Shown here one piece after another: positions 1 through 64,000 of a stretch of 64,000 nucleotides of DNA (positions within the stretch are counted from its first letter, which is position 1; the number at the start of each line of letters is the position of its first letter). The translations under genes and the position numbers were made by a program. Where the stretch lies: positions 310,001 through 374,000 of the forward strand of contig NZ_DF968183.1 in NCBI RefSeq assembly GCF_001192835.1, given 5' to 3'. Origin of the DNA: Lentimicrobium saccharophilum (lineage in GTDB: Bacteria > Bacteroidota > Bacteroidia > Bacteroidales > Lentimicrobiaceae). A model generated the notes under the pieces. The model saw only the letters and a list, made by a program, of their open reading frames with translations, was not told the DNA's origin and did no database searches.

Positions 1-2
1 GG

Positions 3-305
3 GTATATGCCTATTTCGCTTCCGCTTTTGTTCCTGTGATTTTCGGCATTTACCACAAAAAGATGAAAGCCTCGGTCGCCTTTGCCGGCTCACTGATCGC
101 CTTTGGCGTGCATTTTGCAGTCTATTACTTCATGCCATTTTTAGTGACATCCTATGGGATGACTTTCGGCTTTTTTACAAAATATCTCGAAGGGCCGGTC
201 CGGAATCCGGCCATTGCCTGCGCGTCCGCTGTGGTAATTTCAACCCTGGCTGTACTGATTATGTTGTTGTCCGATAAAAAATCCGCAAACACCACGAAGG
301 CATGA
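3..305 (+). CDS. Sodium:solute symporter family protein, C-terminal fragment
   Basis: The reading frame is open from the window edge, so only about the last 100 residues of the protein are present. They hold two or three hydrophobic segments. The first is followed by a glycine-rich turn and a basic cluster (FGIYHKK), as in the late helices of SSS-family sodium:solute symporters. The tail is short, charged and cytoplasmic. Its stop overlaps the start of the acyl-CoA ligase by four bases (ATGA), so the two are translationally coupled, and the likely cargo is an organic acid that the ligase then activates. Family assignment rests on this short tail and on context; the substrate cannot be read from it. 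Confidence 0.6.
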   Translation, partial: VYAYFASAFVPVIFGIYHKKMKASVAFAGSLIAFGVHFAVYYFMPFLVTSYGMTFGFFTKYLEGPVRNPAIACASAVVISTLAVLIMLLSDKKSANTTKA

Positions 306-1825
306 TTACAAACGACTGGGCCCGTCAATGGGCGAAATACAGCGCCGGCAAAGTGGCAGTAGAGGAATTCGAAACAGGTCGCAGCCTGACGTATTCAATG
401 CTTAACCAGCTGTCTGTCAAATATGTAAATTACCTTACCGCTGAGTTTGCTTTAAAAAAGGGCGACCGCATTGCCATTCTTGCCGAGAACTGCCTGGAAT
501 ATGTAATTCTGCTTTCCGTTGCCCAGAAAACCGGGATTATTCTGGTTCCCCTCAACTACCGGCTAACCCCGCGGGAGATAGATTTTTTGATTCACGACAG
601 CGATCCCGACGTGTTGATCGTTGAATCGAAATTCAGGGATAAGATCAAAGATATTCCTTCCACCGCGCAGGTGAGTCATCTGCTCGATCTTGCCGTATTG
701 CAGCAGAAGACCGGATTGTTCAGCAGTGAACCTTTCAGCGATCATCCTGAGCAATCTCAGGAAGGTACCACCCATGACGACCCGGTGCTGATCATATACA
801 CCAGCGGCACCACTGCCTTCCCGAAAGGATCTGTTTACACCCACGGCATGATGTTCTGGAACAGCCTCAATACCCAGCTGCGCCTTGATATCACTTCGGC
901 CGACCGCTCGGTTAATCTTGCACCTCCTTTCCATACCGGAAACTGGAATGTGCTATTGACCCCTTTTCTGCATCACGGGGCTTACACGCTTATTATGAAA
1001 AGTTTTGATGCAGATAAGGTGCTCGAAGCACTTGAAAAATACAATCTTACAATATTCTGGGCGGTGCCGACCATGCTGAAGATGATGTCAGATTCGCCCT
1101 TGTTCGACCGTGCAGACCTGAGCAGGATAAGGTATTTCGTAGTGGGCGGCGAAGCCATGCCTGTGCCCCTGATCGGGCAATGGCATGCCAAGGGTGTACC
1201 TATCCGGCAGGGATACGGGCTGACCGAAGTGGGACCCAACGTTACCTCCCTCAACCATCAGGATGCCATCCGCAAAGCCGGTTCCATCGGGAAGGAAAAT
1301 TTTTACTATCAGGCGAAACTTGTAAACGACTCGGGCGATGAAGTGGCCCCCGGAGAGCTGGGAGAACTGGTCCTCAGCGGGCCCACCGTTACGCCCGGTT
1401 ACTGGCGGAATCCTGTAGCTACGGCCGCAACCATCAGGGATGGCTGGTTTCATACCGGAGATATTATGCGCCGCGATGAAGAAGGATTTCTTTTTGTGGT
1501 GGACAGAATAAAGAACATGTATATCTCCGGTGCCGAAAATGTGTATCCCGCGGAAGTGGAATTCTTACTACGCAGTCATCCCGGTATTGATTCAGTGGCC
1601 ATCATCGGAGTGCCCGATGAAAAATGGGGGGAATCGGGTATGGCTTTCGTGGTGATCAGGGAAGGGTTCTCAGTGACAAAAGAGGATGTCCTTACATATT
1701 GCGAGGGCAAACTGGCAAAATATAAAATTCCGAAACACGTTCATTTTCTGGATGAATTACCCAGGAACGATGCCGGAAAAATTGACCGACAGCAACTGCG
1801 GATAATATCAACATTAAATCAATAA
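302..1825 (+). CDS. AMP-dependent acyl-CoA synthetase (class I adenylate-forming)
   Basis: This enzyme activates a carboxylic acid with ATP to an acyl-adenylate and then forms the CoA thioester in the cytoplasm. All core motifs are present: the Ser/Thr/Gly-rich P-loop YTSGTTAFPKG near residue 166, YGLTEVGP near 305, GWFHTGDI near 381, and a C-terminal NDAGKID whose lysine (about K493) is the usual adenylation lysine. The length of 507 aa is normal for short/medium-chain or aryl acyl-CoA ligases. The start overlaps the symporter stop by four bases. Next to a symporter, a lipoprotein, a barrel and a hydrolase, it probably feeds an imported acid into beta-oxidation or a related path. The chain specificity is not readable. 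Confidence 0.88.
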   Translation: MITNDWARQWAKYSAGKVAVEEFETGRSLTYSMLNQLSVKYVNYLTAEFALKKGDRIAILAENCLEYVILLSVAQKTGIILVPLNYRLTPREIDFLIHDSDPDVLIVESKFRDKIKDIPSTAQVSHLLDLAVLQQKTGLFSSEPFSDHPEQSQEGTTHDDPVLIIYTSGTTAFPKGSVYTHGMMFWNSLNTQLRLDITSADRSVNLAPPFHTGNWNVLLTPFLHHGAYTLIMKSFDADKVLEALEKYNLTIFWAVPTMLKMMSDSPLFDRADLSRIRYFVVGGEAMPVPLIGQWHAKGVPIRQGYGLTEVGPNVTSLNHQDAIRKAGSIGKENFYYQAKLVNDSGDEVAPGELGELVLSGPTVTPGYWRNPVATAATIRDGWFHTGDIMRRDEEGFLFVVDRIKNMYISGAENVYPAEVEFLLRSHPGIDSVAIIGVPDEKWGESGMAFVVIREGFSVTKEDVLTYCEGKLAKYKIPKHVHFLDELPRNDAGKIDRQQLRIISTLNQ

Positions 1826-1867
1826 TCAAATCCATTCATTGTTAAACCAACCTAAAATTCAAACAAA

Positions 1868-2707
1868 ATGAAAAACAAACAATTAAGCGTGCTTGCATTG
1901 ATGCTTGGCATGATCATGAGTGCCGTTTCCTTTACCGCCTGCGACAAAGAGGATGACAAAGGCGATCCGCCCACTATTGCGGCCTTCGCGGTATCCAACG
2001 ACAATGAAACTGCTACCGTTGTTTTCAGCGAAGCAGTTTACAAAGCAGATAACCAGACCGGCAACCTCGACAAAGCCGCTTTCAGTGTAACCATTACCGG
2101 AGGTACTGCCACCCTGGCTGACTTTGAGGTTACCCACACTGCCGGTACCAATGAAGTAACCCTGGCTCTTGATATCGATGGTGTTGCCGACGGTACCGAA
2201 GTGGTGACCGTTAAGCCTTCCGGCGCCAATGCCATCTTCAATGCCAAGGGTGCCGCTATGGATGCTGCACAAAGCAGGACTGCCACCCTGAACGACATCG
2301 GGATCATCGGCAAATGGCAGTCATCGGGCGTCAACCTGGCCCCGCTGCTTGTTGCTTTCGGTGTGGATTCGCTTTATGCCCACTTCAGGGGAGATAACAC
2401 CTACACCGTTGAGTCGTTTACTGCCGACGGATCCAAAACTACCCTTACCGGAACCTTTACCCAGCAGCGTTCGTCGGTTGCCGGCATCTGGGACATCACC
2501 GTAAGCCAGTCTTCACCTACCGCGCTTGTGAGTGTCGGCATTTTCCAGGTAATGGATCAGGATCCACAGATGATGAAATATGAGATTGCCCAGACTGAGC
2601 CCGCCGTGGTTGGAGTTACGCCTCCCACTGCCGCTGCCGGCTTTGGAAGCACCAGCTCCGGCGCATACGGGGTAATGAATGTGCAGACATACGTGAAGAT
2701 AGACTAA
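1868..2707 (+). CDS. Lipoprotein with SbsA/Ig-like domain
   Basis: The protein has 279 aa. The N-terminus is a lipoprotein signal with the lipobox SFTAC, so the mature protein starts at a lipidated Cys (about residue 25) followed by Asp/Lys-rich residues. Residues about 35-140 resemble the Ig-like domain of SbsA type, with the features F-A-V-S, V-V-F-S-E-A-V and K-A-A-F found in many Bacteroidota surface lipoproteins. The rest (about 145-279) looks like a beta-rich ligand-binding or lipocalin-like domain opening with IGKWQSSG. No function is assigned. It lies 42 bp after the acyl-CoA ligase and just before an outer-membrane barrel, and a strong hairpin terminator follows it. Confidence 0.7.
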   Translation: MKNKQLSVLALMLGMIMSAVSFTACDKEDDKGDPPTIAAFAVSNDNETATVVFSEAVYKADNQTGNLDKAAFSVTITGGTATLADFEVTHTAGTNEVTLALDIDGVADGTEVVTVKPSGANAIFNAKGAAMDAAQSRTATLNDIGIIGKWQSSGVNLAPLLVAFGVDSLYAHFRGDNTYTVESFTADGSKTTLTGTFTQQRSSVAGIWDITVSQSSPTALVSVGIFQVMDQDPQMMKYEIAQTEPAVVGVTPPTAAAGFGSTSSGAYGVMNVQTYVKID

Positions 2708-2729
2708 TCCTGATTTTCACAGAAAGGTT

Positions 2730-2779
2730 CAGGCCCGGTCGCTCAACTTTACCGGAAGGCATTACCGGGCCTGCCTTTT
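2730..2779 (+). terminator. Rho-independent terminator after the lipoprotein gene
   Basis: A perfect 10-bp inverted repeat, CAGGCCCGGT at 2730-2739 and ACCGGGCCTG at 2764-2773, is followed by a T-run. The loop is 24 nt. It would separate the lipoprotein from the barrel gene or attenuate transcription between them. Confidence 0.8.
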
Positions 2780-2806
2780 TTAATATTTGATAATATCCTG
2801 CCAGAT

Positions 2807-4399
2807 ATGAAGAAAATTTACCTTTCATTATGCATGTTGGGGCTGGCCGCCCTCACATTTCAGGCTGGTGCACAATCCGCCCTGATCGATTACCAGACAT
2901 CCGCTGTGCCCCGGAAAGCAAACAAGGAATTTCAGTTCCTGGCATTTTATATCAATCAGGGCGTTACTTCCAATTATTATCCCACCAGCGAATTTCTCAA
3001 AGGCCAGGTCGTGGGCAGACTGTTCGGACGAAACACCAGCACCACCTCCGATACCAACCAGACCTATTACGTTGAACAGCGGCTGATCCCTTTCTTTATC
3101 TATCAGCCCAACCTCTTCAACGGGAAAGCCATCCTAAGGGCTTCCTTCGAAATTGACTGGACCTGGGGCGATGCATCTTACGGAACCGGTGGAAATATCG
3201 GAGGCGGTATTTCGGGAGACCAGGTAAATATCCAGACTCAGAATATCGAGCTGGAACTGATCCCGTGGAAAGGCTATGCCATCAATTTGGGCCTGATGCG
3301 CATGTTCGATTCCCCCTATAATCCTTACCGGACGCTGGCCGATAAAATGCTGACCACCGGTTACCGTCTTGCTTACTGGGGCACTGATGCCGTGGGCGTT
3401 TCCATTCGCCGCGATATGGATTTTTCACGCTGGAAAGCCGGATTTTACAAGCTTTATGAAAACGATATCCAGCTCGATGACGATGTGAATATGTTTGAAG
3501 CCATGTATGAAAGGCAGGTGAGCAGACTCTGGAAAGCTGGGGTATCAGCCAATTATGCACGAGACCGCAGCGAAGGAAAGGGAGGCGTTTCCATACTCGG
3601 GCAGGGATTAAACAGCATGCTGGCACAATACAACGGAACCTTCCAGTTCAGGTTTGGCAGCGATCCCTATAAGGCCGATATATTCTGGCTCGGAGGCTTC
3701 TTTGGTCGCAACCAGGACTTTATGATGGACCGGTGGCAGGTTACCGGATTTTTCAATTACAACCTCGGCAAGGCTGAGGTGAAAAAGGAGGGGAGCTGGG
3801 AAAAAGGTGCTGACATCTCCGGTTTCGGCGCCAATCTCAAAACCGCTTACCGCTATGGTCAAACTACCGACGATCAGGTGAAGCTTGACCTGATTTATAC
3901 AACCGGTGATAAAAACGGACTGGATGACAAGAAATATTCAGGGGTAATGACCGCCAATACCTGGGGCGCTCCCGGGGCCATTTTTATCAGCAGCGGCGCG
4001 TATATCCTCTTCCCGCATGCCAATGTGGTTAACCGCTACACGCCGGCTGTGGCCGATATCTCAAATATGGGATACGGTCTGGCGGGAGGAACCCTTGTGG
4101 CATCCAGAGGCATTATTCCTAATAAGCTGGTCGCCAAGGCGGGAACCGCCCTGGCATTCAGCAATGCAAAACCCCTGCTGGGCGGGTACCACCTTGGAAC
4201 TGAGGCCAATGCCGCCCTCATTTATAACCTGGGCACCTATATGAGCCTGGAACTCCATGGCGCTTATATGTGGCTGGGCGATTTTTACGAAAGCAGCGAT
4301 GATGCCTATGGCTCGCCCGTGAATGGCAGTTTCCCCTCAGGCACAAGACCTTACAACCCATTTACAGCCTTTGTGGTATTTAAATGGCTTATGTTCTGA
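2807..4399 (+). CDS. Outer-membrane beta-barrel protein (porin-like)
   Basis: The protein has 530 aa. A Sec signal peptide of about 22 residues ends in FQAGAQ. The mature chain is made of alternating aromatic and glycine-rich strands (many Y/W/G pairs such as TDAVGVSIRRDMDF and YRYGQTTDDQV) and ends in FVVFKWLMF, an aromatic C-terminus typical of outer-membrane barrels. It probably forms a barrel of 16 or more strands. A likely role is an outer-membrane channel for the substrate handled by the flanking symporter, ligase and hydrolase. It has no TonB box or plug, so it is not a SusC-type receptor. The exact family is not recognised. Confidence 0.7.
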   Translation: MKKIYLSLCMLGLAALTFQAGAQSALIDYQTSAVPRKANKEFQFLAFYINQGVTSNYYPTSEFLKGQVVGRLFGRNTSTTSDTNQTYYVEQRLIPFFIYQPNLFNGKAILRASFEIDWTWGDASYGTGGNIGGGISGDQVNIQTQNIELELIPWKGYAINLGLMRMFDSPYNPYRTLADKMLTTGYRLAYWGTDAVGVSIRRDMDFSRWKAGFYKLYENDIQLDDDVNMFEAMYERQVSRLWKAGVSANYARDRSEGKGGVSILGQGLNSMLAQYNGTFQFRFGSDPYKADIFWLGGFFGRNQDFMMDRWQVTGFFNYNLGKAEVKKEGSWEKGADISGFGANLKTAYRYGQTTDDQVKLDLIYTTGDKNGLDDKKYSGVMTANTWGAPGAIFISSGAYILFPHANVVNRYTPAVADISNMGYGLAGGTLVASRGIIPNKLVAKAGTALAFSNAKPLLGGYHLGTEANAALIYNLGTYMSLELHGAYMWLGDFYESSDDAYGSPVNGSFPSGTRPYNPFTAFVVFKWLMF

Positions 4400-4439
4400 C
4401 AGCCTGTCAATAAGTGTGTTAAACTGAAAATGCGATAAC

Positions 4440-5423
4440 ATGAAAAATATACACAAACTGCTTTTCGCGATGGCCGTAATGCTGATTTCCGGACCGGTCA
4501 GCCTGCAGGCGCAGACGTCCGGCGGGTTTCTCAGACCCTATTCTGAACTTGTTCCTTTAAAAAATATGGATGATCTGGTATATCCCTATGCCGTAAAAAA
4601 GGTTACCCTGCCGTCGGGCCCGGAGATCGCCTACGTGGATGAAGGCAAAGGGGAGAAGGTGATCATATTTATCCACGGACTGGGGAGTTACCTGCCCGCC
4701 TGGACCAAAAACATCGAAGGACTGAAATCCGGCTACCGGTGCATCGCCATCGACCTTCCGGGTTACGGCAAATCATCGAAGCAGCCGCATAGCGGTAGGA
4801 TGAGCTATTATGCTGAGGTAGTAAAGGAATTTGCCGGAAAACTAGGACTTGAAAAGGTCATTCTGGCAGGTCATTCCATGGGCGGACAGATTGCCATGGT
4901 GGCAGCCCTGAATTATCCCGGAATGGTTGAAGGTCTTATCCTTATTGCCCCGGCCGGATTCGAAAGGTTTACCGAGGGGCAGAAACAATGGTTCAGGAAT
5001 GTGATGACCTCCGAAGGGGTGAAAAATACTTCCGCCGAAGATATACAGACCAACCTGGCCGTAAACTTCTACAATATGCCCGCCGACGCGGAATTTATGA
5101 TTACCGACCGCATTGCCATGCGCAGCGCCGCCGATTTTGACCACTACTGTTATGCCGTGGTGCAATCGGTCAACGGGATGGTGGATGAACCCGTGATCGA
5201 TGTGCTGGATAAAATCACCCAGCCGGCACTCATTGTCTTCGGCGAAAACGACAACCTGATTCCCAACCGCTTTCTTAACCCCGGAAAGACCGCCGGAATT
5301 GCCGCTTACGGCCATAAAGCCATCAGGGGCAGCCGGTTGCTGATGGTAAAGAAAGCAGGTCACTTTGTACAATACGAGCAATCAGGCGAAGTGAACGATG
5401 CCATCCGTGAATTTCTGAAATAG
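4440..5423 (+). CDS. Exported alpha/beta-hydrolase
   Basis: The protein has 327 aa with a Sec signal peptide (cleavage near VSLQAQ, residue 25). The alpha/beta-hydrolase fold is clear: oxyanion motif HGLG near residue 76, nucleophile elbow GHSMGG with S146, acid D271 in FGENDN, and catalytic H308 in AGHFVQYE. The domain fills the whole mature chain. The periplasmic location and the neighbours (barrel upstream, acyl-CoA ligase and symporter before that) suggest that it hydrolyses an ester taken up through the barrel and frees the acid that the symporter imports. Epoxide hydrolase or lactonase activity is also possible for this fold. Confidence 0.82.
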   Translation: MKNIHKLLFAMAVMLISGPVSLQAQTSGGFLRPYSELVPLKNMDDLVYPYAVKKVTLPSGPEIAYVDEGKGEKVIIFIHGLGSYLPAWTKNIEGLKSGYRCIAIDLPGYGKSSKQPHSGRMSYYAEVVKEFAGKLGLEKVILAGHSMGGQIAMVAALNYPGMVEGLILIAPAGFERFTEGQKQWFRNVMTSEGVKNTSAEDIQTNLAVNFYNMPADAEFMITDRIAMRSAADFDHYCYAVVQSVNGMVDEPVIDVLDKITQPALIVFGENDNLIPNRFLNPGKTAGIAAYGHKAIRGSRLLMVKKAGHFVQYEQSGEVNDAIREFLK

Positions 5424-5444
5424 TTGGTTGATTAATGGAGTGTA

Positions 5445-5473
5445 AAAAGCCGGGAGGGATTCCGGCTTTTTTA
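5445..5473 (+). terminator. Rho-independent terminator after the hydrolase
   Basis: AAAAGCCGG at 5445-5453 pairs with CCGGCTTTT at 5462-5470 around a short loop, and the T-run is part of the 3' arm. It closes the cassette that begins at the window edge. Confidence 0.8.
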
Positions 5474-5819
5474 GTAATTGCTGAGAATGAATGGTCCAAT
5501 AGCTGCAATAAGGCTGAATAGGAGTGATTTGTTTAATGCATGACCAATTTATCTTATGTCTTAGCGGATATATCAGATTTGAGGAGGATATTCAGGATAA
5601 CAAGGTGGTTTTGAAGTATAAAGTGCCGCTAGGATGTCCGGATATTTAATAAGTTGATATATTTGAGGTGAGAATGTAATCAGTAATTTTGCTTTGGGAG
5701 GGGTGAGAGTGATTCGGATTATACGCTGTTGTGCGGGTATGCAATCGTTATGTGGGATTTCAGTATTTCGGAACATAAAGGAATTAATTCATTTTATAAT
5801 AAAATAAATTTTGTCAAAC
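5474..5819. other. Intergenic stretch, no gene seen
   Basis: AT-rich spacer between the hydrolase terminator and the propeller gene. The short frames here have no family resemblance and no ribosome-binding site of note. The last 40 bases are very AT-rich and probably hold the promoter of the next gene, but no clean TAnnTTTG box was found. Confidence 0.5.
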
Positions 5820-7877
5820 ATGAAAAAGATTTATTTTGCAATCGCAGCCTTTATAATTATTTACGAGGTAAATGCACAAACCTGGCAATGGTTAAATCCA
5901 TTGCCACAAGGGTACCCCCTTTTTGACATTGAATTTGATGCCGGCAACAATGCCTATACTGTCGGAGACTATAACACCGTATTAAAATCAGTTGATGGTG
6001 GTTTGACCTGGAGTCCTCTTTCAACCGGTACGATGAATCTCTGGTCATCATTGTCCATTACGGATGCAGGAACCATATTCCTGGCAGGGATGGGTGGTAA
6101 GATTTTAAAGTCAACTGATGGCGGCAACAACTGGACAATGCTTCCGACAGGCACCTCTACCTGGATTCTGGCAATTGATTTTCCGGATGAGCTGACCGGC
6201 TATGCCCTGGACGGAACAGGAAATATTTTTAAAACTATTGATGGAGGTACAAGTTGGAATAATCAAACTCCGGCTCTCAACGTTTCATTGAATGCTATGT
6301 ATTTTCTTAATGCCGACACAGGATTTATTTCGGGGGATGTTGGCGTTATATACAAAACCACAAATGGCGGTAACAACTGGACACCCCTGAACTCAGGCAC
6401 TAACGTATTTCTGAATTCAATCTTTTTTACCGATGATAATACCGGATATGTGGCCGGATATGGAGGCACGATCATCAAAACCACGAACGCCGGAGATTCC
6501 TGGACTTCCCTTAATTCGGGCACAACCGAAGAATTTTATTCCATACATTTTACATCAGTAAATAAGGGATATGTATGTGGCAGAGGATTTACAATACTTC
6601 AAACCAACAATGGAGGAGTCAACTGGTCTCCTGTAAATCAAATCTTACCAGCCCCGGATGATGAGCCCTTAATGTCAATGAACTTTGCCAATGCCAATCT
6701 GGGTCTGGCGGTTGGTTATTGGGGAACCATTTTCAGAACAGATGACGGATCAAACTGGTCTGCTGTTTCATCAGGACCTGTAAATACACTATGGTCAATC
6801 CAATTCTTAAATAGTAATACTGGTTATGTCGCAGGTCGAAATGGCATGATTATGAAAACGTCAGATGCCGGAGACACCTGGACCGAGCAAAATTCAGGAG
6901 TATCATCATGGTTGTTTGATATTGATTGTCATTCTTTAACCAGTGCTGTTGCAGTGGGAGAAGGAGGTAAAATTATTAAAACCAATAATGGTGGATCTGA
7001 TTGGAATATCATCAATTCAGGAACCAACGCTGATTTGTGGACAGTATTTTTTACAACAACTGATACCGGGTTTGCAGGTGGTAATAATGGCTTGATCTTG
7101 AAAACTTATGATGGGGGAGCGACCTGGTCACAAAAACCTACAGGAATACAAGCGATTATTTATGATATATACTTTCCCACTACCGATATTGGATATGCAG
7201 TTGGGGAAGCCGGAAAAATTTTGAAAACGGACAACCGCGGTGAAACATGGTCATTGGTTTATTCCGGGGGAAATCAGGATTTGTTATCGGTCTTTTTTAT
7301 TAATACAGATATCGGTTTTGCTGTTGGCGATCTGTTTGATCACATATTAAAAACTACCGACGGCGGTATTTCATGGACACAGGTTTCAACCCCAGCCCAA
7401 AATACAGCTTTTTCTGTTATTTTTACCTCTCAGGATACAGGCTACATGGCTTGCATTGGCTTTATTCTTAAAACTACAGATGGGGGATTAACCTGGAGTT
7501 ACATGGAGAATCAAATTTTTGGAAATTATTACTCAGCTTGTTTTACTGACCCTGATCATGTGTACTTCTGTGGAGAGGGGGGCACCATCACTAAATATTC
7601 AACGGGTGGTTCTGTTGATATAAAACCTGTTAATCTTGGTTTTTCGTGCATTAAGATTTATCCAAATGCCACAAATAATCAGTTCATTCTCGAAATACCT
7701 GATAATTCTACTGAATCCGAATTGGAGATTTTTGACCTGAAAGGCCGGACTTTATTAAGAATGCAATTAAAAGTCCAAAAAACATTGGTAGATGTTTCCA
7801 CATTTGCACCAGGAATATATTTGGTGCACTTCAGGAACGGGAATATTGATAAAACGTTGAAATTAATTAAGAAATAG
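5820..7877 (+). CDS. Secreted YCF48-like beta-propeller protein with T9SS sorting domain
   Basis: The start is placed at the ATG at 5820, because a TTG nine bases upstream would only add residues before the signal peptide. A Sec signal of about 20 residues (ending VNAQ) is followed by about 14 repeats of roughly 42 residues. These carry the Asp-box/BNR pattern K-T-x-D-G-G-x-x-W with G-Y/F-x-x-G, as in Ycf48-like photosystem-assembly and sialidase-type propellers. The last 75 residues, from IKIYPNATNN to KTLKLIKK, match a type A T9SS C-terminal sorting domain (Por_Secre_tail). The product is therefore an exported, probably surface-attached or released propeller. The ligand is unknown. Confidence 0.88.
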   Translation: MKKIYFAIAAFIIIYEVNAQTWQWLNPLPQGYPLFDIEFDAGNNAYTVGDYNTVLKSVDGGLTWSPLSTGTMNLWSSLSITDAGTIFLAGMGGKILKSTDGGNNWTMLPTGTSTWILAIDFPDELTGYALDGTGNIFKTIDGGTSWNNQTPALNVSLNAMYFLNADTGFISGDVGVIYKTTNGGNNWTPLNSGTNVFLNSIFFTDDNTGYVAGYGGTIIKTTNAGDSWTSLNSGTTEEFYSIHFTSVNKGYVCGRGFTILQTNNGGVNWSPVNQILPAPDDEPLMSMNFANANLGLAVGYWGTIFRTDDGSNWSAVSSGPVNTLWSIQFLNSNTGYVAGRNGMIMKTSDAGDTWTEQNSGVSSWLFDIDCHSLTSAVAVGEGGKIIKTNNGGSDWNIINSGTNADLWTVFFTTTDTGFAGGNNGLILKTYDGGATWSQKPTGIQAIIYDIYFPTTDIGYAVGEAGKILKTDNRGETWSLVYSGGNQDLLSVFFINTDIGFAVGDLFDHILKTTDGGISWTQVSTPAQNTAFSVIFTSQDTGYMACIGFILKTTDGGLTWSYMENQIFGNYYSACFTDPDHVYFCGEGGTITKYSTGGSVDIKPVNLGFSCIKIYPNATNNQFILEIPDNSTESELEIFDLKGRTLLRMQLKVQKTLVDVSTFAPGIYLVHFRNGNIDKTLKLIKK

Positions 7878-8066
7878 ATATTCAAGATAAATTGGTAACC
7901 CCACAGAACAAGCAGTATAAAAAAAATGCCGGCTCAGTAGGTTATTCAAGGGTTGTACCCCGCTTCGACTTTTGTGTAACTTGACAGGAAATCGCCCGCA
8001 ATCGCCTACTTTGCATATACTTACCGTTATGCGTAATTTTATAATATTCACCATATTAACAAATTA

Positions 8067-8459
8067 ATGAAAACTACTGCCATATTATTTTCAACTCTAA
8101 TCTTAATCAGTGGATGCATCTTTTCTCAAAAGAATGATTGTTCCTCATTTAAAACAGGAAAATTTGAATTAATAGATGAACAGCACTCACTTCACTATTT
8201 GGTAGAAAGAGATGATTTTATTCAAACTGAGACTAATGTAAAAACTGGACAAATCTCAAGCTTTAAGATAAAGTGGTTAAACAAGTGTGAATATCAATTA
8301 GAAATGATATCTGGAAGCAATCAGGCCATGGAGTTTTATAAAGGGAAAAAGCTGATTGTCAATATCGTTGAAACATATCCTGATGGATATAAATTCTCAA
8401 CACAATTAGAGGGTGATGAGAGAATAAGGTATCAAACATTGAGAAGAGTAAACAAATAA
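8067..8459 (+). CDS. Small hypothetical lipoprotein
   Basis: The protein has 130 aa. The N-terminus MKTTAILFSTLILISGC ends in a lipobox (LISGC), giving a lipidated Cys at about residue 17. The mature part has conserved-looking C-S-S-F-K-T-G-K-F and K-W-L-N-K-C-E-Y motifs with two further cysteines, so it may form a disulfide. It resembles small periplasmic lipoproteins of Bacteroidota without an assigned role. The gene is AT-rich compared with its neighbours and stands alone, about 190 bp after the propeller gene and about 490 bp before the next gene, flanked by an inverted TTATGCGTA/TACGCATAA pair. It may be a recently acquired single gene. Confidence 0.65.
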   Translation: MKTTAILFSTLILISGCIFSQKNDCSSFKTGKFELIDEQHSLHYLVERDDFIQTETNVKTGQISSFKIKWLNKCEYQLEMISGSNQAMEFYKGKKLIVNIVETYPDGYKFSTQLEGDERIRYQTLRRVNK

Positions 8460-8945
8460 ACTACGCATAATAAATAGGAATATGAGCGGTCTGCAATTCC
8501 GATTGCTGTCGGAACCAGCCATTATTACAGGTAAATTAACCGGACCATTATAATTGTTTCTTCCGCTAATTCAGCCTCCGCCATTCCACTTCAACTGGCA
8601 CCAGCCTCTCCGGAACTTTAACGGATTTTCTTTTTCCGTTGCGCATCGCAGCGGAATTCGGGGTCAGGATGGTCCGGAATCTATAATAGATGGGGCGGGG
8701 AGAGATTACTTATATATCGGGGAAAAAGCATTTTTGTATCTTTACGGGATGCTGCAGTAGGTTTGGTTCAGCATGCGTATATGTGGCAATAACGAGTGAA
8801 GTGGTAAATCAAAGGTCCGTGCCTTTCAGAAATTTTGTGCTGAACGTACAGGTAAGTGCTTCCGGCCGCTGCTGCTTATACCGCAAAACGCCAGCCAAAT
8901 GCAACAGCGCAATGGACAATGGAACAGAAAATTGAAGTAATATAA
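8460..8945. other. Intergenic stretch, no convincing gene
   Basis: 486 bases between the small lipoprotein and the isochorismatase-like gene. Two overlapping open frames (8554-8760 and 8690-8935) have low-complexity or Cys/Arg-rich translations, no signal and no ribosome-binding site, so they are not called. The region contains GC-rich patches such as CGGCCGCTGCTGC and may be debris of earlier insertions. Confidence 0.5.
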
Positions 8946-9461
8946 ATGAAAGAAAGCAATCAGATGCAGAAAAAGGCTTTAGTGGTAATTGACCTTCAAA
9001 ATGACATTACCAAAAACTACAAAGAAATCATTGACAATGTTAACCGGTCAATAGATTGGGCTGTAGAAAATGAAATACCAGTCGTTTACATAAAGCATTA
9101 TAACTTATCTGCCGGTACAAGGACTTTCAAACCTGATACCCGCGGGTCTGAATTGGTTCCTGATATGAAAATTGTTTCCAGAAATATTTTTGAAAAATCC
9201 AAAGGCAACGCGCTGACCAGCGAAAATTTCGCAGACTTTATAAGGAAAAATGAAATAAACGAATTTTATATAACGGGAGCAGACGCCATTGCCTGTGTGA
9301 AATCAACCGTATTTAACATGTGCAGGGAAAACTTCAAAGTTACAGTTATATCAGATGGTATTACGAGTTATGATAAAAGGAAAATTGACGAAATGCTGAA
9401 ATATTACGAAAAAAATGGTTGTAAAATAATTACAATGAATGAGTTGCTGAATTCTGAATAA
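8946..9461 (+). CDS. Isochorismatase-family cysteine hydrolase
   Basis: The protein has 171 aa, the usual size of this cytoplasmic alpha/beta family. The catalytic triad is visible: Asp in VVIDLQND (about residue 16), Lys in FEKSKGNAL (about 94), and Cys in ADAIACVKST (about 118), preceded by the cis-peptide-type I-T-G-A segment. Family members hydrolyse amides or vinyl ethers such as nicotinamide, N-carbamoylsarcosine and isochorismate. The substrate is not predictable here. A second in-frame ATG at 8964 (MQKKALVV) is an equally good start. The gene has no operon partner and is AT-rich like the preceding lipoprotein. Confidence 0.82.
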   Translation: MKESNQMQKKALVVIDLQNDITKNYKEIIDNVNRSIDWAVENEIPVVYIKHYNLSAGTRTFKPDTRGSELVPDMKIVSRNIFEKSKGNALTSENFADFIRKNEINEFYITGADAIACVKSTVFNMCRENFKVTVISDGITSYDKRKIDEMLKYYEKNGCKIITMNELLNSE

Positions 9462-9699
9462 AATTGCCGGCGGCCAGCGAATAAGACTTAAACGCAACCG
9501 CTGCGAAAAGCAAAATTCCGGCCCCGGCATATTTTCGGGACTAAATAGGATTTAAGTAGGTGTTATTGCGATACTTTGCCTACCTTTATATTAAGATAGC
9601 AAATCAAAAACAAACTTTTCTCATCCCAAAAAATGTAAGGTGTCAGGCGGATAACGGATGGCTAACTGAATTGACTTCATCAGAGAAAAGGAGGCATTC

Positions 9700-10293
9700 A
9701 TGAATTTGGTCTCAATGATTTTTCTACCCTTACTTCTTTTACTGTTTGCTTATCTGGTGTTTCGTATTCTAGTGCGGCGCGTCTATCTTGAACGGGGTCG
9801 GCTAAGCGTCATTTCATCGGGTCTTCAGCTGGTTGTTTTTGCCGGATACTTCGGTTTAGGATATCTGTTCAATCCACCGGAGTGGATAGTTTTCTGGATG
9901 ATCGGCAGTGCATCATCCCGGGAACTCTTTACGGCCGGCTTCCTGATTGTATGTATTGGCCTCGTGGTGGCATTCGGAACTATGTTCTGGTTTGGCATCG
10001 GAAGGGCTTTCGGCGTTCATCAGGATGGATTGAAAAAAACAGGGCCGTATAGGCTGAGCCGGAATCCTCAGGTTATCGGAGGATATTTACTGGTTGCCGG
10101 AACCTCGCTTCAATGGCCATCGCTGTATGCAATTGGCTGGATACTGATCTATGCCGTCATTGCCCACTGGATGATCATTACCGAAGAAGAGCATCTGCAC
10201 CGCTTGTTTGGTGAAGAGTATCAAGCCTATTGCGCTGAGGTGCCACGTTACCTGCGCGTTAAAATGAGGGCTAAAGGCACGGCTCCGGACTGA
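9700..10293 (+). CDS. Integral-membrane methyltransferase, ICMT/PEMT-like
   Basis: The protein has 197 aa and about five membrane segments. The C-terminal half has the pattern of the isoprenylcysteine carboxyl-methyltransferase / phospholipid-methyltransferase family: G-P-Y-R-L-S-R-N-P-Q (about residues 112-121), then a hydrophobic hairpin, then E-E-E-H-L-H-R-L-F-G-E-E-Y-x-x-Y, which builds the SAM-binding site. Bacterial members methylate lipids or small hydrophobic acceptors in the inner membrane; the acceptor is unknown. A good Shine-Dalgarno-like AAAGGAGG lies just upstream of the ATG, which is uncommon in this phylum and fixes the start. Confidence 0.8.
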   Translation: MNLVSMIFLPLLLLLFAYLVFRILVRRVYLERGRLSVISSGLQLVVFAGYFGLGYLFNPPEWIVFWMIGSASSRELFTAGFLIVCIGLVVAFGTMFWFGIGRAFGVHQDGLKKTGPYRLSRNPQVIGGYLLVAGTSLQWPSLYAIGWILIYAVIAHWMIITEEEHLHRLFGEEYQAYCAEVPRYLRVKMRAKGTAPD

Positions 10294-10762
10294 AAGAGCC
10301 GGTGCGAAAGCATTACAGATATAATATTCCGGATTATCTTCAGAAGAATCATACCTTAACGGGAGCCTCCTTATACAATTGTCCGCATGCCATTTACCTG
10401 CCGGTCAAAGACTTCACCCGCTCATCAACACCTGTTGATTATATTTTCCGGCATTTTGTATTCACAGGGTTCTAACCCGGTAAAGGCAAGCCAGTATGTT
10501 TTGGTGGACCGAAGCTGACTGGCTGCCGGCCCGGGAGCTTCAACGCTGCCGACCCGCATTACGGTAGATACGATAATAAAATGCAGAATCGGATATCCCT
10601 TAGAATGTTAAAGTTAGAGACTGAATACTTCTGTGCCGGGGTGCATGCAGATATATACCATTATTGATTCCGGAAATATGTTACCAAAAGTGCGCTTCAG
10701 GTTTAAAACTAAACAATACTGAAATACTGGTGTTGTAAAAATATTATCCTAATTTGTCTGAT
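10294..10762. other. Intergenic stretch, no gene seen
   Basis: 469 bases without a supported reading frame. The last 60 bases are AT-rich and lead into the DUF4386 gene. A TAATTTG element at 10750-10757 lies where a -7 box could be, but it is one base shorter than the TAnnTTTG form. Confidence 0.45.
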
Positions 10763-11467
10763 ATGAAAAATAATGAGAAAAGGCAGGGCGTCATTTCGGG
10801 CGTTTCGTTGATTGTTATGGCCATACTGGCGGGTTTTTCTTTTGGTTATGCGCATAGTTCGCTCGTAGTTGAATCGCCGGAGTTAACTTTAAAAAATCTT
10901 TTTGAGAATAAGCCATTGTTTCTGGCAGAAATATCGGGGTGGAGTCTGATTTTTGTTGCTGATCTGGTTGTGGCGATATCGCTGTACTTCTTTTTCAGAA
11001 ATACCTCAAAGCAGGTTTCATTGATCACGGCTTTGATAAGAATTGCCTACACATTGTTATTGGGCGTTGCCATCGTGCAGTTGTTTAAAATAATCCCGGT
11101 TTTAAATTCGGAAAATGCGGTATCAGATGCACTTATGATTGCAAAAACATCTGAGCATCTGCAACTTTTCGAAAAAATATGGTCTGTTGGTCTCATTGTA
11201 TTTGGATTGCATCTGATCGGACTGGGATATTTATCGGTTAAGTCAGCATCAGTGCATGCATTTATAGGCTATTTACTGTATTTCGGCGGCTTCAGTTATA
11301 CCCTGCTGCATAGTGCCCGTCAACTGAATTTATCAGATGCGGGCGTGCTGAATTCGGTTGAGGGAGTTCTTGCTTTGCCGATGGCGCTTGCTGAAATGCT
11401 GCTTGCTATCTGGTTGATATACAATGGAGTCCGGAAATCATCACTCAAAAACAAATCCGGGGTATGA
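10763..11467 (+). CDS. DUF4386-type membrane protein
   Basis: About 234 aa with six or seven hydrophobic segments. The order matches DUF4386 proteins: an N-terminal R-Q-G-V-I-S-G-V helix, a helix with L-V-V-A-I-S-L-Y-F-F-F, then R-I-A-Y-T-L-L-L-G, F-G-L-H-L-I-G-L-G-Y and G-Y-L-L-Y-F-G-G. The function of the family is unknown. The ATG at 10763 is chosen over a TTG nine bases earlier. The stop overlaps the start of the next serine hydrolase by four bases (ATGA), so the two are translationally coupled. A role in sensing or protecting against something handled by that hydrolase is possible but not shown. Confidence 0.78.
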   Translation: MKNNEKRQGVISGVSLIVMAILAGFSFGYAHSSLVVESPELTLKNLFENKPLFLAEISGWSLIFVADLVVAISLYFFFRNTSKQVSLITALIRIAYTLLLGVAIVQLFKIIPVLNSENAVSDALMIAKTSEHLQLFEKIWSVGLIVFGLHLIGLGYLSVKSASVHAFIGYLLYFGGFSYTLLHSARQLNLSDAGVLNSVEGVLALPMALAEMLLAIWLIYNGVRKSSLKNKSGV

Positions 11468-12675
11468 AAAAAGTCGTTATAATCATTGTCCTGACACCCG
11501 TAGTTCTTCTGATACTTTTACTTGCAGGGTTAGCGGTGAAATATTCTCCGGTCTACCTCTACCGTCTTATTACCCAGAATGTAGCTGATGTTTACGATTA
11601 TCAACGTTATCATAACAGAACTATAAAGGCTGCTGATCGTACATTTCAGTTCCCTGAAGCCAGGGACACGGCTTATGTGGAAGGTTTATTCAGCGACAGG
11701 GTTACTGCTTCCGGGTATAAAGCCTTTGATGAATGGGCGGAGAAGTCGCAGACCACAGCCCTGATTTTTATCCGGAGGGATACCGTTATATATGAGAAAT
11801 ACTTCAACGGTTTCGGCAGGGACTCCTATTTTCATTCACAGTCAATGGCGAAATCGTTTATTTCCTTTTTAATTGGCGCAGCCATTGATGATGGCATAAT
11901 TTCAAGCGTTGATGATGCCATGACTAAGTACATTCCGGAACTTTTGCAAAGAGATACGGGATTTGGAAAAATTACAATCAGGAATTTATTGGAAATGCGG
12001 TCGGGACTTGCCTACAATACCGGATATATTCCGGGGACTTATATTCATGCGCCCTGGCATGATGAGGCGGTAGGCTATTACCATCCGGATGTCAGGAAGC
12101 TTCTGCTTAAAAGGGTTAAACCTGCTGCGGAGCCGGGCGGTGCTTTTCAATACTGCAACTACAATACCAGTTATCTGGGACTGATCATTGAGAGGGCTAC
12201 CGGCATCACAGTTTCGGAATACCTTGAAGAGAAATTATGGTCAGAAATCATGGAATACGATGCCTTGTTTTCGGTCGACAGTGAAAAGGCGGGATTTGAA
12301 TATATGCCCAGCCGGATAATAGCAAGAGCAATTGATTATGCAAGATTCGGGCGGCTGTTTCTGAACAATGGCAAATGGGACGGGAAGCAGATCATATCTT
12401 CCGGCTGGGTGGAAGAATCAACGCGGGAGGATAAATCAATTCCCCGCGAAATATACCCGGAGTGGTTCGGAGATGGATGTAAAAAGGTTTACTACAGTTA
12501 TCATTGGTGGGGGCACGCAAATTGCGACTCCACATTCCAGTTTACTGCTTCCGGAAATCTGGGACAGAATATTTATGTAATCCCGGACAAGGAGGTGATC
12601 ATTGTACATTGTGGAAACTCGCTGGAACATTACGGGGACTTTGATTTATGGCATGTTGCTGAGCAACTGCAGTAA
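11464..12675 (+). CDS. Class C beta-lactamase-like serine hydrolase, membrane-anchored
   Basis: The protein has 403 aa. An uncleaved N-terminal hydrophobic segment (residues about 4-24) anchors the enzyme in the inner membrane with its domain in the periplasm. The beta-lactamase-related fold is marked by the nucleophile motif S127-M-A-K130 (SxxK) followed by a conserved hydrophobic helix, and by Y230-C-N232 (YxN). The third box is less clear, near H-W-W-G-H. Such proteins are esterases, D-aminopeptidases or penicillin-binding-protein relatives; true beta-lactamase activity should not be assumed. It is coupled to the DUF4386 gene and followed after a short gap by a second related hydrolase. 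Confidence 0.82.
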   Translation: MKKVVIIIVLTPVVLLILLLAGLAVKYSPVYLYRLITQNVADVYDYQRYHNRTIKAADRTFQFPEARDTAYVEGLFSDRVTASGYKAFDEWAEKSQTTALIFIRRDTVIYEKYFNGFGRDSYFHSQSMAKSFISFLIGAAIDDGIISSVDDAMTKYIPELLQRDTGFGKITIRNLLEMRSGLAYNTGYIPGTYIHAPWHDEAVGYYHPDVRKLLLKRVKPAAEPGGAFQYCNYNTSYLGLIIERATGITVSEYLEEKLWSEIMEYDALFSVDSEKAGFEYMPSRIIARAIDYARFGRLFLNNGKWDGKQIISSGWVEESTREDKSIPREIYPEWFGDGCKKVYYSYHWWGHANCDSTFQFTASGNLGQNIYVIPDKEVIIVHCGNSLEHYGDFDLWHVAEQLQ

Positions 12676-12693
12676 TTTTGGAGTATCGTATTG

Positions 12694-14433
12694 ATGAATC
12701 AACGGATGCGTTTTATGAAAACACTGATAATCTTAATTTCTACAGTAGTACTTGTAAATTCATGCCGTAACAACCCAAAAGAGTGGGGTGGCCCGGTGCT
12801 TGTGCATCCACGCGATCAGCTAACGGTTGAGCAGTTGCTCGGAGACAGCAGTCTTGCCTTTATTGATATGAGTTATTTTGCAGAACCAGACTGGTCAGTT
12901 CCCGCCAGCACCGGTTTTTCAGGCACCATCCTGCTGGAAGATACCAGGATAAATTTTTTCAAGCAAAAAGCCTATTACCCCGGAGAAAATCTCTTTCCAA
13001 AGCTGCAACTGGATTTCATCACACATCAGGGAGTGCTGATCCCACTCCGGAAAGACCGGATCATAACAAGGTTCCAAAGCGATAGTTACTGGGATGTGGT
13101 TGTGGGGGCCGGAAAAGTTTGGCATGAGCCGGAAGACGGAGAATGGAACCGCGCTTCATTTCCGCTTACGCTGACAGACAGGTGGGTGGGGCAAGCCAGA
13201 AATTGCGTGGCCGCCTTTGTTTTTAAACCTGATACGATAAGCAATATCTGCCTGCAATGCAGTCAGGAAACGGCGGATATAGATGATATGCAGCTGGGCG
13301 ATATCAACGGCATGCTCCCTGCCGGATTTGAGCCGAAACGATATGTTGATTCAGCGCAGATTGTTGAACGACATAAATCTTCAGTAGCAGGAAGAATTCC
13401 GGTTCATCCGCTTTCCGAAATCGATGAAGATAATATGATTGCAAGGCATTTTGACAGAATGATTCACTCGAATGCACCCACCAGCCTGGGGGCTGTATTC
13501 ATGAACAATAAGCTATACCTGCACCCGCCTTCAACCCGGCACGGACTGTATCCTTATCCTGATGAAATGCGTCATGGTTTGTATTCTGTTACCAAGAGCC
13601 TTGCCGGTGCTTTGGCGTTGATGTATCTTGAAGAGCGATATGAAGAAGATGTATTCGGTGCGCTGATTACAGATTATGTGCCGGCATTGGCCACACATGC
13701 CGGATGGCAGGGGGTGACATTCTCACACACGTTGAATATGGTTACCGGAACAGCCGGAGGCGAAGATGCTGAACGCTTGTATAGCACCTTAATAGTTGCC
13801 GAAACGGCAGAAGAGGCCATCCGTAATATCGCCGGCCTTGGCGACGCTCCCGAACCTCCGGGCCGGAAGTTTAATTACGCATCTACCAATCTTTTTGTGC
13901 TGTCATACGCCATGCAAAAGTTTGTTGAAAAAAAAGAAGGCAGGAACGTTAATTACTGGGATCTGGTTCATGACCATGTATTGGTGCCAATCGGAGCGGA
14001 ACATTTCACGGTTTTGCACACATTGGAAAAAGATGAAGAGTCTGCAATGCCCGTGCTGGCGTATGGAGCATTACCCACCATTGATGAAGCTGTGAAAATC
14101 GCTTTGTTGTTTGCCAATTATGGGAAACATGGAGAAAAACAGATTTTGCACGAAAATAGGGTAAAGGAGGTTTTTGGACAGACGCCCTGGAAAGGATACA
14201 GCACTGACAATGATTACCGCGGAACTGGCTACCGGCATGCATTCTGGTCGAAAGAGATTAAAACAAAGACAAGGCAAGGAAATATAATGGTCACCTTTAT
14301 GCTGGGGTTTGGAGAAAACTATATTGTATTTTTATCCGACAACACTGTTATTTTCAGATTCTTAGATGAGCATGATCTGGATATTGACGAATTGATAAGA
14401 GATGTGGTGACCCTGAAGTCTCCGGTTCCATAG
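12694..14433 (+). CDS. Lipoprotein serine hydrolase, beta-lactamase-like C-terminal domain
   Basis: About 579 aa. The N-terminus is a lipoprotein signal (lipobox LVNSC); ATG codons at 12694, 12706 and 12715 are all possible starts, and the last gives the most typical signal length. Residues about 30-240 form an extra N-terminal beta-rich domain. The C-terminal part is beta-lactamase-related with S298-V-T-K301 (SxxK) and Y395-A-S397 where YxN is usual. That missing Asn is worth noting, although an Asn is present three residues further on. It lies a few bases after the related hydrolase at 11464 and is probably cotranscribed with it. The product is a periplasmic or outer-membrane lipoprotein of unknown substrate. 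Confidence 0.75.
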   Translation: MNQRMRFMKTLIILISTVVLVNSCRNNPKEWGGPVLVHPRDQLTVEQLLGDSSLAFIDMSYFAEPDWSVPASTGFSGTILLEDTRINFFKQKAYYPGENLFPKLQLDFITHQGVLIPLRKDRIITRFQSDSYWDVVVGAGKVWHEPEDGEWNRASFPLTLTDRWVGQARNCVAAFVFKPDTISNICLQCSQETADIDDMQLGDINGMLPAGFEPKRYVDSAQIVERHKSSVAGRIPVHPLSEIDEDNMIARHFDRMIHSNAPTSLGAVFMNNKLYLHPPSTRHGLYPYPDEMRHGLYSVTKSLAGALALMYLEERYEEDVFGALITDYVPALATHAGWQGVTFSHTLNMVTGTAGGEDAERLYSTLIVAETAEEAIRNIAGLGDAPEPPGRKFNYASTNLFVLSYAMQKFVEKKEGRNVNYWDLVHDHVLVPIGAEHFTVLHTLEKDEESAMPVLAYGALPTIDEAVKIALLFANYGKHGEKQILHENRVKEVFGQTPWKGYSTDNDYRGTGYRHAFWSKEIKTKTRQGNIMVTFMLGFGENYIVFLSDNTVIFRFLDEHDLDIDELIRDVVTLKSPVP

Positions 14434-14643
14434 CCTCAGATGCAGGCAGATGCTGATTTGGCATAATCACAGGTTATGTTGCTGAAAATGTTTTATTGTG
14501 AACCTCCGGGTGGTATAATCCTGAACCAGGGCCTGAATGTAGCAGAAATTTACCGGCTTAATGCTCAATCCGGAATGCATGGTATATAAACGCTTCGGGA
14601 TCCGGCCCGGTAAAAGTGAACTAATTAATACTTTACCCATCGA

Positions 14644-15801
14644 ATGAAAACTAAAATCTTCTTTTTACTTGTATTTCTTTTCTCTGCATCAATCATACCG
14701 GCGCAGCGAACGGATACGCTTTCGTTTTATTCGGAAGCATTTGGTGAACAAAGGACCGTGTACATCCACAAGCCCGGTTTTTACAAGTACAAATCCGGTT
14801 CCGTTAAACTTCCCGTGATTTTCTTGCTTGATGGTCAGCATGAGTGGTTTATCAATCCCATACTCTCTGACATTAAGTATTTACAGTACACCCACGAAAT
14901 CCCAAATGCACTGGTTGTCGTTGTTCCGCATAAAAACCGGAACGATGAATGCGGGTTTTCCGGACTGCAACCGGGCATGCCGCTGGATATCTTTATCACG
15001 GAAGAACTTACCCGGGCGTTGACAAAGTACAACCCCGGCGAAATCAGGATTATTGCCGGGCACTCATTTTCAGCCTCTTTCGCGCTTTACGCGTATTTAA
15101 TGCATCCCGGCTTTTATACTGCCGTGATGGCACATACGCCACTCCATGAACTTGAATCGCTGGTGGAGGCTCTCGGAAAAACCGGCCAGGCCGATAAAGA
15201 CAGGATCTTTATCAGTACAGGCGGCATTGCCGGTGACAAGGATTATCATCACAGAAAAAAGTATGATCAGTTAAAAAGCAGTTATCCTGACTTCTTTAGT
15301 GACATTGTTACCTTCGAAGCTGATTATTCCGCGCACAACGCGGTACCCATCGTGGCAACACCGGTTTTCCTGACCCGGATCTTCGAAAGATTCAGGGGCA
15401 GGTATGCCGGAATCGCGAAGACAGATGATGAGTATAAGCTGATTGATATTCCCGAAACGGCTGAAGCGGAAATAGATAAAGTCCTCGAAGCTTCGGTTAT
15501 TGGCGATTATTTTTATCCGCCCGGAATTGCGGAAATCAATGGCATTGCCTCCCGTTACGCGTATAACGGCTATAACAGCCAGGCGCTGGAAATCTACCGG
15601 CTGGGTATAACATACTATCCGGATTATTATGAGTTTTATCTCTCACTTTACGAACTGACATACGGTCAGGATAGTGAACAAGCCCGGGAGTACCTGAACC
15701 GGGCGGAATACCTTTTAAAAACCGTTGAAACCGGATGGGACGGAAAAAATGCCCTGCTTGATGAGATCAGGATCGAAAAAGTTAAACATGGATGGGAGTA
15801 A
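14644..15801 (+). CDS. Exported esterase (esterase D / enterochelin-esterase-like)
   Basis: The protein has 385 aa with a Sec signal peptide ending near SIIPAQ (residue 20). Residues about 30-265 match the putative esterase family (alpha/beta fold): V-I-F-L-L-D-G-Q-H-E, then A-L-V-V-V-V-P-H, then the nucleophile elbow G-H140-S141-F-S-A, and a late A-D-Y-S-A-H-N that supplies the His. About 100 C-terminal residues are helical and TPR-like (Y-N-G-Y-N-S-Q-A-L-E-I-Y-R-L-G), a common extension in Bacteroidota members. It probably acts in the periplasm on carbohydrate or siderophore esters; the substrate is unknown. The gene stands alone and is followed by the duplicated palindromic repeat. Confidence 0.8.
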   Translation: MKTKIFFLLVFLFSASIIPAQRTDTLSFYSEAFGEQRTVYIHKPGFYKYKSGSVKLPVIFLLDGQHEWFINPILSDIKYLQYTHEIPNALVVVVPHKNRNDECGFSGLQPGMPLDIFITEELTRALTKYNPGEIRIIAGHSFSASFALYAYLMHPGFYTAVMAHTPLHELESLVEALGKTGQADKDRIFISTGGIAGDKDYHHRKKYDQLKSSYPDFFSDIVTFEADYSAHNAVPIVATPVFLTRIFERFRGRYAGIAKTDDEYKLIDIPETAEAEIDKVLEASVIGDYFYPPGIAEINGIASRYAYNGYNSQALEIYRLGITYYPDYYEFYLSLYELTYGQDSEQAREYLNRAEYLLKTVETGWDGKNALLDEIRIEKVKHGWE

Positions 15802-15811
15802 TCCTGCCGGC

Positions 15812-16090
15812 TGATTACCCGGCTTGGGGCGGGGGTAATCAGGCGCTAGCCAACACAGGGGCTTCAGCCCAAAAGGGGGCATAAGTTTATTTACACCCTG
15901 ACATTAGAAAAATCCGGTAAGCCCGGGAATACCCCTGTTCAGACTTCTCCCGGCTTTCCGGCTAAAGCCGGTTGGTTCGGGCATCAGCTTTTTCCCCGGG
16001 CTGAAGCCCGGAGTAAATAAAACTGATTTAACTTGCTAATCATGAGAATTCTGACGCCTGAATACGGACTTCGGCTTAATCAACGCAAGC
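15812..16090. repeat. Palindrome-rich intergenic repeat, copy 1 of 2
   Basis: About 279 bases, repeated in direct orientation 48 bases downstream. It holds several perfect palindromes: GGGCTTCAGCCC at 15859-15870, CCGGCTAAAGCCGG at 15958-15971 and CCGGGCTGAAGCCCGG at 15996-16011, plus a GATTACCC/GGGTAATC pair at its left end. The GGGCTTCAGCCC and GGCTAAAGCC words look like REP-type units. It has no open frame. Confidence 0.8.
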
Positions 16091-16138
16091 ATAGGTTATC
16101 TGTATTCCGCAGTTTCTGATGATGCTCAATTCCGGTTT

Positions 16139-16417
16139 ATTACCCCCGGCTTGAGCCGGGGGTATTGAAGAGCTGACAAACGTGGGGGCTTCAGCCCAAA
16201 AGACGGCAAAAGTTTATTTGCATCCCGGCATTAATTAAATCCGGCAAGTCCGGAAACTCTCCTGTTCAGACATTTCCCGGCTTTTCGGCTAAAGCCAGTT
16301 GGTTCGGGGGGCTGTATTTTCCCCGGGTAGAAGCCCGGAGTAAAGTAAATAGAATTATCTTAAAATTCATCAGAAATCTGACGCCTGAATCCGGACTTTG
16401 GAAAAACCAATGCAAGC
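16139..16417. repeat. Palindrome-rich intergenic repeat, copy 2 of 2
   Basis: This is the second direct copy of the element at 15812-16090, with the same order of words: TACCCCCGGCT/AGCCGGGGGTA palindrome at 16141-16163, then GGGCTTCAGCCC, then a GCTAAAGCC word, then a CCCGGGTAGAAGCCCGG form, ending CTGACGCCTGAAT...CAATGCAAGC. It has drifted from copy 1 by many substitutions; two of the palindromes are imperfect here while the left-end palindrome is better. Confidence 0.8.
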
Positions 16418-16619
16418 CGAAGAAGTTTTAATTATTCACTAAAGGAACTTTGCTTTTTTCTTTTTCAAAACCATCACATAACGAATATCCGTGAGGTCGG
16501 TCTTCGTGATAAATTCAGGCGTCCCGATGACCATTGTATTCCCGGTTTATAGGGTTAATTTTGCGTAGTCTGAAATTACTAAAATTGTTATTGTTTGTTG
16601 AACATTTAAATCAAAGTAC
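16418..16619. other. Spacer upstream of the VOC lipoprotein gene
   Basis: About 200 bases after the second repeat. It is AT-rich near the start codon and contains no supported gene. A loose -7-like TTATTGTTTG occurs at about 16588, but it does not fit the spacing rules well. Confidence 0.35.
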
Positions 16620-17162
16620 ATGAAAAATTCGTTGGCTATTGCCCTGCTGGCCCTTATATTCGCAGCTTGTAAACAAGGCTCAATAAAAAACGACGATATG
16701 ACAGATCAATCGGCTCTAAACGGCAGCAATGCTGCTATTAACGATACCACACCGAAAGTTACCGGTATAGGCGGTATTTTCTTTTTTTCTGAGAATGTTG
16801 AGGAGACCAAAGCCTGGTATGCGGAAAACCTGGGGCTTGAAGTGAATGAGTGGGGCTCGAGTTTCGAATTCCGCAATGCCAACCGGCCGGAAGAAATCAA
16901 CTATCTGCAGTGGAGTCCTTTTAAGCAGGGAAGCAGTTATTTTGAGCCCTCCAAAAAAGAGTTTATGGTCAATTACCGGGTGCAGAACATCGAAGGCCTG
17001 GTGGAAAAGCTCCGGCAAAACGGCGTCACCATTCTCGATACCATAGAAACCTACGATTACGGTAAATTTGTCCATATCATGGATGCCGACGGTAACAAGC
17101 TGGAGTTGTGGGAGCCGGTCGACAGCGTTTTTACCGCCATGGGCCTGAAAACCACCAAATAG
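16620..17162 (+). CDS. VOC-family (glyoxalase-like) lipoprotein
   Basis: The protein has 180 aa. The signal MKNSLAIALLALIFAAC ends in a lipobox, so the mature protein is lipidated on Cys17. Residues about 50-170 form one vicinal-oxygen-chelate module: G-G-I-F-F-F-S-E-N-V-E-E-T-K-A-W-Y-A-E-N-L-G-L at the start and D-A-D-G-N-K-L-E-L-W-E-P at the end, where the Glu of the ELWE segment is the usual metal ligand. Lipidated VOC proteins are less common than cytoplasmic ones. Its reaction (isomerase, dioxygenase or resistance type) cannot be read. It is the first of four small plus-strand genes (16.6-19.2 kb) that look like a loose group. Confidence 0.8.
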   Translation: MKNSLAIALLALIFAACKQGSIKNDDMTDQSALNGSNAAINDTTPKVTGIGGIFFFSENVEETKAWYAENLGLEVNEWGSSFEFRNANRPEEINYLQWSPFKQGSSYFEPSKKEFMVNYRVQNIEGLVEKLRQNGVTILDTIETYDYGKFVHIMDADGNKLELWEPVDSVFTAMGLKTTK

Positions 17163-17253
17163 CTCCGGCCCGGGCAGGCCGGTGCCTGAACAATTGGTAA
17201 ACGCGATGGTTTTATTAACCTGCGCATGATATTGCCTTTCAAATAATTCAATT

Positions 17254-17817
17254 ATGGAATACAACGAACGATGGGCGGAGGAACTTTCGTTGCTGTCATC
17301 CGTCATTGCAAAAGCCCCGCTCGAAAAAGCCATCAAATGGGGGGCAGAGGTATACACATACAATGGAAAGAATGTTGTCAGCTATGGCGGTTTCAGGAAC
17401 TTTTTTGCACTTTGGTTTTTCAATGGCGTATTCCTTCAGGATAAATACGGGGTACTGATTGCCGCATCAGAGGGAAAAACCAAATCGTTGCGTCAGTGGC
17501 GTTTCACCTCCCTGGCAGAAGTGGATGAAAAAAGCATTCTTGAATACATTTCCGAAGCTATTGAAGTGGAAAAGAAAGGCCTGAAAATAAAGCCTGAGAA
17601 GTTTCAGGCGATGGCGCCGTCGCCGTTGCTTGCCGGTGCCCTCAAAGCCGATGGAAATCTGCAGGCTGCATTCAGTAAGTTAAGCCCGGGAAAGCAGAAG
17701 GAATATATACTTTATCTGGATGAACCAAAGCAGGAAAACACCAAAGTCAGCCGGCTGGAGAAAATAATCCCGATGATTTTAAAGGGCGCGGGTTTGCATG
17801 ATAAATACAAAAAATAG
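17254..17817 (+). CDS. YdeI/OmpD-associated family protein with DUF1801 domain
   Basis: The protein has 187 aa and is cytoplasmic. The N-terminal part (about 15-115) is DUF1801-like: K-A-P-L-E-K-A-I-K-W-G-A-E-V-Y-T-Y-N-G-K-N-V-V-S-Y, followed by aromatic-rich F-F-A-L-W-F-F-N-G-V. The C-terminal part (about 130-187) is the YdeI/OmdA helical region (F-S-K-L-S-P-G-K-Q-K-E-Y-I-L-Y). The family has been linked loosely to bacteriocin protection and stress, and no enzymatic role is established. It lies between two VOC-type genes. Confidence 0.8.
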   Translation: MEYNERWAEELSLLSSVIAKAPLEKAIKWGAEVYTYNGKNVVSYGGFRNFFALWFFNGVFLQDKYGVLIAASEGKTKSLRQWRFTSLAEVDEKSILEYISEAIEVEKKGLKIKPEKFQAMAPSPLLAGALKADGNLQAAFSKLSPGKQKEYILYLDEPKQENTKVSRLEKIIPMILKGAGLHDKYKK

Positions 17818-17882
17818 CGACTGAGAAAACCCCTTGCCTTTCAAATTGTTATTAACCCTGTTGCACAACTGATTTCCGGAAC

Positions 17883-18731
17883 ATGAACAAGACGATATAT
17901 CCCTGCCTCTGGTTTAACAACAATGCGAGGGAAGCCGCTGGTTATTACAAGGATGTTTTTGAGGATGTGAACATCCTCTCAGAAAACCAGCTGGTGCTGA
18001 TGTTTGAGATTTATGGAGTGAAATTTATGGGCCTGAACGGCGGAGAGATGTTCCGGCCCAATCCTGCCGTATCTTATTTCGTTTATTGCGGTGGCGATGA
18101 TGCTAAGATTGAGCGTCTTTATGCCAGTCTCAGTAAGGACGGACGGGTGATGATGCCCCTGGAAAAATATGATTGGAGCGCGAAATATGCCTGGGTGGAG
18201 GACAGGTTTGGCATCAGCTGGCAACTGGATATAGATGCGATCAACAATCCGCAGAAGATCGTTCCCGCCCTGCTTTTTGCCAATGATAAAAGGGCAAAGG
18301 TGGGGGAGGCATTGAGTTATTATACTTCCATATTTGATGACAGCAGGCACATTATAAGTTTCCCGATTCCTTCCGGGAGCAGTATGCCTGATGGCGCCCT
18401 GATGTTTACCCAATTCAGGCTGAAAGATTTAATTTTTAACGCTTTAAGCGGAGGTGAGCCGGTACATGAATTTGATTTCTGCGAAGGCAATTCCTTTGTA
18501 ATTGAATGCGAAACCCAGAAGGAAATTGACCACTACTGGAGTCGGTTTGCTGAAGAAGGGATGGAGAGCATGTGTGGTTGGGTCAGGGATAAATACGGTG
18601 TATGGTGGCAGGTAATTCCATCCATGCTTGAATCCCTGATCGTGAACTCAGGAAAAGGTCAGCAGGTAGGGCAGGCCTTGCGCCAAATGAAAAAGATTGA
18701 ACTGGACGTACTTATAAATGCAGCACAATAA
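17883..18731 (+). CDS. PhnB-like protein with two VOC modules
   Basis: The protein has 282 aa and is cytoplasmic. There are two tandem PhnB-type (3-demethylubiquinone-9 3-methyltransferase-like) VOC modules. The first (about 3-120) opens with I-Y-P-C-L-W-F-N-N-N-A-R-E-A-A-G-Y-Y and ends W-V-E-D-R-F-G-I-S-W-Q-L. The second (about 130-270) repeats this as V-P-A-L-L-F-A-N and ends W-V-R-D-K-Y-G-V-W-W-Q-V. The internal duplication is the normal form of this family. The function is unknown; such proteins are often found near small-molecule detoxification genes. Confidence 0.85.
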   Translation: MNKTIYPCLWFNNNAREAAGYYKDVFEDVNILSENQLVLMFEIYGVKFMGLNGGEMFRPNPAVSYFVYCGGDDAKIERLYASLSKDGRVMMPLEKYDWSAKYAWVEDRFGISWQLDIDAINNPQKIVPALLFANDKRAKVGEALSYYTSIFDDSRHIISFPIPSGSSMPDGALMFTQFRLKDLIFNALSGGEPVHEFDFCEGNSFVIECETQKEIDHYWSRFAEEGMESMCGWVRDKYGVWWQVIPSMLESLIVNSGKGQQVGQALRQMKKIELDVLINAAQ

Positions 18732-18743
18732 AAAAACATCAAC

Positions 18744-19238
18744 ATGAAAAACCTGAAAATTGAAATCAAGTGGGCCGTTATTTTTTCGCTGATGTCACTG
18801 CTCTGGATGCTTCTGGAGAAAGTCACCGGACTTCATGGCAGGTATATCGATTATCATATTTATCTCACAAACCTTTTTGCCATTCCTGCTATCATTGTGA
18901 TGGTGCTGGCGCTGAAGGATAAAAAGAAGAACTTCTACGACGGTCGTATCACCTACCTCCAGGGGCTGGTTTCAGGTATTATTATATCGGTGATGATTGC
19001 CGTGATCAGTCCGCTCACGCAGTGGATCACCACCTATGTAATCACACCTGAGTATTTCCCGAATGTCATCAAGCGATCGGTGGAACTGGGCTATTACAAC
19101 ACCATTGCCGAAGCTGAAGCAAATTTCAATTACCTGAATTATGTAAAACAGGGAGCTATCGGAGGGTTGATCATGGGGACCGTAACCACCGCAATCGCGA
19201 TGATTTTTATTTATACACGGAACAGAAAAAGTTCGTGA
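18744..19238 (+). CDS. DUF4199 membrane protein
   Basis: The protein has 164 aa with four predicted membrane helices, matching the DUF4199 family common in Bacteroidota. It opens with a helix containing K-W-A-V-I-F-S-L-M-S-L-L-W-M, has a conserved F-Y-D-G-R-I-T-Y-L-Q-G-L loop, and ends with a glycine-rich helix (G-A-I-G-G-L-I-M-G-T-V-T-T-A-I). No function is known for the family. It starts 12 bases after the PhnB-like gene and is probably cotranscribed with it. A short hairpin follows at 19342. Confidence 0.82.
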   Translation: MKNLKIEIKWAVIFSLMSLLWMLLEKVTGLHGRYIDYHIYLTNLFAIPAIIVMVLALKDKKKNFYDGRITYLQGLVSGIIISVMIAVISPLTQWITTYVITPEYFPNVIKRSVELGYYNTIAEAEANFNYLNYVKQGAIGGLIMGTVTTAIAMIFIYTRNRKSS

Positions 19239-19341
19239 TGGGTATGGTCTGAACAGCCTATGCCGTAATCCGGCGTTCTGCTTCCGGAAGAGGTTGATAA
19301 AACGGGTTAGAAATCTCTGGATAAAAGAATTAAAGGGAAAG

Positions 19342-19362
19342 CCGGACAAATGTCCGGTTTTA
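19342..19362 (+). terminator. Probable terminator between DUF4199 gene and FtsX-type permease gene
   Basis: CCGGACA at 19342-19348 and TGTCCGG at 19351-19357 form a compact hairpin that is followed by four Ts. The T-run is short, so efficiency is uncertain. Confidence 0.55.
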
Positions 19363-19499
19363 AGACATATTGATCGCAAATCCGGACACTACTACTTTAT
19401 TAGTATTTTTATTCCGCACATATTCAGCGGTTTAATATGGCATGGTTTTTATAATACCTGAGCTGTAATTCTTATTTTATTATCTGAAACGCTCGGGCA

Positions 19500-21854
19500 A
19501 TGCAGCATTTTTTCAGGCATACATTCAGGCTCTATATCCGGAATCCTTTTTATACCATTATCAACGTAACAGGTCTTGCGATAGGCCTTGCAGCGGGAAT
19601 TGCCATACTGGCCTACATTTACGGCGAGCTGAGTTTCGACAGGTTTCATACTAACCGGCATGATATTTACCGGGTAAATATGACAGCCGTCAGTCCTGAC
19701 GGGTCATTCGGTTCCTGCACCATCCCTGCGGCCGTTGGTCCATCGCTTCAGGAACAGTTTCCCGGGATAGTATCAGTTACGCGGACAACTCAACCGCAAG
19801 AATCTTTTTTCGAAGCCGGCGGGAAAATCACTGAAATTTCAAAAGTTTGCTATGCCGATTCCGGATTTTTCAGGGACTTCTCGTTCGTGCTGGAGGAAGG
19901 CGATATTACCACAGCGCTTTCCGGAATATTCAGTGTCGTGCTTACCCGTTCTTCAGCCCGCAAGCTCTTCGGCGATGAACCTGCCATTGGTAAAGTTTTG
20001 AAGATGAACAACAGGGATCAGTTTACGGTGACCGGAATAGCCGGAGACCCGCCATATAACTCCTCACTGCAGTTTGATGCCCTGATTTCATTTTCAACAT
20101 TGTATCAGGATAAGTCATTGTACATGGACTGGAACGGGGGAAACCAGTACATCACTTTTATCAGGACGCAGCCCGGCTTCAGCATCGCAAGCCTTGAATC
20201 GGCCCTGCCCGCATTCCTTGATGAGAAGATCAACAGAAGTATCAGGGAATCAGGTTGGCAGTATAAGCTTGGTTTTGAGCCGCTCAGCAACATCCATCTG
20301 CATTCGCTTGTAAACGATGGAAGCGGTGGAAACCTTAGTAATATCAGGATATTTTCTGGCATCGCCCTGCTGATCCTGCTGATTGCCTGTTTTAATTTTA
20401 CCAGCCTGGCGACTGCCCGGGCCATGATCCGGAACAGGGAAACGGGCATCCGCAAAGTGGCCGGAGCGTCACGGCGCATGCTGATCAGGCAGTTTATAGC
20501 CGAAGCGCTGGTGCTGAGTTTTACAGCTTTGCTGCTCGCGCTTTTTATCATCGAACTGATACGTCCCTGGTATTCGGCCGTTACAGGAAATCCCCTCGCG
20601 CTTTATGCGGCCGGCGGGATGCCGCTGATGCTTGGGATAATCCTGCTGGTGGTGTTCGCCGGAGTGCTTGCAGGCGCTTATCCCGCCTTTTACCTTGCAT
20701 CCTTTAAACCGGTGGATGTGCTCAAGGGAGGATCCGGTTCGGTAAAAGTCAGGGCAATGCTGCCCAAAGTGCTGGTTGTGATTCAGTTTGCCATATCGGC
20801 CGGATTGGTGGCTTCCCTCTTGCTGATGTTCGGTCAGATTCGCTATATCAGCAGTTTCGACAAGGGATATCGCTCCGACAACCTGCTTGTTGTGCGCGTT
20901 TCAGATGAAAATGATAAAAACATGCCTGCATTTGCCGGCAATTCGCTGGGCAGCTTGCCGTTTGTCGAAAGCTGGACGGCGGTATCAAGTCCACCGGGCG
21001 CAGGGGTTCCAGCCAACGGATATCTGCCTGATGGCAGGGACGAAGTGGTCATGATCAATGTGCTGGGCATCGATTCAGCCTTTCTGAAAACAATGGGGAT
21101 CAGGCTGATCGCCGGAAGGAACCTGACTTCTGGCAACGACAGCATTTCCTGCCTGGTAAATGAAAGCTACGCGCAGCGCTATGGAGTTACCCCGGGCAGC
21201 ATACATCATATCAGGCGAAGTGCCAAACACCCTGTTATCGGGGTAGTGCAGGATTTTAACTTTCACCCTGTCTATACCGGGGTAGAGCCACTGATCTTTA
21301 CTACCCGCCCGGAGGAAGGTTTCAACGCCTTGCTGATCAGGGTGAATTCCGATCTTCAAAGCGCCGGGGCAGGCCTTGAAAATGAATGGCAAAAGCACTT
21401 CCCGGGAGAACCTTTCGTTTGCTACCCGCTTGATACATACATAGCCGGCACTTATCAGCATATCAACCGCTTCGCGCAATTGTTCTCCGGTTTCACCATT
21501 CTGGCCATTGTTGTGGCCTGTATGGGACTACTGGGGCTTTCGGCTGTAATCCTGCAGCAACGGCGCAGGCAGTTCGGCATCAGGCGGATTCTGGGCGCAT
21601 CACCCTTCAGCCTGACCCTCAGGGAAACAGCGGGTTTCTCGCTGCTGGTAATGATAGGAAATTTGCTGGCCGTTGTTCCGGTGTGGTTGTTTATGTCAGA
21701 GTGGCTTGCTGATTTTGCCTATCACATCAATATCACCGCCGGAACTTTTCTCCTTACAGCTGCGATCACCCTGCTGGTGGCTTTTCTGACCATCGCCTGG
21801 CAGTCCTGGTCGGCATCGAAACTGAATCCGGTGGAAGTGATCAAATACGAATGA
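19500..21854 (+). CDS. MacB/FtsX-type ABC transporter permease
   Basis: The protein has 784 aa. A first membrane helix (about 20-42) is followed by a periplasmic MacB_PCD domain (about 45-245). Then come three helices of the first FtsX domain (about 280-400, with the motif N-R-E-T-G-I-R-K-V-A-G-A-S), a second periplasmic region, and a second FtsX domain (about 660-780, with Q-F-G-I-R-R-I-L-G-A-S). This duplicated layout of about 800 aa is standard in Bacteroidota. No ATPase gene lies next to it here, so the partner must be elsewhere. Such proteins export peptides or act as mechanotransmission complexes for cell-wall or lipoprotein processes. The start is an ATG. Confidence 0.88.
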   Translation: MQHFFRHTFRLYIRNPFYTIINVTGLAIGLAAGIAILAYIYGELSFDRFHTNRHDIYRVNMTAVSPDGSFGSCTIPAAVGPSLQEQFPGIVSVTRTTQPQESFFEAGGKITEISKVCYADSGFFRDFSFVLEEGDITTALSGIFSVVLTRSSARKLFGDEPAIGKVLKMNNRDQFTVTGIAGDPPYNSSLQFDALISFSTLYQDKSLYMDWNGGNQYITFIRTQPGFSIASLESALPAFLDEKINRSIRESGWQYKLGFEPLSNIHLHSLVNDGSGGNLSNIRIFSGIALLILLIACFNFTSLATARAMIRNRETGIRKVAGASRRMLIRQFIAEALVLSFTALLLALFIIELIRPWYSAVTGNPLALYAAGGMPLMLGIILLVVFAGVLAGAYPAFYLASFKPVDVLKGGSGSVKVRAMLPKVLVVIQFAISAGLVASLLLMFGQIRYISSFDKGYRSDNLLVVRVSDENDKNMPAFAGNSLGSLPFVESWTAVSSPPGAGVPANGYLPDGRDEVVMINVLGIDSAFLKTMGIRLIAGRNLTSGNDSISCLVNESYAQRYGVTPGSIHHIRRSAKHPVIGVVQDFNFHPVYTGVEPLIFTTRPEEGFNALLIRVNSDLQSAGAGLENEWQKHFPGEPFVCYPLDTYIAGTYQHINRFAQLFSGFTILAIVVACMGLLGLSAVILQQRRRQFGIRRILGASPFSLTLRETAGFSLLVMIGNLLAVVPVWLFMSEWLADFAYHINITAGTFLLTAAITLLVAFLTIAWQSWSASKLNPVEVIKYE

Positions 21855-21934
21855 TGGAAAAACATGTGTGCCGCATTGTCTGATGCAGGAACAGGGATGA
21901 AACTTGGTTTGGCAAATGCAAAACAGGCTTCAGA

Positions 21935-22882
21935 TCAGCACATGCCCTGCTCAGAGAACATGCGGAGCAAACCCTTGTGTACAGGATATCCCGGGGAATA
22001 ATTCAGCAGCCGGCGGGCCTTGCTGATGTCGGCATAGGTGATTTCCACATCGCCGGCCTGCATGGGCTTCCATTCGATGACAGCTTTCCTGCCCAATGTT
22101 TCCTCAATACCCCGCACCAGGTCGATCAGCGAAATGGTGTCGCTGTTGCCCAGGTTAAAGATCTCGTATCCCTTCAGATTGTTGGCGCAGGCAATGATGC
22201 CGGCAGTAATATCGCTGATGAAGGTGTAATCCCTTCGGGTGGTCCCATCGCCGAAGAGCGTGATGGGCGCGCCTTCACTGATCTTACGCCCGAACTGCTG
22301 TATGGCCATTTCGGGCCGTTGCCCGGGTCCGTAGACCGTGAAGAACCTCAGACAGTAGATATTGAAGTTATAAAGATGATGGTAAGTGTAGCAAAGCAAT
22401 TCTCCGGCTTTTTTGGTGGCGGCATAAGGCGAAATGGGGTTGTCAACCGGATCGGTTTCGCTGAAGGGCACTTTCCTGTTATTTCCGTAAACCGATGAGG
22501 AGGAGGCAAAGAGCATGTCTTTGATGCCTGCCGCCCGCATGGCTTCGAGCAATACCAGCGTGCCGGTGACATTCACATCGTAATATAGTTCAGGCTGTTC
22601 AATGGAAGGCCGCACCCCGGCCCGGGCAGCGAGGTGAATCACCAGATCCGGTTTCGCTGCACTGAAAATTTTATCGAGCGTTTCGCGATGTCTGATGTCG
22701 CCTTCGTAAAGCTTAAAACCTTTATTTTCCGAAAGTCTGCCCACCGCTCTACGCTTGATCGCTGGATCGTAAAATGTATCGAAATTGTCAAGGCCTGATA
22801 CTTTGTATCCCTGCTCCAGCATGGTGCGGGCAAGACTTGAGCCGATAAATCCGGCGACACCGGTGATAAAAACATGTTTCAT
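21935..22882 (-). CDS. NAD-dependent epimerase, UDP-glucuronate 4-epimerase-like
   Basis: The protein has 315 aa and is an extended SDR enzyme of the cytoplasm. The dinucleotide-binding G-V-A-G-F-I-G-S starts at about residue 8, and the catalytic pair is Y153-x-x-x-K157 in PYAATKK. The segment L-D-N-F-D-T-F-Y-D-P-A-I-K-R after the second strand is like that of UDP-glucuronate 4-epimerases, which make UDP-galacturonate. Other sugar epimerases are possible. It is the last gene of a four-gene operon with a flippase-like protein, a GT2 and a GT39 enzyme, and it would supply the sugar nucleotide. The gap to the upstream gene is 3 bases. Confidence 0.82.
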   Translation of the reverse strand: MKHVFITGVAGFIGSSLARTMLEQGYKVSGLDNFDTFYDPAIKRRAVGRLSENKGFKLYEGDIRHRETLDKIFSAAKPDLVIHLAARAGVRPSIEQPELYYDVNVTGTLVLLEAMRAAGIKDMLFASSSSVYGNNRKVPFSETDPVDNPISPYAATKKAGELLCYTYHHLYNFNIYCLRFFTVYGPGQRPEMAIQQFGRKISEGAPITLFGDGTTRRDYTFISDITAGIIACANNLKGYEIFNLGNSDTISLIDLVRGIEETLGRKAVIEWKPMQAGDVEITYADISKARRLLNYSPGYPVHKGLLRMFSEQGMC

Positions 22883-22885
22883 TTT

Positions 22886-23779
22886 CTAAACTTTTGCTTC
22901 AGGTTCTTTTACATCTGCACCGCATTCAAGCTTTATATTCAGTGCCTTTTCGTTCAGGGAGTAGTAAATCCCGCTCAGCGAAACCACCGCGGTAATCACG
23001 TAAAACAGCAGACTGAGTGCGATGGATAGATGAATGTCGAGATGCATGATTTCAGCCCCGAAAAGAAAAGTGATCTCGCGCGATCCGATGCCGCCTATGG
23101 TGATGGGTAGTGTAGCTACGATGGAGGATATGAGAAAAAGAAAAAGATAAGCCAGTATCTGTTCCTGGTGGTGGTTGGCCAGCAGGATCAGCCAGGCGGA
23201 GAGCAGCTGGGCAAGCTGAACACCCGCTGAATAGAGGTTTGTCAGGTGGATACTTTTCCTGAAATCCTTGAAAAACCAATGAATGGAAAGATAATAAACT
23301 GCAATGGATACAGGGATTGCTGCAACTGCCAGATATTTATACAGTACCGGTAAGGCTATAAACGGAACCATCAGCATAGCCAGTACGAACAGCGCAAGCA
23401 CCCCGTTCACCCTGTCGAGCAACACCGCCCAGAACAGCTTTTTTGCCCCGGTCCCGAACTTCTTATTGAGCAGGTAAATTTTATAACCGTCACCGCCAAT
23501 GCCGCCGGGCAGGAAAAGGTTGTAATACATCCCGAGCAGGTATAGCCTCAGGTTGCTTTGTTCGGTGAGCCCGGCTCCGGTATTCCTGAAAAAGATGTTC
23601 AGGCGGTAAGATGAAAGCACTTTAGAGACCGCGAAAAGGAGGGTAGCGGCCAACAGCCAGCCATAATGCACATGCCTGAAAATCTGTAAGACTTCCCTGA
23701 CGTCAATTTTGGTATATACATACCAGAGTGCGGCGACGGAAAGCGCGATTTTCAGGAATGCTTTAAGCGGTCGGGACAT
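22886..23779 (-). CDS. LPG-synthase-TM / AglD-type flippase-like membrane protein
   Basis: The protein has 297 aa and about eight membrane helices. It matches the lysylphosphatidylglycerol synthase transmembrane (UPF0104/AglD) family: an N-terminal helix, S-K-V-L-S-S-Y-R-L-N, the loop P-G-G-I-G-G-D-G-Y-K, and late T-I-G-G-I-G-S-R-E. It lacks the soluble aminoacyl-transferase domain of MprF. Standing between an epimerase and a polyprenyl-sugar-type GT2, it is a good candidate for moving the lipid-linked sugar across the inner membrane, but this is inferred from position only. It starts one base after the GT2 stop. Confidence 0.8.
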   Translation of the reverse strand: MSRPLKAFLKIALSVAALWYVYTKIDVREVLQIFRHVHYGWLLAATLLFAVSKVLSSYRLNIFFRNTGAGLTEQSNLRLYLLGMYYNLFLPGGIGGDGYKIYLLNKKFGTGAKKLFWAVLLDRVNGVLALFVLAMLMVPFIALPVLYKYLAVAAIPVSIAVYYLSIHWFFKDFRKSIHLTNLYSAGVQLAQLLSAWLILLANHHQEQILAYLFLFLISSIVATLPITIGGIGSREITFLFGAEIMHLDIHLSIALSLLFYVITAVVSLSGIYYSLNEKALNIKLECGADVKEPEAKV

Positions 23780-23780
23780 C

Positions 23781-24725
23781 TCAGGCTTCGAATGTGTGTA
23801 CTTTGCGGATTTTATAAGGGCGTTTCTGCTGTGACTCGTAATAAGTGCGCATCAACAGCTCTGCCATAATTCCGATGGTAATCAGTTGTATGCCGGCAAT
23901 CAGCAGCAATATGCCCAGCAGCAGCATCGGCTTTCCCCAGATATCGTGACCCATAATCTTCTCAATAAGGAACCATCCGTTGATAAGTGAGCCCACTATC
24001 AGAAATAACAGGCCGATCCCTCCGAAAAGATGCATTGGCTTACCCATATACTTTTTAAAAAATACCATCAGCATCAGATCGCTTACGACTTTAAACGTCC
24101 GGTTGATGCCATATTTCGATTTGCCGAACTCCCGTGCATGGTGCTTTACGTCCACCTGAGTGATGGTCGCGCCTTCGAGGCTTGCCAGCACGGGAATAAA
24201 GCGGTGCAGTTCCCCGTAAAGACCGATGTTTTTGGCCAGATCGCTTTTAAACACTTTCAGGGTGCAGCCGTAATCTTTTATGTAGACCCCGGTACTTTTA
24301 CGGATAATGGCATTGGCAATTTTGCTGGGGATTTTCCTCAGAAACATCCCGTCCTGTCTGTTTTTCCTGACACCGGCCACCAGGTCCCAGTGTTCATCCT
24401 CCGCCAGTTTCAGCATCATGGGAATATCGCTGGGGTCATTCTGCAGGTCGCCGTCCATGGTAACAAGGTATTCTCCCCGCGCCTGTTCAATGCCTGCATA
24501 GAGGGCCGCACTCTGCCCGAAGTTTTTTCTGAATTCCACCAGCACAACCCGGGGGTCATTCAGGGCAATGATTTCCTGCCGTGTGCGGTCGGTGGAGCCG
24601 TCATCCACATAGATAATCTCGTATTCCATGCCGGTAATGGATTCGTTGATCCATTTGTTCAGCGGCCTGATATTGGGTTCCTCGTTGTAAACGCAGATGA
24701 TTATGGATAACTTCGGATTGTTCAT
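23781..24725 (-). CDS. GT2 glycosyltransferase, polyprenyl-phosphate sugar transferase type (ArnC/DPM1-like)
   Basis: The protein has 314 aa. The N-terminal GT-A domain (about 5-230) starts L-S-I-I-I-C-V-Y-N-E-E and has Y-V-D-D-G-S-T-D near residue 41 and the metal-binding M-D-G-D-L-Q-N-D-P near 93. Two C-terminal membrane helices (about 230-300) carry the cytoplasmic catalytic domain on the inner membrane, as in ArnC, GtrB and RgtE. Such enzymes put a sugar on undecaprenyl phosphate. Its start overlaps the stop of the GT39 gene by four bases. With the epimerase as donor supplier and the GT39 as acceptor enzyme it forms a complete donor pathway. Confidence 0.88.
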   Translation of the reverse strand: MNNPKLSIIICVYNEEPNIRPLNKWINESITGMEYEIIYVDDGSTDRTRQEIIALNDPRVVLVEFRKNFGQSAALYAGIEQARGEYLVTMDGDLQNDPSDIPMMLKLAEDEHWDLVAGVRKNRQDGMFLRKIPSKIANAIIRKSTGVYIKDYGCTLKVFKSDLAKNIGLYGELHRFIPVLASLEGATITQVDVKHHAREFGKSKYGINRTFKVVSDLMLMVFFKKYMGKPMHLFGGIGLLFLIVGSLINGWFLIEKIMGHDIWGKPMLLLGILLLIAGIQLITIGIMAELLMRTYYESQQKRPYKIRKVHTFEA

Positions 24726-26329
24726 AGGGATTTCTTTAACAGGAAAAGCCTGGTTTCGCTTAGCTTGATGGTAAAGGTATGGATGATTTCGTAACCTTCG
24801 AGCCGGTCTGCAAAAGTAGCCAGATTTTTTTCATCCGCGATGTAACAGGTGCCGGAATCGCTGATTTCCCATGTTCTCCTGATAATCTGCCGGCTTTCGC
24901 GGGCAATGTAAAACGAAGCATCGTGGTTGAAGGGAGTGTCTCCAAGCACATAGGTATTACACTCCTTAATAAGCTGACCTGCCGTGATTTCACCCTGCCG
25001 GTAACCCGCATCCGGATAGGAGTTATAGCGCGCCTGAAGGTTAAACATGCTGAAAGCAATGCGCACCGTCAACATAACAATAATCAGCAACAGCATACGA
25101 AGGGGAACATGCTTTCGCATCAGCCAAACCGCTGAACCGGCAATGATAAAGAGCAAAGGAATGATCATCCATACACCCTGCAGTTGATTTGTTTCGTCCC
25201 AAAACAGATAATAAAGCAGGGAGGCTGTCCCCAGCAATCCCAGTACACCGAAAACCACATCGGTGATCTTTCGAAGATTATTCCTGCTTTCTGCAGATAA
25301 AGACCAGGCCTTTACCAGTATCACAAAGAGCAGGGGGAAGAGCATAAACAGGTAGCGCGGTCGCATATCTGCCGAGATCCAGTAAATAATGATATTGCTA
25401 CTGAATATCAGCAGGTTGAACATAATGAACTTGTCGGTATACAGGGCAATCCGGATTTTTTTACTCAACAGCAATAAAAGCAGTATAGTCCACGGGGCGA
25501 ATTCATAGATCATTTCAAACGGAAAAGTCACCAGGTGGAGCAGCCAGCTGAGGAAGGTGCCCTTTTTGTCGGAAAGCCTGTTCGACTGGTCGAACAGCGT
25601 GGAAAATACATCGTCAAGGGTGTTGGTCTGGAGGTAAGCATAGTAGTAGGTGCCTGTGATCAGCGCGAAGGTCAGGATGCCGGCCAGGTGCTGCCAGGAG
25701 AAAAGCTTACGGAATTGCTTGTCGTAGCTGAGCCATGCCAGCAGGCTGATGCCCTGAAACGCAATGGAGGGGAGTCCTTTCATCAGGTAGCCGGCAGCGG
25801 CCAGTGCGTAGGTGGCCGTAAACATCAGCAGCCATTTGCGTCGTTGCGAAAGGTGATAAAGCAAGGCAAATCCTGTGAACGTCACCAGTGAATAGGTAAT
25901 GTCGATCAGTCCCTGAAAAGAGTCCCAGAACAGGATGCGTGCCGAAGTGATCATCATCAGGGCGGCCATTACCGCATTCCTCCATCCCAGCGCTTTCCGG
26001 GCAAAAAGGGTTATTGCAAGGCCCATCAGCAGCAGAGAGATTACAGTCGGCAACCTGAAGATGAACTCGTTCTCAACTCCGGCAACTTTGACAAAACCCG
26101 CAAGTATCCAGTTGAAGAGGGGAGGTTTGTTGTAATAAAAATCCCCGTTGATCGTGGGGGTGATGAAGTTCTCCGACAAGATCATTTCGAGTGTGACCAC
26201 CGCCCGGGTAGGTTCATCGGAGATCAGCGGCATCAGCCCCAGGTTGGTAAAAAGCGCCAACGGCAAGAGCAGGATGATAATGATCAGGATGGTATCGGAC
26301 AGGATAGATTTATCCTTCAGGCCATTCAT
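24722..26329 (-). CDS. ArnT-like GT39 glycosyltransferase
   Basis: The protein has 535 aa with about 11-12 membrane helices. The first periplasmic loop contains the family signature S-D-E-P-T-R-A (about residues 37-43), where the D-E pair is the catalytic acidic motif. Next come N-G-D-F-Y-Y-N-K-P-P and a helix pair with F-R-L-P. It uses polyprenyl-phosphate sugar on the periplasmic side to glycosylate lipid A or another envelope lipid. It is the first gene of the minus-strand operon. The acceptor is not deducible. The 146-bp gap to the divergent LTA-synthase-like gene holds the promoters of both. Confidence 0.85.
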   Translation of the reverse strand: MNGLKDKSILSDTILIIIILLLPLALFTNLGLMPLISDEPTRAVVTLEMILSENFITPTINGDFYYNKPPLFNWILAGFVKVAGVENEFIFRLPTVISLLLMGLAITLFARKALGWRNAVMAALMMITSARILFWDSFQGLIDITYSLVTFTGFALLYHLSQRRKWLLMFTATYALAAAGYLMKGLPSIAFQGISLLAWLSYDKQFRKLFSWQHLAGILTFALITGTYYYAYLQTNTLDDVFSTLFDQSNRLSDKKGTFLSWLLHLVTFPFEMIYEFAPWTILLLLLLSKKIRIALYTDKFIMFNLLIFSSNIIIYWISADMRPRYLFMLFPLLFVILVKAWSLSAESRNNLRKITDVVFGVLGLLGTASLLYYLFWDETNQLQGVWMIIPLLFIIAGSAVWLMRKHVPLRMLLLIIVMLTVRIAFSMFNLQARYNSYPDAGYRQGEITAGQLIKECNTYVLGDTPFNHDASFYIARESRQIIRRTWEISDSGTCYIADEKNLATFADRLEGYEIIHTFTIKLSETRLFLLKKSL

Positions 26330-26440
26330 AGGTTGGTGATAAATAAATAATGCGGCTAAATTAAGGATAATTGGCCGGATTGCTATGATCCGTCCCTTAC
26401 ATCAGGGGAAGTTTTTGGGCGGGAATCAGCCAACTTAAAT

Positions 26441-26448
26441 TAACTTTG
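26441..26448 (+). promoter_or_regulatory. Bacteroidota -7 box for the LTA-synthase-like gene
   Basis: TAACTTTG matches the TAnnTTTG -7 consensus. A TTTG at 26414-26417 is a possible -33 element, with a somewhat long 23-nt spacer. The box lies 27 bases before the ATG at 26476, which supports that ATG and not the upstream TTG at 26446. Confidence 0.55.
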
Positions 26449-26475
26449 CAGACTTATTTCGAACTACGCTGGTAT

Positions 26476-28335
26476 ATGAAGCAGATATTGATTTCATTTT
26501 TCAGGCAGATGCTCTTCTGGTTATTGTTTTTTGCATTCGCCAGAACGGTTTTCATGCTCTACAATTTTCAACTGCTGCGCATCGAAGGCGCGTCTTTCGG
26601 CGAAGCCATGGCCGCATACCGGCACGGCTTTCAGCTCGACTTTGCCACTACTTCGTATTTTATGCTTTTTCCTGCAGTTTTGCTGCTGATCCAGTCGTTG
26701 TGGAGCAGAAGCTGGATGAATAAGGTAAACCGGATCTATACCTATACGGCAATCACGCTTTTCAGCCTGCTTACCGCTGTTGAACTGGGCATTTATCCTG
26801 AGTGGAAAACCAAACTGCCTTTCAAGGCCTTTGCCTACCTGAGCAATCCCACTGAAGTTTATGATACAGTTTCCAACGCGCTGTTTTTCTCCCTGATTGG
26901 TCTGTTTATTATAATGGTCATGCTCACTTCCTGGATTTACCGGAGGTGGTTTTATCAGGACATCAGACAGACCGGGAGAAGTTATTTTTTCAGCACCGTA
27001 TTCCTGGTTGCTGCGCCGGTGTTGCTTTTTATAGGGGCCAGGGGAGGGGTGCAGCCCATTCCGATCAACCAGAGCGCTTCCTATTATTCCAACAAGAATA
27101 TCCTGAACATCGCCGCTGTAAATTCAGGGTTTAACCTGATGATTAATATTATTGAGAATTATAGAAATTTCGGTGAAAACCCTTATGCCTTTTACAGCGA
27201 AGAGGAGGTTGCGCAGACTCTGGAAAAGATATTAGCCACGGAAAAAGATTCAACCACAAATGTGCTCACTGCCAACCGGCCTAACGTGGTGTTGCTGATT
27301 CTTGAAAGCTGGTCGGCCGATCTGATCGAATCCCTTGGTGGAGAACCGGGCATAACCCCGGAATTCAGAAAACTGGAAAAAGAAGGTATTCTTTTTACAA
27401 ATCTATGGGCCACCGGCCCCCGCAGCGAGCAGGCCATGGGAAGTATTTTCGGAGGCTTTCCCGCTCACCCGATCTCTTCCATTACCGTGCAGCCTGATAA
27501 GTTCGCCAAACTTCCCACCCTCACGCATAAGCTGATAGAGGAGGGGTATCATACCTCTTTTTACTTCGGAGGGCAACTGATTTACGGAAACATCAAGGGA
27601 TTTATTCTTTACAACGGTTTTAAACGCATTGTTGAAGGGGCTGATTTCGGCAAGGAGGCTATCAAAGGTAAACTTGGCGCGCACGATGAGTTCGTGCTTT
27701 CGCGTCAGTTGGCTGATCTATCCAAAGAAAAGGAGCCCTTTTTCTCAGCACTGTTCACCCTGAGTTCTCATTCGCCTTACGATCAGCCGATGGAACAGGT
27801 GCTCGACTGGGGAGATAACGAAAAACCTTACATAAACTCGGCCTATTATACCGACCATTGCCTGGGCCGGTATTTCGAAGAAGCCCGTAAACAGCCCTGG
27901 TACAAAAACACCCTCTTCGTGATTGTAGCGGACCATAGCCACAATTCATACCGCAACTGGGCTTTTACCACCCCAAACTATCATAGAATACCCATGCTGC
28001 TGGTTGGTGATGTGATAAAGGAGGAGTTCAGGGGGACAAAGGTAAGCCGGCTTTCGAATCAATCTGACCTTGCTTCAACCCTGCTGAATCAGCTTGATAT
28101 CGATGCGGGTGCTTTCCACTGGAGCCGAAATCTGTTTAATCCTTATGCACCTGAGTTTGCCTATTACTCATTTGAGGAAGGCCTGGGGTGGATCAGGCCT
28201 GCAGGGCACTTTGTAATGGATGCGCGCATAGGACACTTCCACGAAAATGCCATCCCCGAAGCTTATACCGATTCCATTATCAGGGAAGGAAAATCATATT
28301 TGCAGGCCCTTTTCGGAGAGTATATGTCTTACTGA
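26476..28335 (+). CDS. LTA-synthase-family sulfatase (phosphoglycerol/phosphoethanolamine transferase-like)
   Basis: 619 aa from the ATG at 26476. Five N-terminal membrane helices (about 5-190) are followed by a periplasmic sulfatase-fold domain (about 265-600). The metal-site features are V-V-L-L-I-L-E-S-W-S, the putative nucleophile region T-G-P-R-S-E-Q-A-M-G-S, G-A-H-D-E-F, S-S-H-S-P-Y, and V-V-A-D-H-S-H-N. Gram-negative members move phosphoglycerol or phosphoethanolamine from phospholipids to glycans or lipids. Its place, divergent from a lipid-sugar operon, fits a second envelope-decorating enzyme. The reported start 30 bases upstream (TTG) would overlap the promoter and is rejected. Confidence 0.85.
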   Translation: MKQILISFFRQMLFWLLFFAFARTVFMLYNFQLLRIEGASFGEAMAAYRHGFQLDFATTSYFMLFPAVLLLIQSLWSRSWMNKVNRIYTYTAITLFSLLTAVELGIYPEWKTKLPFKAFAYLSNPTEVYDTVSNALFFSLIGLFIIMVMLTSWIYRRWFYQDIRQTGRSYFFSTVFLVAAPVLLFIGARGGVQPIPINQSASYYSNKNILNIAAVNSGFNLMINIIENYRNFGENPYAFYSEEEVAQTLEKILATEKDSTTNVLTANRPNVVLLILESWSADLIESLGGEPGITPEFRKLEKEGILFTNLWATGPRSEQAMGSIFGGFPAHPISSITVQPDKFAKLPTLTHKLIEEGYHTSFYFGGQLIYGNIKGFILYNGFKRIVEGADFGKEAIKGKLGAHDEFVLSRQLADLSKEKEPFFSALFTLSSHSPYDQPMEQVLDWGDNEKPYINSAYYTDHCLGRYFEEARKQPWYKNTLFVIVADHSHNSYRNWAFTTPNYHRIPMLLVGDVIKEEFRGTKVSRLSNQSDLASTLLNQLDIDAGAFHWSRNLFNPYAPEFAYYSFEEGLGWIRPAGHFVMDARIGHFHENAIPEAYTDSIIREGKSYLQALFGEYMSY

Positions 28336-28599
28336 TACCTGCCTTTTTCGCACCTTGTAAAAATTATCTTACTATTGTAAAAAAAATGTTTATGTTTGCT
28401 GGCTCCGTTTATTCAAAATAAGTAGTTGATAATAAATTATTTAACAAATACTTGTTTTAAGTAAGGTAAGTTTATTTTCCATCGGGACAATGAACTTTCG
28501 GGGATGCCTGATGTTAGGTTTAAACCTTGATTTTTTAACCGTTTCCGGGGTTACAAATCAATGAAATGAGAATGAATCATTGTAAAGCGGACAGGGAAC

Positions 28600-31440
28600 T
28601 TGAATTTAATCAGAACTTTTAAAAATTATCTTCAGCGTAAGAGTATAGCCGATCAGCTGCTCTACGGAATTATGGCTGCTGCCGTTATTTGCGTATTGTT
28701 TATAGGACATTACTGGACTTCACTGGAGACCCGGAGATTTAAGAAGCAATCGGAAGAAATCAGGGATCGTTTTGTCAACAGCAGGATGGATGTCGTAAGA
28801 GATGAAGTTACACGGGCCATCGGATTCATCAATTACAACCGGTCACTTTCAGAGGAAAGAATGAGGTTAGGGCTTAAACAGCGCGTGGATGAAGCCTGGG
28901 CGATTGCTTCAAATATATATGAGGAGAACCGTAAAACCAAATCACGTTCCGAAATAGAAAAACTGATCAAGGATGCCCTCCGCCCGATCCGCTTTTCAAA
29001 TGACCGGGGTGAAATTTTTATTTATACTACCAGCGGAGTCTCTGTTCTGCTGCCGCGCAACAAACATCTTGAAAATATACCCGGCCTTGACTATCAGGAT
29101 CAGCATGGCAATTATGTAGTAAGAAACGAAGTTGAGCTGCTCAGGCAGGTAGACCAGGGATTTATCCATTATTATTCCCCCGGAAAAGATAACCCGGAAG
29201 ATTCCGTGTTGCTTAAAAGTTCCTATATCAGAAGGTTCGCCCCATTCAACTGGTACCTTGGTTCAAAGGATTACCTCGAAGATTTTGAATCTGAAATGAA
29301 GGAGAGGATTCTGGAATACCTTTCTAAAATAAGGTATGGAAACGATGGATACCTCTTTGTCAATACTATTGGCGGTGAAGCCCTGATAACCAACGGCGTG
29401 AAGCATCTGTGGCCTCAGGACATCCGCAAAAGCAATGATTCCAACTGGATAGAGGTATATCAGAAACAGGTTGATATTTATAATACTACCGGAAGCGGTT
29501 TTATTGAATATCAGTTCAGGCGGCTTTTATCCGAAGATTTTGAGACAAAAATATCCTACCTCGGCACGGTAAAAGAGTGGGGATGGATTGTAGGAACCGG
29601 ATTTTATGAAAATGAAATAGAAAGTTTTATCAGGGATAACCGAAAATTGATGGAAGCCCAGATAAGAAGTACCATTGTACATATTGTACTTTCTTTATTG
29701 ATGGTATTGATTTTTATCTGGCTGGTATCACGCTGGATATCCCGGAAATTAGCACAAGGTTTTGCCATATTTAACCTTCATTTCAGAAAGACCGGCCTCG
29801 AGTCAATTGAAATGAACCAGGAAAACCTTGTTTTTTCAGAGTTCAGGGAGTTGGCCGAATCGGTCAATGCAATGACGGAAGAACTGAATAATGCAAGGAA
29901 GTCTCTGGTAAAGGAACGCTCTTTGCTCAGATCGCTGATCGATTCCAGTCCTGACTTTATTTTCTTCAAAGATCTTAACAGCAATTTTGTCGGTTGCAAT
30001 AAAGCTTTTGCTGATTATATCGGCATTGAGGAAAGTGAACTGATCGGCCGCAATGATTACGATTTCTTCCCGAAGGAGGCAGCAGACAAATATCATCAGT
30101 TCGACCGCCAGATCATTGAGGATCATATACCCGTGCGATCAGAAGAATGGATAACATTTTCGGATGGTTCGCGTCGCCTGATGGACACCCTGAAGGTATT
30201 AAATTTCGACAGTGCCGGAAATCCGATTGGCATCGTCGCAATCAGCCGTGATATCTCAGAAAAGGAAGAGATACAGCAGATGTACATAAAGGCTAAAGAG
30301 AAGGCCGAGGAAGCCGACAGGCTTAAAACCGCTTTTCTGGCCAATATGAGCCATGAAATCAGGACCCCGATGAATTCTATCATTGGATTCTCCAACCTGT
30401 TAACAGAAGAGGATCTTACGCCTGAGGACAAGGCCGAATTTATCCGGCATATTAACCACGGCAGTGAAACGCTGCTCAGCCTGATCGACGACATCATAGA
30501 TATAGCTAAAATTGAAGCGGGCCAGTTGATGGTTACTTTTGAACCATACAATCTGCGGGAGATGATGGATGAGCTGTACCACACCCATGCTGAACTGTTG
30601 AAAAGAAAGGGCAAAGAACAGGTGAACCTTGTCCTGGAATCGGAACAGTTGCCCGGAGGTGACGTAATTCTCACCGATCCGTTCCGCCTTAAGCAGGTAA
30701 TGACCAATCTGCTCGTCAATGCGGTCAAATTCACCGAAAAGGGGAGCATTACTTATGGCTACAAAGTTTCAGGTGACTTTTTACACTTTTTTGTCAGGGA
30801 TACAGGGATAGGAATTTCACCCGAGGGTATCAAGGTAATTTTTGAGCGGTTCAGGCAGGACAACAGATATGGTGTCAAACATCAGGGGGGAACCGGCCTG
30901 GGCCTGGCCATTTCACGTCATATCGTACAGTTGTTGGGCGGCGATATATCGGTTAGTTCATCCCCGGGAGAAGGCGCGCTGTTCAGTTTTATGATCCCAT
31001 ACAATGCTTATACGGATATTGTTTCAGAAAAAAAGAGAGGCCGCGATTCAACTTTCTCTATGGACTGGAGTTCAAAAACCATCCTTGTGGTTGAAGATAT
31101 GGAATCTCATTATAACTACATCAGGTCGGCCCTTATGAGAACGGGGCTGAATATGGTGAGGGTATCAAACGGCCAGGAGAGTATAGAATGTTGTCTTAAC
31201 GACCACCAGATTGATATTGTATTGATGGATGTGAATCTGCCGGATATGGATGGTTATACCGCAACCAGAAAAATAAAGGCACATCGGCCCGGCATACCGG
31301 TGATTGCGCAAACTGCCTATAATCTGCCAGGAGAAGAGAACAGAAGCAGGGAAGCGGGATGCGATGCTTACATATCCAAACCAGTTAAACTGAAAATTCT
31401 GCTGGATGTTTTGGGAAGTTTTCTTGACAATAAGAAATAA
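28600..31440 (+). CDS. Hybrid sensor histidine kinase (Cache-PAS-HisKA-HATPase-REC)
   Basis: The protein has 946 aa. Domains in order: membrane helix (about 21-42), tandem Cache-type periplasmic sensor (about 45-345, with G-E-I-F-I-Y-T and G-N-D-G-Y-L-F-V), a second membrane helix (about 347-370), a linker, PAS (about 440-560), HisKA with phospho-acceptor H585 in MSHEIRTPMN, HATPase (N box N-L-L-V-N-A-V-K-F, G boxes D-T-G-I-G-I and G-G-T-G-L-G-L), and a receiver with phosphorylated D877 in LMDVNLP. The start is TTG: a stop lies in frame 27 bases before it, and the first in-frame ATG falls inside the membrane helix. No partner regulator is adjacent. Cache domains of this type bind small carboxylates or amino acids. 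Confidence 0.92.
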   Translation: MNLIRTFKNYLQRKSIADQLLYGIMAAAVICVLFIGHYWTSLETRRFKKQSEEIRDRFVNSRMDVVRDEVTRAIGFINYNRSLSEERMRLGLKQRVDEAWAIASNIYEENRKTKSRSEIEKLIKDALRPIRFSNDRGEIFIYTTSGVSVLLPRNKHLENIPGLDYQDQHGNYVVRNEVELLRQVDQGFIHYYSPGKDNPEDSVLLKSSYIRRFAPFNWYLGSKDYLEDFESEMKERILEYLSKIRYGNDGYLFVNTIGGEALITNGVKHLWPQDIRKSNDSNWIEVYQKQVDIYNTTGSGFIEYQFRRLLSEDFETKISYLGTVKEWGWIVGTGFYENEIESFIRDNRKLMEAQIRSTIVHIVLSLLMVLIFIWLVSRWISRKLAQGFAIFNLHFRKTGLESIEMNQENLVFSEFRELAESVNAMTEELNNARKSLVKERSLLRSLIDSSPDFIFFKDLNSNFVGCNKAFADYIGIEESELIGRNDYDFFPKEAADKYHQFDRQIIEDHIPVRSEEWITFSDGSRRLMDTLKVLNFDSAGNPIGIVAISRDISEKEEIQQMYIKAKEKAEEADRLKTAFLANMSHEIRTPMNSIIGFSNLLTEEDLTPEDKAEFIRHINHGSETLLSLIDDIIDIAKIEAGQLMVTFEPYNLREMMDELYHTHAELLKRKGKEQVNLVLESEQLPGGDVILTDPFRLKQVMTNLLVNAVKFTEKGSITYGYKVSGDFLHFFVRDTGIGISPEGIKVIFERFRQDNRYGVKHQGGTGLGLAISRHIVQLLGGDISVSSSPGEGALFSFMIPYNAYTDIVSEKKRGRDSTFSMDWSSKTILVVEDMESHYNYIRSALMRTGLNMVRVSNGQESIECCLNDHQIDIVLMDVNLPDMDGYTATRKIKAHRPGIPVIAQTAYNLPGEENRSREAGCDAYISKPVKLKILLDVLGSFLDNKK

Positions 31441-31442
31441 AA

Positions 31443-31470
31443 AACGGGGCTCAGGCCCCGTTCTTTATTT
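31443..31470. terminator. Bidirectional terminator
   Basis: AACGGGGC at 31443-31450 and GCCCCGTT at 31455-31462 form an 8-bp stem with a TCAG loop. T-runs follow on both strands (TTTATTTTTTT on plus, TTTTTTATTTC on minus). It ends the kinase gene on plus and the small minus-strand gene that stops at 31465. Confidence 0.85.
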
Positions 31471-31644
31471 TTTTGGTTCGTAATAACAAACTTTGGGAGA
31501 AAAGATTTTTTCCTCCGTTTTTAGTTTTTTAATCGCTTTATCGACTTCTTTCTTGTCGATGCCCGTGATTTCGGCAATTTCTCCGCCTTTAAGCGGTTTG
31601 CCGGCTTCTGCCATAGCTTTCAGGATTTTTTCTGCTGTATCCAT
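31465..31644 (-). CDS. Small winged-helix/MarR-like protein, 59 aa
   Basis: A 59-residue frame from the ATG at 31644 (minus) reads MDTAEKILKAMAEAGKPLKG and continues G-E-I-A-E-I-T-G-I-D-K-K-E-V-D-K-A-I-K-K-L-K-T-E-E-K-I-F-S-P-K-V-C-Y-Y-E-P-K-K. Three short helices (about 3-14, 20-28, 30-43) are followed by a strand-like K-I-F-S-P-K-V-C-Y-Y wing, the layout of a minimal winged-helix DNA-binding unit. It lies 18 bases downstream of the DUF1015 stop on the same strand, so it is the last gene of the serine-biosynthesis block. The lysine-rich content and tight context argue that it is real. Its target is unknown. Confidence 0.75.
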   Translation of the reverse strand: MDTAEKILKAMAEAGKPLKGGEIAEITGIDKKEVDKAIKKLKTEEKIFSPKVCYYEPKK

Positions 31645-31662
31645 CTTTAATCGGTTTATTGA

Positions 31663-32910
31663 TTAATCAAGTGTATGAACCACCAGGCCGCTACGCAGCT
31701 TTGGTTCAAACCAGGTTGTTTTAGGAGGCATGATGTTTCCTGTATTGGCAATGTCGATCAGTTGCTGCAACGAAACAGGGTAAAGGGCAAACGCAACCGC
31801 CATTTCTCCGCTGTCAACACGTTTTTTCAGTTCTCCCAATCCCCGGATGCCACCTACAAAGTCAATGCGTTTTGAAGTGCGAAGGTCAGTGATGCCCAGT
31901 ATCTTATCAAGCACCAGATTTGAAAGCACGGTAACGTCAAGTACCCCAATGGGATCGGTATCATTGTAAGTGCCTTCTTTTGCCGTAAGCGAGTACCATT
32001 TTCCGCCCAGATACATGCTGAAGTTGTGCAGAAAAGCGGGTTTATAGATTTCAGTCCCTTTTACTTCAATTACAAATACTTCATGCAGCTTATCCATCAG
32101 TTCGCTTTCGCTGAGTCCGTTCAGGTCTTTGACAACGCGGTTGTAATCGATGATGGTAAGTTGGTCAGACGGGAAATGAACGGCCAGGAAGAAATTGTAT
32201 TCTTCATCACCACGGTGGTTTGGATTGGCCTGCTTTTTCTCATTACCAACCAATGCAGCGGCCGCTGTGCGGTGGTGACCGTCTGCCACGTATGTATAGG
32301 GCACCTTGCTGAATAGTTCAACAAGCCTGCTGATGATTGCTTTGTCGCGGATCACCCAGAAGTGATGTCCGAAACCATCATCCGCTGTAAAATCATACTC
32401 AGGGGCTGATGAATTTACGATGGATGCAACGATGCTGTCTATTTCCTGAACAGCAGGATAGGTGAAAAATACCGGTTCCATATTGGCATTGGTAACCCTC
32501 ACATGTTTCATCCGGTCTTCTTCCTTATCCTTGCGGGTAAGTTCATGTTTTTTGATGATGCCGTTCATATAATCCTCAACACCGGCACATCCGACAAGGC
32601 CATACTGGGTCTTGCCGTTCATAGTCTGTGCATAGATATAAAGGTATTCTTCCCTGTCCTGTAAAAGCCAGCCCTGTTCCCTGAATTTCCTGAAATTTTC
32701 AGCTGCTTTATTGTATACCTGTTCATCATGCTCGTCAATCTCAACGGGAAGATCAATTTCCGGCTTGATGATGTGCAACAGCGAATAGGGGTTGTTATTG
32801 GCTTCAATCCTGGCTTCCTGCGAGTTCAGCACATCATAGGGCCTTGAAGCAAGTTGTGAAGCAATTTCTTTAGGGGGTCTCAGTCCCCGGAATGGTTTTA
32901 ATACTGCCAT
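31663..32910 (-). CDS. DUF1015 family protein
   Basis: The protein has 415 aa and is soluble. It has the typical DUF1015 start (F-R-G-L-R-P-P-K followed by A-S-R-P-Y-D-V-L) and the conserved Y-V-A-D-G-H-H-R-T-A-A-A segment near residue 212, which looks like a metal- or phosphate-binding site. The family is often encoded beside serA/serC in Bacteroidota and clostridia and is suspected of a role in serine or phosphoserine metabolism, but I know of no firm reaction. Here it lies in the same direction downstream of serA, with a four-helix-bundle gene between them. The length and motifs are complete. Confidence 0.85.
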   Translation of the reverse strand: MAVLKPFRGLRPPKEIASQLASRPYDVLNSQEARIEANNNPYSLLHIIKPEIDLPVEIDEHDEQVYNKAAENFRKFREQGWLLQDREEYLYIYAQTMNGKTQYGLVGCAGVEDYMNGIIKKHELTRKDKEEDRMKHVRVTNANMEPVFFTYPAVQEIDSIVASIVNSSAPEYDFTADDGFGHHFWVIRDKAIISRLVELFSKVPYTYVADGHHRTAAAALVGNEKKQANPNHRGDEEYNFFLAVHFPSDQLTIIDYNRVVKDLNGLSESELMDKLHEVFVIEVKGTEIYKPAFLHNFSMYLGGKWYSLTAKEGTYNDTDPIGVLDVTVLSNLVLDKILGITDLRTSKRIDFVGGIRGLGELKKRVDSGEMAVAFALYPVSLQQLIDIANTGNIMPPKTTWFEPKLRSGLVVHTLD

Positions 32911-33094
32911 AACTCAATGATTTTATTTTTGTTGGTTTACAATTCCGCTATGAACTGGCATAATTATAACAATCGCATATCAGCCTCAAAACAGCTTGAG
33001 ACCAATTTGCTTGCTGCCGGCAAAATTATAATTTAATTCAAAAGAAAAAACATCCCCCTGGCCGGGAGAATAAAGAGTATAAAAGGTATAATGA

Positions 33095-33505
33095 TTAATC
33101 AGTATCTTCCAGGTTGAGGTCAGCTGCCCGCTGAAGTGATCCGATCAGAGCACCGATCATCTTGGTCATTTCCATCAGTTGCCCGCGCGATTCCTCAACA
33201 TCTTTCTCACTTAAATACTTTAGCTTGCCTGCAAGTGTGGTGAATACCACACATTCCCTCACCGCACTTTTGGCCATCTTTAAATAATAGATAAACTGAC
33301 TCTTATTTCTGGCTGATCCTTCCGATATATTCAATGCAATTGCCTGGGCCGACAGATTAAACCTGGTCCCGACACCTGCGGCGCCTTCATCCGGAAATTC
33401 TTTACTTTTGATAATCAGCCATTCAATGTAATCCAATGCTTTATGGTATATTCTTAAATCTTCAAATCTAAAGAATGTTACCGCTTTTTCGAGTTCGGAA
33501 TCCAT
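33095..33505 (-). CDS. Four-helix bundle protein (S23 / 23S rRNA IVS-like)
   Basis: The protein has 136 aa. It matches the four-helix bundle family originally found in 23S rRNA intervening sequences: F-E-D-L-R-I-Y-H-K-A-L near residue 14, the central N-L-S-A-Q-A-I-A-L-N-I-S-E-G-S-A-R, then K-S-Q-F-I-Y-Y-L-K-M-A-K-S-A-V-R-E. In free-standing form it is widespread in Bacteroidota and of unknown role; a tie to RNA or diversity-generating systems is suspected only for some relatives. Here it sits between serA and the DUF1015 gene without rRNA nearby, possibly as a later insertion in that operon. Confidence 0.85.
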   Translation of the reverse strand: MDSELEKAVTFFRFEDLRIYHKALDYIEWLIIKSKEFPDEGAAGVGTRFNLSAQAIALNISEGSARNKSQFIYYLKMAKSAVRECVVFTTLAGKLKYLSEKDVEESRGQLMEMTKMIGALIGSLQRAADLNLEDTD

Positions 33506-33637
33506 TGGCGAAAGTTTGTTGGTTAATATTGAGTGTATTTAGTTTAATTTTGGTATGGTAAAAAGCTGATATCAGGTAAAAACCTGATTTACGGGAATAA
33601 TCCTGATCAGTACTATTCCCGTAAACAGGGAACGTAA

Positions 33638-34561
33638 TTATTTGTTTACCTGGAAAGTGGTATTTCCGTTTTCGAAGAAATCAATGATCTGACGGGCTGC
33701 TGCAAGTCCAGCATTCACGTTTGCTTCTGAGGTCTGTGCCCCCATCTTTTTGGGTGTAAAGAAATAACGGCCGGCATACAATGATTCAAACTGGTTTTTT
33801 AAATCCGGCTCAATATCACTAAGATACTTAAAGTCAGGCCTTTCTTCGAATACCCTTAATAAACCCTCTTCATCAATTACCTCCTTACGGGCGGTATTCA
33901 CCAACGTAGCGCCTTTTGGCATTTTCATCAGTAAATCGTAGCCGATAGATTTTTTTGTCTGCGCATTGGCAGGGATGTGCAGGGAAACATACTGGCATTT
34001 ACCGTAAAGTTCTTCTGCAGAAGCAACCGGCTGAACACCGTCGGCAAGCATGGTATCGTTGTCAACATAGGGGTCAAAGGCAAACACATTCATCCCAAAG
34101 CCCTTTGCAATTAAAGCAACATATTTGCCGACATTTCCATAAGCGTGAATCCCCAGGGATTTTCCCCTGAGTTCGGTTCCCGAAGATCCGTTGAAACTGT
34201 TTCTTGCCATGTAAACCATCATACCCAAAGCCAATTCAGCAACTGCATTTGAATTTTGTCCGGGTGTGTTCATGGCTACAACCTTATGCTCAGTGGCAGC
34301 ATTCAGGTCGATGTTGTCGTATCCGGCTCCAGCCCTTACAATGATCTTCAGCTTCTTTCCGGCTTCAATCACCCTGCGGTCAGCGATATCACTGCGGATA
34401 ATCACCGCATCAACATCTTCAACGGCCCTTACAAAATCTGCATGATCAGCGTACTTCTCTAGCAGAACCAGCTCACAGCCGGCATCTTCAACAATCTTCC
34501 TGATCCCATCCACAGCAATCTTGGCGAATGGCTTGTCAGTAGCAACAAGAACTTTTTTCAT
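33638..34561 (-). CDS. serA: D-3-phosphoglycerate dehydrogenase, short Bacteroidota type
   Basis: The protein has 307 aa. It oxidises 3-phosphoglycerate to 3-phosphohydroxypyruvate, the first step of serine synthesis. The NAD domain has G-I-H-A-Y-G-N-V-G (about 137-145). The catalytic Arg and Glu are R225 in TARKE and E251 in DIEPD. The position of the usual catalytic His (TPH) reads T-P-K271-K272-M-G-A-Q-T, so His is replaced by Lys. The same change is, as I recall, seen in other Bacteroidota SerA proteins, so it is a clade feature and not decay. There is no regulatory ACT domain. serC, which often accompanies it, is not in this window. Confidence 0.88.
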   Translation of the reverse strand: MKKVLVATDKPFAKIAVDGIRKIVEDAGCELVLLEKYADHADFVRAVEDVDAVIIRSDIADRRVIEAGKKLKIIVRAGAGYDNIDLNAATEHKVVAMNTPGQNSNAVAELALGMMVYMARNSFNGSSGTELRGKSLGIHAYGNVGKYVALIAKGFGMNVFAFDPYVDNDTMLADGVQPVASAEELYGKCQYVSLHIPANAQTKKSIGYDLLMKMPKGATLVNTARKEVIDEEGLLRVFEERPDFKYLSDIEPDLKNQFESLYAGRYFFTPKKMGAQTSEANVNAGLAAARQIIDFFENGNTTFQVNK

Positions 34562-34710
34562 AACAGTGTAGTTTTAAAATAGTGTATAAAAATAAAGAGT
34601 AAAATTGTCCTAAACAAATTTCTGGTAAAAATAATGTTCGTATCCGGTCAAAACAGTTAAAAAGTGTTCGTAAATGAACAAACCGACGTAAAAAAAATGG
34701 CAATTTTTCC

Positions 34711-35352
34711 CTAATTATTGACTTTATTGTAATGTTTAAGCTGTTGTATCCCGGCCTCCGAAAGCGGCATTGCCCTAAAATTACTGCGAAGGATTATACT
34801 GCAGGCAAGTTCAAAAAAAACAGCTTTCTGAATGGTGCCGGCATAGCCATTACCACAGACTACCTGCCCGTGATTCCGCATCTGAACGATGCTGCTTTCC
34901 TTCATTTCAGCGGCTACTGCTTCAGCCAGCATCTGCGAACACGGCATAATAAAAGGTACGTAACTGATTTTACCGATATAAACCGGGACTTCGATAATGA
35001 CATTGTAATCCGGCACTGCGTCCATACATGCAAGGGTGGTGGCTGCAGGGCCCTGAAAGTGCAGGATGGTGTCAATGTCCGGTCTGCATGTCATGATTGC
35101 CCTGTGCATTGCCGACTCCCCCGAAGCCTTTCTTCCGTTAAGGATTTCACCGTTTCCGATCCGGAGATGCGCAATCTGGTTTTTACCCAGTTGACCAAGC
35201 CAGGAACCAGTTGCTGATATAAGCATGCTTTCACCATCAACCTTATGCGACAAATTCCCGCTGCTGCACAAAACCAGCCCGAGCCGCTCCGCTTCATGCG
35301 CCCAATGGATGAAGCTTGTTATCTCTTCTTCGGGTAGAGGATGAATGATCAT
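34711..35352 (-). CDS. Class II aldolase/adducin family protein
   Basis: The protein has 213 aa and is cytoplasmic. It has the class II aldolase fold: early G-L-V-L-C-S-S-G-N-L-S, the glutamate segment A-S-G-E-S-A-M-H near residue 80, and a late R-N-H-G-Q-V-V-C-G (about 163). The zinc site of fuculose- or ribulose-phosphate aldolases has an HxH pair; here the first motif reads L-H-F-Q-G, so only one of the two His residues is kept. The enzyme may bind metal differently or have another activity. It stands alone upstream of serA on the same strand, 149 bp away. Confidence 0.78.
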   Translation of the reverse strand: MIIHPLPEEEITSFIHWAHEAERLGLVLCSSGNLSHKVDGESMLISATGSWLGQLGKNQIAHLRIGNGEILNGRKASGESAMHRAIMTCRPDIDTILHFQGPAATTLACMDAVPDYNVIIEVPVYIGKISYVPFIMPCSQMLAEAVAAEMKESSIVQMRNHGQVVCGNGYAGTIQKAVFFELACSIILRSNFRAMPLSEAGIQQLKHYNKVNN

Positions 35353-35570
35353 TTGTACTTCCTGTTATTAAGTATAATTTCAATTGTGTAAAATTGCAAA
35401 AAATAGGATCAGTAAATATCAAAATGAAATAATTATTTCGGGGTAATGAAGCAGGGTGTGATCAGGACAATTGGTAAAAATACCGGACCAGGTGTTGCCG
35501 AAAATCATGATCTGTTTCGTGCTGCCACAAAACTTGAAAAATCTGATAAGCGGTTTGTAATAAATTTCTT

Positions 35571-35578
35571 TACCTTTG
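35571..35578 (+). promoter_or_regulatory. -7 box for the small barrel gene
   Basis: TACCTTTG fits TAnnTTTG and lies 21 bases before the ATG at 35600. No -33 TTTG is found at the usual spacing. The position favours the ATG over the TTG at 35576 inside the box. Confidence 0.5.
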
Positions 35579-35599
35579 GAATTGAAAAAAAACAGCGCA

Positions 35600-36328
35600 A
35601 TGAAAAAAATCCTCTTGTTTCCATTTTTTATCCTGGTACCGGTTCTGATTCAGGCTCAGCCCTGGTTTGATGTGGGTTTAAAGGGAGGTGTGGGGACCTC
35701 TTTTATGTATAATTCCCAGGTGTTTGAAGACCAGCTAGTCGTGCATAAATTTATGCCGGGCTATGCTTTTGGTGCAAAACTGGGCTTTAATTTCATACAG
35801 GAACACCAGATTACTTTTGATGTAATGAAGTCTACGTTCAAACAGGGATTTACATACAGACCTGAGGGCTGGCAGGAGAGTACCGATGCCCTCCGCGAAA
35901 TCACAGTTGACGGACTTGACCTTTTGCTCATGTACCGGGGCAACAGGAACGGCACCTATTTTGAAGTCGGGCCTCAATGGTCAACCTACTCAAAGGTTAA
36001 ATACAGTGATAATGGGGGTGATTATTTGTCTCCGCTCACGTCGGACCAGCTGGTGGCAAAGAGCAATTTCGGCCTCGCAATGGGTTTTGGAGGCTACATT
36101 GTCGGAACCGACAATTTTGGTATCACCACCGGACTCAGGTTTAATTACATGTTCAACGACCTGGCCAGCGCCGAAGGACGGGATGCAAATTTCCCGATTA
36201 TGCAACCTACCGGTAAAACAAACATTACCCATAATATAGGTATTATGTTTGTGATGGAAATGAACTTTGACTTCGGATATCTCGTAAGCCCCACTTGCGG
36301 TGAACGAAAAAAACTCTTCGTCTTTTAG
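35600..36328 (+). CDS. Outer-membrane beta-barrel protein (small porin family)
   Basis: 242 aa from the ATG at 35600. A Sec signal of about 20 residues ends in LIQAQ. The mature protein has about eight amphipathic strands with glycine and aromatic girdles (V-G-L-K-G-G-V-G-T-S-F-M-Y, A-F-G-A-K-L-G-F-N-F, N-F-G-L-A-M-G-F-G-G-Y) and fits the outer-membrane protein beta-barrel (OMP_b-brl) group of Bacteroidota. Its function is unknown. A strong terminator follows. Confidence 0.78.
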   Translation: MKKILLFPFFILVPVLIQAQPWFDVGLKGGVGTSFMYNSQVFEDQLVVHKFMPGYAFGAKLGFNFIQEHQITFDVMKSTFKQGFTYRPEGWQESTDALREITVDGLDLLLMYRGNRNGTYFEVGPQWSTYSKVKYSDNGGDYLSPLTSDQLVAKSNFGLAMGFGGYIVGTDNFGITTGLRFNYMFNDLASAEGRDANFPIMQPTGKTNITHNIGIMFVMEMNFDFGYLVSPTCGERKKLFVF

Positions 36329-36347
36329 AAGGGAATGTACAATATTA

Positions 36348-36388
36348 AATGCCGCCGGTTCTCAAAACAGATCCGGCGGCATTTTTTT
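36348..36388 (+). terminator. Rho-independent terminator after the small barrel gene
   Basis: An 11-bp perfect stem, AATGCCGCCGG at 36348-36358 and CCGGCGGCATT at 36373-36383, has a 14-nt loop and ends in a run of seven Ts. Confidence 0.9.
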
Positions 36389-36412
36389 GTGAAAGAGTTT
36401 AAGAGATCGCTC

Positions 36413-37336
36413 TTATTCAGTGAGTCCCAGAATAGCGGTTACCGGCAAATGATCAGAAAGGTAGAACGTCCATTTCCTGAAATCGGATATCTGGTGCCTG
36501 AGTACCCTGAATTCGTATGTGGCAAAGATAAAATCGATCTGATCTTTGGCCCCAGTCTGATCTGAAAAACCGATAAAAGTATAATCCGGTCCGGTAATTT
36601 CTGCCCCCGCTTTTTTCCTCGTATCTGTAAATACATTTTCGTTGTCAGCCCAGGTCAGTATTCTGTAAGCCCTGTGTTTGTCGGTTACATTGAAATCGCC
36701 GGTAAGGATTACCGGCAGTTTCCCTGCAAGGCTGGCCGATTTCCTGATTATCAGCGCGGCACTTTCAATCCTGGCTGTATCGCCCACATGGTCAAAATGT
36801 GTATTCATCATAAGAAATTTCCTGCCGGTTTTCTTGTCCCTGAATACTGACCAGGTAACAACGCGGTTGCAGGCAGCATCCCACCCTCTGCTCCCCGGCT
36901 GATCCGGAGTTTCCGACAACCAGAAAGTACCTGAATGCAGAGACCTGAATCGCGATTTTTTATAAAAAACAGCACTGTATTCTCCTGCTCTTTTGCCGTC
37001 ATCTCTTGCAACGCCAATGGATTTGTAGCCTTTCAGTCCATTTCTGAGATCTTTCATCTGGTTGTGCATCGCTTCCTGCACCCCCAACAAATCAGGGCTT
37101 TCACCCATGATCAGGTCACACACCCCGCTTTTTCTGAATTTCCATTGGTTCTGGCCGTCAGCCGGTGTATCCAGACGGATATTCCAGCTCATGACTTTTA
37201 TTTGTCCGGGTTGCTGGGCCGGTAGTGATATGGGAAACATGATTCCCGCAAGGAGGAAAAGCAGGAAGAAAAGCATTCTGGTGATGGGAAGTTTTAAGGT
37301 CACGCTCATGACGGATACTTTTAATAATGGATGCAT
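36413..37336 (-). CDS. Exported endonuclease/exonuclease/phosphatase family protein
   Basis: The protein has 307 aa with a signal peptide or anchor ending near L-P-A-Q (about residue 41 from this start; ATG codons at 37336, 37312 and 37309 are alternatives). The EEP fold is shown by V-M-S-W-N-I-R, the metal-binding E in L-G-V-Q-E-A, N-T-H-F-D-H, T-G-D-F-N-V-T, and the final S-D-H-L-P-V. Exported members hydrolyse phosphodiesters or sugar/inositol phosphates; DNA need not be the substrate. The start lies 3 bases after the stop of cutC, so the two genes are cotranscribed. Confidence 0.85.
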   Translation of the reverse strand: MHPLLKVSVMSVTLKLPITRMLFFLLFLLAGIMFPISLPAQQPGQIKVMSWNIRLDTPADGQNQWKFRKSGVCDLIMGESPDLLGVQEAMHNQMKDLRNGLKGYKSIGVARDDGKRAGEYSAVFYKKSRFRSLHSGTFWLSETPDQPGSRGWDAACNRVVTWSVFRDKKTGRKFLMMNTHFDHVGDTARIESAALIIRKSASLAGKLPVILTGDFNVTDKHRAYRILTWADNENVFTDTRKKAGAEITGPDYTFIGFSDQTGAKDQIDFIFATYEFRVLRHQISDFRKWTFYLSDHLPVTAILGLTE

Positions 37337-37339
37337 AAA

Positions 37340-38089
37340 TCAATCATTCAGGCTCCGGGCTATCCGGCAGATTTCAGCAACCAGGGCAGGGTCCGTTTCC
37401 CGGATGCTGTATTCATCCTCCCCGGGTAATCCCATACTTACAGAATTATTACGAAAATGCATGCGGCTGGGTTTCAGTTTTGAAGCCGAAAGATGATATT
37501 CCATGGCCTTTGTTTGCTGATGGAGCTGTCTCAGATTGCTGGCGTTGATTCCGCTGCCCGGCATTATAATGATGCGGCTTCCGGCCAGTTCGACAAGCGC
37601 GGCTAACAGGCCGGATCCTGAAAGCGCGTCCATAGCCTGGCCTGAAGTGAGTATTCTTTCACAGCCCAGGCCGATAATGTCTTCAAGTGCTGTGAACGGA
37701 TCTTTGCAAACATCAAATGCCCTGTGAAAAGTAATCTTCATAGGGCGGGCCATCTCAATCAGCTCTTTCATCCGGCAGGTGTCCGCAGTGCCGTCGGTGT
37801 TCAGCATTCCTGTAACAATACCTGCTGCACCACATGCCCTGGCTGTATAAATATCGGATTTCATAATTTCATATTCAGCCCTCGTGTAATGGAAATCGCC
37901 GTTTCTTGGCCGGATCAGGACAAATGTTTCGATTCCTGCCTTATTTATTGCATATTCCATCAGCGACTGGGAGGGGGTTAGCCCGCCTAAACCCAAAGCG
38001 GAACAAAGTTCAATTCTGTCCGCACCCCCTTTCTTTGCCGCCAGGACTGATTCAACAGATCCTGCGCATATTTCGATCTTTATCTTCAT
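37340..38089 (-). CDS. cutC: CutC family protein
   Basis: The protein has 249 aa with a TIM barrel. It opens I-K-I-E-I-C-A-G-S-V-E-S, then G-G-A-D-R-I-E-L-C-S-A-L-G-L-G-G-L-T-P-S, and has R-P-R-N-G-D-F, T-F-H-R-A-F-D and R-I-L-T-S-G as in CutC. The family was named for copper homeostasis, but a direct copper role is disputed and some enzymatic activity is more likely. It is first in a two-gene operon with the exported EEP phosphatase. The start is an ATG. Confidence 0.92.
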   Translation of the reverse strand: MKIKIEICAGSVESVLAAKKGGADRIELCSALGLGGLTPSQSLMEYAINKAGIETFVLIRPRNGDFHYTRAEYEIMKSDIYTARACGAAGIVTGMLNTDGTADTCRMKELIEMARPMKITFHRAFDVCKDPFTALEDIIGLGCERILTSGQAMDALSGSGLLAALVELAGSRIIIMPGSGINASNLRQLHQQTKAMEYHLSASKLKPSRMHFRNNSVSMGLPGEDEYSIRETDPALVAEICRIARSLND

Positions 38090-38231
38090 TGGTTAAATGC
38101 GATTGTATTTTCAGAGCCTTTGATTCCGCCTGTAAATATAATCAATATGCTAAAAGTACCGGTCTAACGGTAAATTAACACGGTAACAAAATGAGGCAAT
38201 GACATTAAAGCATCAATTTGATAAAATTTGC

Positions 38232-38264
38232 TTTGGGTTGATGCAAAAAAAAGCGCTAATATTG
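38232..38264 (+). promoter_or_regulatory. Probable promoter of the SDR gene
   Basis: TTTG at 38232-38235, a 21-nt spacer, then TAATATTG at 38257-38264, which differs from TAnnTTTG at one base. The GTG start lies 24 bases further on. Confidence 0.5.
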
Positions 38265-38287
38265 TATTGATTTAAAAGTCACCCGGA

Positions 38288-39097
38288 GTGAAAGGTAAAG
38301 TTGTGATAATCACCGGAGGATCATCCGGTATCGGATTGGCGTTGGCGCATGAGTTCGGACGTCTGGGCGCTTTTGTCGTTATTTCGGCCCGCAACAGGGA
38401 AAGGCTGGATCAGGCAACTGCTGATCTCAGGTGGGAAGGCATTGAAGTAATGGCCGTTCAGGCTGACGTTAGCCGCGAAGAGGATTGCAAAAACCTGATT
38501 GAAAAGACTGTAGCTGAAAAGGGAAGGATAGATGTGCTGGTAAACAATGCCGGAATCTCGATGCGTGCAGCATTTAAGGACACGGAACTGAGTGTGATAA
38601 AAACCCTGATGGATGTTAATTTCTGGGGTACAGTGTATTGCACCAAATTTGCCCTGCCCTGGCTGCTTGAAACCAAAGGTTCGGTTGTCGGGATTATTTC
38701 CGTGGCCGGATATATCGGCCTGCCGGGAAGAACGGGATATTCCGCTTCCAAGTTTGCGATCCGCGGATTTCTTGACACCCTGAGATGTGAAAATTTAAAA
38801 ACCGGCCTGCATGTTCTGGTTGCTGCACCGGGTTTTACAGCCACCAATATAAGGCAATCGGCCCTGCTTGGGAATGGTCATCCCCAGGGTACCACACCCC
38901 GTGATGAAGGGAAAATGATGTCGGCCGGCAAAGCCGCGAAAAAGATTGTAAAAGCTACCATCAGAAGAAAGAATGAGCTCGTGCTTACACTTGTTGAGGG
39001 GAAACTGGCCGTACTGCTTAACCGCTTTTTCCCTGGTCTCGTAAGTCACCTTACCTATACTCACATGGCCAAGGAACCGGCCGCTCCTGTTAAATAA
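38288..39097 (+). CDS. SDR family oxidoreductase
   Basis: The protein has 269 aa and is a classical short-chain dehydrogenase. It has G-G-S-S-G-I-G near residue 10 for the cofactor, N-N-A-G near 90, the catalytic Ser in I-I-S-V-A-G, and Y-S-A-S-K near 158. The C-terminal tail is hydrophobic and may attach to membranes. The R at the second-strand end (S-A-R-N-R-E) suggests NADP(H). The substrate is unknown; lipid or retinol-type SDRs are the closest in feel. The start is GTG at 38288, 3 bases after a CCGGAG ribosome-binding stretch. Confidence 0.87.
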   Translation: MKGKVVIITGGSSGIGLALAHEFGRLGAFVVISARNRERLDQATADLRWEGIEVMAVQADVSREEDCKNLIEKTVAEKGRIDVLVNNAGISMRAAFKDTELSVIKTLMDVNFWGTVYCTKFALPWLLETKGSVVGIISVAGYIGLPGRTGYSASKFAIRGFLDTLRCENLKTGLHVLVAAPGFTATNIRQSALLGNGHPQGTTPRDEGKMMSAGKAAKKIVKATIRRKNELVLTLVEGKLAVLLNRFFPGLVSHLTYTHMAKEPAAPVK

Positions 39098-39134
39098 CCA
39101 AACAGATTAATCAAATTTCATAAAAGAAAACAAA

Positions 39135-39611
39135 ATGAAAATGGAAATCCTCCTGCTTGAAGGCTTAAACGAACTGAAATTCGGCGACTCTCCCCAGACA
39201 GTTGAAAATACCCTGGGTAAACCGCTTGAAGTAGAAAATCTCGGAGATGAAGCGGATGAAGATCTGGATACCATCCTCTGGAATTATGATAAGGAAGGTT
39301 TAACCGTCTTTTTTGAAGGTAAAAATAACCATGTGCTCTCCTGTTTCGAAACCGATAATGAAGAGGTTACCCTTTTTGGTAAAAAAATCTTTGGGTTGAA
39401 TGAGCAGGAAATTACCGCACTCATGAAGGAAAACGGATTGTCGCAGATCGATTCCGATGAAGAGGAGTGGGGCGAAAGAAGGGTTTCGTTTGACGAAGGA
39501 TTGATTGATTTTTATTTCCAGGATGGAAAGCTCGTAACCGTTAATTGGGGCGTCTTTGTTAATGAAGACGGTGAAATTGAGGAGTTCGACGACATGGAAG
39601 ACGACGAATAG
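39135..39611 (+). CDS. Acidic hypothetical protein
   Basis: The protein has 158 aa and is strongly acidic, with a D/E-rich tail (E-I-E-E-F-D-D-M-E-D-D-E). It is not recognised as a named family. The N-terminal segment L-N-E-L-K-F-G-D-S-P-Q-T-V-E-N-T-L-G-K-P resembles the start of small beta-rich proteins that repeat a G-x-S-x-x-x-V-x-x-x-L-G-x-P motif. A second copy of such a pattern may lie near residues 80-110. It has no signal peptide and is soluble. It follows the SDR by 37 bases and converges on xerD. Confidence 0.6.
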   Translation: MKMEILLLEGLNELKFGDSPQTVENTLGKPLEVENLGDEADEDLDTILWNYDKEGLTVFFEGKNNHVLSCFETDNEEVTLFGKKIFGLNEQEITALMKENGLSQIDSDEEEWGERRVSFDEGLIDFYFQDGKLVTVNWGVFVNEDGEIEEFDDMEDDE

Positions 39612-39620
39612 CATTGATCG

Positions 39621-40529
39621 TCAATTAATGTCTTTTCTGGGGTGATACTTCAGGATATTCTGCCTGAGGTATTCCCTGTCGATGTGCGTGTAAATCTCCG
39701 TTGTGGTGATGGAGGCATGGCCCAGCATTTCCTGAACGGCGCGGAGGTCGGCTCCGTTCTCTACCAGGTGTGTAGCAAATGAATGACGGAAGGTGTGCGG
39801 ACTTATACTTTTTTTGATCCCCGCAATTCCGGCCAGTGTTTTAATGATATGGAAAATCATGGCCCTGGTGAGCCGGGAACCTGATTTGTTCAGAAAAATA
39901 TACTGCTCCTGGCCTTTTTTTATATCCTGGTGAATTCTTACTTCCCGGATATACCGTCTGAGCTGCGATAATGCGGCATTTCCCAGCGGAACAATTCTCT
40001 GTTTGTCACCCTTGCCGGTTACAGTAATGTAGTTTTCTTCATAATGAAGATCAGCTATCTTCAGGTTTACGAGTTCTGAAACCCTTAAGCCGCAGCCATA
40101 CAAAACCTCGACTATGGCTTTGTTCCGCTCTCCAGTTGGGGTGCTGAGGTCGATAGTGCCCAGCAACCTTTCAACCTCATCCGTTGTGAGCACTTCAGGT
40201 AATTTCCTGCCGATGCGCGGCATCTCAAGCAATTCAGTCGGATCGTTCCTGATTTCATTTTCAAGCAACAGGTATTTGAAAAAAGACCTTATGCCAGAAA
40301 TAATGCGGGCCTGACTGCTTGCGGCAACACCAATTCCGGCAATGGTATTGATGAATTCCTGAAGATGCAGGGGGCGCACGGAAGAAGGTTGAACCGCCCT
40401 TTCCCCGCTGTTAAGAAAACCTGCCAGCTTCTCCACATCCCTCAGGTAGGCACTGACCGTATTTGCAGGCATCGAACGTTCAACCTGAAGATATGCCCTG
40501 AATCCTTTGATATAAATGTCCCACTCCAT
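39621..40529 (-). CDS. xerD: Tyrosine recombinase XerD
   Basis: The protein has 302 aa. It resolves chromosome dimers at dif together with XerC. The SAM-like N-terminal domain (about 1-90) is followed by the catalytic domain with the full set: R149 (G-L-R-V-S-E-L), K173 (T-G-K-G-D-K), H245 and R248 (S-P-H-T-F-R-H-S), H271 (L-G-H-A-S) and nucleophile Y280 (E-I-Y-T-H). The segment around T-E-L-L-E-M-P-R-I-G-R-K-L-P-E-V-L is typical of Bacteroidota XerD. It is not next to attachment sites or phage genes, so it is the housekeeping enzyme and not an integrase. Confidence 0.88.
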   Translation of the reverse strand: MEWDIYIKGFRAYLQVERSMPANTVSAYLRDVEKLAGFLNSGERAVQPSSVRPLHLQEFINTIAGIGVAASSQARIISGIRSFFKYLLLENEIRNDPTELLEMPRIGRKLPEVLTTDEVERLLGTIDLSTPTGERNKAIVEVLYGCGLRVSELVNLKIADLHYEENYITVTGKGDKQRIVPLGNAALSQLRRYIREVRIHQDIKKGQEQYIFLNKSGSRLTRAMIFHIIKTLAGIAGIKKSISPHTFRHSFATHLVENGADLRAVQEMLGHASITTTEIYTHIDREYLRQNILKYHPRKDIN

Positions 40530-40732
40530 GGATAGCTGTCCGAAAGCATTTACAGATGTAAATTAATCCCAGTTTCGCTGATTTCCGGGGTTTTACTGCC
40601 TAAAATTATCAACACCAGACTGTTTATAAATGAAGCCAGTTAATTAATTCACTGACATTCATTGATATACAGTATAATATGTTGCAAATTCCCTATAAAA
40701 TGCGGCAATAAAAGAAATTTTCGTTGTCAGCC

Positions 40733-40763
40733 TTTGGCAGGATAAAAAATTATTGTATTTTTG
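40733..40763 (+). promoter_or_regulatory. Consensus Bacteroidota promoter of the rpmG operon
   Basis: TTTG at 40733-40736, exactly 19 nt, then TATTTTTG at 40756-40763. This is a perfect TTTG-N19-TAnnTTTG promoter, 28 bases before the rpmG ATG. Confidence 0.9.
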
Positions 40764-40791
40764 CAGTCCGAAATTTTAAAGGCTTACATCA

Positions 40792-40980
40792 ATGGCTAAG
40801 AAGAGTAAAGAAGCAAGGATTCAGGTAATTCTGGAATGTACTGAGCACAAAGCCAGTGGCATGCCGGGTACTTCACGGTACATTACCACCAAGAATAAAA
40901 AGAACACACCCGAGAGGCTTGAGATTAAGAAATATAATCCCATCCTCAAGAAAATGACTGTTCATAAGGAAATTAAATAA
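40792..40980 (+). CDS. rpmG: 50S ribosomal protein L33
   Basis: The protein has 62 aa and is basic. It matches L33: [10 protein letters not shown], then [23 protein letters not shown]. It has one Cys and lacks the four-Cys zinc ribbon, so it is the zinc-free form. In many Bacteroidota rpmB (L28) lies directly before it; here a perfect promoter occupies that place and rpmB is elsewhere. It heads the block rpmG, DUF4295 gene, ftsY, rimO. Confidence 0.95.
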
Positions 40981-40990
40981 TTAAGATACC

Positions 40991-41146
40991 ATGGCAAAGA
41001 AAGTAGTTGCTACACTGAGGACTTCTTCAGGTAAGGATTTTGCAAAAGTGATCCGTATGGTCAGGTCAGAAAAAACCGGAGCATACTCCTTTAAGGAAAA
41101 CATTGTTGCCAACGATCAGGTGAAAGATTTTCTGGCAAAGAAATAA
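40991..41146 (+). CDS. DUF4295 family protein
   Basis: The protein has 51 aa, beginning MAKKVVATLRTSSGKDFAKV and ending V-K-D-F-L-A-K-K. It is the small basic DUF4295 protein that follows rpmG in Bacteroidota and is suspected to be ribosome-associated because of this position and its charge. It starts 10 bases after the rpmG stop. The frame is short and easily missed by length-limited gene callers. Confidence 0.9.
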   Translation: MAKKVVATLRTSSGKDFAKVIRMVRSEKTGAYSFKENIVANDQVKDFLAKK

Positions 41147-41166
41147 TCCGGACCATAACTTTTTCT

Positions 41167-41205
41167 ACAGGGCCTTTTCTCTTGCAGGAAAGACCCTGTT
41201 TTTAT
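41167..41205 (+). terminator. Probable terminator after rpmG-DUF4295
   Basis: ACAGGG at 41167-41172 pairs with CCCTGT at 41194-41199, followed by TTTTTATTTG. The loop is long but partly self-complementary (CCTTTT with AGGAAAG). Confidence 0.6.
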
Positions 41206-41235
41206 TTGTTTGTGCTGCCATGCAGTGATAATTTC

Positions 41236-41243
41236 TAATTTTG
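41236..41243 (+). promoter_or_regulatory. -7 box for ftsY
   Basis: TAATTTTG fits TAnnTTTG. A TTTG at 41209-41212 gives a 23-nt spacer, slightly long. The ftsY ATG lies 46 bases further on. Confidence 0.5.
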
Positions 41244-41289
41244 TGGTCACAATACCCGATTGCGGGTATTCGAGTTAATTCTGATTTCC

Positions 41290-42243
41290 ATGGGGATATT
41301 TTCATTCTTCTCAAAAGAGAAAAAACAGGATCTGGATCGCGGTCTTGAGAAAACAAAGGCCACATTCTTTGGCAGGTTATCAAAAGCCATTCTCGGGAAA
41401 TCCACCGTAGATGATGAGGTGCTCGACAACCTTGAAGAAATCCTGGTTACATCTGATGTTGGGGTAGAAACAACCCTCAGAATCATTGACCGCATCCAGA
41501 AAAGGGTTTCAAGTGATAAATACCTTGGCACTTCAGAACTGAACAGGATTCTCCGTGAAGAAATTTCTGCCCTGCTTGATGAAACATCCACCGGAAAGCT
41601 GATTGTTGGTTTTGATTTTCCAAAACGGGAAACTCCTTATGTGATCATGGTTGTCGGGGTAAACGGCGTTGGCAAGACCACTACCATCGGAAAACTGGCA
41701 TATCAGTTCAGGGAAGCGGGAAAATCTGTGGTACTCGGGGCTGCTGATACGTTCAGGGCTGCCGCGGTTTCGCAGCTTGAAATATGGGCCGAAAGGGTAG
41801 GAGTGCCCTGTATTACGCAGGGCATGGGCGCTGACCCGGCTTCCGTGGCTTACGACACCCTCAAATCAGCCATTTCGAGGCAGGCAGATGTGGTAATCAT
41901 CGACACCGCCGGCAGGCTTCACAACAAAGTGAACCTGATGAATGAATTGTCGAAGATCAGAAAGGTGATGCAGAAACTGCTGCCTGAAGCTCCTCATGAA
42001 GTATTGCTCGTTCTGGATGCCTCTACCGGGCAGAATGCCATAGAGCAGGCCCGGCAGTTTACCGCCGCTACCGAAGTAAATGCACTTGCCCTTACCAAAC
42101 TCGACGGTACTGCTAAAGGAGGGGTAGTCATCGGCATTTCGGATCAGTTCAAAATTCCGGTGAAATACATTGGCATCGGAGAAAAAATGACCGATCTCCA
42201 GCCATTTATTAAGGAGGAATTTGTTGATTCCCTCTTCAGCTGA
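41290..42243 (+). CDS. ftsY: Signal recognition particle receptor FtsY
   Basis: 317 aa from the ATG at 41290; the TTG at 41260 would only add a hydrophobic stretch not usual for FtsY. The acidic A region is reduced to a short charged N-terminus, normal for this phylum. The N domain is followed by the GTPase: G-V-N-G-V-G-K-T-T (about 123-131), D-T-F-R-A-A-A, D-T-A-G-R and T-K-L-D-G-T-A-K-G-G. It docks SRP-ribosome complexes to the inner membrane. rimO follows after a terminator, so the two are neighbours but probably separate units. Confidence 0.95.
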   Translation: MGIFSFFSKEKKQDLDRGLEKTKATFFGRLSKAILGKSTVDDEVLDNLEEILVTSDVGVETTLRIIDRIQKRVSSDKYLGTSELNRILREEISALLDETSTGKLIVGFDFPKRETPYVIMVVGVNGVGKTTTIGKLAYQFREAGKSVVLGAADTFRAAAVSQLEIWAERVGVPCITQGMGADPASVAYDTLKSAISRQADVVIIDTAGRLHNKVNLMNELSKIRKVMQKLLPEAPHEVLLVLDASTGQNAIEQARQFTAATEVNALALTKLDGTAKGGVVIGISDQFKIPVKYIGIGEKMTDLQPFIKEEFVDSLFS

Positions 42244-42269
42244 AATGCTGTGCCTGCTCCTGATTGAAA

Positions 42270-42297
42270 CCCGGAAAACTGCTTTCCGGGATTTTTA
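42270..42297 (+). terminator. Rho-independent terminator after ftsY
   Basis: CCCGGAAA at 42270-42277 and TTTCCGGG at 42283-42290 form a perfect 8-bp stem with a 5-nt loop, followed by ATTTTT. Confidence 0.88.
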
Positions 42298-42324
42298 ACA
42301 TCTCCTTATTAAATTGTTACTGCA

Positions 42325-43632
42325 TTGAAATCCTCTTTTCCCGGTATAAAAACAGCCAATATCATCACGCTGGGATGTTCCAAAAATCTGGTTGACTCCG
42401 AAGTGATGATGCGCCAGCTAAAGGCTGCAGGAATTGAAACACTGCATGACAGCAACAGCCCAGCCGATGTTGTTATCATCAATACCTGCGGTTTTATCAA
42501 TGATGCAAAAGAGGAATCTGTCGATACCATACTTCAATGGGCCGGAGAGCGGAAACGGGATAAAATCAGGAAACTTTATGTGATGGGTTGCCTTTCGCAA
42601 CGGTATAAGGAAGATCTTGTCAGAGAGATGCCGGAGGTGGATGGTTTCTTTGGGGTGAATGATCTCAATGCCATTCTGTCGGCTCTTAATGCGCCCCTGA
42701 GGAATGAACTGCTCGACGAAAGGGTTATCACCACGCCTGCGCATTATGCCTATCTGAAAATCTCCGAAGGTTGTGACCGGAAGTGCTCCTTTTGCGCCAT
42801 TCCTCAGATACGTGGTAAAAACATTTCAAAGCCTGTTGATCAACTTGTTTCCGAAGCCCGTTTCCTTGCCGGATCCGGAGTAAAAGAGCTGATCCTGATT
42901 GCTCAGGACCTTACCTATTATGGGATAGATCTTAACGGGAAAAGACAACTGGCCGGTTTGCTCGAGGTACTATCCGGAGTGGACGGCATTGATTGGATTA
43001 GGCTTCACTATGCTTTTCCCGCCGGTTTTCCGCTCAGGGTACTTGATATCATGCGTGATAACCCTAAAATATGCCGTTACCTCGATATACCCCTGCAGCA
43101 TATCAGCAACCGGATTCTCAAATCCATGAAAAGAGGCCTGGATGGCCAGGGGACCAGAAACCTGATCCGGACCATCAGGCAAAGGGTTCCGGGAATTGCC
43201 ATCCGCAGCAGTTTTATTGTCGGATATCCGGGCGAAACAAACGAAGAATTCAACGAACTCAAAAGATTTATCAGCGAAAACGAGTTTGAGCGTCTCGGCG
43301 TTTTCACCTATTCACACGAAGAAAACACTCCCGCTTTCCGGTTAAAAGACGATGTTCGCCCCGCTGTGAAAGCCAGGCGGGCTGAGCAGATCATGCTGCT
43401 GCAGCAGGATATTTCCGCAAAGCGGAATGCAGCACTCATCGGCAATGAGATTAAGGTTATCGTTGACAGGAAAGAAAATGGATACTGGTCAGGCAGATCG
43501 GAATTTGATTCTCCCGAAGTGGATAATGAAGTTGTGATTGATGACCCTGACGGCAAACTATACCCAGGATTGATTGCCAGCGTTAAAATCACGGGCGCAG
43601 ATCTTTATGATCTGAAGGCAATCGCCATCTGA
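42325..43632 (+). CDS. rimO: Ribosomal protein S12 methylthiotransferase RimO
   Basis: The protein has 435 aa. It adds a methylthio group to Asp of ribosomal protein S12 with two 4Fe-4S clusters. The N-terminal MTTase domain begins I-I-T-L-G-C-S-K-N-L-V-D-S-E; the central radical-SAM motif is C150-D-R-K-C154-S-F-C157 with I-P-Q-I-R-G-K; a TRAM domain closes the chain (about 370-435). The start is TTG at 42325, since no ATG precedes the essential first cysteine. Confidence 0.95.
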   Translation: MKSSFPGIKTANIITLGCSKNLVDSEVMMRQLKAAGIETLHDSNSPADVVIINTCGFINDAKEESVDTILQWAGERKRDKIRKLYVMGCLSQRYKEDLVREMPEVDGFFGVNDLNAILSALNAPLRNELLDERVITTPAHYAYLKISEGCDRKCSFCAIPQIRGKNISKPVDQLVSEARFLAGSGVKELILIAQDLTYYGIDLNGKRQLAGLLEVLSGVDGIDWIRLHYAFPAGFPLRVLDIMRDNPKICRYLDIPLQHISNRILKSMKRGLDGQGTRNLIRTIRQRVPGIAIRSSFIVGYPGETNEEFNELKRFISENEFERLGVFTYSHEENTPAFRLKDDVRPAVKARRAEQIMLLQQDISAKRNAALIGNEIKVIVDRKENGYWSGRSEFDSPEVDNEVVIDDPDGKLYPGLIASVKITGADLYDLKAIAI

Positions 43633-43634
43633 TA

Positions 43635-43666
43635 TTGCCGTTTTTATTGAAGGTTTTATAACTTTG
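43635..43666 (+). promoter_or_regulatory. Probable promoter of the MORN-repeat gene
   Basis: TTG at 43635-43637 and TAACTTTG at 43659-43666 (TAnnTTTG), 21 nt apart. The ATG is 16 bases further on. Confidence 0.6.
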
Positions 43667-43682
43667 TTAAAAAATTGAAGTT

Positions 43683-44444
43683 ATGAAATCATTCGGACAT
43701 GCCCTCAGGATTTTCATTTTTATCTTTTCCGGATTGCTGCCGTTGGCGCTTTCCGCTCAGAATATCACTGATATGAAAGGCTTTAAACAGGGCCTTTGGA
43801 TTGAAACCGAAGGCGCTTATACATCAAAGGGCCGCTATACTGATAACCAGAAGGATGGAACCTGGATCATCTATTTTTCGGATACGAAGATGCTTTATAA
43901 GGTTGAGAGCTATAAACGCGGGTTGAAGGACGGAATTTTTCTTGAACTGTCGAAACGCTCAACACTGGTATCTGAGCAGTATTTCGTCAATGGCCTTGCC
44001 GATGGCACTTACCGGACATTCAGTACATCTGGGCTCCCCTTGTCAGAAAATAACTATCGCCTTGGCAAGCTGGATGGTATACAGATTTCTTACTATGAGA
44101 ATTCAATGGATAAGAAATCTGAGGAAGCTATGTATAAAGACGGAATAAAGGACGGCCCGTCAAAATGGTATGACTTGCAGGGTAACCTGATCGCAGAATA
44201 TACTTATATAAAAGGCAATCTGGAAGGAGAACAAAAAACTTTCTATCCGGGTGGATTAATCAGAAGTGTTGATGCTTTTGTAAATAACAGAAATCATGGT
44301 TCCTCTGTTGAGTACTTCGAAAATGGAAATGTGAAACTTACCGGTCAGTATCTGGAAGGTGAAAAAGACGGCAAATGGATTGAGTATGATGAAAATGGAA
44401 AAGTATTGAGCAGCGTTTCCTATTCAAAAGGGAAAGTTAAATAA
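43683..44444 (+). CDS. MORN/YwqK-type repeat protein, exported
   Basis: The protein has 253 aa with a Sec signal peptide (L-A-L-S-A-Q, about residue 24). About eight repeats follow the pattern Y-x-x-G-x-x-D/E-G-x-W/x-x-x-Y/F, e.g. G-R-Y-T-D-N-Q-K-D-G-T-W, Y-K-R-G-L-K-D-G-I-F and Y-L-E-G-E-K-D-G-K-W (MORN_2). Such proteins are often labelled as the YwqK antitoxin component, but nothing here is a toxin gene and the signal peptide puts it in the periplasm or outside. The role is unknown. It is followed closely by a thioesterase gene. Confidence 0.82.
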   Translation: MKSFGHALRIFIFIFSGLLPLALSAQNITDMKGFKQGLWIETEGAYTSKGRYTDNQKDGTWIIYFSDTKMLYKVESYKRGLKDGIFLELSKRSTLVSEQYFVNGLADGTYRTFSTSGLPLSENNYRLGKLDGIQISYYENSMDKKSEEAMYKDGIKDGPSKWYDLQGNLIAEYTYIKGNLEGEQKTFYPGGLIRSVDAFVNNRNHGSSVEYFENGNVKLTGQYLEGEKDGKWIEYDENGKVLSSVSYSKGKVK

Positions 44445-44459
44445 GCGAAAGGCTTGGCA

Positions 44460-44954
44460 ATGAAGAAAATACTGAACCCTTTTGTCAAATTGGAGGGATA
44501 TAATTGTTTTGGTTGCTCCCCTGATAATCCTGCCGGATTGCAACTGAAGTTTACCGAAGAGGGGGAGTATATTGTGGCACGCTGGATGCCGAAACCGCAA
44601 TTTCAGGGTTGGAAAAATGTACTTCACGGCGGCATTCAGGCAACACTGCTGGATGAAATCGCCAGCTGGCTTGTTTTTGTCAAATTAAAGACTTCAGGTG
44701 TTACTTCACGGATGGAAGTTAAACTGAGCAAACCCGTATATACCGATAAGGGTGAACTGACCCTGAAAGCGCGGTTATCGGAAATGAACCGGAATATTGC
44801 AGTGATTAATACCAGCTTGTTTGATTATGACGGTGAGCTTTGCACCACGGCAGTGATGCATTATTATACTTTTCCCTTGCAGGTTGCACAGGAAAAATTG
44901 TGGTACCCGGGAGGGGAAGCATTCTATGAAAATGAAGCGGATTCGGGTGGGTAA
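44460..44954 (+). CDS. PaaI-type hotdog thioesterase
   Basis: 164 aa from the ATG at 44460 (a TTG two codons earlier is less likely). The hotdog signature V-L-H-G-G-I-Q-A-T-L-L-D-E near residue 60 has the usual H-G-G turn and catalytic Asp/Glu helix. An N-terminal C-F-G-C pair is typical of the subgroup. It hydrolyses acyl-CoA thioesters, probably in the cytoplasm; chain preference is not readable. It lies 15 bases after the MORN gene. Confidence 0.85.
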   Translation: MKKILNPFVKLEGYNCFGCSPDNPAGLQLKFTEEGEYIVARWMPKPQFQGWKNVLHGGIQATLLDEIASWLVFVKLKTSGVTSRMEVKLSKPVYTDKGELTLKARLSEMNRNIAVINTSLFDYDGELCTTAVMHYYTFPLQVAQEKLWYPGGEAFYENEADSGG

Positions 44955-44992
44955 CTATTCCTGATCGATTGAATTATCAGAACAATCAACGC

Positions 44993-46342
44993 TCAATCAT
45001 CTTCCTGTTTTACAGCCTGATGCATTTTTATCCTTGCAAGCTTCTCAAAATCATCCTGCCAGAAAAATTTTTCCTCACCAAATGCCGGATACAAGTCAGT
45101 TAACCAGGATGCTTCCGCATTAAATCCGGCGAAAAAGGGCCTCCTGACCCAATCAGGGTTGCGCCCCTGAATAAACTGCAGAATAAAAATCTTTTCACCG
45201 GCAATTTCACTTATCCCCAGAATGTGTACTTTCCCGGGTGAAGCTGACATTACCGGCCCGCGCACTGTTTTTGACATTCCGCTCACTTTGCTGTAGGCTT
45301 CCCTGTATATTTCATAGGCTTTCTCAATGGTAACGTTAAAATATGATTTGGCGCCGGTATCCCTGGCCATAAACATGTAATAAGGAATACAGCCGAGACG
45401 GGACTGAGTACGCCACATTCGTGCCCATATTTTTGCCGAATCGTTAATGTGCCTGAGGATAGGTGATTGAGTCCTGATTTCTGCACCTGATGACCTGATC
45501 AGCTTTATGGCATTTTTTACGGCTTTTGTACCCAACTCTACCGGATGGTTGAAGTGAGCCATAAAGGCAAGTTGTTTCCCGGCTTTTGCAACTTTCTCGA
45601 ACAAACGCAGCAAATCATCAGCTTCCTGACCTGCCGTGAACCGGTAAGGCCAGTATGCCAGGGCTTTTGAGCCGATCCTGATGGTATGTATGTGCTCGAA
45701 TCCTGACCCCAACAACGGCGAAATATATTTGTTAAGAATGGAAGACTTCATCACCAAGGGGTCTCCTCCGGTAAACAATACATTGGTCACTTCTCTGTGA
45801 TTCCGGAGATAATCAGCAAGCTGCCTGCTTTCTGCCGAAGCGATCTTCATCCCTTCCATGCCGGTAAACTGCGGCCATCTGAAACAAAATGTACAATAGG
45901 CATGACAGGTTTGACCCTGGGAAGGAAAGAACAGAACGGTTTCGCGGTATTTATGCTGAATCCCTTCGAGCTTCTTGCCATTTATCACAGGAATATTCAG
46001 CGCAAGCTGACCGGCAGGATGTGGGTTGAGTTCCATCCTGATTTCATGAATAACCGCCTCCAGTTGATTTTTTCCTGTATTCGATTCACGGGCAGTCTTG
46101 AGCCTGTCAAAGTGATGATCAGAAAGCATTCCCCTGTCGGGAAACGTCAGCCGGAAAATCGGGTCATCAGGCACGTTTTCCCAGTCAATCAGCTCGTTTA
46201 CTACATAACTGTTCGATTTGAAGGGCAATACCATGGCAACAATCTCCATCTCCTTTTTCAAGGATTCGGGCAGTTGCCTGATCTGCGGCAGCGACCGGAA
46301 ATTTCTGGCCGTATAAGCCTTGTATTCATATAATTCTGACAT
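44993..46342 (-). CDS. KamA-family radical SAM protein (lysine 2,3-aminomutase-like)
   Basis: The protein has 449 aa. The radical-SAM motif is C146-H-A-Y-C150-T-F-C153, followed by F-R-W-P-Q-F. The fold and F-T-G-G-D-P-L-V-M and G-S-K-A-L-A-Y-W-P segments match KamA/EpmB. In lysine aminomutases the PLP lysine sits in a glycine-rich P-G-G-G-G-K loop; here the equivalent region reads S-A-S-P-G-K-V-H-I-L-G, so the Lys is kept in a shorter loop. It may isomerise lysine or a related amino acid, or act in EF-P modification; no EpmA gene is in the window. Substrate open. Confidence 0.8.
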   Translation of the reverse strand: MSELYEYKAYTARNFRSLPQIRQLPESLKKEMEIVAMVLPFKSNSYVVNELIDWENVPDDPIFRLTFPDRGMLSDHHFDRLKTARESNTGKNQLEAVIHEIRMELNPHPAGQLALNIPVINGKKLEGIQHKYRETVLFFPSQGQTCHAYCTFCFRWPQFTGMEGMKIASAESRQLADYLRNHREVTNVLFTGGDPLVMKSSILNKYISPLLGSGFEHIHTIRIGSKALAYWPYRFTAGQEADDLLRLFEKVAKAGKQLAFMAHFNHPVELGTKAVKNAIKLIRSSGAEIRTQSPILRHINDSAKIWARMWRTQSRLGCIPYYMFMARDTGAKSYFNVTIEKAYEIYREAYSKVSGMSKTVRGPVMSASPGKVHILGISEIAGEKIFILQFIQGRNPDWVRRPFFAGFNAEASWLTDLYPAFGEEKFFWQDDFEKLARIKMHQAVKQEDD

Positions 46343-46638
46343 ATTCTATATTTTTTTCCGGCAGGTGAGCACAAAGGCTGTAAATTCCTGAAAAGACAGG
46401 GCCGGGTGAATGAATCAGTCTAAAATGCTAAGATACAAAAAATACGAAAAAGGAGGGATTTTTTTGTAAAACTTATGACGATCTTTTACAAGAAATTAAT
46501 AATCAATCCAATAATAGTTATTTATTTAATGATTACTGCATATATAATTCATTATACAGTCACCCTGTCAGCATTTATTGAAACGCAGAATATAATATTC
46601 CGGTTATTACCGCTGGAAGTGGGTATTCCCGAAAAGGC

Positions 46639-47307
46639 TTAATTGTTGGTCACGTGATAAAGACCCGTGTGCCGGATAAGTTCAAGCAATTCATTCAGGA
46701 TCATTGCAGTGGCTCCCCATATCAGGTGCTCCTGAAATTTATATCCGGGAACCTGCAGATAGCTGCCATTCCTGTAATTAATTTCATAATCTCCTTTCAC
46801 TCCGGGACTGAAAAAATGCGTCACCGGCACAGAAAAAATGCTGGCAACTTCGGTGGGGGAGGGAAAGAAACCGTTAATATAACTGGTTCTGGCGAGAAAA
46901 GGCTGAATGATGAAATTGCTGGGAGGGACAAACAACTCACTTAACGGTCCCAGCAGCTCAACAGCTGTTGATTTGATACCGATCTCTTCTTCTGCTTCAC
47001 GAATCGCTGTAAAAGCAAGATCGACGTCACCCGGTTCAAATTTACCGCCCGGGAAAGCAATCTGTCCGCTATGAACGCCCTCGTATTCCATTCTCTTGAT
47101 AAATGTGATCAGCGGCTCATTATCTGCACCGGGAGAGAGCAATAACAATACTCCGCTAAGTCTGGCATTCAGCTTATGGGGGTTATGTCTGAGCATGTCC
47201 TTCCTATGGGCAGGCGACATCACATCATGGGCGGCAGCAGCAGGCAGCTTCCCTGAAATACATTTTTTGAGTTCTTCGGTTAGTAAGTGAAAGTCAGGAA
47301 TAATCAT
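46639..47307 (-). CDS. CoA pyrophosphatase, Nudix family (NudL-like)
   Basis: The protein has 222 aa. The Nudix box F-P-G-G-K-F-E-P-G-D-V-D-L-A-F-T-A-I-R-E-A-E-E-E-I-G is of the CoA-pyrophosphatase type, where a UPF0035 motif (here L-L-L-L-S-P-G-A-D-N-E with later Y-E-G-V-H-S-G-Q-I-A-F) precedes it. It cleaves CoA or its derivatives to 4'-phosphopantetheine and 3',5'-ADP. It is cytoplasmic and transcribed alone on the minus strand, divergent from clpS. Confidence 0.85.
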   Translation of the reverse strand: MIIPDFHLLTEELKKCISGKLPAAAAHDVMSPAHRKDMLRHNPHKLNARLSGVLLLLSPGADNEPLITFIKRMEYEGVHSGQIAFPGGKFEPGDVDLAFTAIREAEEEIGIKSTAVELLGPLSELFVPPSNFIIQPFLARTSYINGFFPSPTEVASIFSVPVTHFFSPGVKGDYEINYRNGSYLQVPGYKFQEHLIWGATAMILNELLELIRHTGLYHVTNN

Positions 47308-47425
47308 TGACAGGACTTTGCAAATATGATCTGTTTACGTCACAAAATTACAATAAAACAAAACCGGTGAAACTCTGGATAATTTGAAAAATCTATTTAG
47401 TATACCATGTTTTTTACGTAATTTT

Positions 47426-47731
47426 ATGACCGAAATACCAACAAAAAGGGGAGTCTTTATGGTAAAGGAAAAAACCGGTATACATCAGCAGGATCAATCA
47501 CAAACTACCGACACGTATGAACTTGTCCTTTTTAATGATGATTACAACACATTTGATTTCGTTATTGAAACGCTGATTGATGTTTGTGCACTTGATACTG
47601 TTCACGCCGAGCAAATTACACTTATTGTTCATTATAAAGGCAAATGTGGAGTGGTAACAGGCACGTTCACCGAACTTAAGCCTTTGTATAATGAAATGAT
47701 CAACAGGGGTTTAACTGTTTCAATTGAATAG
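47426..47731 (+). CDS. clpS: ClpS-like N-degron adaptor
   Basis: 101 aa from the ATG at 47426 (the TTG at 47384 would add residues not usual for ClpS). The binding-site motif F-N-D-D-Y-N-T (N-D-D) and the helix with V-H-Y-K-G-K-C-G-V match ClpS, which brings N-terminal-degron substrates to ClpA- or ClpC-type AAA+ unfoldases. The window also contains clpC 15 kb away. It overlaps the next reading frame only if that frame's TTG is used. Confidence 0.85.
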   Translation: MTEIPTKRGVFMVKEKTGIHQQDQSQTTDTYELVLFNDDYNTFDFVIETLIDVCALDTVHAEQITLIVHYKGKCGVVTGTFTELKPLYNEMINRGLTVSIE

Positions 47732-47738
47732 AGGGTTT

Positions 47739-48539
47739 ATGAAGAATGTAACAAAAATCCTATTTGTAATCCTGATTCTGGTCTCCGGATCATGTTCTAA
47801 AGTTCCGATTACCGGACGGAAACAATTTAATGTTGTGCCCGACAACATGATGACACAGATGAGTCTGACCAGTTATCAGGAGTTTCTCACGCAAAACCCT
47901 CCTTTGCCTGCAAACAATAAGCAGGCTTTGCAGATAGCCTCCGTCGGGCAGAGGATTTCTGCGGCTGTTGAAACCTATCTTCGCGAGAACGGAATGGCTG
48001 ATAAAATTAACAATTTTGCATGGGAGTTCAAGCTCGTGGAGAGTCCCGATGTAAATGCCTGGTGCATGCCCGGCGGGAAAGTGGTTTTTTATACCGGCAT
48101 TCTTCCTTATGTGAAGGATGAGGCCGGAATTGCTGTAGTGATGGGTCACGAAATTGCCCATGCTGTTGCAAATCATGGTGGTGAGCGTATGAGCCAGCAA
48201 CTGGCCGTTGTGCTTGGCGGCATATCATTGGATGTTGCACTGCAGCAACAACCGACACTCACCCACGATATTTTCAACTCTGTTTACGGTGTTGGTTCGC
48301 AATTGGGAGTCCTTGCATATTCCAGAACTCATGAATATGAAGCAGACAAGCTGGGCATGGTCTTTATGGCTATGGCCGGGTACGATCCGGCACGTGCGTT
48401 GTCATTCTGGCAGGATATGGCCGCAATCCCTGGTCAGGCGCCTCCCGAATTTCTCAGTACTCACCCTTCGAACCAAAAGAGAATTAAAGCAATTCAGGAT
48501 TACATTCCTGAAGCAAACAAATATTTCAAACCATTGTGA
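47739..48539 (+). CDS. M48-family metallopeptidase lipoprotein
   Basis: 266 aa from the ATG at 47739, preceded by a GAGGG ribosome-binding stretch. The lipobox L-V-S-G-S-C makes it a lipoprotein. The zinc site is H137-E138-I-A-H141 with a third ligand Glu in H-E-Y-E-A-D-K-L-G. It resembles the LoiP/BepA-like periplasmic proteases that act on outer-membrane proteins. It starts 8 bases after clpS and is probably cotranscribed with it. Confidence 0.9.
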   Translation: MKNVTKILFVILILVSGSCSKVPITGRKQFNVVPDNMMTQMSLTSYQEFLTQNPPLPANNKQALQIASVGQRISAAVETYLRENGMADKINNFAWEFKLVESPDVNAWCMPGGKVVFYTGILPYVKDEAGIAVVMGHEIAHAVANHGGERMSQQLAVVLGGISLDVALQQQPTLTHDIFNSVYGVGSQLGVLAYSRTHEYEADKLGMVFMAMAGYDPARALSFWQDMAAIPGQAPPEFLSTHPSNQKRIKAIQDYIPEANKYFKPL

Positions 48540-48565
48540 TTAGTCCCGGATCTTACTTACATTTG
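48534..48565 (+). promoter_or_regulatory. Probable promoter of nfeD-floA
   Basis: TTG at 48534-48536 and TACATTTG at 48558-48565, with a 21-nt spacer. The -33 half overlaps the end of the peptidase gene. The next ATG is 27 bases further on. Confidence 0.55.
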
Positions 48566-48592
48566 TAATACATTTATTCAACCTGGCCTGTA

Positions 48593-49057
48593 ATGTCACT
48601 TACCCTAATCATAATTCTAATAATTGCAGGATTGCTTTTCCTGTTGCTTGAAGTACTGGTAATACCCGGAACAACGGTTGTTGGCATTGCAGGTTTTGCG
48701 CTGATTATCTTTTCCGTATGGGAATCCTATCATGTATTCGGGTCTCCCACGGGACATTTTGTGCTTTTAGGGACCATTTTTTTTACAATATTAACGATTT
48801 ATCTTGCCCTCAAATCAAAGACATGGAACAGAATCATGCTGAAAACTGAAATCAGTGGCAAGGTAAACGAGATTGACACCACAAAGGTACAGGCCGGTGA
48901 CACAGGTATATCAGTTTCACGCCTTACGCCTGGGGGGAAAGCCCTGATCAACGATGAATATTATGAGGTGCACACCAATGGAGAATTCATTGATCAGGAA
49001 TCGGAAATAGTTGTGACACATCTGGCTGACAATAAAATATTTGTTAAACGAAAATAA
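48593..49057 (+). CDS. NfeD-like membrane protein
   Basis: The protein has 154 aa: three membrane helices (about 3-70) and a soluble C-terminal OB-like domain with T-G-I-S-V-S-R-L-T-P-G-G-K-A and E-V-H-T-N-G-E-F-I. This is the short NfeD form without the ClpP-like protease part. NfeD partners flotillin-like proteins in membrane microdomains; the floA gene follows 9 bases later, which supports the pairing. Confidence 0.87.
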   Translation: MSLTLIIILIIAGLLFLLLEVLVIPGTTVVGIAGFALIIFSVWESYHVFGSPTGHFVLLGTIFFTILTIYLALKSKTWNRIMLKTEISGKVNEIDTTKVQAGDTGISVSRLTPGGKALINDEYYEVHTNGEFIDQESEIVVTHLADNKIFVKRK

Positions 49058-49066
49058 CCAACAAAC

Positions 49067-50077
49067 ATGGAATCATCATTTGTAGTAATTGTAGCCATTG
49101 GAATTGCCTCGCTTTTCGGGCTATGGATCATATTGTACTTCATCCCTGTCGGGTTGTGGTTTTCTGCCTTGCTTTCAGGAGTGAGGATCTCGCTGATTCA
49201 ACTGGTATTTATGCGCTGGAGAAAGGTTCCGCCTTCAGTAATTGTAACTGCAATGATCAATGCTACCAAAGCAGGATTGACCATTACCCGCGATGAGCTC
49301 GAAGCGCATTACCTTGCCGGAGGCAGGGTTAAGCTTGTGGTCAATGCGCTGATTTCAGCTGATAAGGCTAATATTCCGCTGAATTTCAAAGCAGCCACTG
49401 CCATTGATCTTGCCGGCCGCGATGTGTTTGAGGCCGTTCAGATGTCGGTAAACCCGAAAGTGATCAATACACCGCCCGTTGCCGCTGTTGCCAAGGATGG
49501 TATTCAGTTGATCGCCAAAGCAAGGGTTACCGTGAGGGCAAATATCAGACAACTGGTCGGAGGTGCCGGCGAAGAAACGATCCTTGCCCGGGTTGGTGAA
49601 GGTGTGGTTTCCTCGATCGGTTCCGCAGATTCACACAAATCAGTGCTGGAGAATCCCGATTCCATCTCGAAGGTGGTATTGTCGAAAGGGCTTGATTCAG
49701 GAACTGCATTTGAGATTCTGTCCATTGATATAGCTGATATTGATGTAGGTAAGAATATCGGAGCACAACTCCAGATGGATCAGGCCAATGCGGATAAAAA
49801 TATCGCCCAGGCTAAAGCCGAAGAACGCCGGGCAATGGCTGTGGCCAATGAGCAGGAAATGAAAGCAAAAGCCCAGGAAGCCCGTGCAAAGGTGATTGAA
49901 GCAGAAGCAGAAATTCCCAAGGCTATCGCTGATTCTTTCCGTTCCGGTAATCTTGGAGTTATGGATTATTATAAGTTTCAGAATATTCAGGCTGACACCA
50001 GGATGCGCGATTCTATTGCCGAACCTCAGCAGAAACCCAAACAGGGGCCAAAAGGAACTGACTCCCCGTTAAAATAA
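49067..50077 (+). CDS. floA: Flotillin-like protein FloA
   Basis: The protein has 336 aa. An N-terminal hydrophobic hairpin (about 5-45) is followed by [11 protein letters not shown], a SPFH/PHB domain (about 55-220), and a coiled coil rich in [11 protein letters not shown]. It matches the UPF0365/FloA family that forms functional membrane microdomains. It is coupled to nfeD upstream and ends with a strong terminator. Confidence 0.93.
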
Positions 50078-50097
50078 AGTTAACGGTTTAAGGAAAG

Positions 50098-50127
50098 AGC
50101 GCCCCGTATATTCAGGGCGCTTTTTTT
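50098..50127 (+). terminator. Rho-independent terminator after floA
   Basis: AGCGCCC at 50098-50104 and GGGCGCT at 50115-50121 form a 7-bp stem, followed by seven Ts. Confidence 0.88.
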
Positions 50128-50159
50128 ATGGTCAAAGAATTACCAACAATCATTAGACT

Positions 50160-50167
50160 TATTTTTG
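50160..50167 (+). promoter_or_regulatory. -7 box for the RelA-type gene
   Basis: TATTTTTG fits TAnnTTTG and lies 18 bases before the ATG at 50186. No TTTG is found at the -33 position. It overlaps the TTG at 50165, which is therefore not the start. Confidence 0.55.
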
Positions 50168-50185
50168 TATTCTCAATTCCCGATC

Positions 50186-52396
50186 ATGAACCTGGCAGTT
50201 GACAGCGAAGAAAGAAAACTTATCCGGCAAAAGTACCGTAAACTGGTTACAGAATGCCATGCATTCCTGAATAAGGAGAATACCGGCACTTTGAGACAGG
50301 CATTTACCATGATGCTTGAGGTCCATGGCCGGAAACTACTCGATAACAGGGAGCCGTATTTCTGCCATGCAGTGGATGTCGCCTGCATCGTTGCAGGTGA
50401 AATGGGTCTTGGGTTTGTTTCTGTGGTTGCTTCTCTGCTTAATGGCATTCCTTCTGCGGAAGCCAATGTGCAGGAATTTTACAGGAAAAATAAACTTGAC
50501 GAAGCCCGCATTATCAATGAAAGCCTTAAAAGAATCAGAGAATTGCCAACCGAAAGGCTGCCGGGCAACGCTGAAAACTTCATCAGCCTTCTGTTATCCC
50601 TTTCTTCAGATGTAAGGGTAGTGCTATTGCAATTGGCCGATCGTCTGCAATATATGCGCACCATCAGTTCACTTTCTGAACCATTGCAAAAGCTTGTCTC
50701 GGCCGAAACATCCAATCTCTATGCCCCATTGGCTCACAGGCTTGGGCTTTACCGCATAAAATCCGAACTCGATGAGCTCTCATTGCAATACAGTAATCCT
50801 GCCGTCTATGAAGATATTGAATCCAGAATCAGGAAAGCAGAAACCAAAGATCGCGACTTTTTAAATTCGTTTCTTGAACCGGTTACTGCGGAATTGAACC
50901 GCCTGGGTCTCGATTTTATAATTAAAAAGAGAACAAAAGCTGTCTCCTCGGTTTATGCGAAAATCGTTAAACAGGAGGTCAGCTTTGAAGAAGTGTACGA
51001 TCTTTTTGCCATCAGGATTATATTGAACAGCGCTGCTGCCAATGAAAAGGCTGATTGCTGGAAAGCCTATTCAGCAGTGACAAATATTTATACCCCTGAG
51101 CCTAAAAGGCTCCGCGACTGGATCACTATCCCGAGACCAAATGGTTATGAATCCCTTCATATTACTGTGTTGGGGCCTGCAAAACGTTGGGTGGAGGTTC
51201 AGATCCGGACACGGAGAATGGATGAGGAAGCCGAGTTGGGAAATGCTGCCCATTGGAGGTATAAAGGACAGCGCGGAGCGGTGGAGACCGGTGAATGGCT
51301 GAGTTCAATAAGAAAAATACTGGAAAATCCGCTGGAAGCGGATGCTGAGCTATCGAAAGGGCAAAAGCCTGCCTCAAGCAGCGATATGATCTATGTTTTT
51401 ACGCCCGAAGGGGACCTGAAAAAGCTGAAAGCCGGAAGCACTGTGCTCGATTTTGCATTCGAAGTTCATACCAACATCGGATCTAAATGCTCCGGCGGAA
51501 AAGTAAACAACAAGATAGTCCCCATCCGTCATCAGCTGAAGAGCGGCGACATGGTCGAAATCATCACATCCAAGAATCAGAATCCTAATATCGACTGGCT
51601 TGGGTGGGTGGCAACCTCTAGGGCTAAAAACAAGATCAAAAGATATCTGAAAGAGGCCGAGTTCAAACAGGCTGAAGCCGGCAAAGAAATCTTCAGGCGG
51701 AAACTAACGCAACTGAAGATCAGCAATGCGGATGAGGCCATCAACAGGCTGGTAGCTCATTTCAAGCTTTCCGGTCCTCTGGATCTGTATCAGCAGCTCG
51801 CCGAAGACAGAATAGAACCATCCCAGCTGAAAGAGATACTGATTGTTAATCCGAAAGAGGCGAAGGATTCCGATGAAAAGGCAGAGCCGAGATTGCCCGC
51901 AAAGCCTGAATCACGTTCACCGAACAGGACATCGGAAAATGTCATCATTGTCAACGAGAGCTCCGAAATTGAGGGATACAAGCTGGCCCGATGCTGCAAT
52001 CCTGTAATGGGAGATGAGATATTCGGGTTCATTACCGTTGGCGATGGCATAAAAATTCACCGTACCAATTGCCCGAATGCGGCAAGGATGAAATCCAGGT
52101 ATCCTTATCGTACAATGGAAGCGCAATGGTCAACGCCTGCGGAAGGTACCTATTTCCTGGCAACCATTAAAATCAGCGGATTTGATCAGCTGGGGATACT
52201 GAACACAATCACCACCATGATTTCGAATGAACTTAAAATGGATGTCCGTACCATCTCGCTGGATAGCAAGGGTGGGCGTTTCGACGGGATTATTAAAGTC
52301 AGTATCCGGGATAAAAAACATCTGGAGTTTCTTTTGAAAAAACTGCTTACCATTAAAGGAATAATTAAAGCCAGCCGCTTAAGTACATCCAGTTGA
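50186..52396 (+). CDS. RelA/SpoT family (p)ppGpp synthetase with inactive hydrolase domain
   Basis: 736 aa from the ATG at 50186. Layout: hydrolase-type domain (about 20-190), synthetase (about 230-360, with R-P-N-G-Y-E-S-L-H and V-E-V-Q-I-R-T), TGS (about 400-465, Y-V-F-T-P-E-G-D), and a C-terminal zinc-finger/ACT region with A-R-C-C-N-P. The HD pair of the hydrolase centre reads N86-G87 (L-L-N-G-I-P-S), and the usual D-R-L-H-N-M-R-T reads D152-R-L-Q-Y-M-R-T, so hydrolysis is almost surely lost while synthesis looks intact. The protein is thus RelA-like; a bifunctional SpoT must be elsewhere in the genome. Confidence 0.88.
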   Translation: MNLAVDSEERKLIRQKYRKLVTECHAFLNKENTGTLRQAFTMMLEVHGRKLLDNREPYFCHAVDVACIVAGEMGLGFVSVVASLLNGIPSAEANVQEFYRKNKLDEARIINESLKRIRELPTERLPGNAENFISLLLSLSSDVRVVLLQLADRLQYMRTISSLSEPLQKLVSAETSNLYAPLAHRLGLYRIKSELDELSLQYSNPAVYEDIESRIRKAETKDRDFLNSFLEPVTAELNRLGLDFIIKKRTKAVSSVYAKIVKQEVSFEEVYDLFAIRIILNSAAANEKADCWKAYSAVTNIYTPEPKRLRDWITIPRPNGYESLHITVLGPAKRWVEVQIRTRRMDEEAELGNAAHWRYKGQRGAVETGEWLSSIRKILENPLEADAELSKGQKPASSSDMIYVFTPEGDLKKLKAGSTVLDFAFEVHTNIGSKCSGGKVNNKIVPIRHQLKSGDMVEIITSKNQNPNIDWLGWVATSRAKNKIKRYLKEAEFKQAEAGKEIFRRKLTQLKISNADEAINRLVAHFKLSGPLDLYQQLAEDRIEPSQLKEILIVNPKEAKDSDEKAEPRLPAKPESRSPNRTSENVIIVNESSEIEGYKLARCCNPVMGDEIFGFITVGDGIKIHRTNCPNAARMKSRYPYRTMEAQWSTPAEGTYFLATIKISGFDQLGILNTITTMISNELKMDVRTISLDSKGGRFDGIIKVSIRDKKHLEFLLKKLLTIKGIIKASRLSTSS

Positions 52397-52397
52397 T

Positions 52398-52874
52398 ATG
52401 ATTATCCCGGGATATTACGACCTGAAGCACAAATTGGAAGAAGGGAAGACCTATATTTTCAGATATCTGAAACAGGTGATTCTTTCCGATGGCGAAGCGT
52501 ATATGGTTATGGAAGATCCTTTCGGGATCAGACACATGCTGTTGTACCGGTACTATCAGCAATTCAATCTTCAGCCGGACTCAGCGGTACGTTGCAGGGT
52601 TGATAAAATAAATTGCACGGGAAGGGTCTTTCTTGAACCGGAACACCCGTATTACAAACCAGGCACAACCGGATTTTTTGCTGTTGTATGGGCAGGTTTC
52701 AGAACCTCCGGAAATTCAGTCAGCCGGACGATTGTCGTCAGGGATATTTTCAACAACGAGGTGGAGGTCATTGTTCCACCGGATTACAGGGATAACTTAA
52801 GGGCTGGTGCCAGGGTAGTATGTGCGATTAATGATATCAGAAAAGGCAGGCCGGAGTTATCCTTGATTCAATAA
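52398..52874 (+). CDS. Hypothetical protein, OB-fold-like
   Basis: The protein has 158 aa and no signal peptide. It starts two bases after the RelA stop, so it is translationally linked to it. The sequence is beta-rich, with G-K-T-Y-I-F-R-Y-L-K-Q-V, a V-R-C-R-V-D-K-I-N segment and a second half ending G-A-R-V-V-C-A-I-N-D-I-R-K-G-R-P-E-L-S. Both halves look like S1/OB-type strands, so RNA or nucleotide binding is possible. I do not recognise a named family. Confidence 0.6.
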   Translation: MIIPGYYDLKHKLEEGKTYIFRYLKQVILSDGEAYMVMEDPFGIRHMLLYRYYQQFNLQPDSAVRCRVDKINCTGRVFLEPEHPYYKPGTTGFFAVVWAGFRTSGNSVSRTIVVRDIFNNEVEVIVPPDYRDNLRAGARVVCAINDIRKGRPELSLIQ

Positions 52875-52968
52875 TTGAAGAAAAACTACCCTTTATATCC
52901 ATCTGAGTTATTAACAATTGTTGATAAACCCAGTTCATTTTGTGTTGATATAAAACATTCAAAATCAC

Positions 52969-52999
52969 TTGACAAGGGGGGCAAAATTTAGTATCTTTG
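52969..52999 (+). promoter_or_regulatory. Promoter of the structured RNA
   Basis: TTG at 52969-52971, 20 nt, then TATCTTTG at 52992-52999 (TAnnTTTG). Transcription should begin near 53006. Confidence 0.8.
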
Positions 53000-53005
53000 T
53001 AACAT

Positions 53006-53327
53006 CAGGCCAGCGATACGGCGAGAAACTCCGGGAGGTACGGTTGAAAAGTCCGCAAGGAAACTGACTTCCGCTACCAAAGGCTCTCAGGTCTTAAACA
53101 GCAAACCGCAAGGGATGCCGGGTAAGCCGGAAAGTACAAAAACCGAAGTCCGTTTCAGAAGATCCTGCGCAAGCAGCGAAGCCCTGAAAAGGTAAGTTGG
53201 AGTAAACCTCACGGGGATTGCAAAGACAAAGCGCCGAAACAGTAACCTGAGGTCATGCTAAAGCTACGGCTTCAGCACCGACGAAGGGGAAACATTCCGA
53301 AAGGGTAGTTTCCCCTTCTGTTTTTTT
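53006..53327 (+). ncRNA. Stand-alone structured RNA of about 320 nt, unidentified
   Basis: This region has no open frame but has its own promoter and a strong terminator, and is full of helices. A long-range pairing CTCAGGT (53086-53092) with ACCTGAG (53245-53251) closes a central domain. A 5' arm pairs GGTACGG (53037-53043) with CCGCTACC (53071-53078) and holds a GCAA-capped hairpin (53050-53065). Other hairpins are CCGG-GTAAG-CCGG (53118-53130), CTGC-GCAA-GCAG (53165-53176) and TGCTAAAGC-TACG-GCTTCAGCA (53256-53277). GNRA and UNCG loops argue for a folded RNA. Parts (GTAAACCTCACGGGG, GCAAAGACAAAG, ACAGTAACC) recall RNase P RNA, but its GAGGAAAGTCCGGGC core is not present, so identity stays open. 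Confidence 0.72.
53284..53327 (+). terminator. Terminator of the structured RNA
   Basis: AAGGGGAAAC at 53284-53293 pairs perfectly with GTTTCCCCTT at 53308-53317, followed by CTG and seven Ts. The T-run also contains the -33 TTTG of the next promoter. Confidence 0.9.
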
Positions 53328-53355
53328 GTTGTTGAAGCCGCAGGTGTTACTTTTG
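53325..53355 (+). promoter_or_regulatory. Consensus promoter split by IS insertion
   Basis: TTTG at 53325-53328, exactly 19 nt, then TACTTTTG at 53348-53355. TACTTTTG is the left copy of the IS target duplication; the right copy is at 54846-54853. Before insertion the promoter would have served the gene at 54874, 20 bases after the box; now it points into the IS. Confidence 0.8.
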
Positions 53356-53477
53356 GGATCATGCACAAAAGTTGTGGAGCAAAGAGTTAATAGAGATCTT
53401 TGCAGAAACTAATTTTGGATCATGCACAAAAGTTGTGGAGCAAAGAGTTAATAGAGATCTTTGCAGAAACTAATTTT
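53356..53477 (+). repeat. 61-bp perfect tandem duplication at the IS left end
   Basis: Units 53356-53416 and 53417-53477 are identical. Each contains the whole left inverted repeat. Only the outer copy lies next to the target duplication. Slippage or a misprocessed transposition end are both possible causes. Confidence 0.95.
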
Positions 53478-53482
53478 TTGCC

Positions 53483-53848
53483 ATGGACGACTCTTTCAAG
53501 GTGCTTTTAAAACTTATCTTACCAGATTCTGTAGAAGATTATTTTGAATTAACCCATCATAAAAAAGAAGGTGAGAACCTTCATATTTATCTCAAAGAGT
53601 TGAACACCAAACCCGATGAGTATCGAGGCAATAAGCTTATTTCCAAAGGTTTTTTCGATGAAGTGACTATCCAGGATTTTCCTATCAGGGGATATAATGT
53701 ATTTCTTCATATAACACGACGACGCTGGCTCAATGAAGACACAGGCAAAGTAGTTTTCAGAGACTGGGATCTTGTAGCTAAGGGGACGCGAATCACAAAG
53801 GATTTTGCTGCTTTTTTAAAAGAAATCGGCCGATACCCAGGCTCATAG
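53483..53848 (+). CDS. ISAon1-type transposase N-region protein
   Basis: The protein has 121 aa, starting ATG at 53483, 6 bases after the tandem repeat. It matches the separate N-region of ISAon1-type transposases: S-V-E-D-Y-F-E-L-T-H-H-K near residue 13, F-P-I-R-G-Y-N-V-F-L-H-I-T-R-R-R-W, and a tail with D-F-A-A-F-L-K. It probably carries the zinc-finger-like or DNA-binding part. Its stop lies 29 bases inside the frame of the catalytic part, which is in the +1 frame, so a fused product would need frameshifting. Confidence 0.82.
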   Translation: MDDSFKVLLKLILPDSVEDYFELTHHKKEGENLHIYLKELNTKPDEYRGNKLISKGFFDEVTIQDFPIRGYNVFLHITRRRWLNEDTGKVVFRDWDLVAKGTRITKDFAAFLKEIGRYPGS

Positions 53849-54812
53849 CATTCAAACCATAGGGTCGTTTTATGGAGTGCCAGGCAAGAAGTTGCAACGT
53901 TATTATCGCAACAAATTGAGCGATTTCAGTCAATGGGAACACTGCAAAGATGCAAGTAAGGGTTTGATCTTTCCAGAGAATCTGGGGCCATATCTTTCGA
54001 TTGACGAAACCTCCTTATCTCAGGGTGAACTTTATACCATCATCACCAATAAATCAGCCAAAGGCAAGAAAGGTGCACTGGTAGCTATTCTGGAAGGCAC
54101 CAACTCCGAAACAATCATTCCGTTGCTGTCTCAACTTCCGGCAAAAGAACGCAATAAGGTGATTGAGGTTACCTTGGATTTGGCCGGGAACATGAATCTT
54201 ATCGTGCGAAAGTGTTTCCCCAAAGCGACTATTGTTATTGACAGATTCCATGTCCAGCAATTAGCAACAGAAGCCCTTCAGGAAATACGCATTAAACACC
54301 GGTGGGAAGCATTGGATCAGGAGAATGACGCTATTGAGAAAGCAAAAATGTACAAACAGATATTTATTCCAGAAGTGTTACCCAACGGAGATACCCTTAA
54401 GCAACTTCTTGCCAGAAGCAGATACTTGCTTTATAAAAGTGAGCAGAACTGGACCCAACAACAGGCTGATAGAGCGGCAATACTATTTGAACGCTTCCCT
54501 GATATCAAATTGGCCTATGAATTAACCCAAAGCTTATCAAGAATATACACTTCCACAACTGAGAAAATCTATGCATATACCAGACTCGCTAAATGGCATG
54601 AAAAGGTCGAAAAAGCAGGATTTAAAGCCTTTAACACGATCTCCAAGACAATAATGAATCATTATAGGAAAATCCTCAACTACTTCGATAACCGAAGCAC
54701 CAATGCAAGTGCTGAATCTTTTAATGCTAAGATTAAAGCTTTCAGACAACAATATAGAGGTGTAAGTGATGTTAATTTTTTCCTCTTTCGGTTATCTAAA
54801 CTCTATGCCTAA
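53820..54812 (+). CDS. ISAon1-type transposase, catalytic part
   Basis: The frame is open from 53820 and convincing homology-like sequence begins before the GTG at 53877 (H-S-I-Q-T-I-G-S-F-Y-G-V). From the GTG it is 311 aa. DDE-type residues are visible: D in L-S-I-D-E-T-S, D in V-I-D-R-F-H-V, and E in N-A-S-A-E-S-F-N-A-K-I. The residue order fits ISL3-like transposases, of which ISAon1 is the closest group I recognise. It overlaps the N-region frame in +1 phase near TTTTTTAAAAG. Translation may start at GTG 53877, or use a frameshift. Confidence 0.85.
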   Translation, partial: KKSADTQAHSIQTIGSFYGVPGKKLQRYYRNKLSDFSQWEHCKDASKGLIFPENLGPYLSIDETSLSQGELYTIITNKSAKGKKGALVAILEGTNSETIIPLLSQLPAKERNKVIEVTLDLAGNMNLIVRKCFPKATIVIDRFHVQQLATEALQEIRIKHRWEALDQENDAIEKAKMYKQIFIPEVLPNGDTLKQLLARSRYLLYKSEQNWTQQQADRAAILFERFPDIKLAYELTQSLSRIYTSTTEKIYAYTRLAKWHEKVEKAGFKAFNTISKTIMNHYRKILNYFDNRSTNASAESFNAKIKAFRQQYRGVSDVNFFLFRLSKLYA

Positions 54813-54873
54813 TTTGATTTAATCCACAGGTTTTGATCTTGATCCTACTTTTGCCGACCGAAACTGCAGAAAT

Positions 54874-55410
54874 GTGAACAAGACAACCTTCAGCATTGAA
54901 GAACTTTTACTGAGAGAACAGTCAAGAGCAAACACTGACATGGTTATCGGAATTATCATGTCAAAACCCCGGTTATTCAATAATCTCTGGGAAATCATGA
55001 TGCTCAATCAGGATCCCCTGAGTCGCCGCGCAGCCTGGGTAGCTGATTATTGTGCCGAATCCTGTCCGGAGTTCCTTGTCGGCAGGATAGAAGTATTGGC
55101 AGCCGTAGTTTCTTCGTTCAGAAGTGACGGCTTGAAACGGCACGGGCTCAGAATGCTCTCAAGATCGGATTTGCCTGTTGAAAACCTGGGTCCTCTGACC
55201 GATGTCTGCTTCAAATGGCTGCAATCCCCGAAGGAAAGCGTGGCAGTCAAGATGTACAGCATGGTAATCCTGCACAGGATAACGACAATCTTTCCCGAAC
55301 TGGCCAGAGAACTGTTCGATATTATCGAGATTCAGTTACATGAAGCCACACCGGGTTTTATCAGTTGTGGCCGTAAGATTATGAAGAAATTATCAAAAAC
55401 CGGCCTTTGA
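54874..55410 (+). CDS. Hypothetical HEAT-like helical protein
   Basis: The protein has 178 aa with a GTG start at 54874 (an out-of-frame ATG overlaps it). It is all-helical with repeats such as S-R-R-A-A-W-V-A-D-Y-C-A-E and E-S-V-A-V-K-M-Y-S-M-V-I-L-H-R-I, similar to HEAT/ARM-type units. It has no signal peptide. The gene's own promoter was split by the IS: the -7 box copy remains at 54846-54853, but the -33 TTTG is now 1.5 kb away. Expression probably depends on the IS or on a weak substitute. Confidence 0.65.
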   Translation: MNKTTFSIEELLLREQSRANTDMVIGIIMSKPRLFNNLWEIMMLNQDPLSRRAAWVADYCAESCPEFLVGRIEVLAAVVSSFRSDGLKRHGLRMLSRSDLPVENLGPLTDVCFKWLQSPKESVAVKMYSMVILHRITTIFPELARELFDIIEIQLHEATPGFISCGRKIMKKLSKTGL

Positions 55411-55734
55411 CAGTTAATACCGGCAGATGGAATCAATCTCTGCAGGAGCGCCATGCGAAAACTACGGTTATCCGGCTCAAAACCATTGATGACTCAAATT
55501 ATGCCAACCGGGAGTGTAGACTCTTGAATATTGGCTCTGGCCGATGTTGCCGGGACTGCTCTCCTGAAATTCCTGGTTCTGGGTAAAGGTCTATGAGACA
55601 TAATTGATTTAATGCATTGAATATCAATTACATAAAATCGGAAAGAGAATAGGGCAGGGGAGAGTTGCAACCTGGCATGGTGACAGGGAATTCAGGGAAA
55701 GCGGACTATCCGGTCCAATCTGATGATTGAAAAA
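55411..55734. other. Intergenic stretch, no gene seen
   Basis: About 320 bases between the HEAT-like gene and the minus-strand terminator. No frame of note, no clear hairpin and no -7 box were found. Confidence 0.5.
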
Positions 55735-55760
55735 TAAAAAAGGCAACCTGAGCTGCCTTT
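55735..55760 (-). terminator. Terminator of the small minus-strand gene
   Basis: On the minus strand AAAGGCA pairs with TGCCTTT around a short loop and is followed by TTTTA. On plus this is 55737-55760. Confidence 0.75.
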
Positions 55761-55763
55761 GTC

Positions 55764-56066
55764 TTATTCATCATTTTCTGAATTCGGGTCATTATCGGGG
55801 AAATTGTCCTCACTTTCCTTTTCGTTATTGATGTCCTCCAGATTGTCATCATCGTTGATGTTACCTTTGGTATCAATTTTCACAGGAACTTTTACAAGAT
55901 AACTTGCATCAGCAGTATCAACGGTGATTGCATAAAAAAAATCGTCACCCCGGGTTTTGACCTTAATCACGTGATTGGAATATCCAAGCGGATATTTCAG
56001 CCTGATTGCTTCCAGCACTTCCGGAGAAACATTATTATAACTAACTACCAAACGTTTCTTTTCCAT
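55764..56066 (-). CDS. Small acidic-tailed hypothetical protein
   Basis: The protein has 100 aa: a folded part of about 70 residues (V-S-P-E-V-L-E-A-I-R-L-K-Y-P-L-G-Y-S-N-H-V-I-K-V) followed by a disordered D/E/N-rich tail. The pattern is that of conserved short Bacteroidota proteins without a role. It is soluble. It starts with ATG and has its own terminator. Confidence 0.65.
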   Translation of the reverse strand: MEKKRLVVSYNNVSPEVLEAIRLKYPLGYSNHVIKVKTRGDDFFYAITVDTADASYLVKVPVKIDTKGNINDDDNLEDINNEKESEDNFPDNDPNSENDE

Positions 56067-56210
56067 ATATAAAATTCAGGTTAAAAAAAAGTTTACAATA
56101 ATACGCAAGTAAATAATCCGATCAGTGAATTATTTGTTAATTTTTTGTAAAATACTGAAACCCTATAGATGATTACTGTATCATACAGAATGTCAGTATA
56201 TTAAATCAGT

Positions 56211-58223
56211 TTATTCTTTTAATAACACCACCGCTGTCCGGTTTGTATTATAAATTCTGAGCTCCGCGAATCCGTTCGTTTTATGGAGCGTAGCCGGATA
56301 AACCAGCGCTTCGCTGATTCGGTTGTGCCCACCGAAGATACCGCTGTCGGAATTGAGTATGATTTTGTAATTTCCTGGTTCAGGCACCCGAAATGCATAA
56401 TCTGGAATACTGGCAGTTGGATGAAAATTAAATACGAAGACCAGCTTTCCTCTCGAAAAGACAATTGTTTTGTTCAGTTCATCCATCTGCAATTGGGTAC
56501 CGTATTCATCATCGAGTACTTTATAATTTTTAATGGTACTGACCATAGCCTGGTCAAAGTTTGCCAGGAATTTGTATTTAAGTTCCGGATTATGGACCAG
56601 CGACCATTGCCGTCTGGCATAATAGTAGCTCCAGCTATTGCCTTCCCTTGGAAAATCAATCCATTCCGGATGTCCGAACTCATTACCCATAAAATTCAGG
56701 TAGGCTTGTCCGCCCAACGCAAGGGTAAAAAGCCTGATCATTTTATGTAATGCTATTCCACGGTCAACAACCAGGTGTGGATCGTTTACATGCATATGCC
56801 AGTACATTTCCTGATCCATCAGCCAGAATGCCAGTGTTTTATCCCCAACCAGGGCCTGATCATGCGATTCGGCATAAGCAACGGTTTTAACTCCGGGCAA
56901 ACGGTTCGTCATCACGTGCCACATCTCGTGGATGTTCCACTCTTCATCCTTATGCTCTTTCAGCAGTTTGATCCAGAAATCGGGGATTCCCATTCCAAGG
57001 CGGTAATCGAAACCTATTCCGCCTTCTTTGATGGCGGCTGCCAACCCGGGCATTCCTGTAACATCTTCAGCAATGGAAACCGCTCCCGGATTGATTGAAT
57101 GAATGAGTTTATTGGCAAGTTGCAGGTAGGTGATGGCATCCCATTCAACGCCTTCCCTGAAATATTTTTCCGGTGAATCTATCAGCCCGTTTCCATGATG
57201 GAAGTACATCATGGAGCCAACCCCGTCGAATCTGAATCCGTCGAAGTGAAATTCTTTAAGCCAGTATTTAACATTTGATAGCAGAAACTGTATCACCTCG
57301 GTTTTGCCGTAATCAAAAAGCAGAGAGTCCCAATCTGGATGAATGCCACGCGTGCCGGGATGGAAATACTGGCTATCCGTTCCGTCGAACATGTTCAGGC
57401 CTTCATTTACATTTTTAACCGTATGGGAATGCACAATATCCATAATTACTGCAATCCCCATGCTGTGTGCCCGGCGGATAAGCGATTTCAGATCTTCGGG
57501 GGTTCCGAAGCGGGAGGTCGGTGCAAAAAAATTGGCTACATGATAACCAAATGATCCGTAATAGGGATGCTCCTGAACCGCCATCATCTGAATGGCATTG
57601 TAACCGCTTTGTTTGATCCAGGGCAGGATATTTTCAGCAAATTCAAGGTAAGTTCCCAGGCCTTCCTTTTCCTGTGCCATACCAACATGACACTCGTAAA
57701 TAAACAGCTTTTCATCTTTGGGGATCCTGAAAGAATCTCCCTGCCAGTCAAAATCGGAAAACCAGAGTTGACCGGAAAAATTCCGCGTATCCTCATCCTG
57801 AACAACGCGTTTAATATAAGCCGGAATTCTTGGAAGAAATCCGTTTGATGATTCCACCCAGACTTTCACTTTAGAACCGTGAACAAAACTGTCCTTATAT
57901 GTCTTAAAATCAAGAAAAATCTCCCAGATCCCGTTTTCGATCCGCTTCAGGGGATGGGAGCGGGGGTCCCAATTGTTAAAATCTCCTGCCAGATATAACT
58001 GATGTGCGGCAGGCGCCCATTCGCGGTAATGCCAACCCCTGGCCTTATGATCATAATTAATCCCGAGGTATTTATAGGCATCAGCAAACTTATTCAGGCT
58101 ATCATGCACATTTTCTATACTTTCTAGTTTAGAGTGGAACCTGAAGATTCGCTGTTCCACGTCATGTATCACAGGCAGAAGCCAGGGATCAGTTTTTACA
58201 ATGCCGGGTTGTTTTTGTTTCAT
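56211..58223 (-). CDS. glgB: 1,4-alpha-glucan branching enzyme, eukaryote-like type
   Basis: The protein has 670 aa. It makes alpha-1,6 branches in glycogen. An N-terminal CBM48-like domain (about 55-150) is followed by the GH13 barrel: Y-E-C-H-V-G-M, M-D-I-V-H-S-H, D333 in F-R-F-D-G-V, E386 in A-E-D-V-T-G and D455 in E-S-H-D-Q. The motif F-R-F-D-G-V-G-S-M-M-Y and the shorter N-terminus match the GBE1/plant SBE type and not the classical bacterial GlgB. The gene stands alone here; no glycogen synthase or phosphorylase gene is in the window. Confidence 0.92.
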   Translation of the reverse strand: MKQKQPGIVKTDPWLLPVIHDVEQRIFRFHSKLESIENVHDSLNKFADAYKYLGINYDHKARGWHYREWAPAAHQLYLAGDFNNWDPRSHPLKRIENGIWEIFLDFKTYKDSFVHGSKVKVWVESSNGFLPRIPAYIKRVVQDEDTRNFSGQLWFSDFDWQGDSFRIPKDEKLFIYECHVGMAQEKEGLGTYLEFAENILPWIKQSGYNAIQMMAVQEHPYYGSFGYHVANFFAPTSRFGTPEDLKSLIRRAHSMGIAVIMDIVHSHTVKNVNEGLNMFDGTDSQYFHPGTRGIHPDWDSLLFDYGKTEVIQFLLSNVKYWLKEFHFDGFRFDGVGSMMYFHHGNGLIDSPEKYFREGVEWDAITYLQLANKLIHSINPGAVSIAEDVTGMPGLAAAIKEGGIGFDYRLGMGIPDFWIKLLKEHKDEEWNIHEMWHVMTNRLPGVKTVAYAESHDQALVGDKTLAFWLMDQEMYWHMHVNDPHLVVDRGIALHKMIRLFTLALGGQAYLNFMGNEFGHPEWIDFPREGNSWSYYYARRQWSLVHNPELKYKFLANFDQAMVSTIKNYKVLDDEYGTQLQMDELNKTIVFSRGKLVFVFNFHPTASIPDYAFRVPEPGNYKIILNSDSGIFGGHNRISEALVYPATLHKTNGFAELRIYNTNRTAVVLLKE

Positions 58224-58613
58224 CTTAAACAGGAATTATAAATCTTTAACAAGCCTGAATCGTTTCGTAAGCCGGAAACTAATATCCCGGTAAAAACCTG
58301 AATCTATACTGAAAACAGTCAAAAAACAAATCTTTTGTCAAACAGTTCAATCTGTCACAAATTACGAAGTTTTACTTTAATCTTCAGGATTTTTTTTCGC
58401 AGGAAAAAACCATACGCGCTTGCATGATTTTCTTTTTTTTTCTCAGTTGATATCCCCATTACAACTGTCTGAATCTTACTATGCCGGTTCATGGCTGTAT
58501 AAATCGATTAAATCAATAGATATGGGTTTGAAAAATCAATAGATATAAGTTATATAATTTATATTATGTCAAATACTAATTTTCTGCTCCTCCTCCACGT
58601 AAGATTGAAGAAT
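58224..58613. other. Intergenic stretch upstream of glgB
   Basis: About 390 bases between glgB and the TPR gene's terminator. It is AT-rich and contains a direct word AAATCAATAGATAT twice near 58510-58550 (one copy with a one-base change). It probably holds the glgB promoter, but no clear -7 box was found on the minus strand. Confidence 0.45.
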
Positions 58614-58645
58614 AAAAAAACTGCCCATCAGTCAGCTGAGCAGTT
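58614..58645 (-). terminator. Terminator of the TPR gene
   Basis: On the minus strand AACTGC (58645-58640) pairs with GCAGTT (58624-58619), followed by a T-run (58620-58614). The loop contains further complementary bases. Confidence 0.75.
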
Positions 58646-58667
58646 CCAGAGAGATGCGATTTTCGGA

Positions 58668-59819
58668 TTATTCCAATTCGCTGATTTTATCATTCACGAC
58701 TTTCATTTTTTCGTACATCTGAAGTCGCGTATAGATTTCTTTTAATGATAAAAGCGTATTCTTGTCTGAAGGATCAAGACTTGAGGCTGTTTCCAGGTAT
58801 GGGATAGATTTGGCCAGAATATCATCTGCCTGTTTCTTAAGCGCGTCATATTCTTTTGTGGCTGATAACGGAAGTTTGTTGGCTTCATCAATAATCTGTG
58901 CAGCCTGATTCACATAAAGAGCTCCAAGGTTATAATTTGCCTCAAAATAATCAGGTTTCAGCTCAACTGCTTTAATGTAAGCTTTCTCGGCCTCTCCTAC
59001 ATTGTTCATCAGCGCATAATTGACACCAACAGCATAATGGATTGTAGGATTAGATGGATCAGTTTTAACGGCTTCCTGAAGATTGGCCATAGCCTTATCG
59101 TGCTGATTTGAGCTGAGGTAGATGTTTGTTTCAGCGATCAGCAGATTAAAGTTCTCCGGATATTTGCGGCGTCCTTCGGCCAGAACAGCGATGGCTGCGG
59201 TGGTATCACCTTCTTCCAGACTGATGGATGCAAGTGAGTTATAAAGCAGCGGCTGCGGATAATTCATTTCTTTAACCTTGTTATAATAAAGCTTTGCCTT
59301 GCCGAATTCCTTTGCATTTTCAGCGGCAAGTGCAGTATTGAACATTGCCAGGGTATCTGTATTTCCAAAGGTTTTATTCACTTCTACGGCTGATTCAAAG
59401 CTTTTCATAGCTTCAAGGTACTGGGGAGGATCGGCGGTAAACCTGATCACCCCTTCGTTATATAGTTGCTCGCTGATAATCAGCATATTCTGGATGGTTT
59501 CGGTGTAATACTCCTTTTTTGTATCCAGTTCAATTGACTTTTTGTAGGATTCATAAGCTTTGTTCAGGGCATCACTATCCAGGGCCTTAAATGCAGGATT
59601 TTCGCTCATGTGAATCTGCAGGTAAATATTGCCGCGATAGAACCACGTTTTGGGATCGTTCATCGTTGCAGGATCTGAGATAGTAGGTTCGATGTTCTGC
59701 ATCGCTTTGTCGAGCTCCCCTTTCCGGAGATTGTTAAATGCAGTTGTACGCAGTGGTTTCTGGCCAAAAACGAACGAAGCCGCAATCAGCATGAGGAAAA
59801 TCAATGAGATTTTTTTCAT
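58668..59819 (-). CDS. Exported TPR protein
   Basis: The protein has 383 aa with a Sec signal peptide (F-V-F-G-Q, about residue 20). About eight tetratricopeptide units follow, e.g. A-L-N-K-A-Y-E-S-Y-K-K-S-I-E-L-D and N-P-T-I-H-Y-A-V-G-V-N-Y-A-L-M. Such proteins serve as periplasmic scaffolds for protein complexes. It is downstream of gyrA but has its own promoter (59862-59893), and is conserved next to gyrA in many Bacteroidota genomes as far as I recall. Confidence 0.82.
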   Translation of the reverse strand: MKKISLIFLMLIAASFVFGQKPLRTTAFNNLRKGELDKAMQNIEPTISDPATMNDPKTWFYRGNIYLQIHMSENPAFKALDSDALNKAYESYKKSIELDTKKEYYTETIQNMLIISEQLYNEGVIRFTADPPQYLEAMKSFESAVEVNKTFGNTDTLAMFNTALAAENAKEFGKAKLYYNKVKEMNYPQPLLYNSLASISLEEGDTTAAIAVLAEGRRKYPENFNLLIAETNIYLSSNQHDKAMANLQEAVKTDPSNPTIHYAVGVNYALMNNVGEAEKAYIKAVELKPDYFEANYNLGALYVNQAAQIIDEANKLPLSATKEYDALKKQADDILAKSIPYLETASSLDPSDKNTLLSLKEIYTRLQMYEKMKVVNDKISELE

Positions 59820-59861
59820 TTTTTTCTTGTTTAATAGGTTTTATCCATGCAATACTTCTTG

Positions 59862-59893
59862 CAAAGATATCAGGTTTATTTCAACTACACAAT
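59862..59893 (-). promoter_or_regulatory. Promoter of the TPR gene
   Basis: On the minus strand TATCTTTG (59869-59862) is TAnnTTTG, and ATTG (59893-59890) lies 20 nt upstream. The -33 half overlaps the last codons of gyrA. The start codon is 42 bases downstream. Confidence 0.65.
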
Positions 59894-62491
59894 ATCCGGG
59901 CCATTCTCGTCAGCTTCATCCTGCTGCTCGTTTTCATCACCGGTTTCTTCCTCACTGTCCTCTACCGGGAAGACATCGTATGAAGTTTCTGTATCCTCAA
60001 GCGGAACCTGCTGAATTTCAGCAATTTCATCTTCTTCTTTTTCAACTTCAACTTTGGTAACAGCAGCAATTGAATCGTTATCTCTCAGGTTTATCAGGCG
60101 CACGCCCTGTGTGGCCCTACCCATAACTCTCAGGTCGGCAACAGCCAGCCTGATAATCAGCCCGGAACGGTTAATGATCATCAGGTCATCGTTGTCAGTG
60201 ACGGAATCTATAGAAATCAACAGGCCGGTTTTCTCGGTGATATTGATGGTTTTTACGCCCTTCCCTCCCCTATTGGTAATTCTGTAATCATCTAATTTTG
60301 AGCGCTTTCCGTAGCCTTTCTCACTAACTACCAGAATATCAGACAGGTCATTTTCAGGGCATATCATACCGACAACCTCGTCCTGTTCATTGGCAAGGGT
60401 AATGCCTTTAACCCCGGAAGCATTGCGGCCCATGGGGCGAACGGTATTTTCGTTAAACCTTATTGCACGTCCAGATTTCAATGCCATCAGCACTTCATTG
60501 TTGCCATTGGTAAGCCTTGCTTCAAGCAGCTGATCGTCGTCGCGGATGGTGATGGCATTGATGCCGTTCTGTCTGGGGCGGGAATAGGCTTCAAGAGAGG
60601 TTTTCTTGATAATTCCTTTCCGGGTGCAGAGTATAATGAAGTTATTGTTGATATACTCTTCGTCCTTTATGCTCTTCAGATTGATAAAGGCCCTGACTTT
60701 GTCATCGGGTTCAATGTTGATAAGGTTCTGAATAGCCCGGCCTTTTGAAGTTTTGGTACCTTCCGGTATTTCAAAAACCCTCATCCAGAATACCTTGCCT
60801 TTTTCAGTGAAAAACAGCATATAGTTATGCATTGTTGCAACATAGAGGTATTCCAGAAAGTCCTCATCCCTGATATCTGAGCCCTTGGCTCCGCGGCCTC
60901 CCCTGTTTTGTCTCCTGTATTCACTCAGCGGGGTCCGTTTTATATAGCCCATGTGGGATATGGTGATGACCACATTTTCATCGGCTATTGTATCTTCGAT
61001 CCTGAAGTCGCTGGCTGAGTAAACGATTTCGGTACGCGCTTCATCGCCATAATTGGCTTTGATTTCAAGTAATTCATTTTTAATGATTTCCATACGGAGG
61101 CCTTCGTTTTCGAGTACATTCCTGTAATATTCTATCATTTTCAGCAGTTCGTTATACTCTTCACGGATTTTGTCCCTTTCAAGGCCGGTAAGGCGCTGAA
61201 GGCGCATATCCAGGATAGCCCTGGCCTGAATTTCGGTCAGGTTGAAATTTTCCATGAGGCCGTTTCTGGCTTCTTCGGGGGTACGCGAAGACCGGATGAG
61301 CGAGATGACTTCATCCAGATGATCAAGGGCAATCAGCAGTCCTTCAAGAATATGGGCCCGTTTTTCAGCTTCATTCAGCTCGTACCTGGTACGGCGGATA
61401 ACCACTTCGTGGCGATGCTCAACAAAATACTGAATCAGTTGCTTCAGGTTCAGCAGCATTGGCCGGCCTTTCACCAGACAGATGTTGTTCACGCTGAATG
61501 ATGTCTGCAACTGGGTTAGCTGATATAATTTATTCAGGACTACGTTGGTGATCGCGTCCCGTTTCAGTTCGTATACCACGCGCAAACCGTTGCGGTCCGA
61601 TTCGTCGCGGATATCGGAAATTCCTTCAATTTTCTTGTCATTGATCAGATCAGCGGTTTTCCGGATCATTTCCGCTTTGTTGACCTGGTAAGGTATTGAA
61701 GTAACGATGATACTTTCTCTACCGTGACTGTCGGTTTCGATTTTGCTTTCTCCACGCATGATAATTCGTCCCCGGCCGGTTTCATACGCGTCTTTTACGC
61801 CCTCGTAACCATATATAAAGCCACCGGTTGGAAAGTCCGGTGCTTTGATGAATTTCATCAGCTCGGGAATGGTAATCTCGTGATTGTCGATGTATGCAAT
61901 TACGCCATCCACCACTTCGCTCAGGTTATGGGGAGGCATATTGGTGGCCATACCAACTGCGATACCGGATGCACCGTTTACAAGGAGGTTGGGTATGCGG
62001 GCCGGAAGTACGGTAGGCTCTTCCAGTGAATCATCAAAGTTCAGCTGAAAATCAACAGTATCCTTGTTGATATCCGACAACATTTCCTCAGCTATTTTTC
62101 TGAGTCTTGCTTCGGTATAACGCATGGCAGCCGGGCTGTCACCGTCAATGGATCCGAAGTTTCCCTGTCCGTCTACCAGGGGATAACGTAACGACCAGTC
62201 CTGCGCCATCCTTACCATGGCATCATACACAGAGCTATCGCCATGGGGATGATACTTACCAAGCACCTCCCCTACTATTCTTGCACTTTTTTTATAGGGC
62301 CGGTTCGACAGTACTCCGAGGTCGAGCATTCCGAACAATACCCTGCGGTGAACCGGTTTAAGTCCGTCGCGGACATCGGGCAAAGCCCTTGAAACAATCA
62401 CCGACATCGAATAATCGATGTAGGCTGATTTCATTTGGTTCTCAATGTTTACTTTGACAATTTTTTCTTCACCAGCTTGATTTTCCATCAT
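59885..62491 (-). CDS. gyrA: DNA gyrase subunit A
   Basis: The protein has 868 aa. The breakage-reunion domain has catalytic Y125 in A-M-R-Y-T-E-A-R-L. The quinolone region reads H-P-H-G-D-S86-S-V-Y-D90, so the two positions most often changed in resistance carry the sensitive Ser and Asp. The C-terminal beta-pinwheel contains the GyrA-box form Q-N-R-G-G-R-G (about residue 536) and a later N-R-G-G-K-G. The tail is very acidic. Two adjacent ATG codons (62491, 62488) are possible starts. Confidence 0.95.
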
Positions 62492-62831
62492 TTAGCATAT
62501 TCCAGATTAACGAAACAATACCCTTTGAAAAGGGATACGAAGGTACATTTTTTTTGCTTCCGAAGCACACCGGAATTGCCGAAATTCCCCATATATTACC
62601 AACAATGATTTGTTCATAAATAAAAACGGCATTGTATTTGATCATCCTATCCGGAATCTGGTGGTTTTGTTGTTGCTTTATGTTTGATGTTGCTTGCTTT
62701 ACAAGGATTTTAGCAGTAATTTTGAAGACATAACGGAAACTTCCGGAAATAATTTTTGTTATTTAACAGAATTGAAAACCAAGTCCTTTAAGCGAAGAAG
62801 CCAAAAAGGATTTTAAATACGACTTATAGCA
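62492..62831. other. Divergent intergenic region gyrA / clpC
   Basis: 340 bases between two divergent genes. It holds the clpC promoter (62694-62724). On the gyrA side no clean -7 box was found; CGAAGGTA near 62538 is one mismatch from the reversed consensus. Confidence 0.5.
62694..62724 (+). promoter_or_regulatory. Promoter of clpC
   Basis: TTG at 62694-62696, 20 nt, then TAATTTTG at 62717-62724 (TAnnTTTG). The leader to the ATG is about 100 nt. Confidence 0.65.
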
Positions 62832-64000
62832 ATGGAAGCTAAATTTTCACAGCGGGTGAAGGATGTACTGACATATAGCCGGGAAGAATCCCTGCGTCTC
62901 GGAAACGATTATATCGGTGTTGAGCATTTGCTTCTCGGTATTATCCGTGAAGGCGAAGGCATGGCAATCCAGATTCTTAACCTTTTGGGTGTTGACACCA
63001 ATGAAGTGCGCCGTACTATTGAGAAGGCCATCGGAAAAACTGTTGCCCGTGACAAATCGGCAGAGAACCTGCCACTGGTTAAACAGGCAGAGAGGGCGCT
63101 CAAACTGACGTACCTTGAAGCAAAAATGTTCAATAGTGAGCTGATCGGAACGGAACATCTTCTGCTGGCCATTTTAAAAGACGAAGATAACCTGGTTACC
63201 ACTACATTGGGCAAGTATGGTGTGGATTATGATTCTGTCAGGGATGAGCTTAAATCAATCATGAGCAATGATGAGCGCAAAACATTTGAGGAGCCCACTG
63301 CAGAATTACCGGGCAGTTCCTCTGATGATGATGCCGAAGAAGGCCGGGGTTACGGAGGTGCCAAGAAAGTGGCTGACTCGAAATCAAAAACCCCTGTCCT
63401 GGACAATTTTGGCAGGGATCTGACAAAAGCGGCTGAAGAAGGCCGGCTTGACCCGATTGTCGGAAGGGAAAAGGAACTGGAGCGGATAGCCCAGATTCTC
63501 AGCCGCAGGAAGAAGAATAATCCCATCCTTATCGGAGAACCAGGTGTCGGAAAGTCAGCCATTGCCGAAGGGCTTGCGCTGCGGATAATCGCCCGTAAGG
63601 TCTCGCGGGTACTCTTCAACAAACGGATTTTCACCCTTGACCTTGCTTCGCTGGTAGCAGGTACCAAATACCGTGGCCAGTTCGAAGAGCGGATGAAGGC
63701 CGTGTTGAATGAACTGGAGAAAAACCGGGACATTATCCTGTTTATTGATGAAATTCACACCATCGTCGGCGCCGGTAACGCTTCCGGTTCGCTGGATGCC
63801 TCCAATATGTTCAAGCCTGCCCTGGCAAGGGGCGAAATCCAGTGCATTGGTGCAACTACGCTGGATGAATACCGGCAGTATATTGAAAAAGACGGTGCCC
63901 TGGAACGGAGGTTTCAGAAGATTCTGGTTGATCCCACATCGATTGAAGAAACGGTTGAGATCCTTAACAACATCAAGGAGAAATATGAAGACCACCACCT
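62832..64000 (+). CDS. clpC: ATP-dependent Clp protease ATP-binding subunit ClpC, 5' part
   Basis: The frame runs off the window, with 389 codons visible. Two Clp_N repeats (about 3-72 and 80-150: [11 protein letters not shown] and [11 protein letters not shown]) are followed by the first AAA+ module with Walker A G-E-P-G-V-G-K-S near residue 235, Walker [10 protein letters not shown] and sensor G-A-T-T-L-D-E-Y. It unfolds substrates for ClpP and could take substrates from the ClpS-like adaptor at 47426. Confidence 0.93.

Follow-up and report, generated by a model that had tools for sequence, protein, structure and literature searches.

In the Arn system, which modifies lipid A with aminoarabinose, the flippase is of the ArnE/ArnF type. 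In the Rgt system of rhizobia, RgtE is the bactoprenyl-phosphate galacturonic acid (GalA) synthase, RgtD and RgtF are lipid A GalA transferases, and Rgt homologs have been reported in Caulobacter and Aquifex (PMC7663294). Three-component glycosylation systems combine a lipid-linked sugar synthase, a flippase and a GT-C transferase (PMC11127046). In archaea, genes of arCOG00899 (PF03706), arCOG00563 (PMT/STT3-like) and arCOG00897 (AglD-like GT2) are neighbors, and a family-wide flippase role has been predicted (PMC5898192), while the GT4 enzyme and deacetylase of P. aeruginosa gpgSDF act on phosphatidylglycerol (PMC12713373). In these accounts, polyprenyl-phosphate-sugar flippases are mostly predicted rather than proven (PMC12713373, PMC5898192, PMC11127046), and the flippase activity of stand-alone PF03706 proteins is likewise unproven in them (PMC12713373, PMC5898192).

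We analyzed a 64,000-nucleotide stretch of the Lentimicrobium saccharophilum genome (the window), in which four ORFs were confirmed with the ends given in an earlier note (Table 1). They are ordered GT39, GT2, PF03706 and epimerase along the transcript, and their spacing bears out the operon of overlapping or touching genes which that note had claimed: GT39 and GT2 overlap by 4 bp, while gaps of 1 bp and 3 bp separate GT2 from PF03706 and PF03706 from the epimerase. Indeed, an ortholog of the GT39 gene was found in 14 of the 18 same-genus genomes searched, and 13 of these 14 contigs carry all four genes complete, in the same order and on one strand, with intergenic distances of −59 to +99 bp; the remaining contig (L044) stops inside GT2. 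The four-gene arrangement is thus conserved beyond chance. Scans for promoters, terminators and −7 motifs gave no excess over shuffled sequences.

Table 1. Genes of the operon at 21935-26329 and the gene that flanks it (window positions).
Feature	Position	Strand	Length	Remark
GT39/PMT_2 ArnT-like GT-C glycosyltransferase	24722-26329	-	535 aa	first gene; PMT_2 E 1e-9
ArnC-like GT2	23781-24725	-	314 aa	second gene; Glycos_transf_2 E 1.9e-32
Stand-alone PF03706 (YbhN/AglD2-type) membrane protein	22886-23779	-	297 aa	third gene; LPG_synthase_TM E 2e-34
UDP-glucuronate 4-epimerase (predicted)	21935-22882	-	315 aa	last gene; Epimerase Pfam E 8.9e-65
LtaS-like gene	26446-28335			divergent from operon

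With Rgt, as far as it is described, the locus would share the loading of GalA onto polyprenyl phosphate followed by an extracytoplasmic GalA transferase, a likeness of described logic; however, the Rgt genes are scattered over the genome, whereas here a single operon brings an epimerase of its own together with a PF03706 protein. From the Arn system, ArnC is the nearest solved relative of the GT2, and ArnT has the solved fold nearest to that of the GT39 protein, but neither protein reaches its NCBIfam equivalog model, sugar supply would fall to an epimerase, and the proposed flippase belongs to PF03706, not to ArnE/ArnF. The functions proposed for GT2, PF03706 and GT39 are the same three as in the GtrA/GtrB/GT-C systems, as these are described, with a PF03706 flippase in place of GtrA, SMR or MATE and a nucleotide-sugar epimerase added. 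Pfam found no GtrA-type (PF04138) flippase in the operon. In the archaeal trio, proteins of these three kinds are likewise encoded next to one another, but the trio is linked to protein glycosylation, and its account names no epimerase (PMC5898192). In gpgSDF, a predicted flippase of the AglD2/YbhN type also adjoins a glycosyltransferase, whereas the description includes neither an ArnT-like protein nor an epimerase (PMC12713373). Finally, AglD fuses GT2 and PF03706, which here are encoded by two ORFs divided by a stop. The proposed pathway would follow the logic of Rgt or Arn, its unusual feature being a stand-alone PF03706 protein as the putative flippase.

From the computed gene anatomy, conservation, epimerase type and two membrane folds, we infer the substrates of the second to fourth steps, the flipping and the acceptor of the following pathway. 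The epimerase would convert UDP-glucuronate, provided by a UDP-glucose dehydrogenase-type enzyme whose gene is present elsewhere in the genome, to UDP-galacturonate; the ArnC-like GT2 would load GalA onto polyprenyl phosphate at the cytoplasmic face; the PF03706 protein would flip polyprenyl-phosphate GalA to the periplasmic leaflet; and the ArnT-like GT-C enzyme would hand GalA on to an acceptor in the envelope, for which lipid A or the inner LPS is the likeliest candidate. Galacturonate is proposed as the lipid-linked sugar on the basis of the gene linkage and the epimerase type, and L-Ara4N is not favored, since the supply gene is that of a UDP-GlcA 4-epimerase. We thus consider that the operon probably encodes a polyprenyl-phosphate GalA transfer pathway, Rgt- or Arn-like, with the stand-alone PF03706 protein as its flippase. 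LpxC is also present in the genome, indicating that lipid A is made, and lipid A itself is a tentative acceptor, which we rate at a little under an even chance. An open literature search for GalA in the lipid A of Bacteroidota returned nothing relevant, mostly papers on pectin, the gut and taxonomy.

The first gene product had been assigned as an ArnT-like GT39 protein, which both profile and fold uphold. It matched ArnT (5ezm) with an E value of 3.2e-13, and its structure model (pLDDT 85.4) aligned with ArnT at Z 31.7 (rmsd 4.5) over 487 residues, spanning model residues 8-535 and including the C-terminal periplasmic domain. D38/E39, K68 and Y326 are invariant in all 15 aligned rows, and D38, K68 and Y326 correspond, with an inferred offset in numbering, to ArnT D55 (the active-site Asp) and to K85 and Y345 (donor phosphate). 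The position of ArnT R270 holds Arg in 12 rows and Lys in three, while that of the metal contact E84 is Asn in all 15, which weakens the GalA-pathway reading. The protein is accordingly predicted, from its model, to have the ArnT fold with ArnT's key positions, E84 excepted. No NCBIfam model, the ArnT equivalog included, matched it at E values up to 0.001; given this and the corresponding miss for ArnC, neither the sugar nor the acceptor can be taken over from Arn, and the protein is proposed to pass GalA from its polyprenyl carrier on to an acceptor in the envelope. The same machinery might instead place GalA on a glycan (O-antigen or exopolysaccharide), a protein or another lipid, an alternative that we regard as nearly evenly poised. 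Pmt4, ALG12, OST and the mycobacterial arabinosyltransferases, which use other acceptors, follow ArnT in the fold list, polysaccharides are often modified by three-component systems (PMC11127046), and a Pfam scan of the nearby genes found no lipid A modification gene adjoining the four; against this, the Z score of ArnT exceeds that of the next type by 9 units, with the C-terminal domain within the alignment. An ArnT-like paralog is encoded at G000:C1:1081174-1082637; a 117-aa gene considered as its GtrA-type partner was rejected, as Pfam shows SUI1, DAGK and MscS neighbors instead.

The second protein is ArnC-like, as the earlier note had proposed: its best PDB match is ArnC (9bhc, 159.5 bits), and the GT2 domain is followed by two C-terminal hydrophobic segments (236-254 and 268-286), as expected of polyprenyl-phosphate sugar synthases. 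It scored 181.5 bits against the NCBIfam ArnC equivalog, whose cut-off is 529, and is therefore called ArnC-like, not ArnC; polyprenyl-phosphate GalA synthase is its proposed role. We surveyed the gene neighborhoods of loci retrieved with the PF03706 protein as the sole query (the best 80 of at least 502 confirmed relatives). A same-strand GT2 of the operon type adjoins PF03706 in 64 of these 80 loci, a count in which the GT2 genes of L181, L188 and L189 are masked by a longer ORF, and the GT2–PF03706 pair is common in the phylum Bacteroidota, with carriers that include cultured environmental relatives such as a Labilibaculum and an Algoriphagus strain (L099, L134). A UDP-GlcA 4-epimerase lies within four genes of PF03706 in 17 of the best 80, 12 of them from the operon's own clade, and the other 63 have none. 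Conversely, 93 of 98 epimerase loci, drawn from a longer match list (two of 100, L245 and L319, had no full-length epimerase ORF and were left out), have no ArnT-like gene within two genes. Neither half therefore needs the other, in line with the alternative that the epimerase is merely cotranscribed and supplies UDP-GalA for another polymer, while the GT2, PF03706 and ArnT-like module carries a different sugar. We consider this unlikely, since the epimerase is the last gene in all 13 complete genus loci, and unrelated epimerase subfamilies have joined ArnT-like genes in other lineages (L079, L087, L104, L106, L250, L261, L262, L268 and L279). Furthermore, in a 44-row GT2 tree with rows only from the 80 PF03706-found loci, epimerase-linked GT2s make up 8 of 22 rows in one half and 0 of 22 in the other, and the linkage takes four changes, a number as low as which was reached in 0 of 500 shuffles. 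This clustering and the other-lineage epimerases support the GalA reading. A 56-row tree, cut from 78 rows by removing near-identical ones (score > 0.87), includes rows chosen for a nearby epimerase (L193-L195, L244, L250 and L256). Two candidates were rejected: a 462-aa gene beside the GT2–epimerase pair of L194, considered as a GT-C enzyme, is a peptidase, and a 298-aa gene of L250, considered as PF03706, is WecG.

The flippase-like membrane protein of the earlier note is borne out by profile and fold. PF03706, its only Pfam match, scored 119.9 bits (cut-off 33.4), and TIGR00374 scored 63 bits (cut-off 43.2). Its structure model (pLDDT 86.5) matched six MprF entries at Z 20.3-22.2, the best over 276 residues, whereas the next non-MprF entry reached Z 5.6; the model thus predicts the fold of the MprF flippase domain, and we propose that the protein may flip polyprenyl-phosphate GalA. 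That flipping by stand-alone PF03706 proteins is unproven in the accounts cited (PMC12713373, PMC5898192) weakens the GalA-pathway reading. It could alternatively be an accessory protein or regulator, with another protein, for example of the GtrA type, flipping the lipid-linked sugar: the genome has three further PF03706 genes and two GtrA-type genes, both outside the operon, and GT2 genes without an adjoining PF03706 occur in L164, L167 and L168. The MprF-type fold and the frequent pairing with GT2 among the best 80 relatives speak against this, and we judge it quite improbable.

For the last gene, the earlier note had claimed a UDP-GlcA 4-epimerase-like protein, and tree and active-site residues agree on this. 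It groups with the UDP-GlcA 4-epimerase structures 5u4q and 6zl6 (support 95/94 in a 28-row tree and 95/90 in a 69-row tree, both with long outgroup branches), while the GalE, RmlB, UXS-like, TviC-like and Gmd proteins of the same genome fall outside this group; among the six relatives found in the genome, it is the sole one of its type. The clustering with GalE or dehydratases that the earlier note had named as a refutation was thus not observed, and a dehydratase identity is rejected. All 13 orthologs carry S-S-S, T, R and T at BcUGAepi positions 126-128, 178, 185 and 280, and T/S126, S127, S128, T178 and R185 are given as carboxylate binders of UDP-GlcA 4-epimerases (PMC7984243, PMC12338863). 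Conversion of UDP-GlcA to UDP-GalA is thus its predicted activity. A GalE or another sugar epimerase, which would make the sugar galactose or a pentose, is very improbable, for although TIGR01179 galE is the best NCBIfam model (195 bits, below its cut-off of 262.3) and Ala replaces Pro85, as reported for UDP-xylose 4-epimerases, 5u4q also has Ala there, the genome's separate GalE scores 389.9 bits, and tree and carboxylate residues place the protein among the UDP-GlcA 4-epimerases.

If the GalA-transfer reading is true, galacturonic acid is predicted on the envelope of these Bacteroidota, and its negative charge, independent of phosphate, could bear on encounters with cations and cationic peptides. 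Speculatively, and with slightly less than even confidence, Bacteroidota may hold a whole class of polyprenyl-phosphate GalA transfer systems in which UDP-GlcA 4-epimerases of different lineages were repeatedly combined with interchangeable flippases, either LAB_N proteins or PF03706 proteins that stand alone; the latter may generally serve bacteria and archaea as flippases of polyprenyl-phosphate sugars. A literature search on LAB_N proteins returned nothing relevant. With PF03706 after a transferase and a synthase, and the donor indicated by its own epimerase, this compact operon offers a clean test system for the PF03706 family.

Of the 14 genus contigs, 13 have a relative of the LtaS-like gene at the corresponding flank of the operon. 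A link to the operon was considered and rejected: many of these contigs also keep a histidine kinase gene and a DUF1015 gene there, so the neighbor may reflect plain synteny. The LtaS-like relative is split into two ORFs in L040 and truncated where the contig ends in L035, and in L046 two short ORFs lie between it and the operon.

The four genes, transcribed from the minus strand in the order GT39-like protein, GT2 glycosyltransferase, PF03706 protein and epimerase, are separated by gaps of -4, 1 and 3 bp. An orthologue of the GT39 gene was found in 14 of 18 same-genus genomes, and the full four-gene order on one strand was retained in 13 of the 14 contigs carrying it, with gaps of -59 to +99 bp across these complete loci; in the fourteenth (L044), the contig end falls inside the GT2 gene. 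The same-genus genomes G003, G006, G007 and G008 (72 to 96% complete) yielded a GT39 paralogue only, with no GT39 orthologue. The PF03706 protein is 98% identical to that of a Lentimicrobium sp. (L066). Divergent from the operon lies a gene for an LtaS/sulfatase-type membrane protein (PF00884), a relative of which occupies that side in 13 of the 14 genus contigs; a histidine kinase and a DUF1015 gene often come next.

Coordinates of the operon and related features (window, C2:310001-374000 of G000, a 4.5-Mb genome in two contigs; L-numbers, fetched loci)
Feature	Location	Position in fetched locus	Strand
GT39-like gene	window 24722-26329		-
GT2 gene	window 23781-24725		-
PF03706 gene	window 22886-23779		-
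UDP-GlcA 4-epimerase gene (predicted)	window 21935-22882		-
LtaS/sulfatase-type gene	window 26446-28335		+
UDP-glucose dehydrogenase-type gene	G000:C2:195185		
Second ArnT-like paralogue	G000:C1:1081174-1082637	L049 5767-10023	
GtrA-type and best-scoring PF03706 genes	G000:C2:1305080-1311213	L063 2075-8301	
GT2, LAB_N, epimerase, ArnT-like genes		L261 4533-8906	
GT2, LAB_N, epimerase, ArnT-like genes		L268 4735-8803	
GT2, epimerase genes		L194 7100-9061	
GT2, epimerase genes		L195 6386-8381	

The identity of the epimerase bears directly on the sugar, for which an earlier note had suggested galacturonate (GalA). Its best solved relatives were 5u4q (248 bits) and 6zl6 (185 bits), the former labelled a dTDP-glucose dehydratase in its PDB file, although we take it to be a Klebsiella UDP-GalA epimerase. 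For the Bacillus cereus UDP-GlcA 4-epimerase, excerpts of the literature name the residues at positions 85, 126, 127, 128, 149, 178, 185, 211 and 280 (PMC12338863, PMC7984243), and since 6zl6 has the named residue at all nine, it was taken to be this enzyme on the basis of its sequence. The window epimerase and its 12 orthologues (13/13) have Ser, Ser, Ser, Thr, Arg and Thr at 126, 127, 128, 178, 185 and 280, whereas the RmlB, UXS-like and Gmd proteins of the same genome have Glu at 128, its GalE has S-C-T with Val at 185 and 280, and its TviC-like protein has Asp at 185. A 28-row tree, in which the outgroup branches are long, grouped the window epimerase with 5u4q and 6zl6 (branch support 95/94) apart from all five of these proteins, and support for the group of epimerase and reference chains was 95/90 in a 69-row tree. 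However, Ala at position 85, also present in 5u4q, counts against the UDP-GlcA 4-epimerase type, as it is the residue reported, in the source text seen, for UDP-xylose 4-epimerases. Among six relatives in the genome (E up to 1e-15), the window epimerase is the only one of its type. A UXS-like gene adjoins the UDP-glucose dehydrogenase-type gene elsewhere on the contig.

The PF03706 protein matched its Pfam family at 119.9 bits (cut-off 33.4), and its predicted model (pLDDT 86.5) aligned with six MprF entries over 275-278 residues at structure-match scores (Z) of 20.3-22.2, the next entry reaching only 5.6. ArnC was the closest solved relative (159.5 bits; cyanobacterial sll0501, 99.8 bits) of the GT2 enzyme, whose C-terminal end carries two hydrophobic segments; against the ArnC equivalog model, however, the enzyme scored 181.5 bits, well short of the 529 required. 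The GT39 protein scored modestly against Pfam (39.2 bits; cut-off 26.1) and matched no NCBIfam family, yet its predicted structure (pLDDT 85.4) superposed on ArnT over 487 residues (Z 31.7, rmsd 4.5), followed by Pmt4 as the next protein type (Z 22.3). In ArnT, D55/E56, K85 and Y345 are described as active-site or donor contacts and E84 as a metal contact in the portion of PMC7801869 consulted. With an inferred numbering offset of 3, the former correspond in a profile alignment to D38/E39, K68 and Y326 of the GT39 protein, identical in 15/15 rows; R270 corresponds to R251 (Arg in 12 and Lys in 3 of the 15), and the E84 position is Asn in all 15.

We consider it fairly probable that the four genes form a GalA pathway, in which the epimerase would convert UDP-GlcA into UDP-GalA, the GT2 enzyme would load GalA onto polyprenyl phosphate, the PF03706 protein would flip the lipid-linked GalA, and the ArnT-like enzyme would transfer GalA on the periplasmic side. 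The acceptor is the weakest step, because a fold match, even with ArnT as the closest, does not reveal what a distant GT-C enzyme uses as its acceptor. The genome encodes LpxC and lipid A is therefore available for this role; we tentatively propose it as the acceptor, at slightly less than an even chance.

Among the best 80 of at least 502 confirmed relatives, chosen solely for their resemblance to the PF03706 protein and assigned by title to Bacteroidota except for two MAGs labelled Campylobacterales, a GT2 gene of this type adjoined the PF03706 gene on the same strand in 64 loci, a GT39 gene of this type lay within three genes in 37, and a UDP-GlcA 4-epimerase gene within four genes in 17. 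Twelve of these 17 belong to the window's own clade and partly to the same genomes as the genus contigs. In four of the other five (L079, L087, L104 and L106), the epimerase gene is directly beside the GT39 gene and its product falls in a different subfamily, which the tree joins with 5u4q at 100/99 (L087 against 5u4q, 393 bits); in L141, the remaining locus, it is on the opposite strand and two genes away from the PF03706 gene. Searching from the GT2 enzyme (E up to 1e-100) gave relatives in 41 of 148 phylum genomes, and a PF03706 gene adjoined GT2 in 22 of the 30 loci opened, the window included. The two Campylobacterales-labelled MAGs (L102, L140) show the order GT39-GT2-PF03706, reflecting either lateral transfer or misbinned contigs.

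A search of 392 phylum genomes gave relatives of the epimerase (E up to 1e-80) in 103. A full-length epimerase was present in 98 of the 100 loci retrieved, and an ArnT-like gene lay within two genes of it in five (L250, L261, L262, L268 and L279, of which L261, L262 and L279 are from one genus); most relatives of the window epimerase therefore serve other loci, but an association with ArnT-like genes has originated on more than one occasion. A LAB_N protein (Pfam) follows GT2 in L261 and L268, at the place of the window's PF03706 protein, and L279 combines a LAB_N protein, detected with a purpose-built profile rather than Pfam, with the epimerase and ArnT-like genes; in all three, LAB_N is placed as if in the flippase position. 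The window's genome gave no LAB_N match. In L194 and L195, a GT2 gene of this type is directly followed by a UDP-GlcA 4-epimerase gene, and the 15 kb fetched contains neither a PF03706 nor a GT39 gene of this type.

A 44-row GT2 tree was built only from the best 80 of at least 502 loci, with near copies removed. Epimerase-linked rows made up 8/22 of one half and 0/22 of the other (Fisher p 0.0036, ignoring shared descent), the halves having been set after seeing a larger tree and divided by a branch (92/95) just below the tool's star. The linkage label required four changes, all forced by starred branches, and none of 500 shuffles was as low. A 56-row tree, some rows of which were picked for having an epimerase, agreed except for one very long branch (L244). 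This pattern fits, but does not prove, a GT2 subgroup that would handle GalA.

In rhizobia, GalA on lipid A is attributed to Rgt enzymes together with a bactoprenyl-phosphate-GalA transferase, and counterparts in Caulobacter and Aquifex are given this role by homology (PMC7663294, in part). Other flippase families occur in known three-component systems, where the flippase step likewise lacks direct proof (PMC11127046, in part). Excerpts of PMC5898192 describe an archaeal trio of PF03706, PMT/STT3-like and AglD-like GT2 proteins and predict flippase activity for the whole of COG0392, and those of PMC12713373 report a P. aeruginosa glycolipid operon with an AglD2/YbhN protein (putative flippase), a GT4 and a deacetylase. 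A four-gene bacterial version was not found in the open-licence literature, a scope narrow enough to make this absence weak. We rate the operon as a known kind of system (lipid-linked sugar synthase, flippase and GT-C transferase) whose four-gene bacterial form is an apparently undescribed variant.

The window's genome also encodes a second ArnT-like paralogue (~41% identical) among diacylglycerol-kinase-type, SUI1 and MscS-type channel genes, an order that recurs in other genomes of the genus. About 5 kb separates a GtrA-type gene from the highest-scoring PF03706 gene of the genome, in a neighbourhood with peptidase, ChaN-like and pantoate ligase genes.
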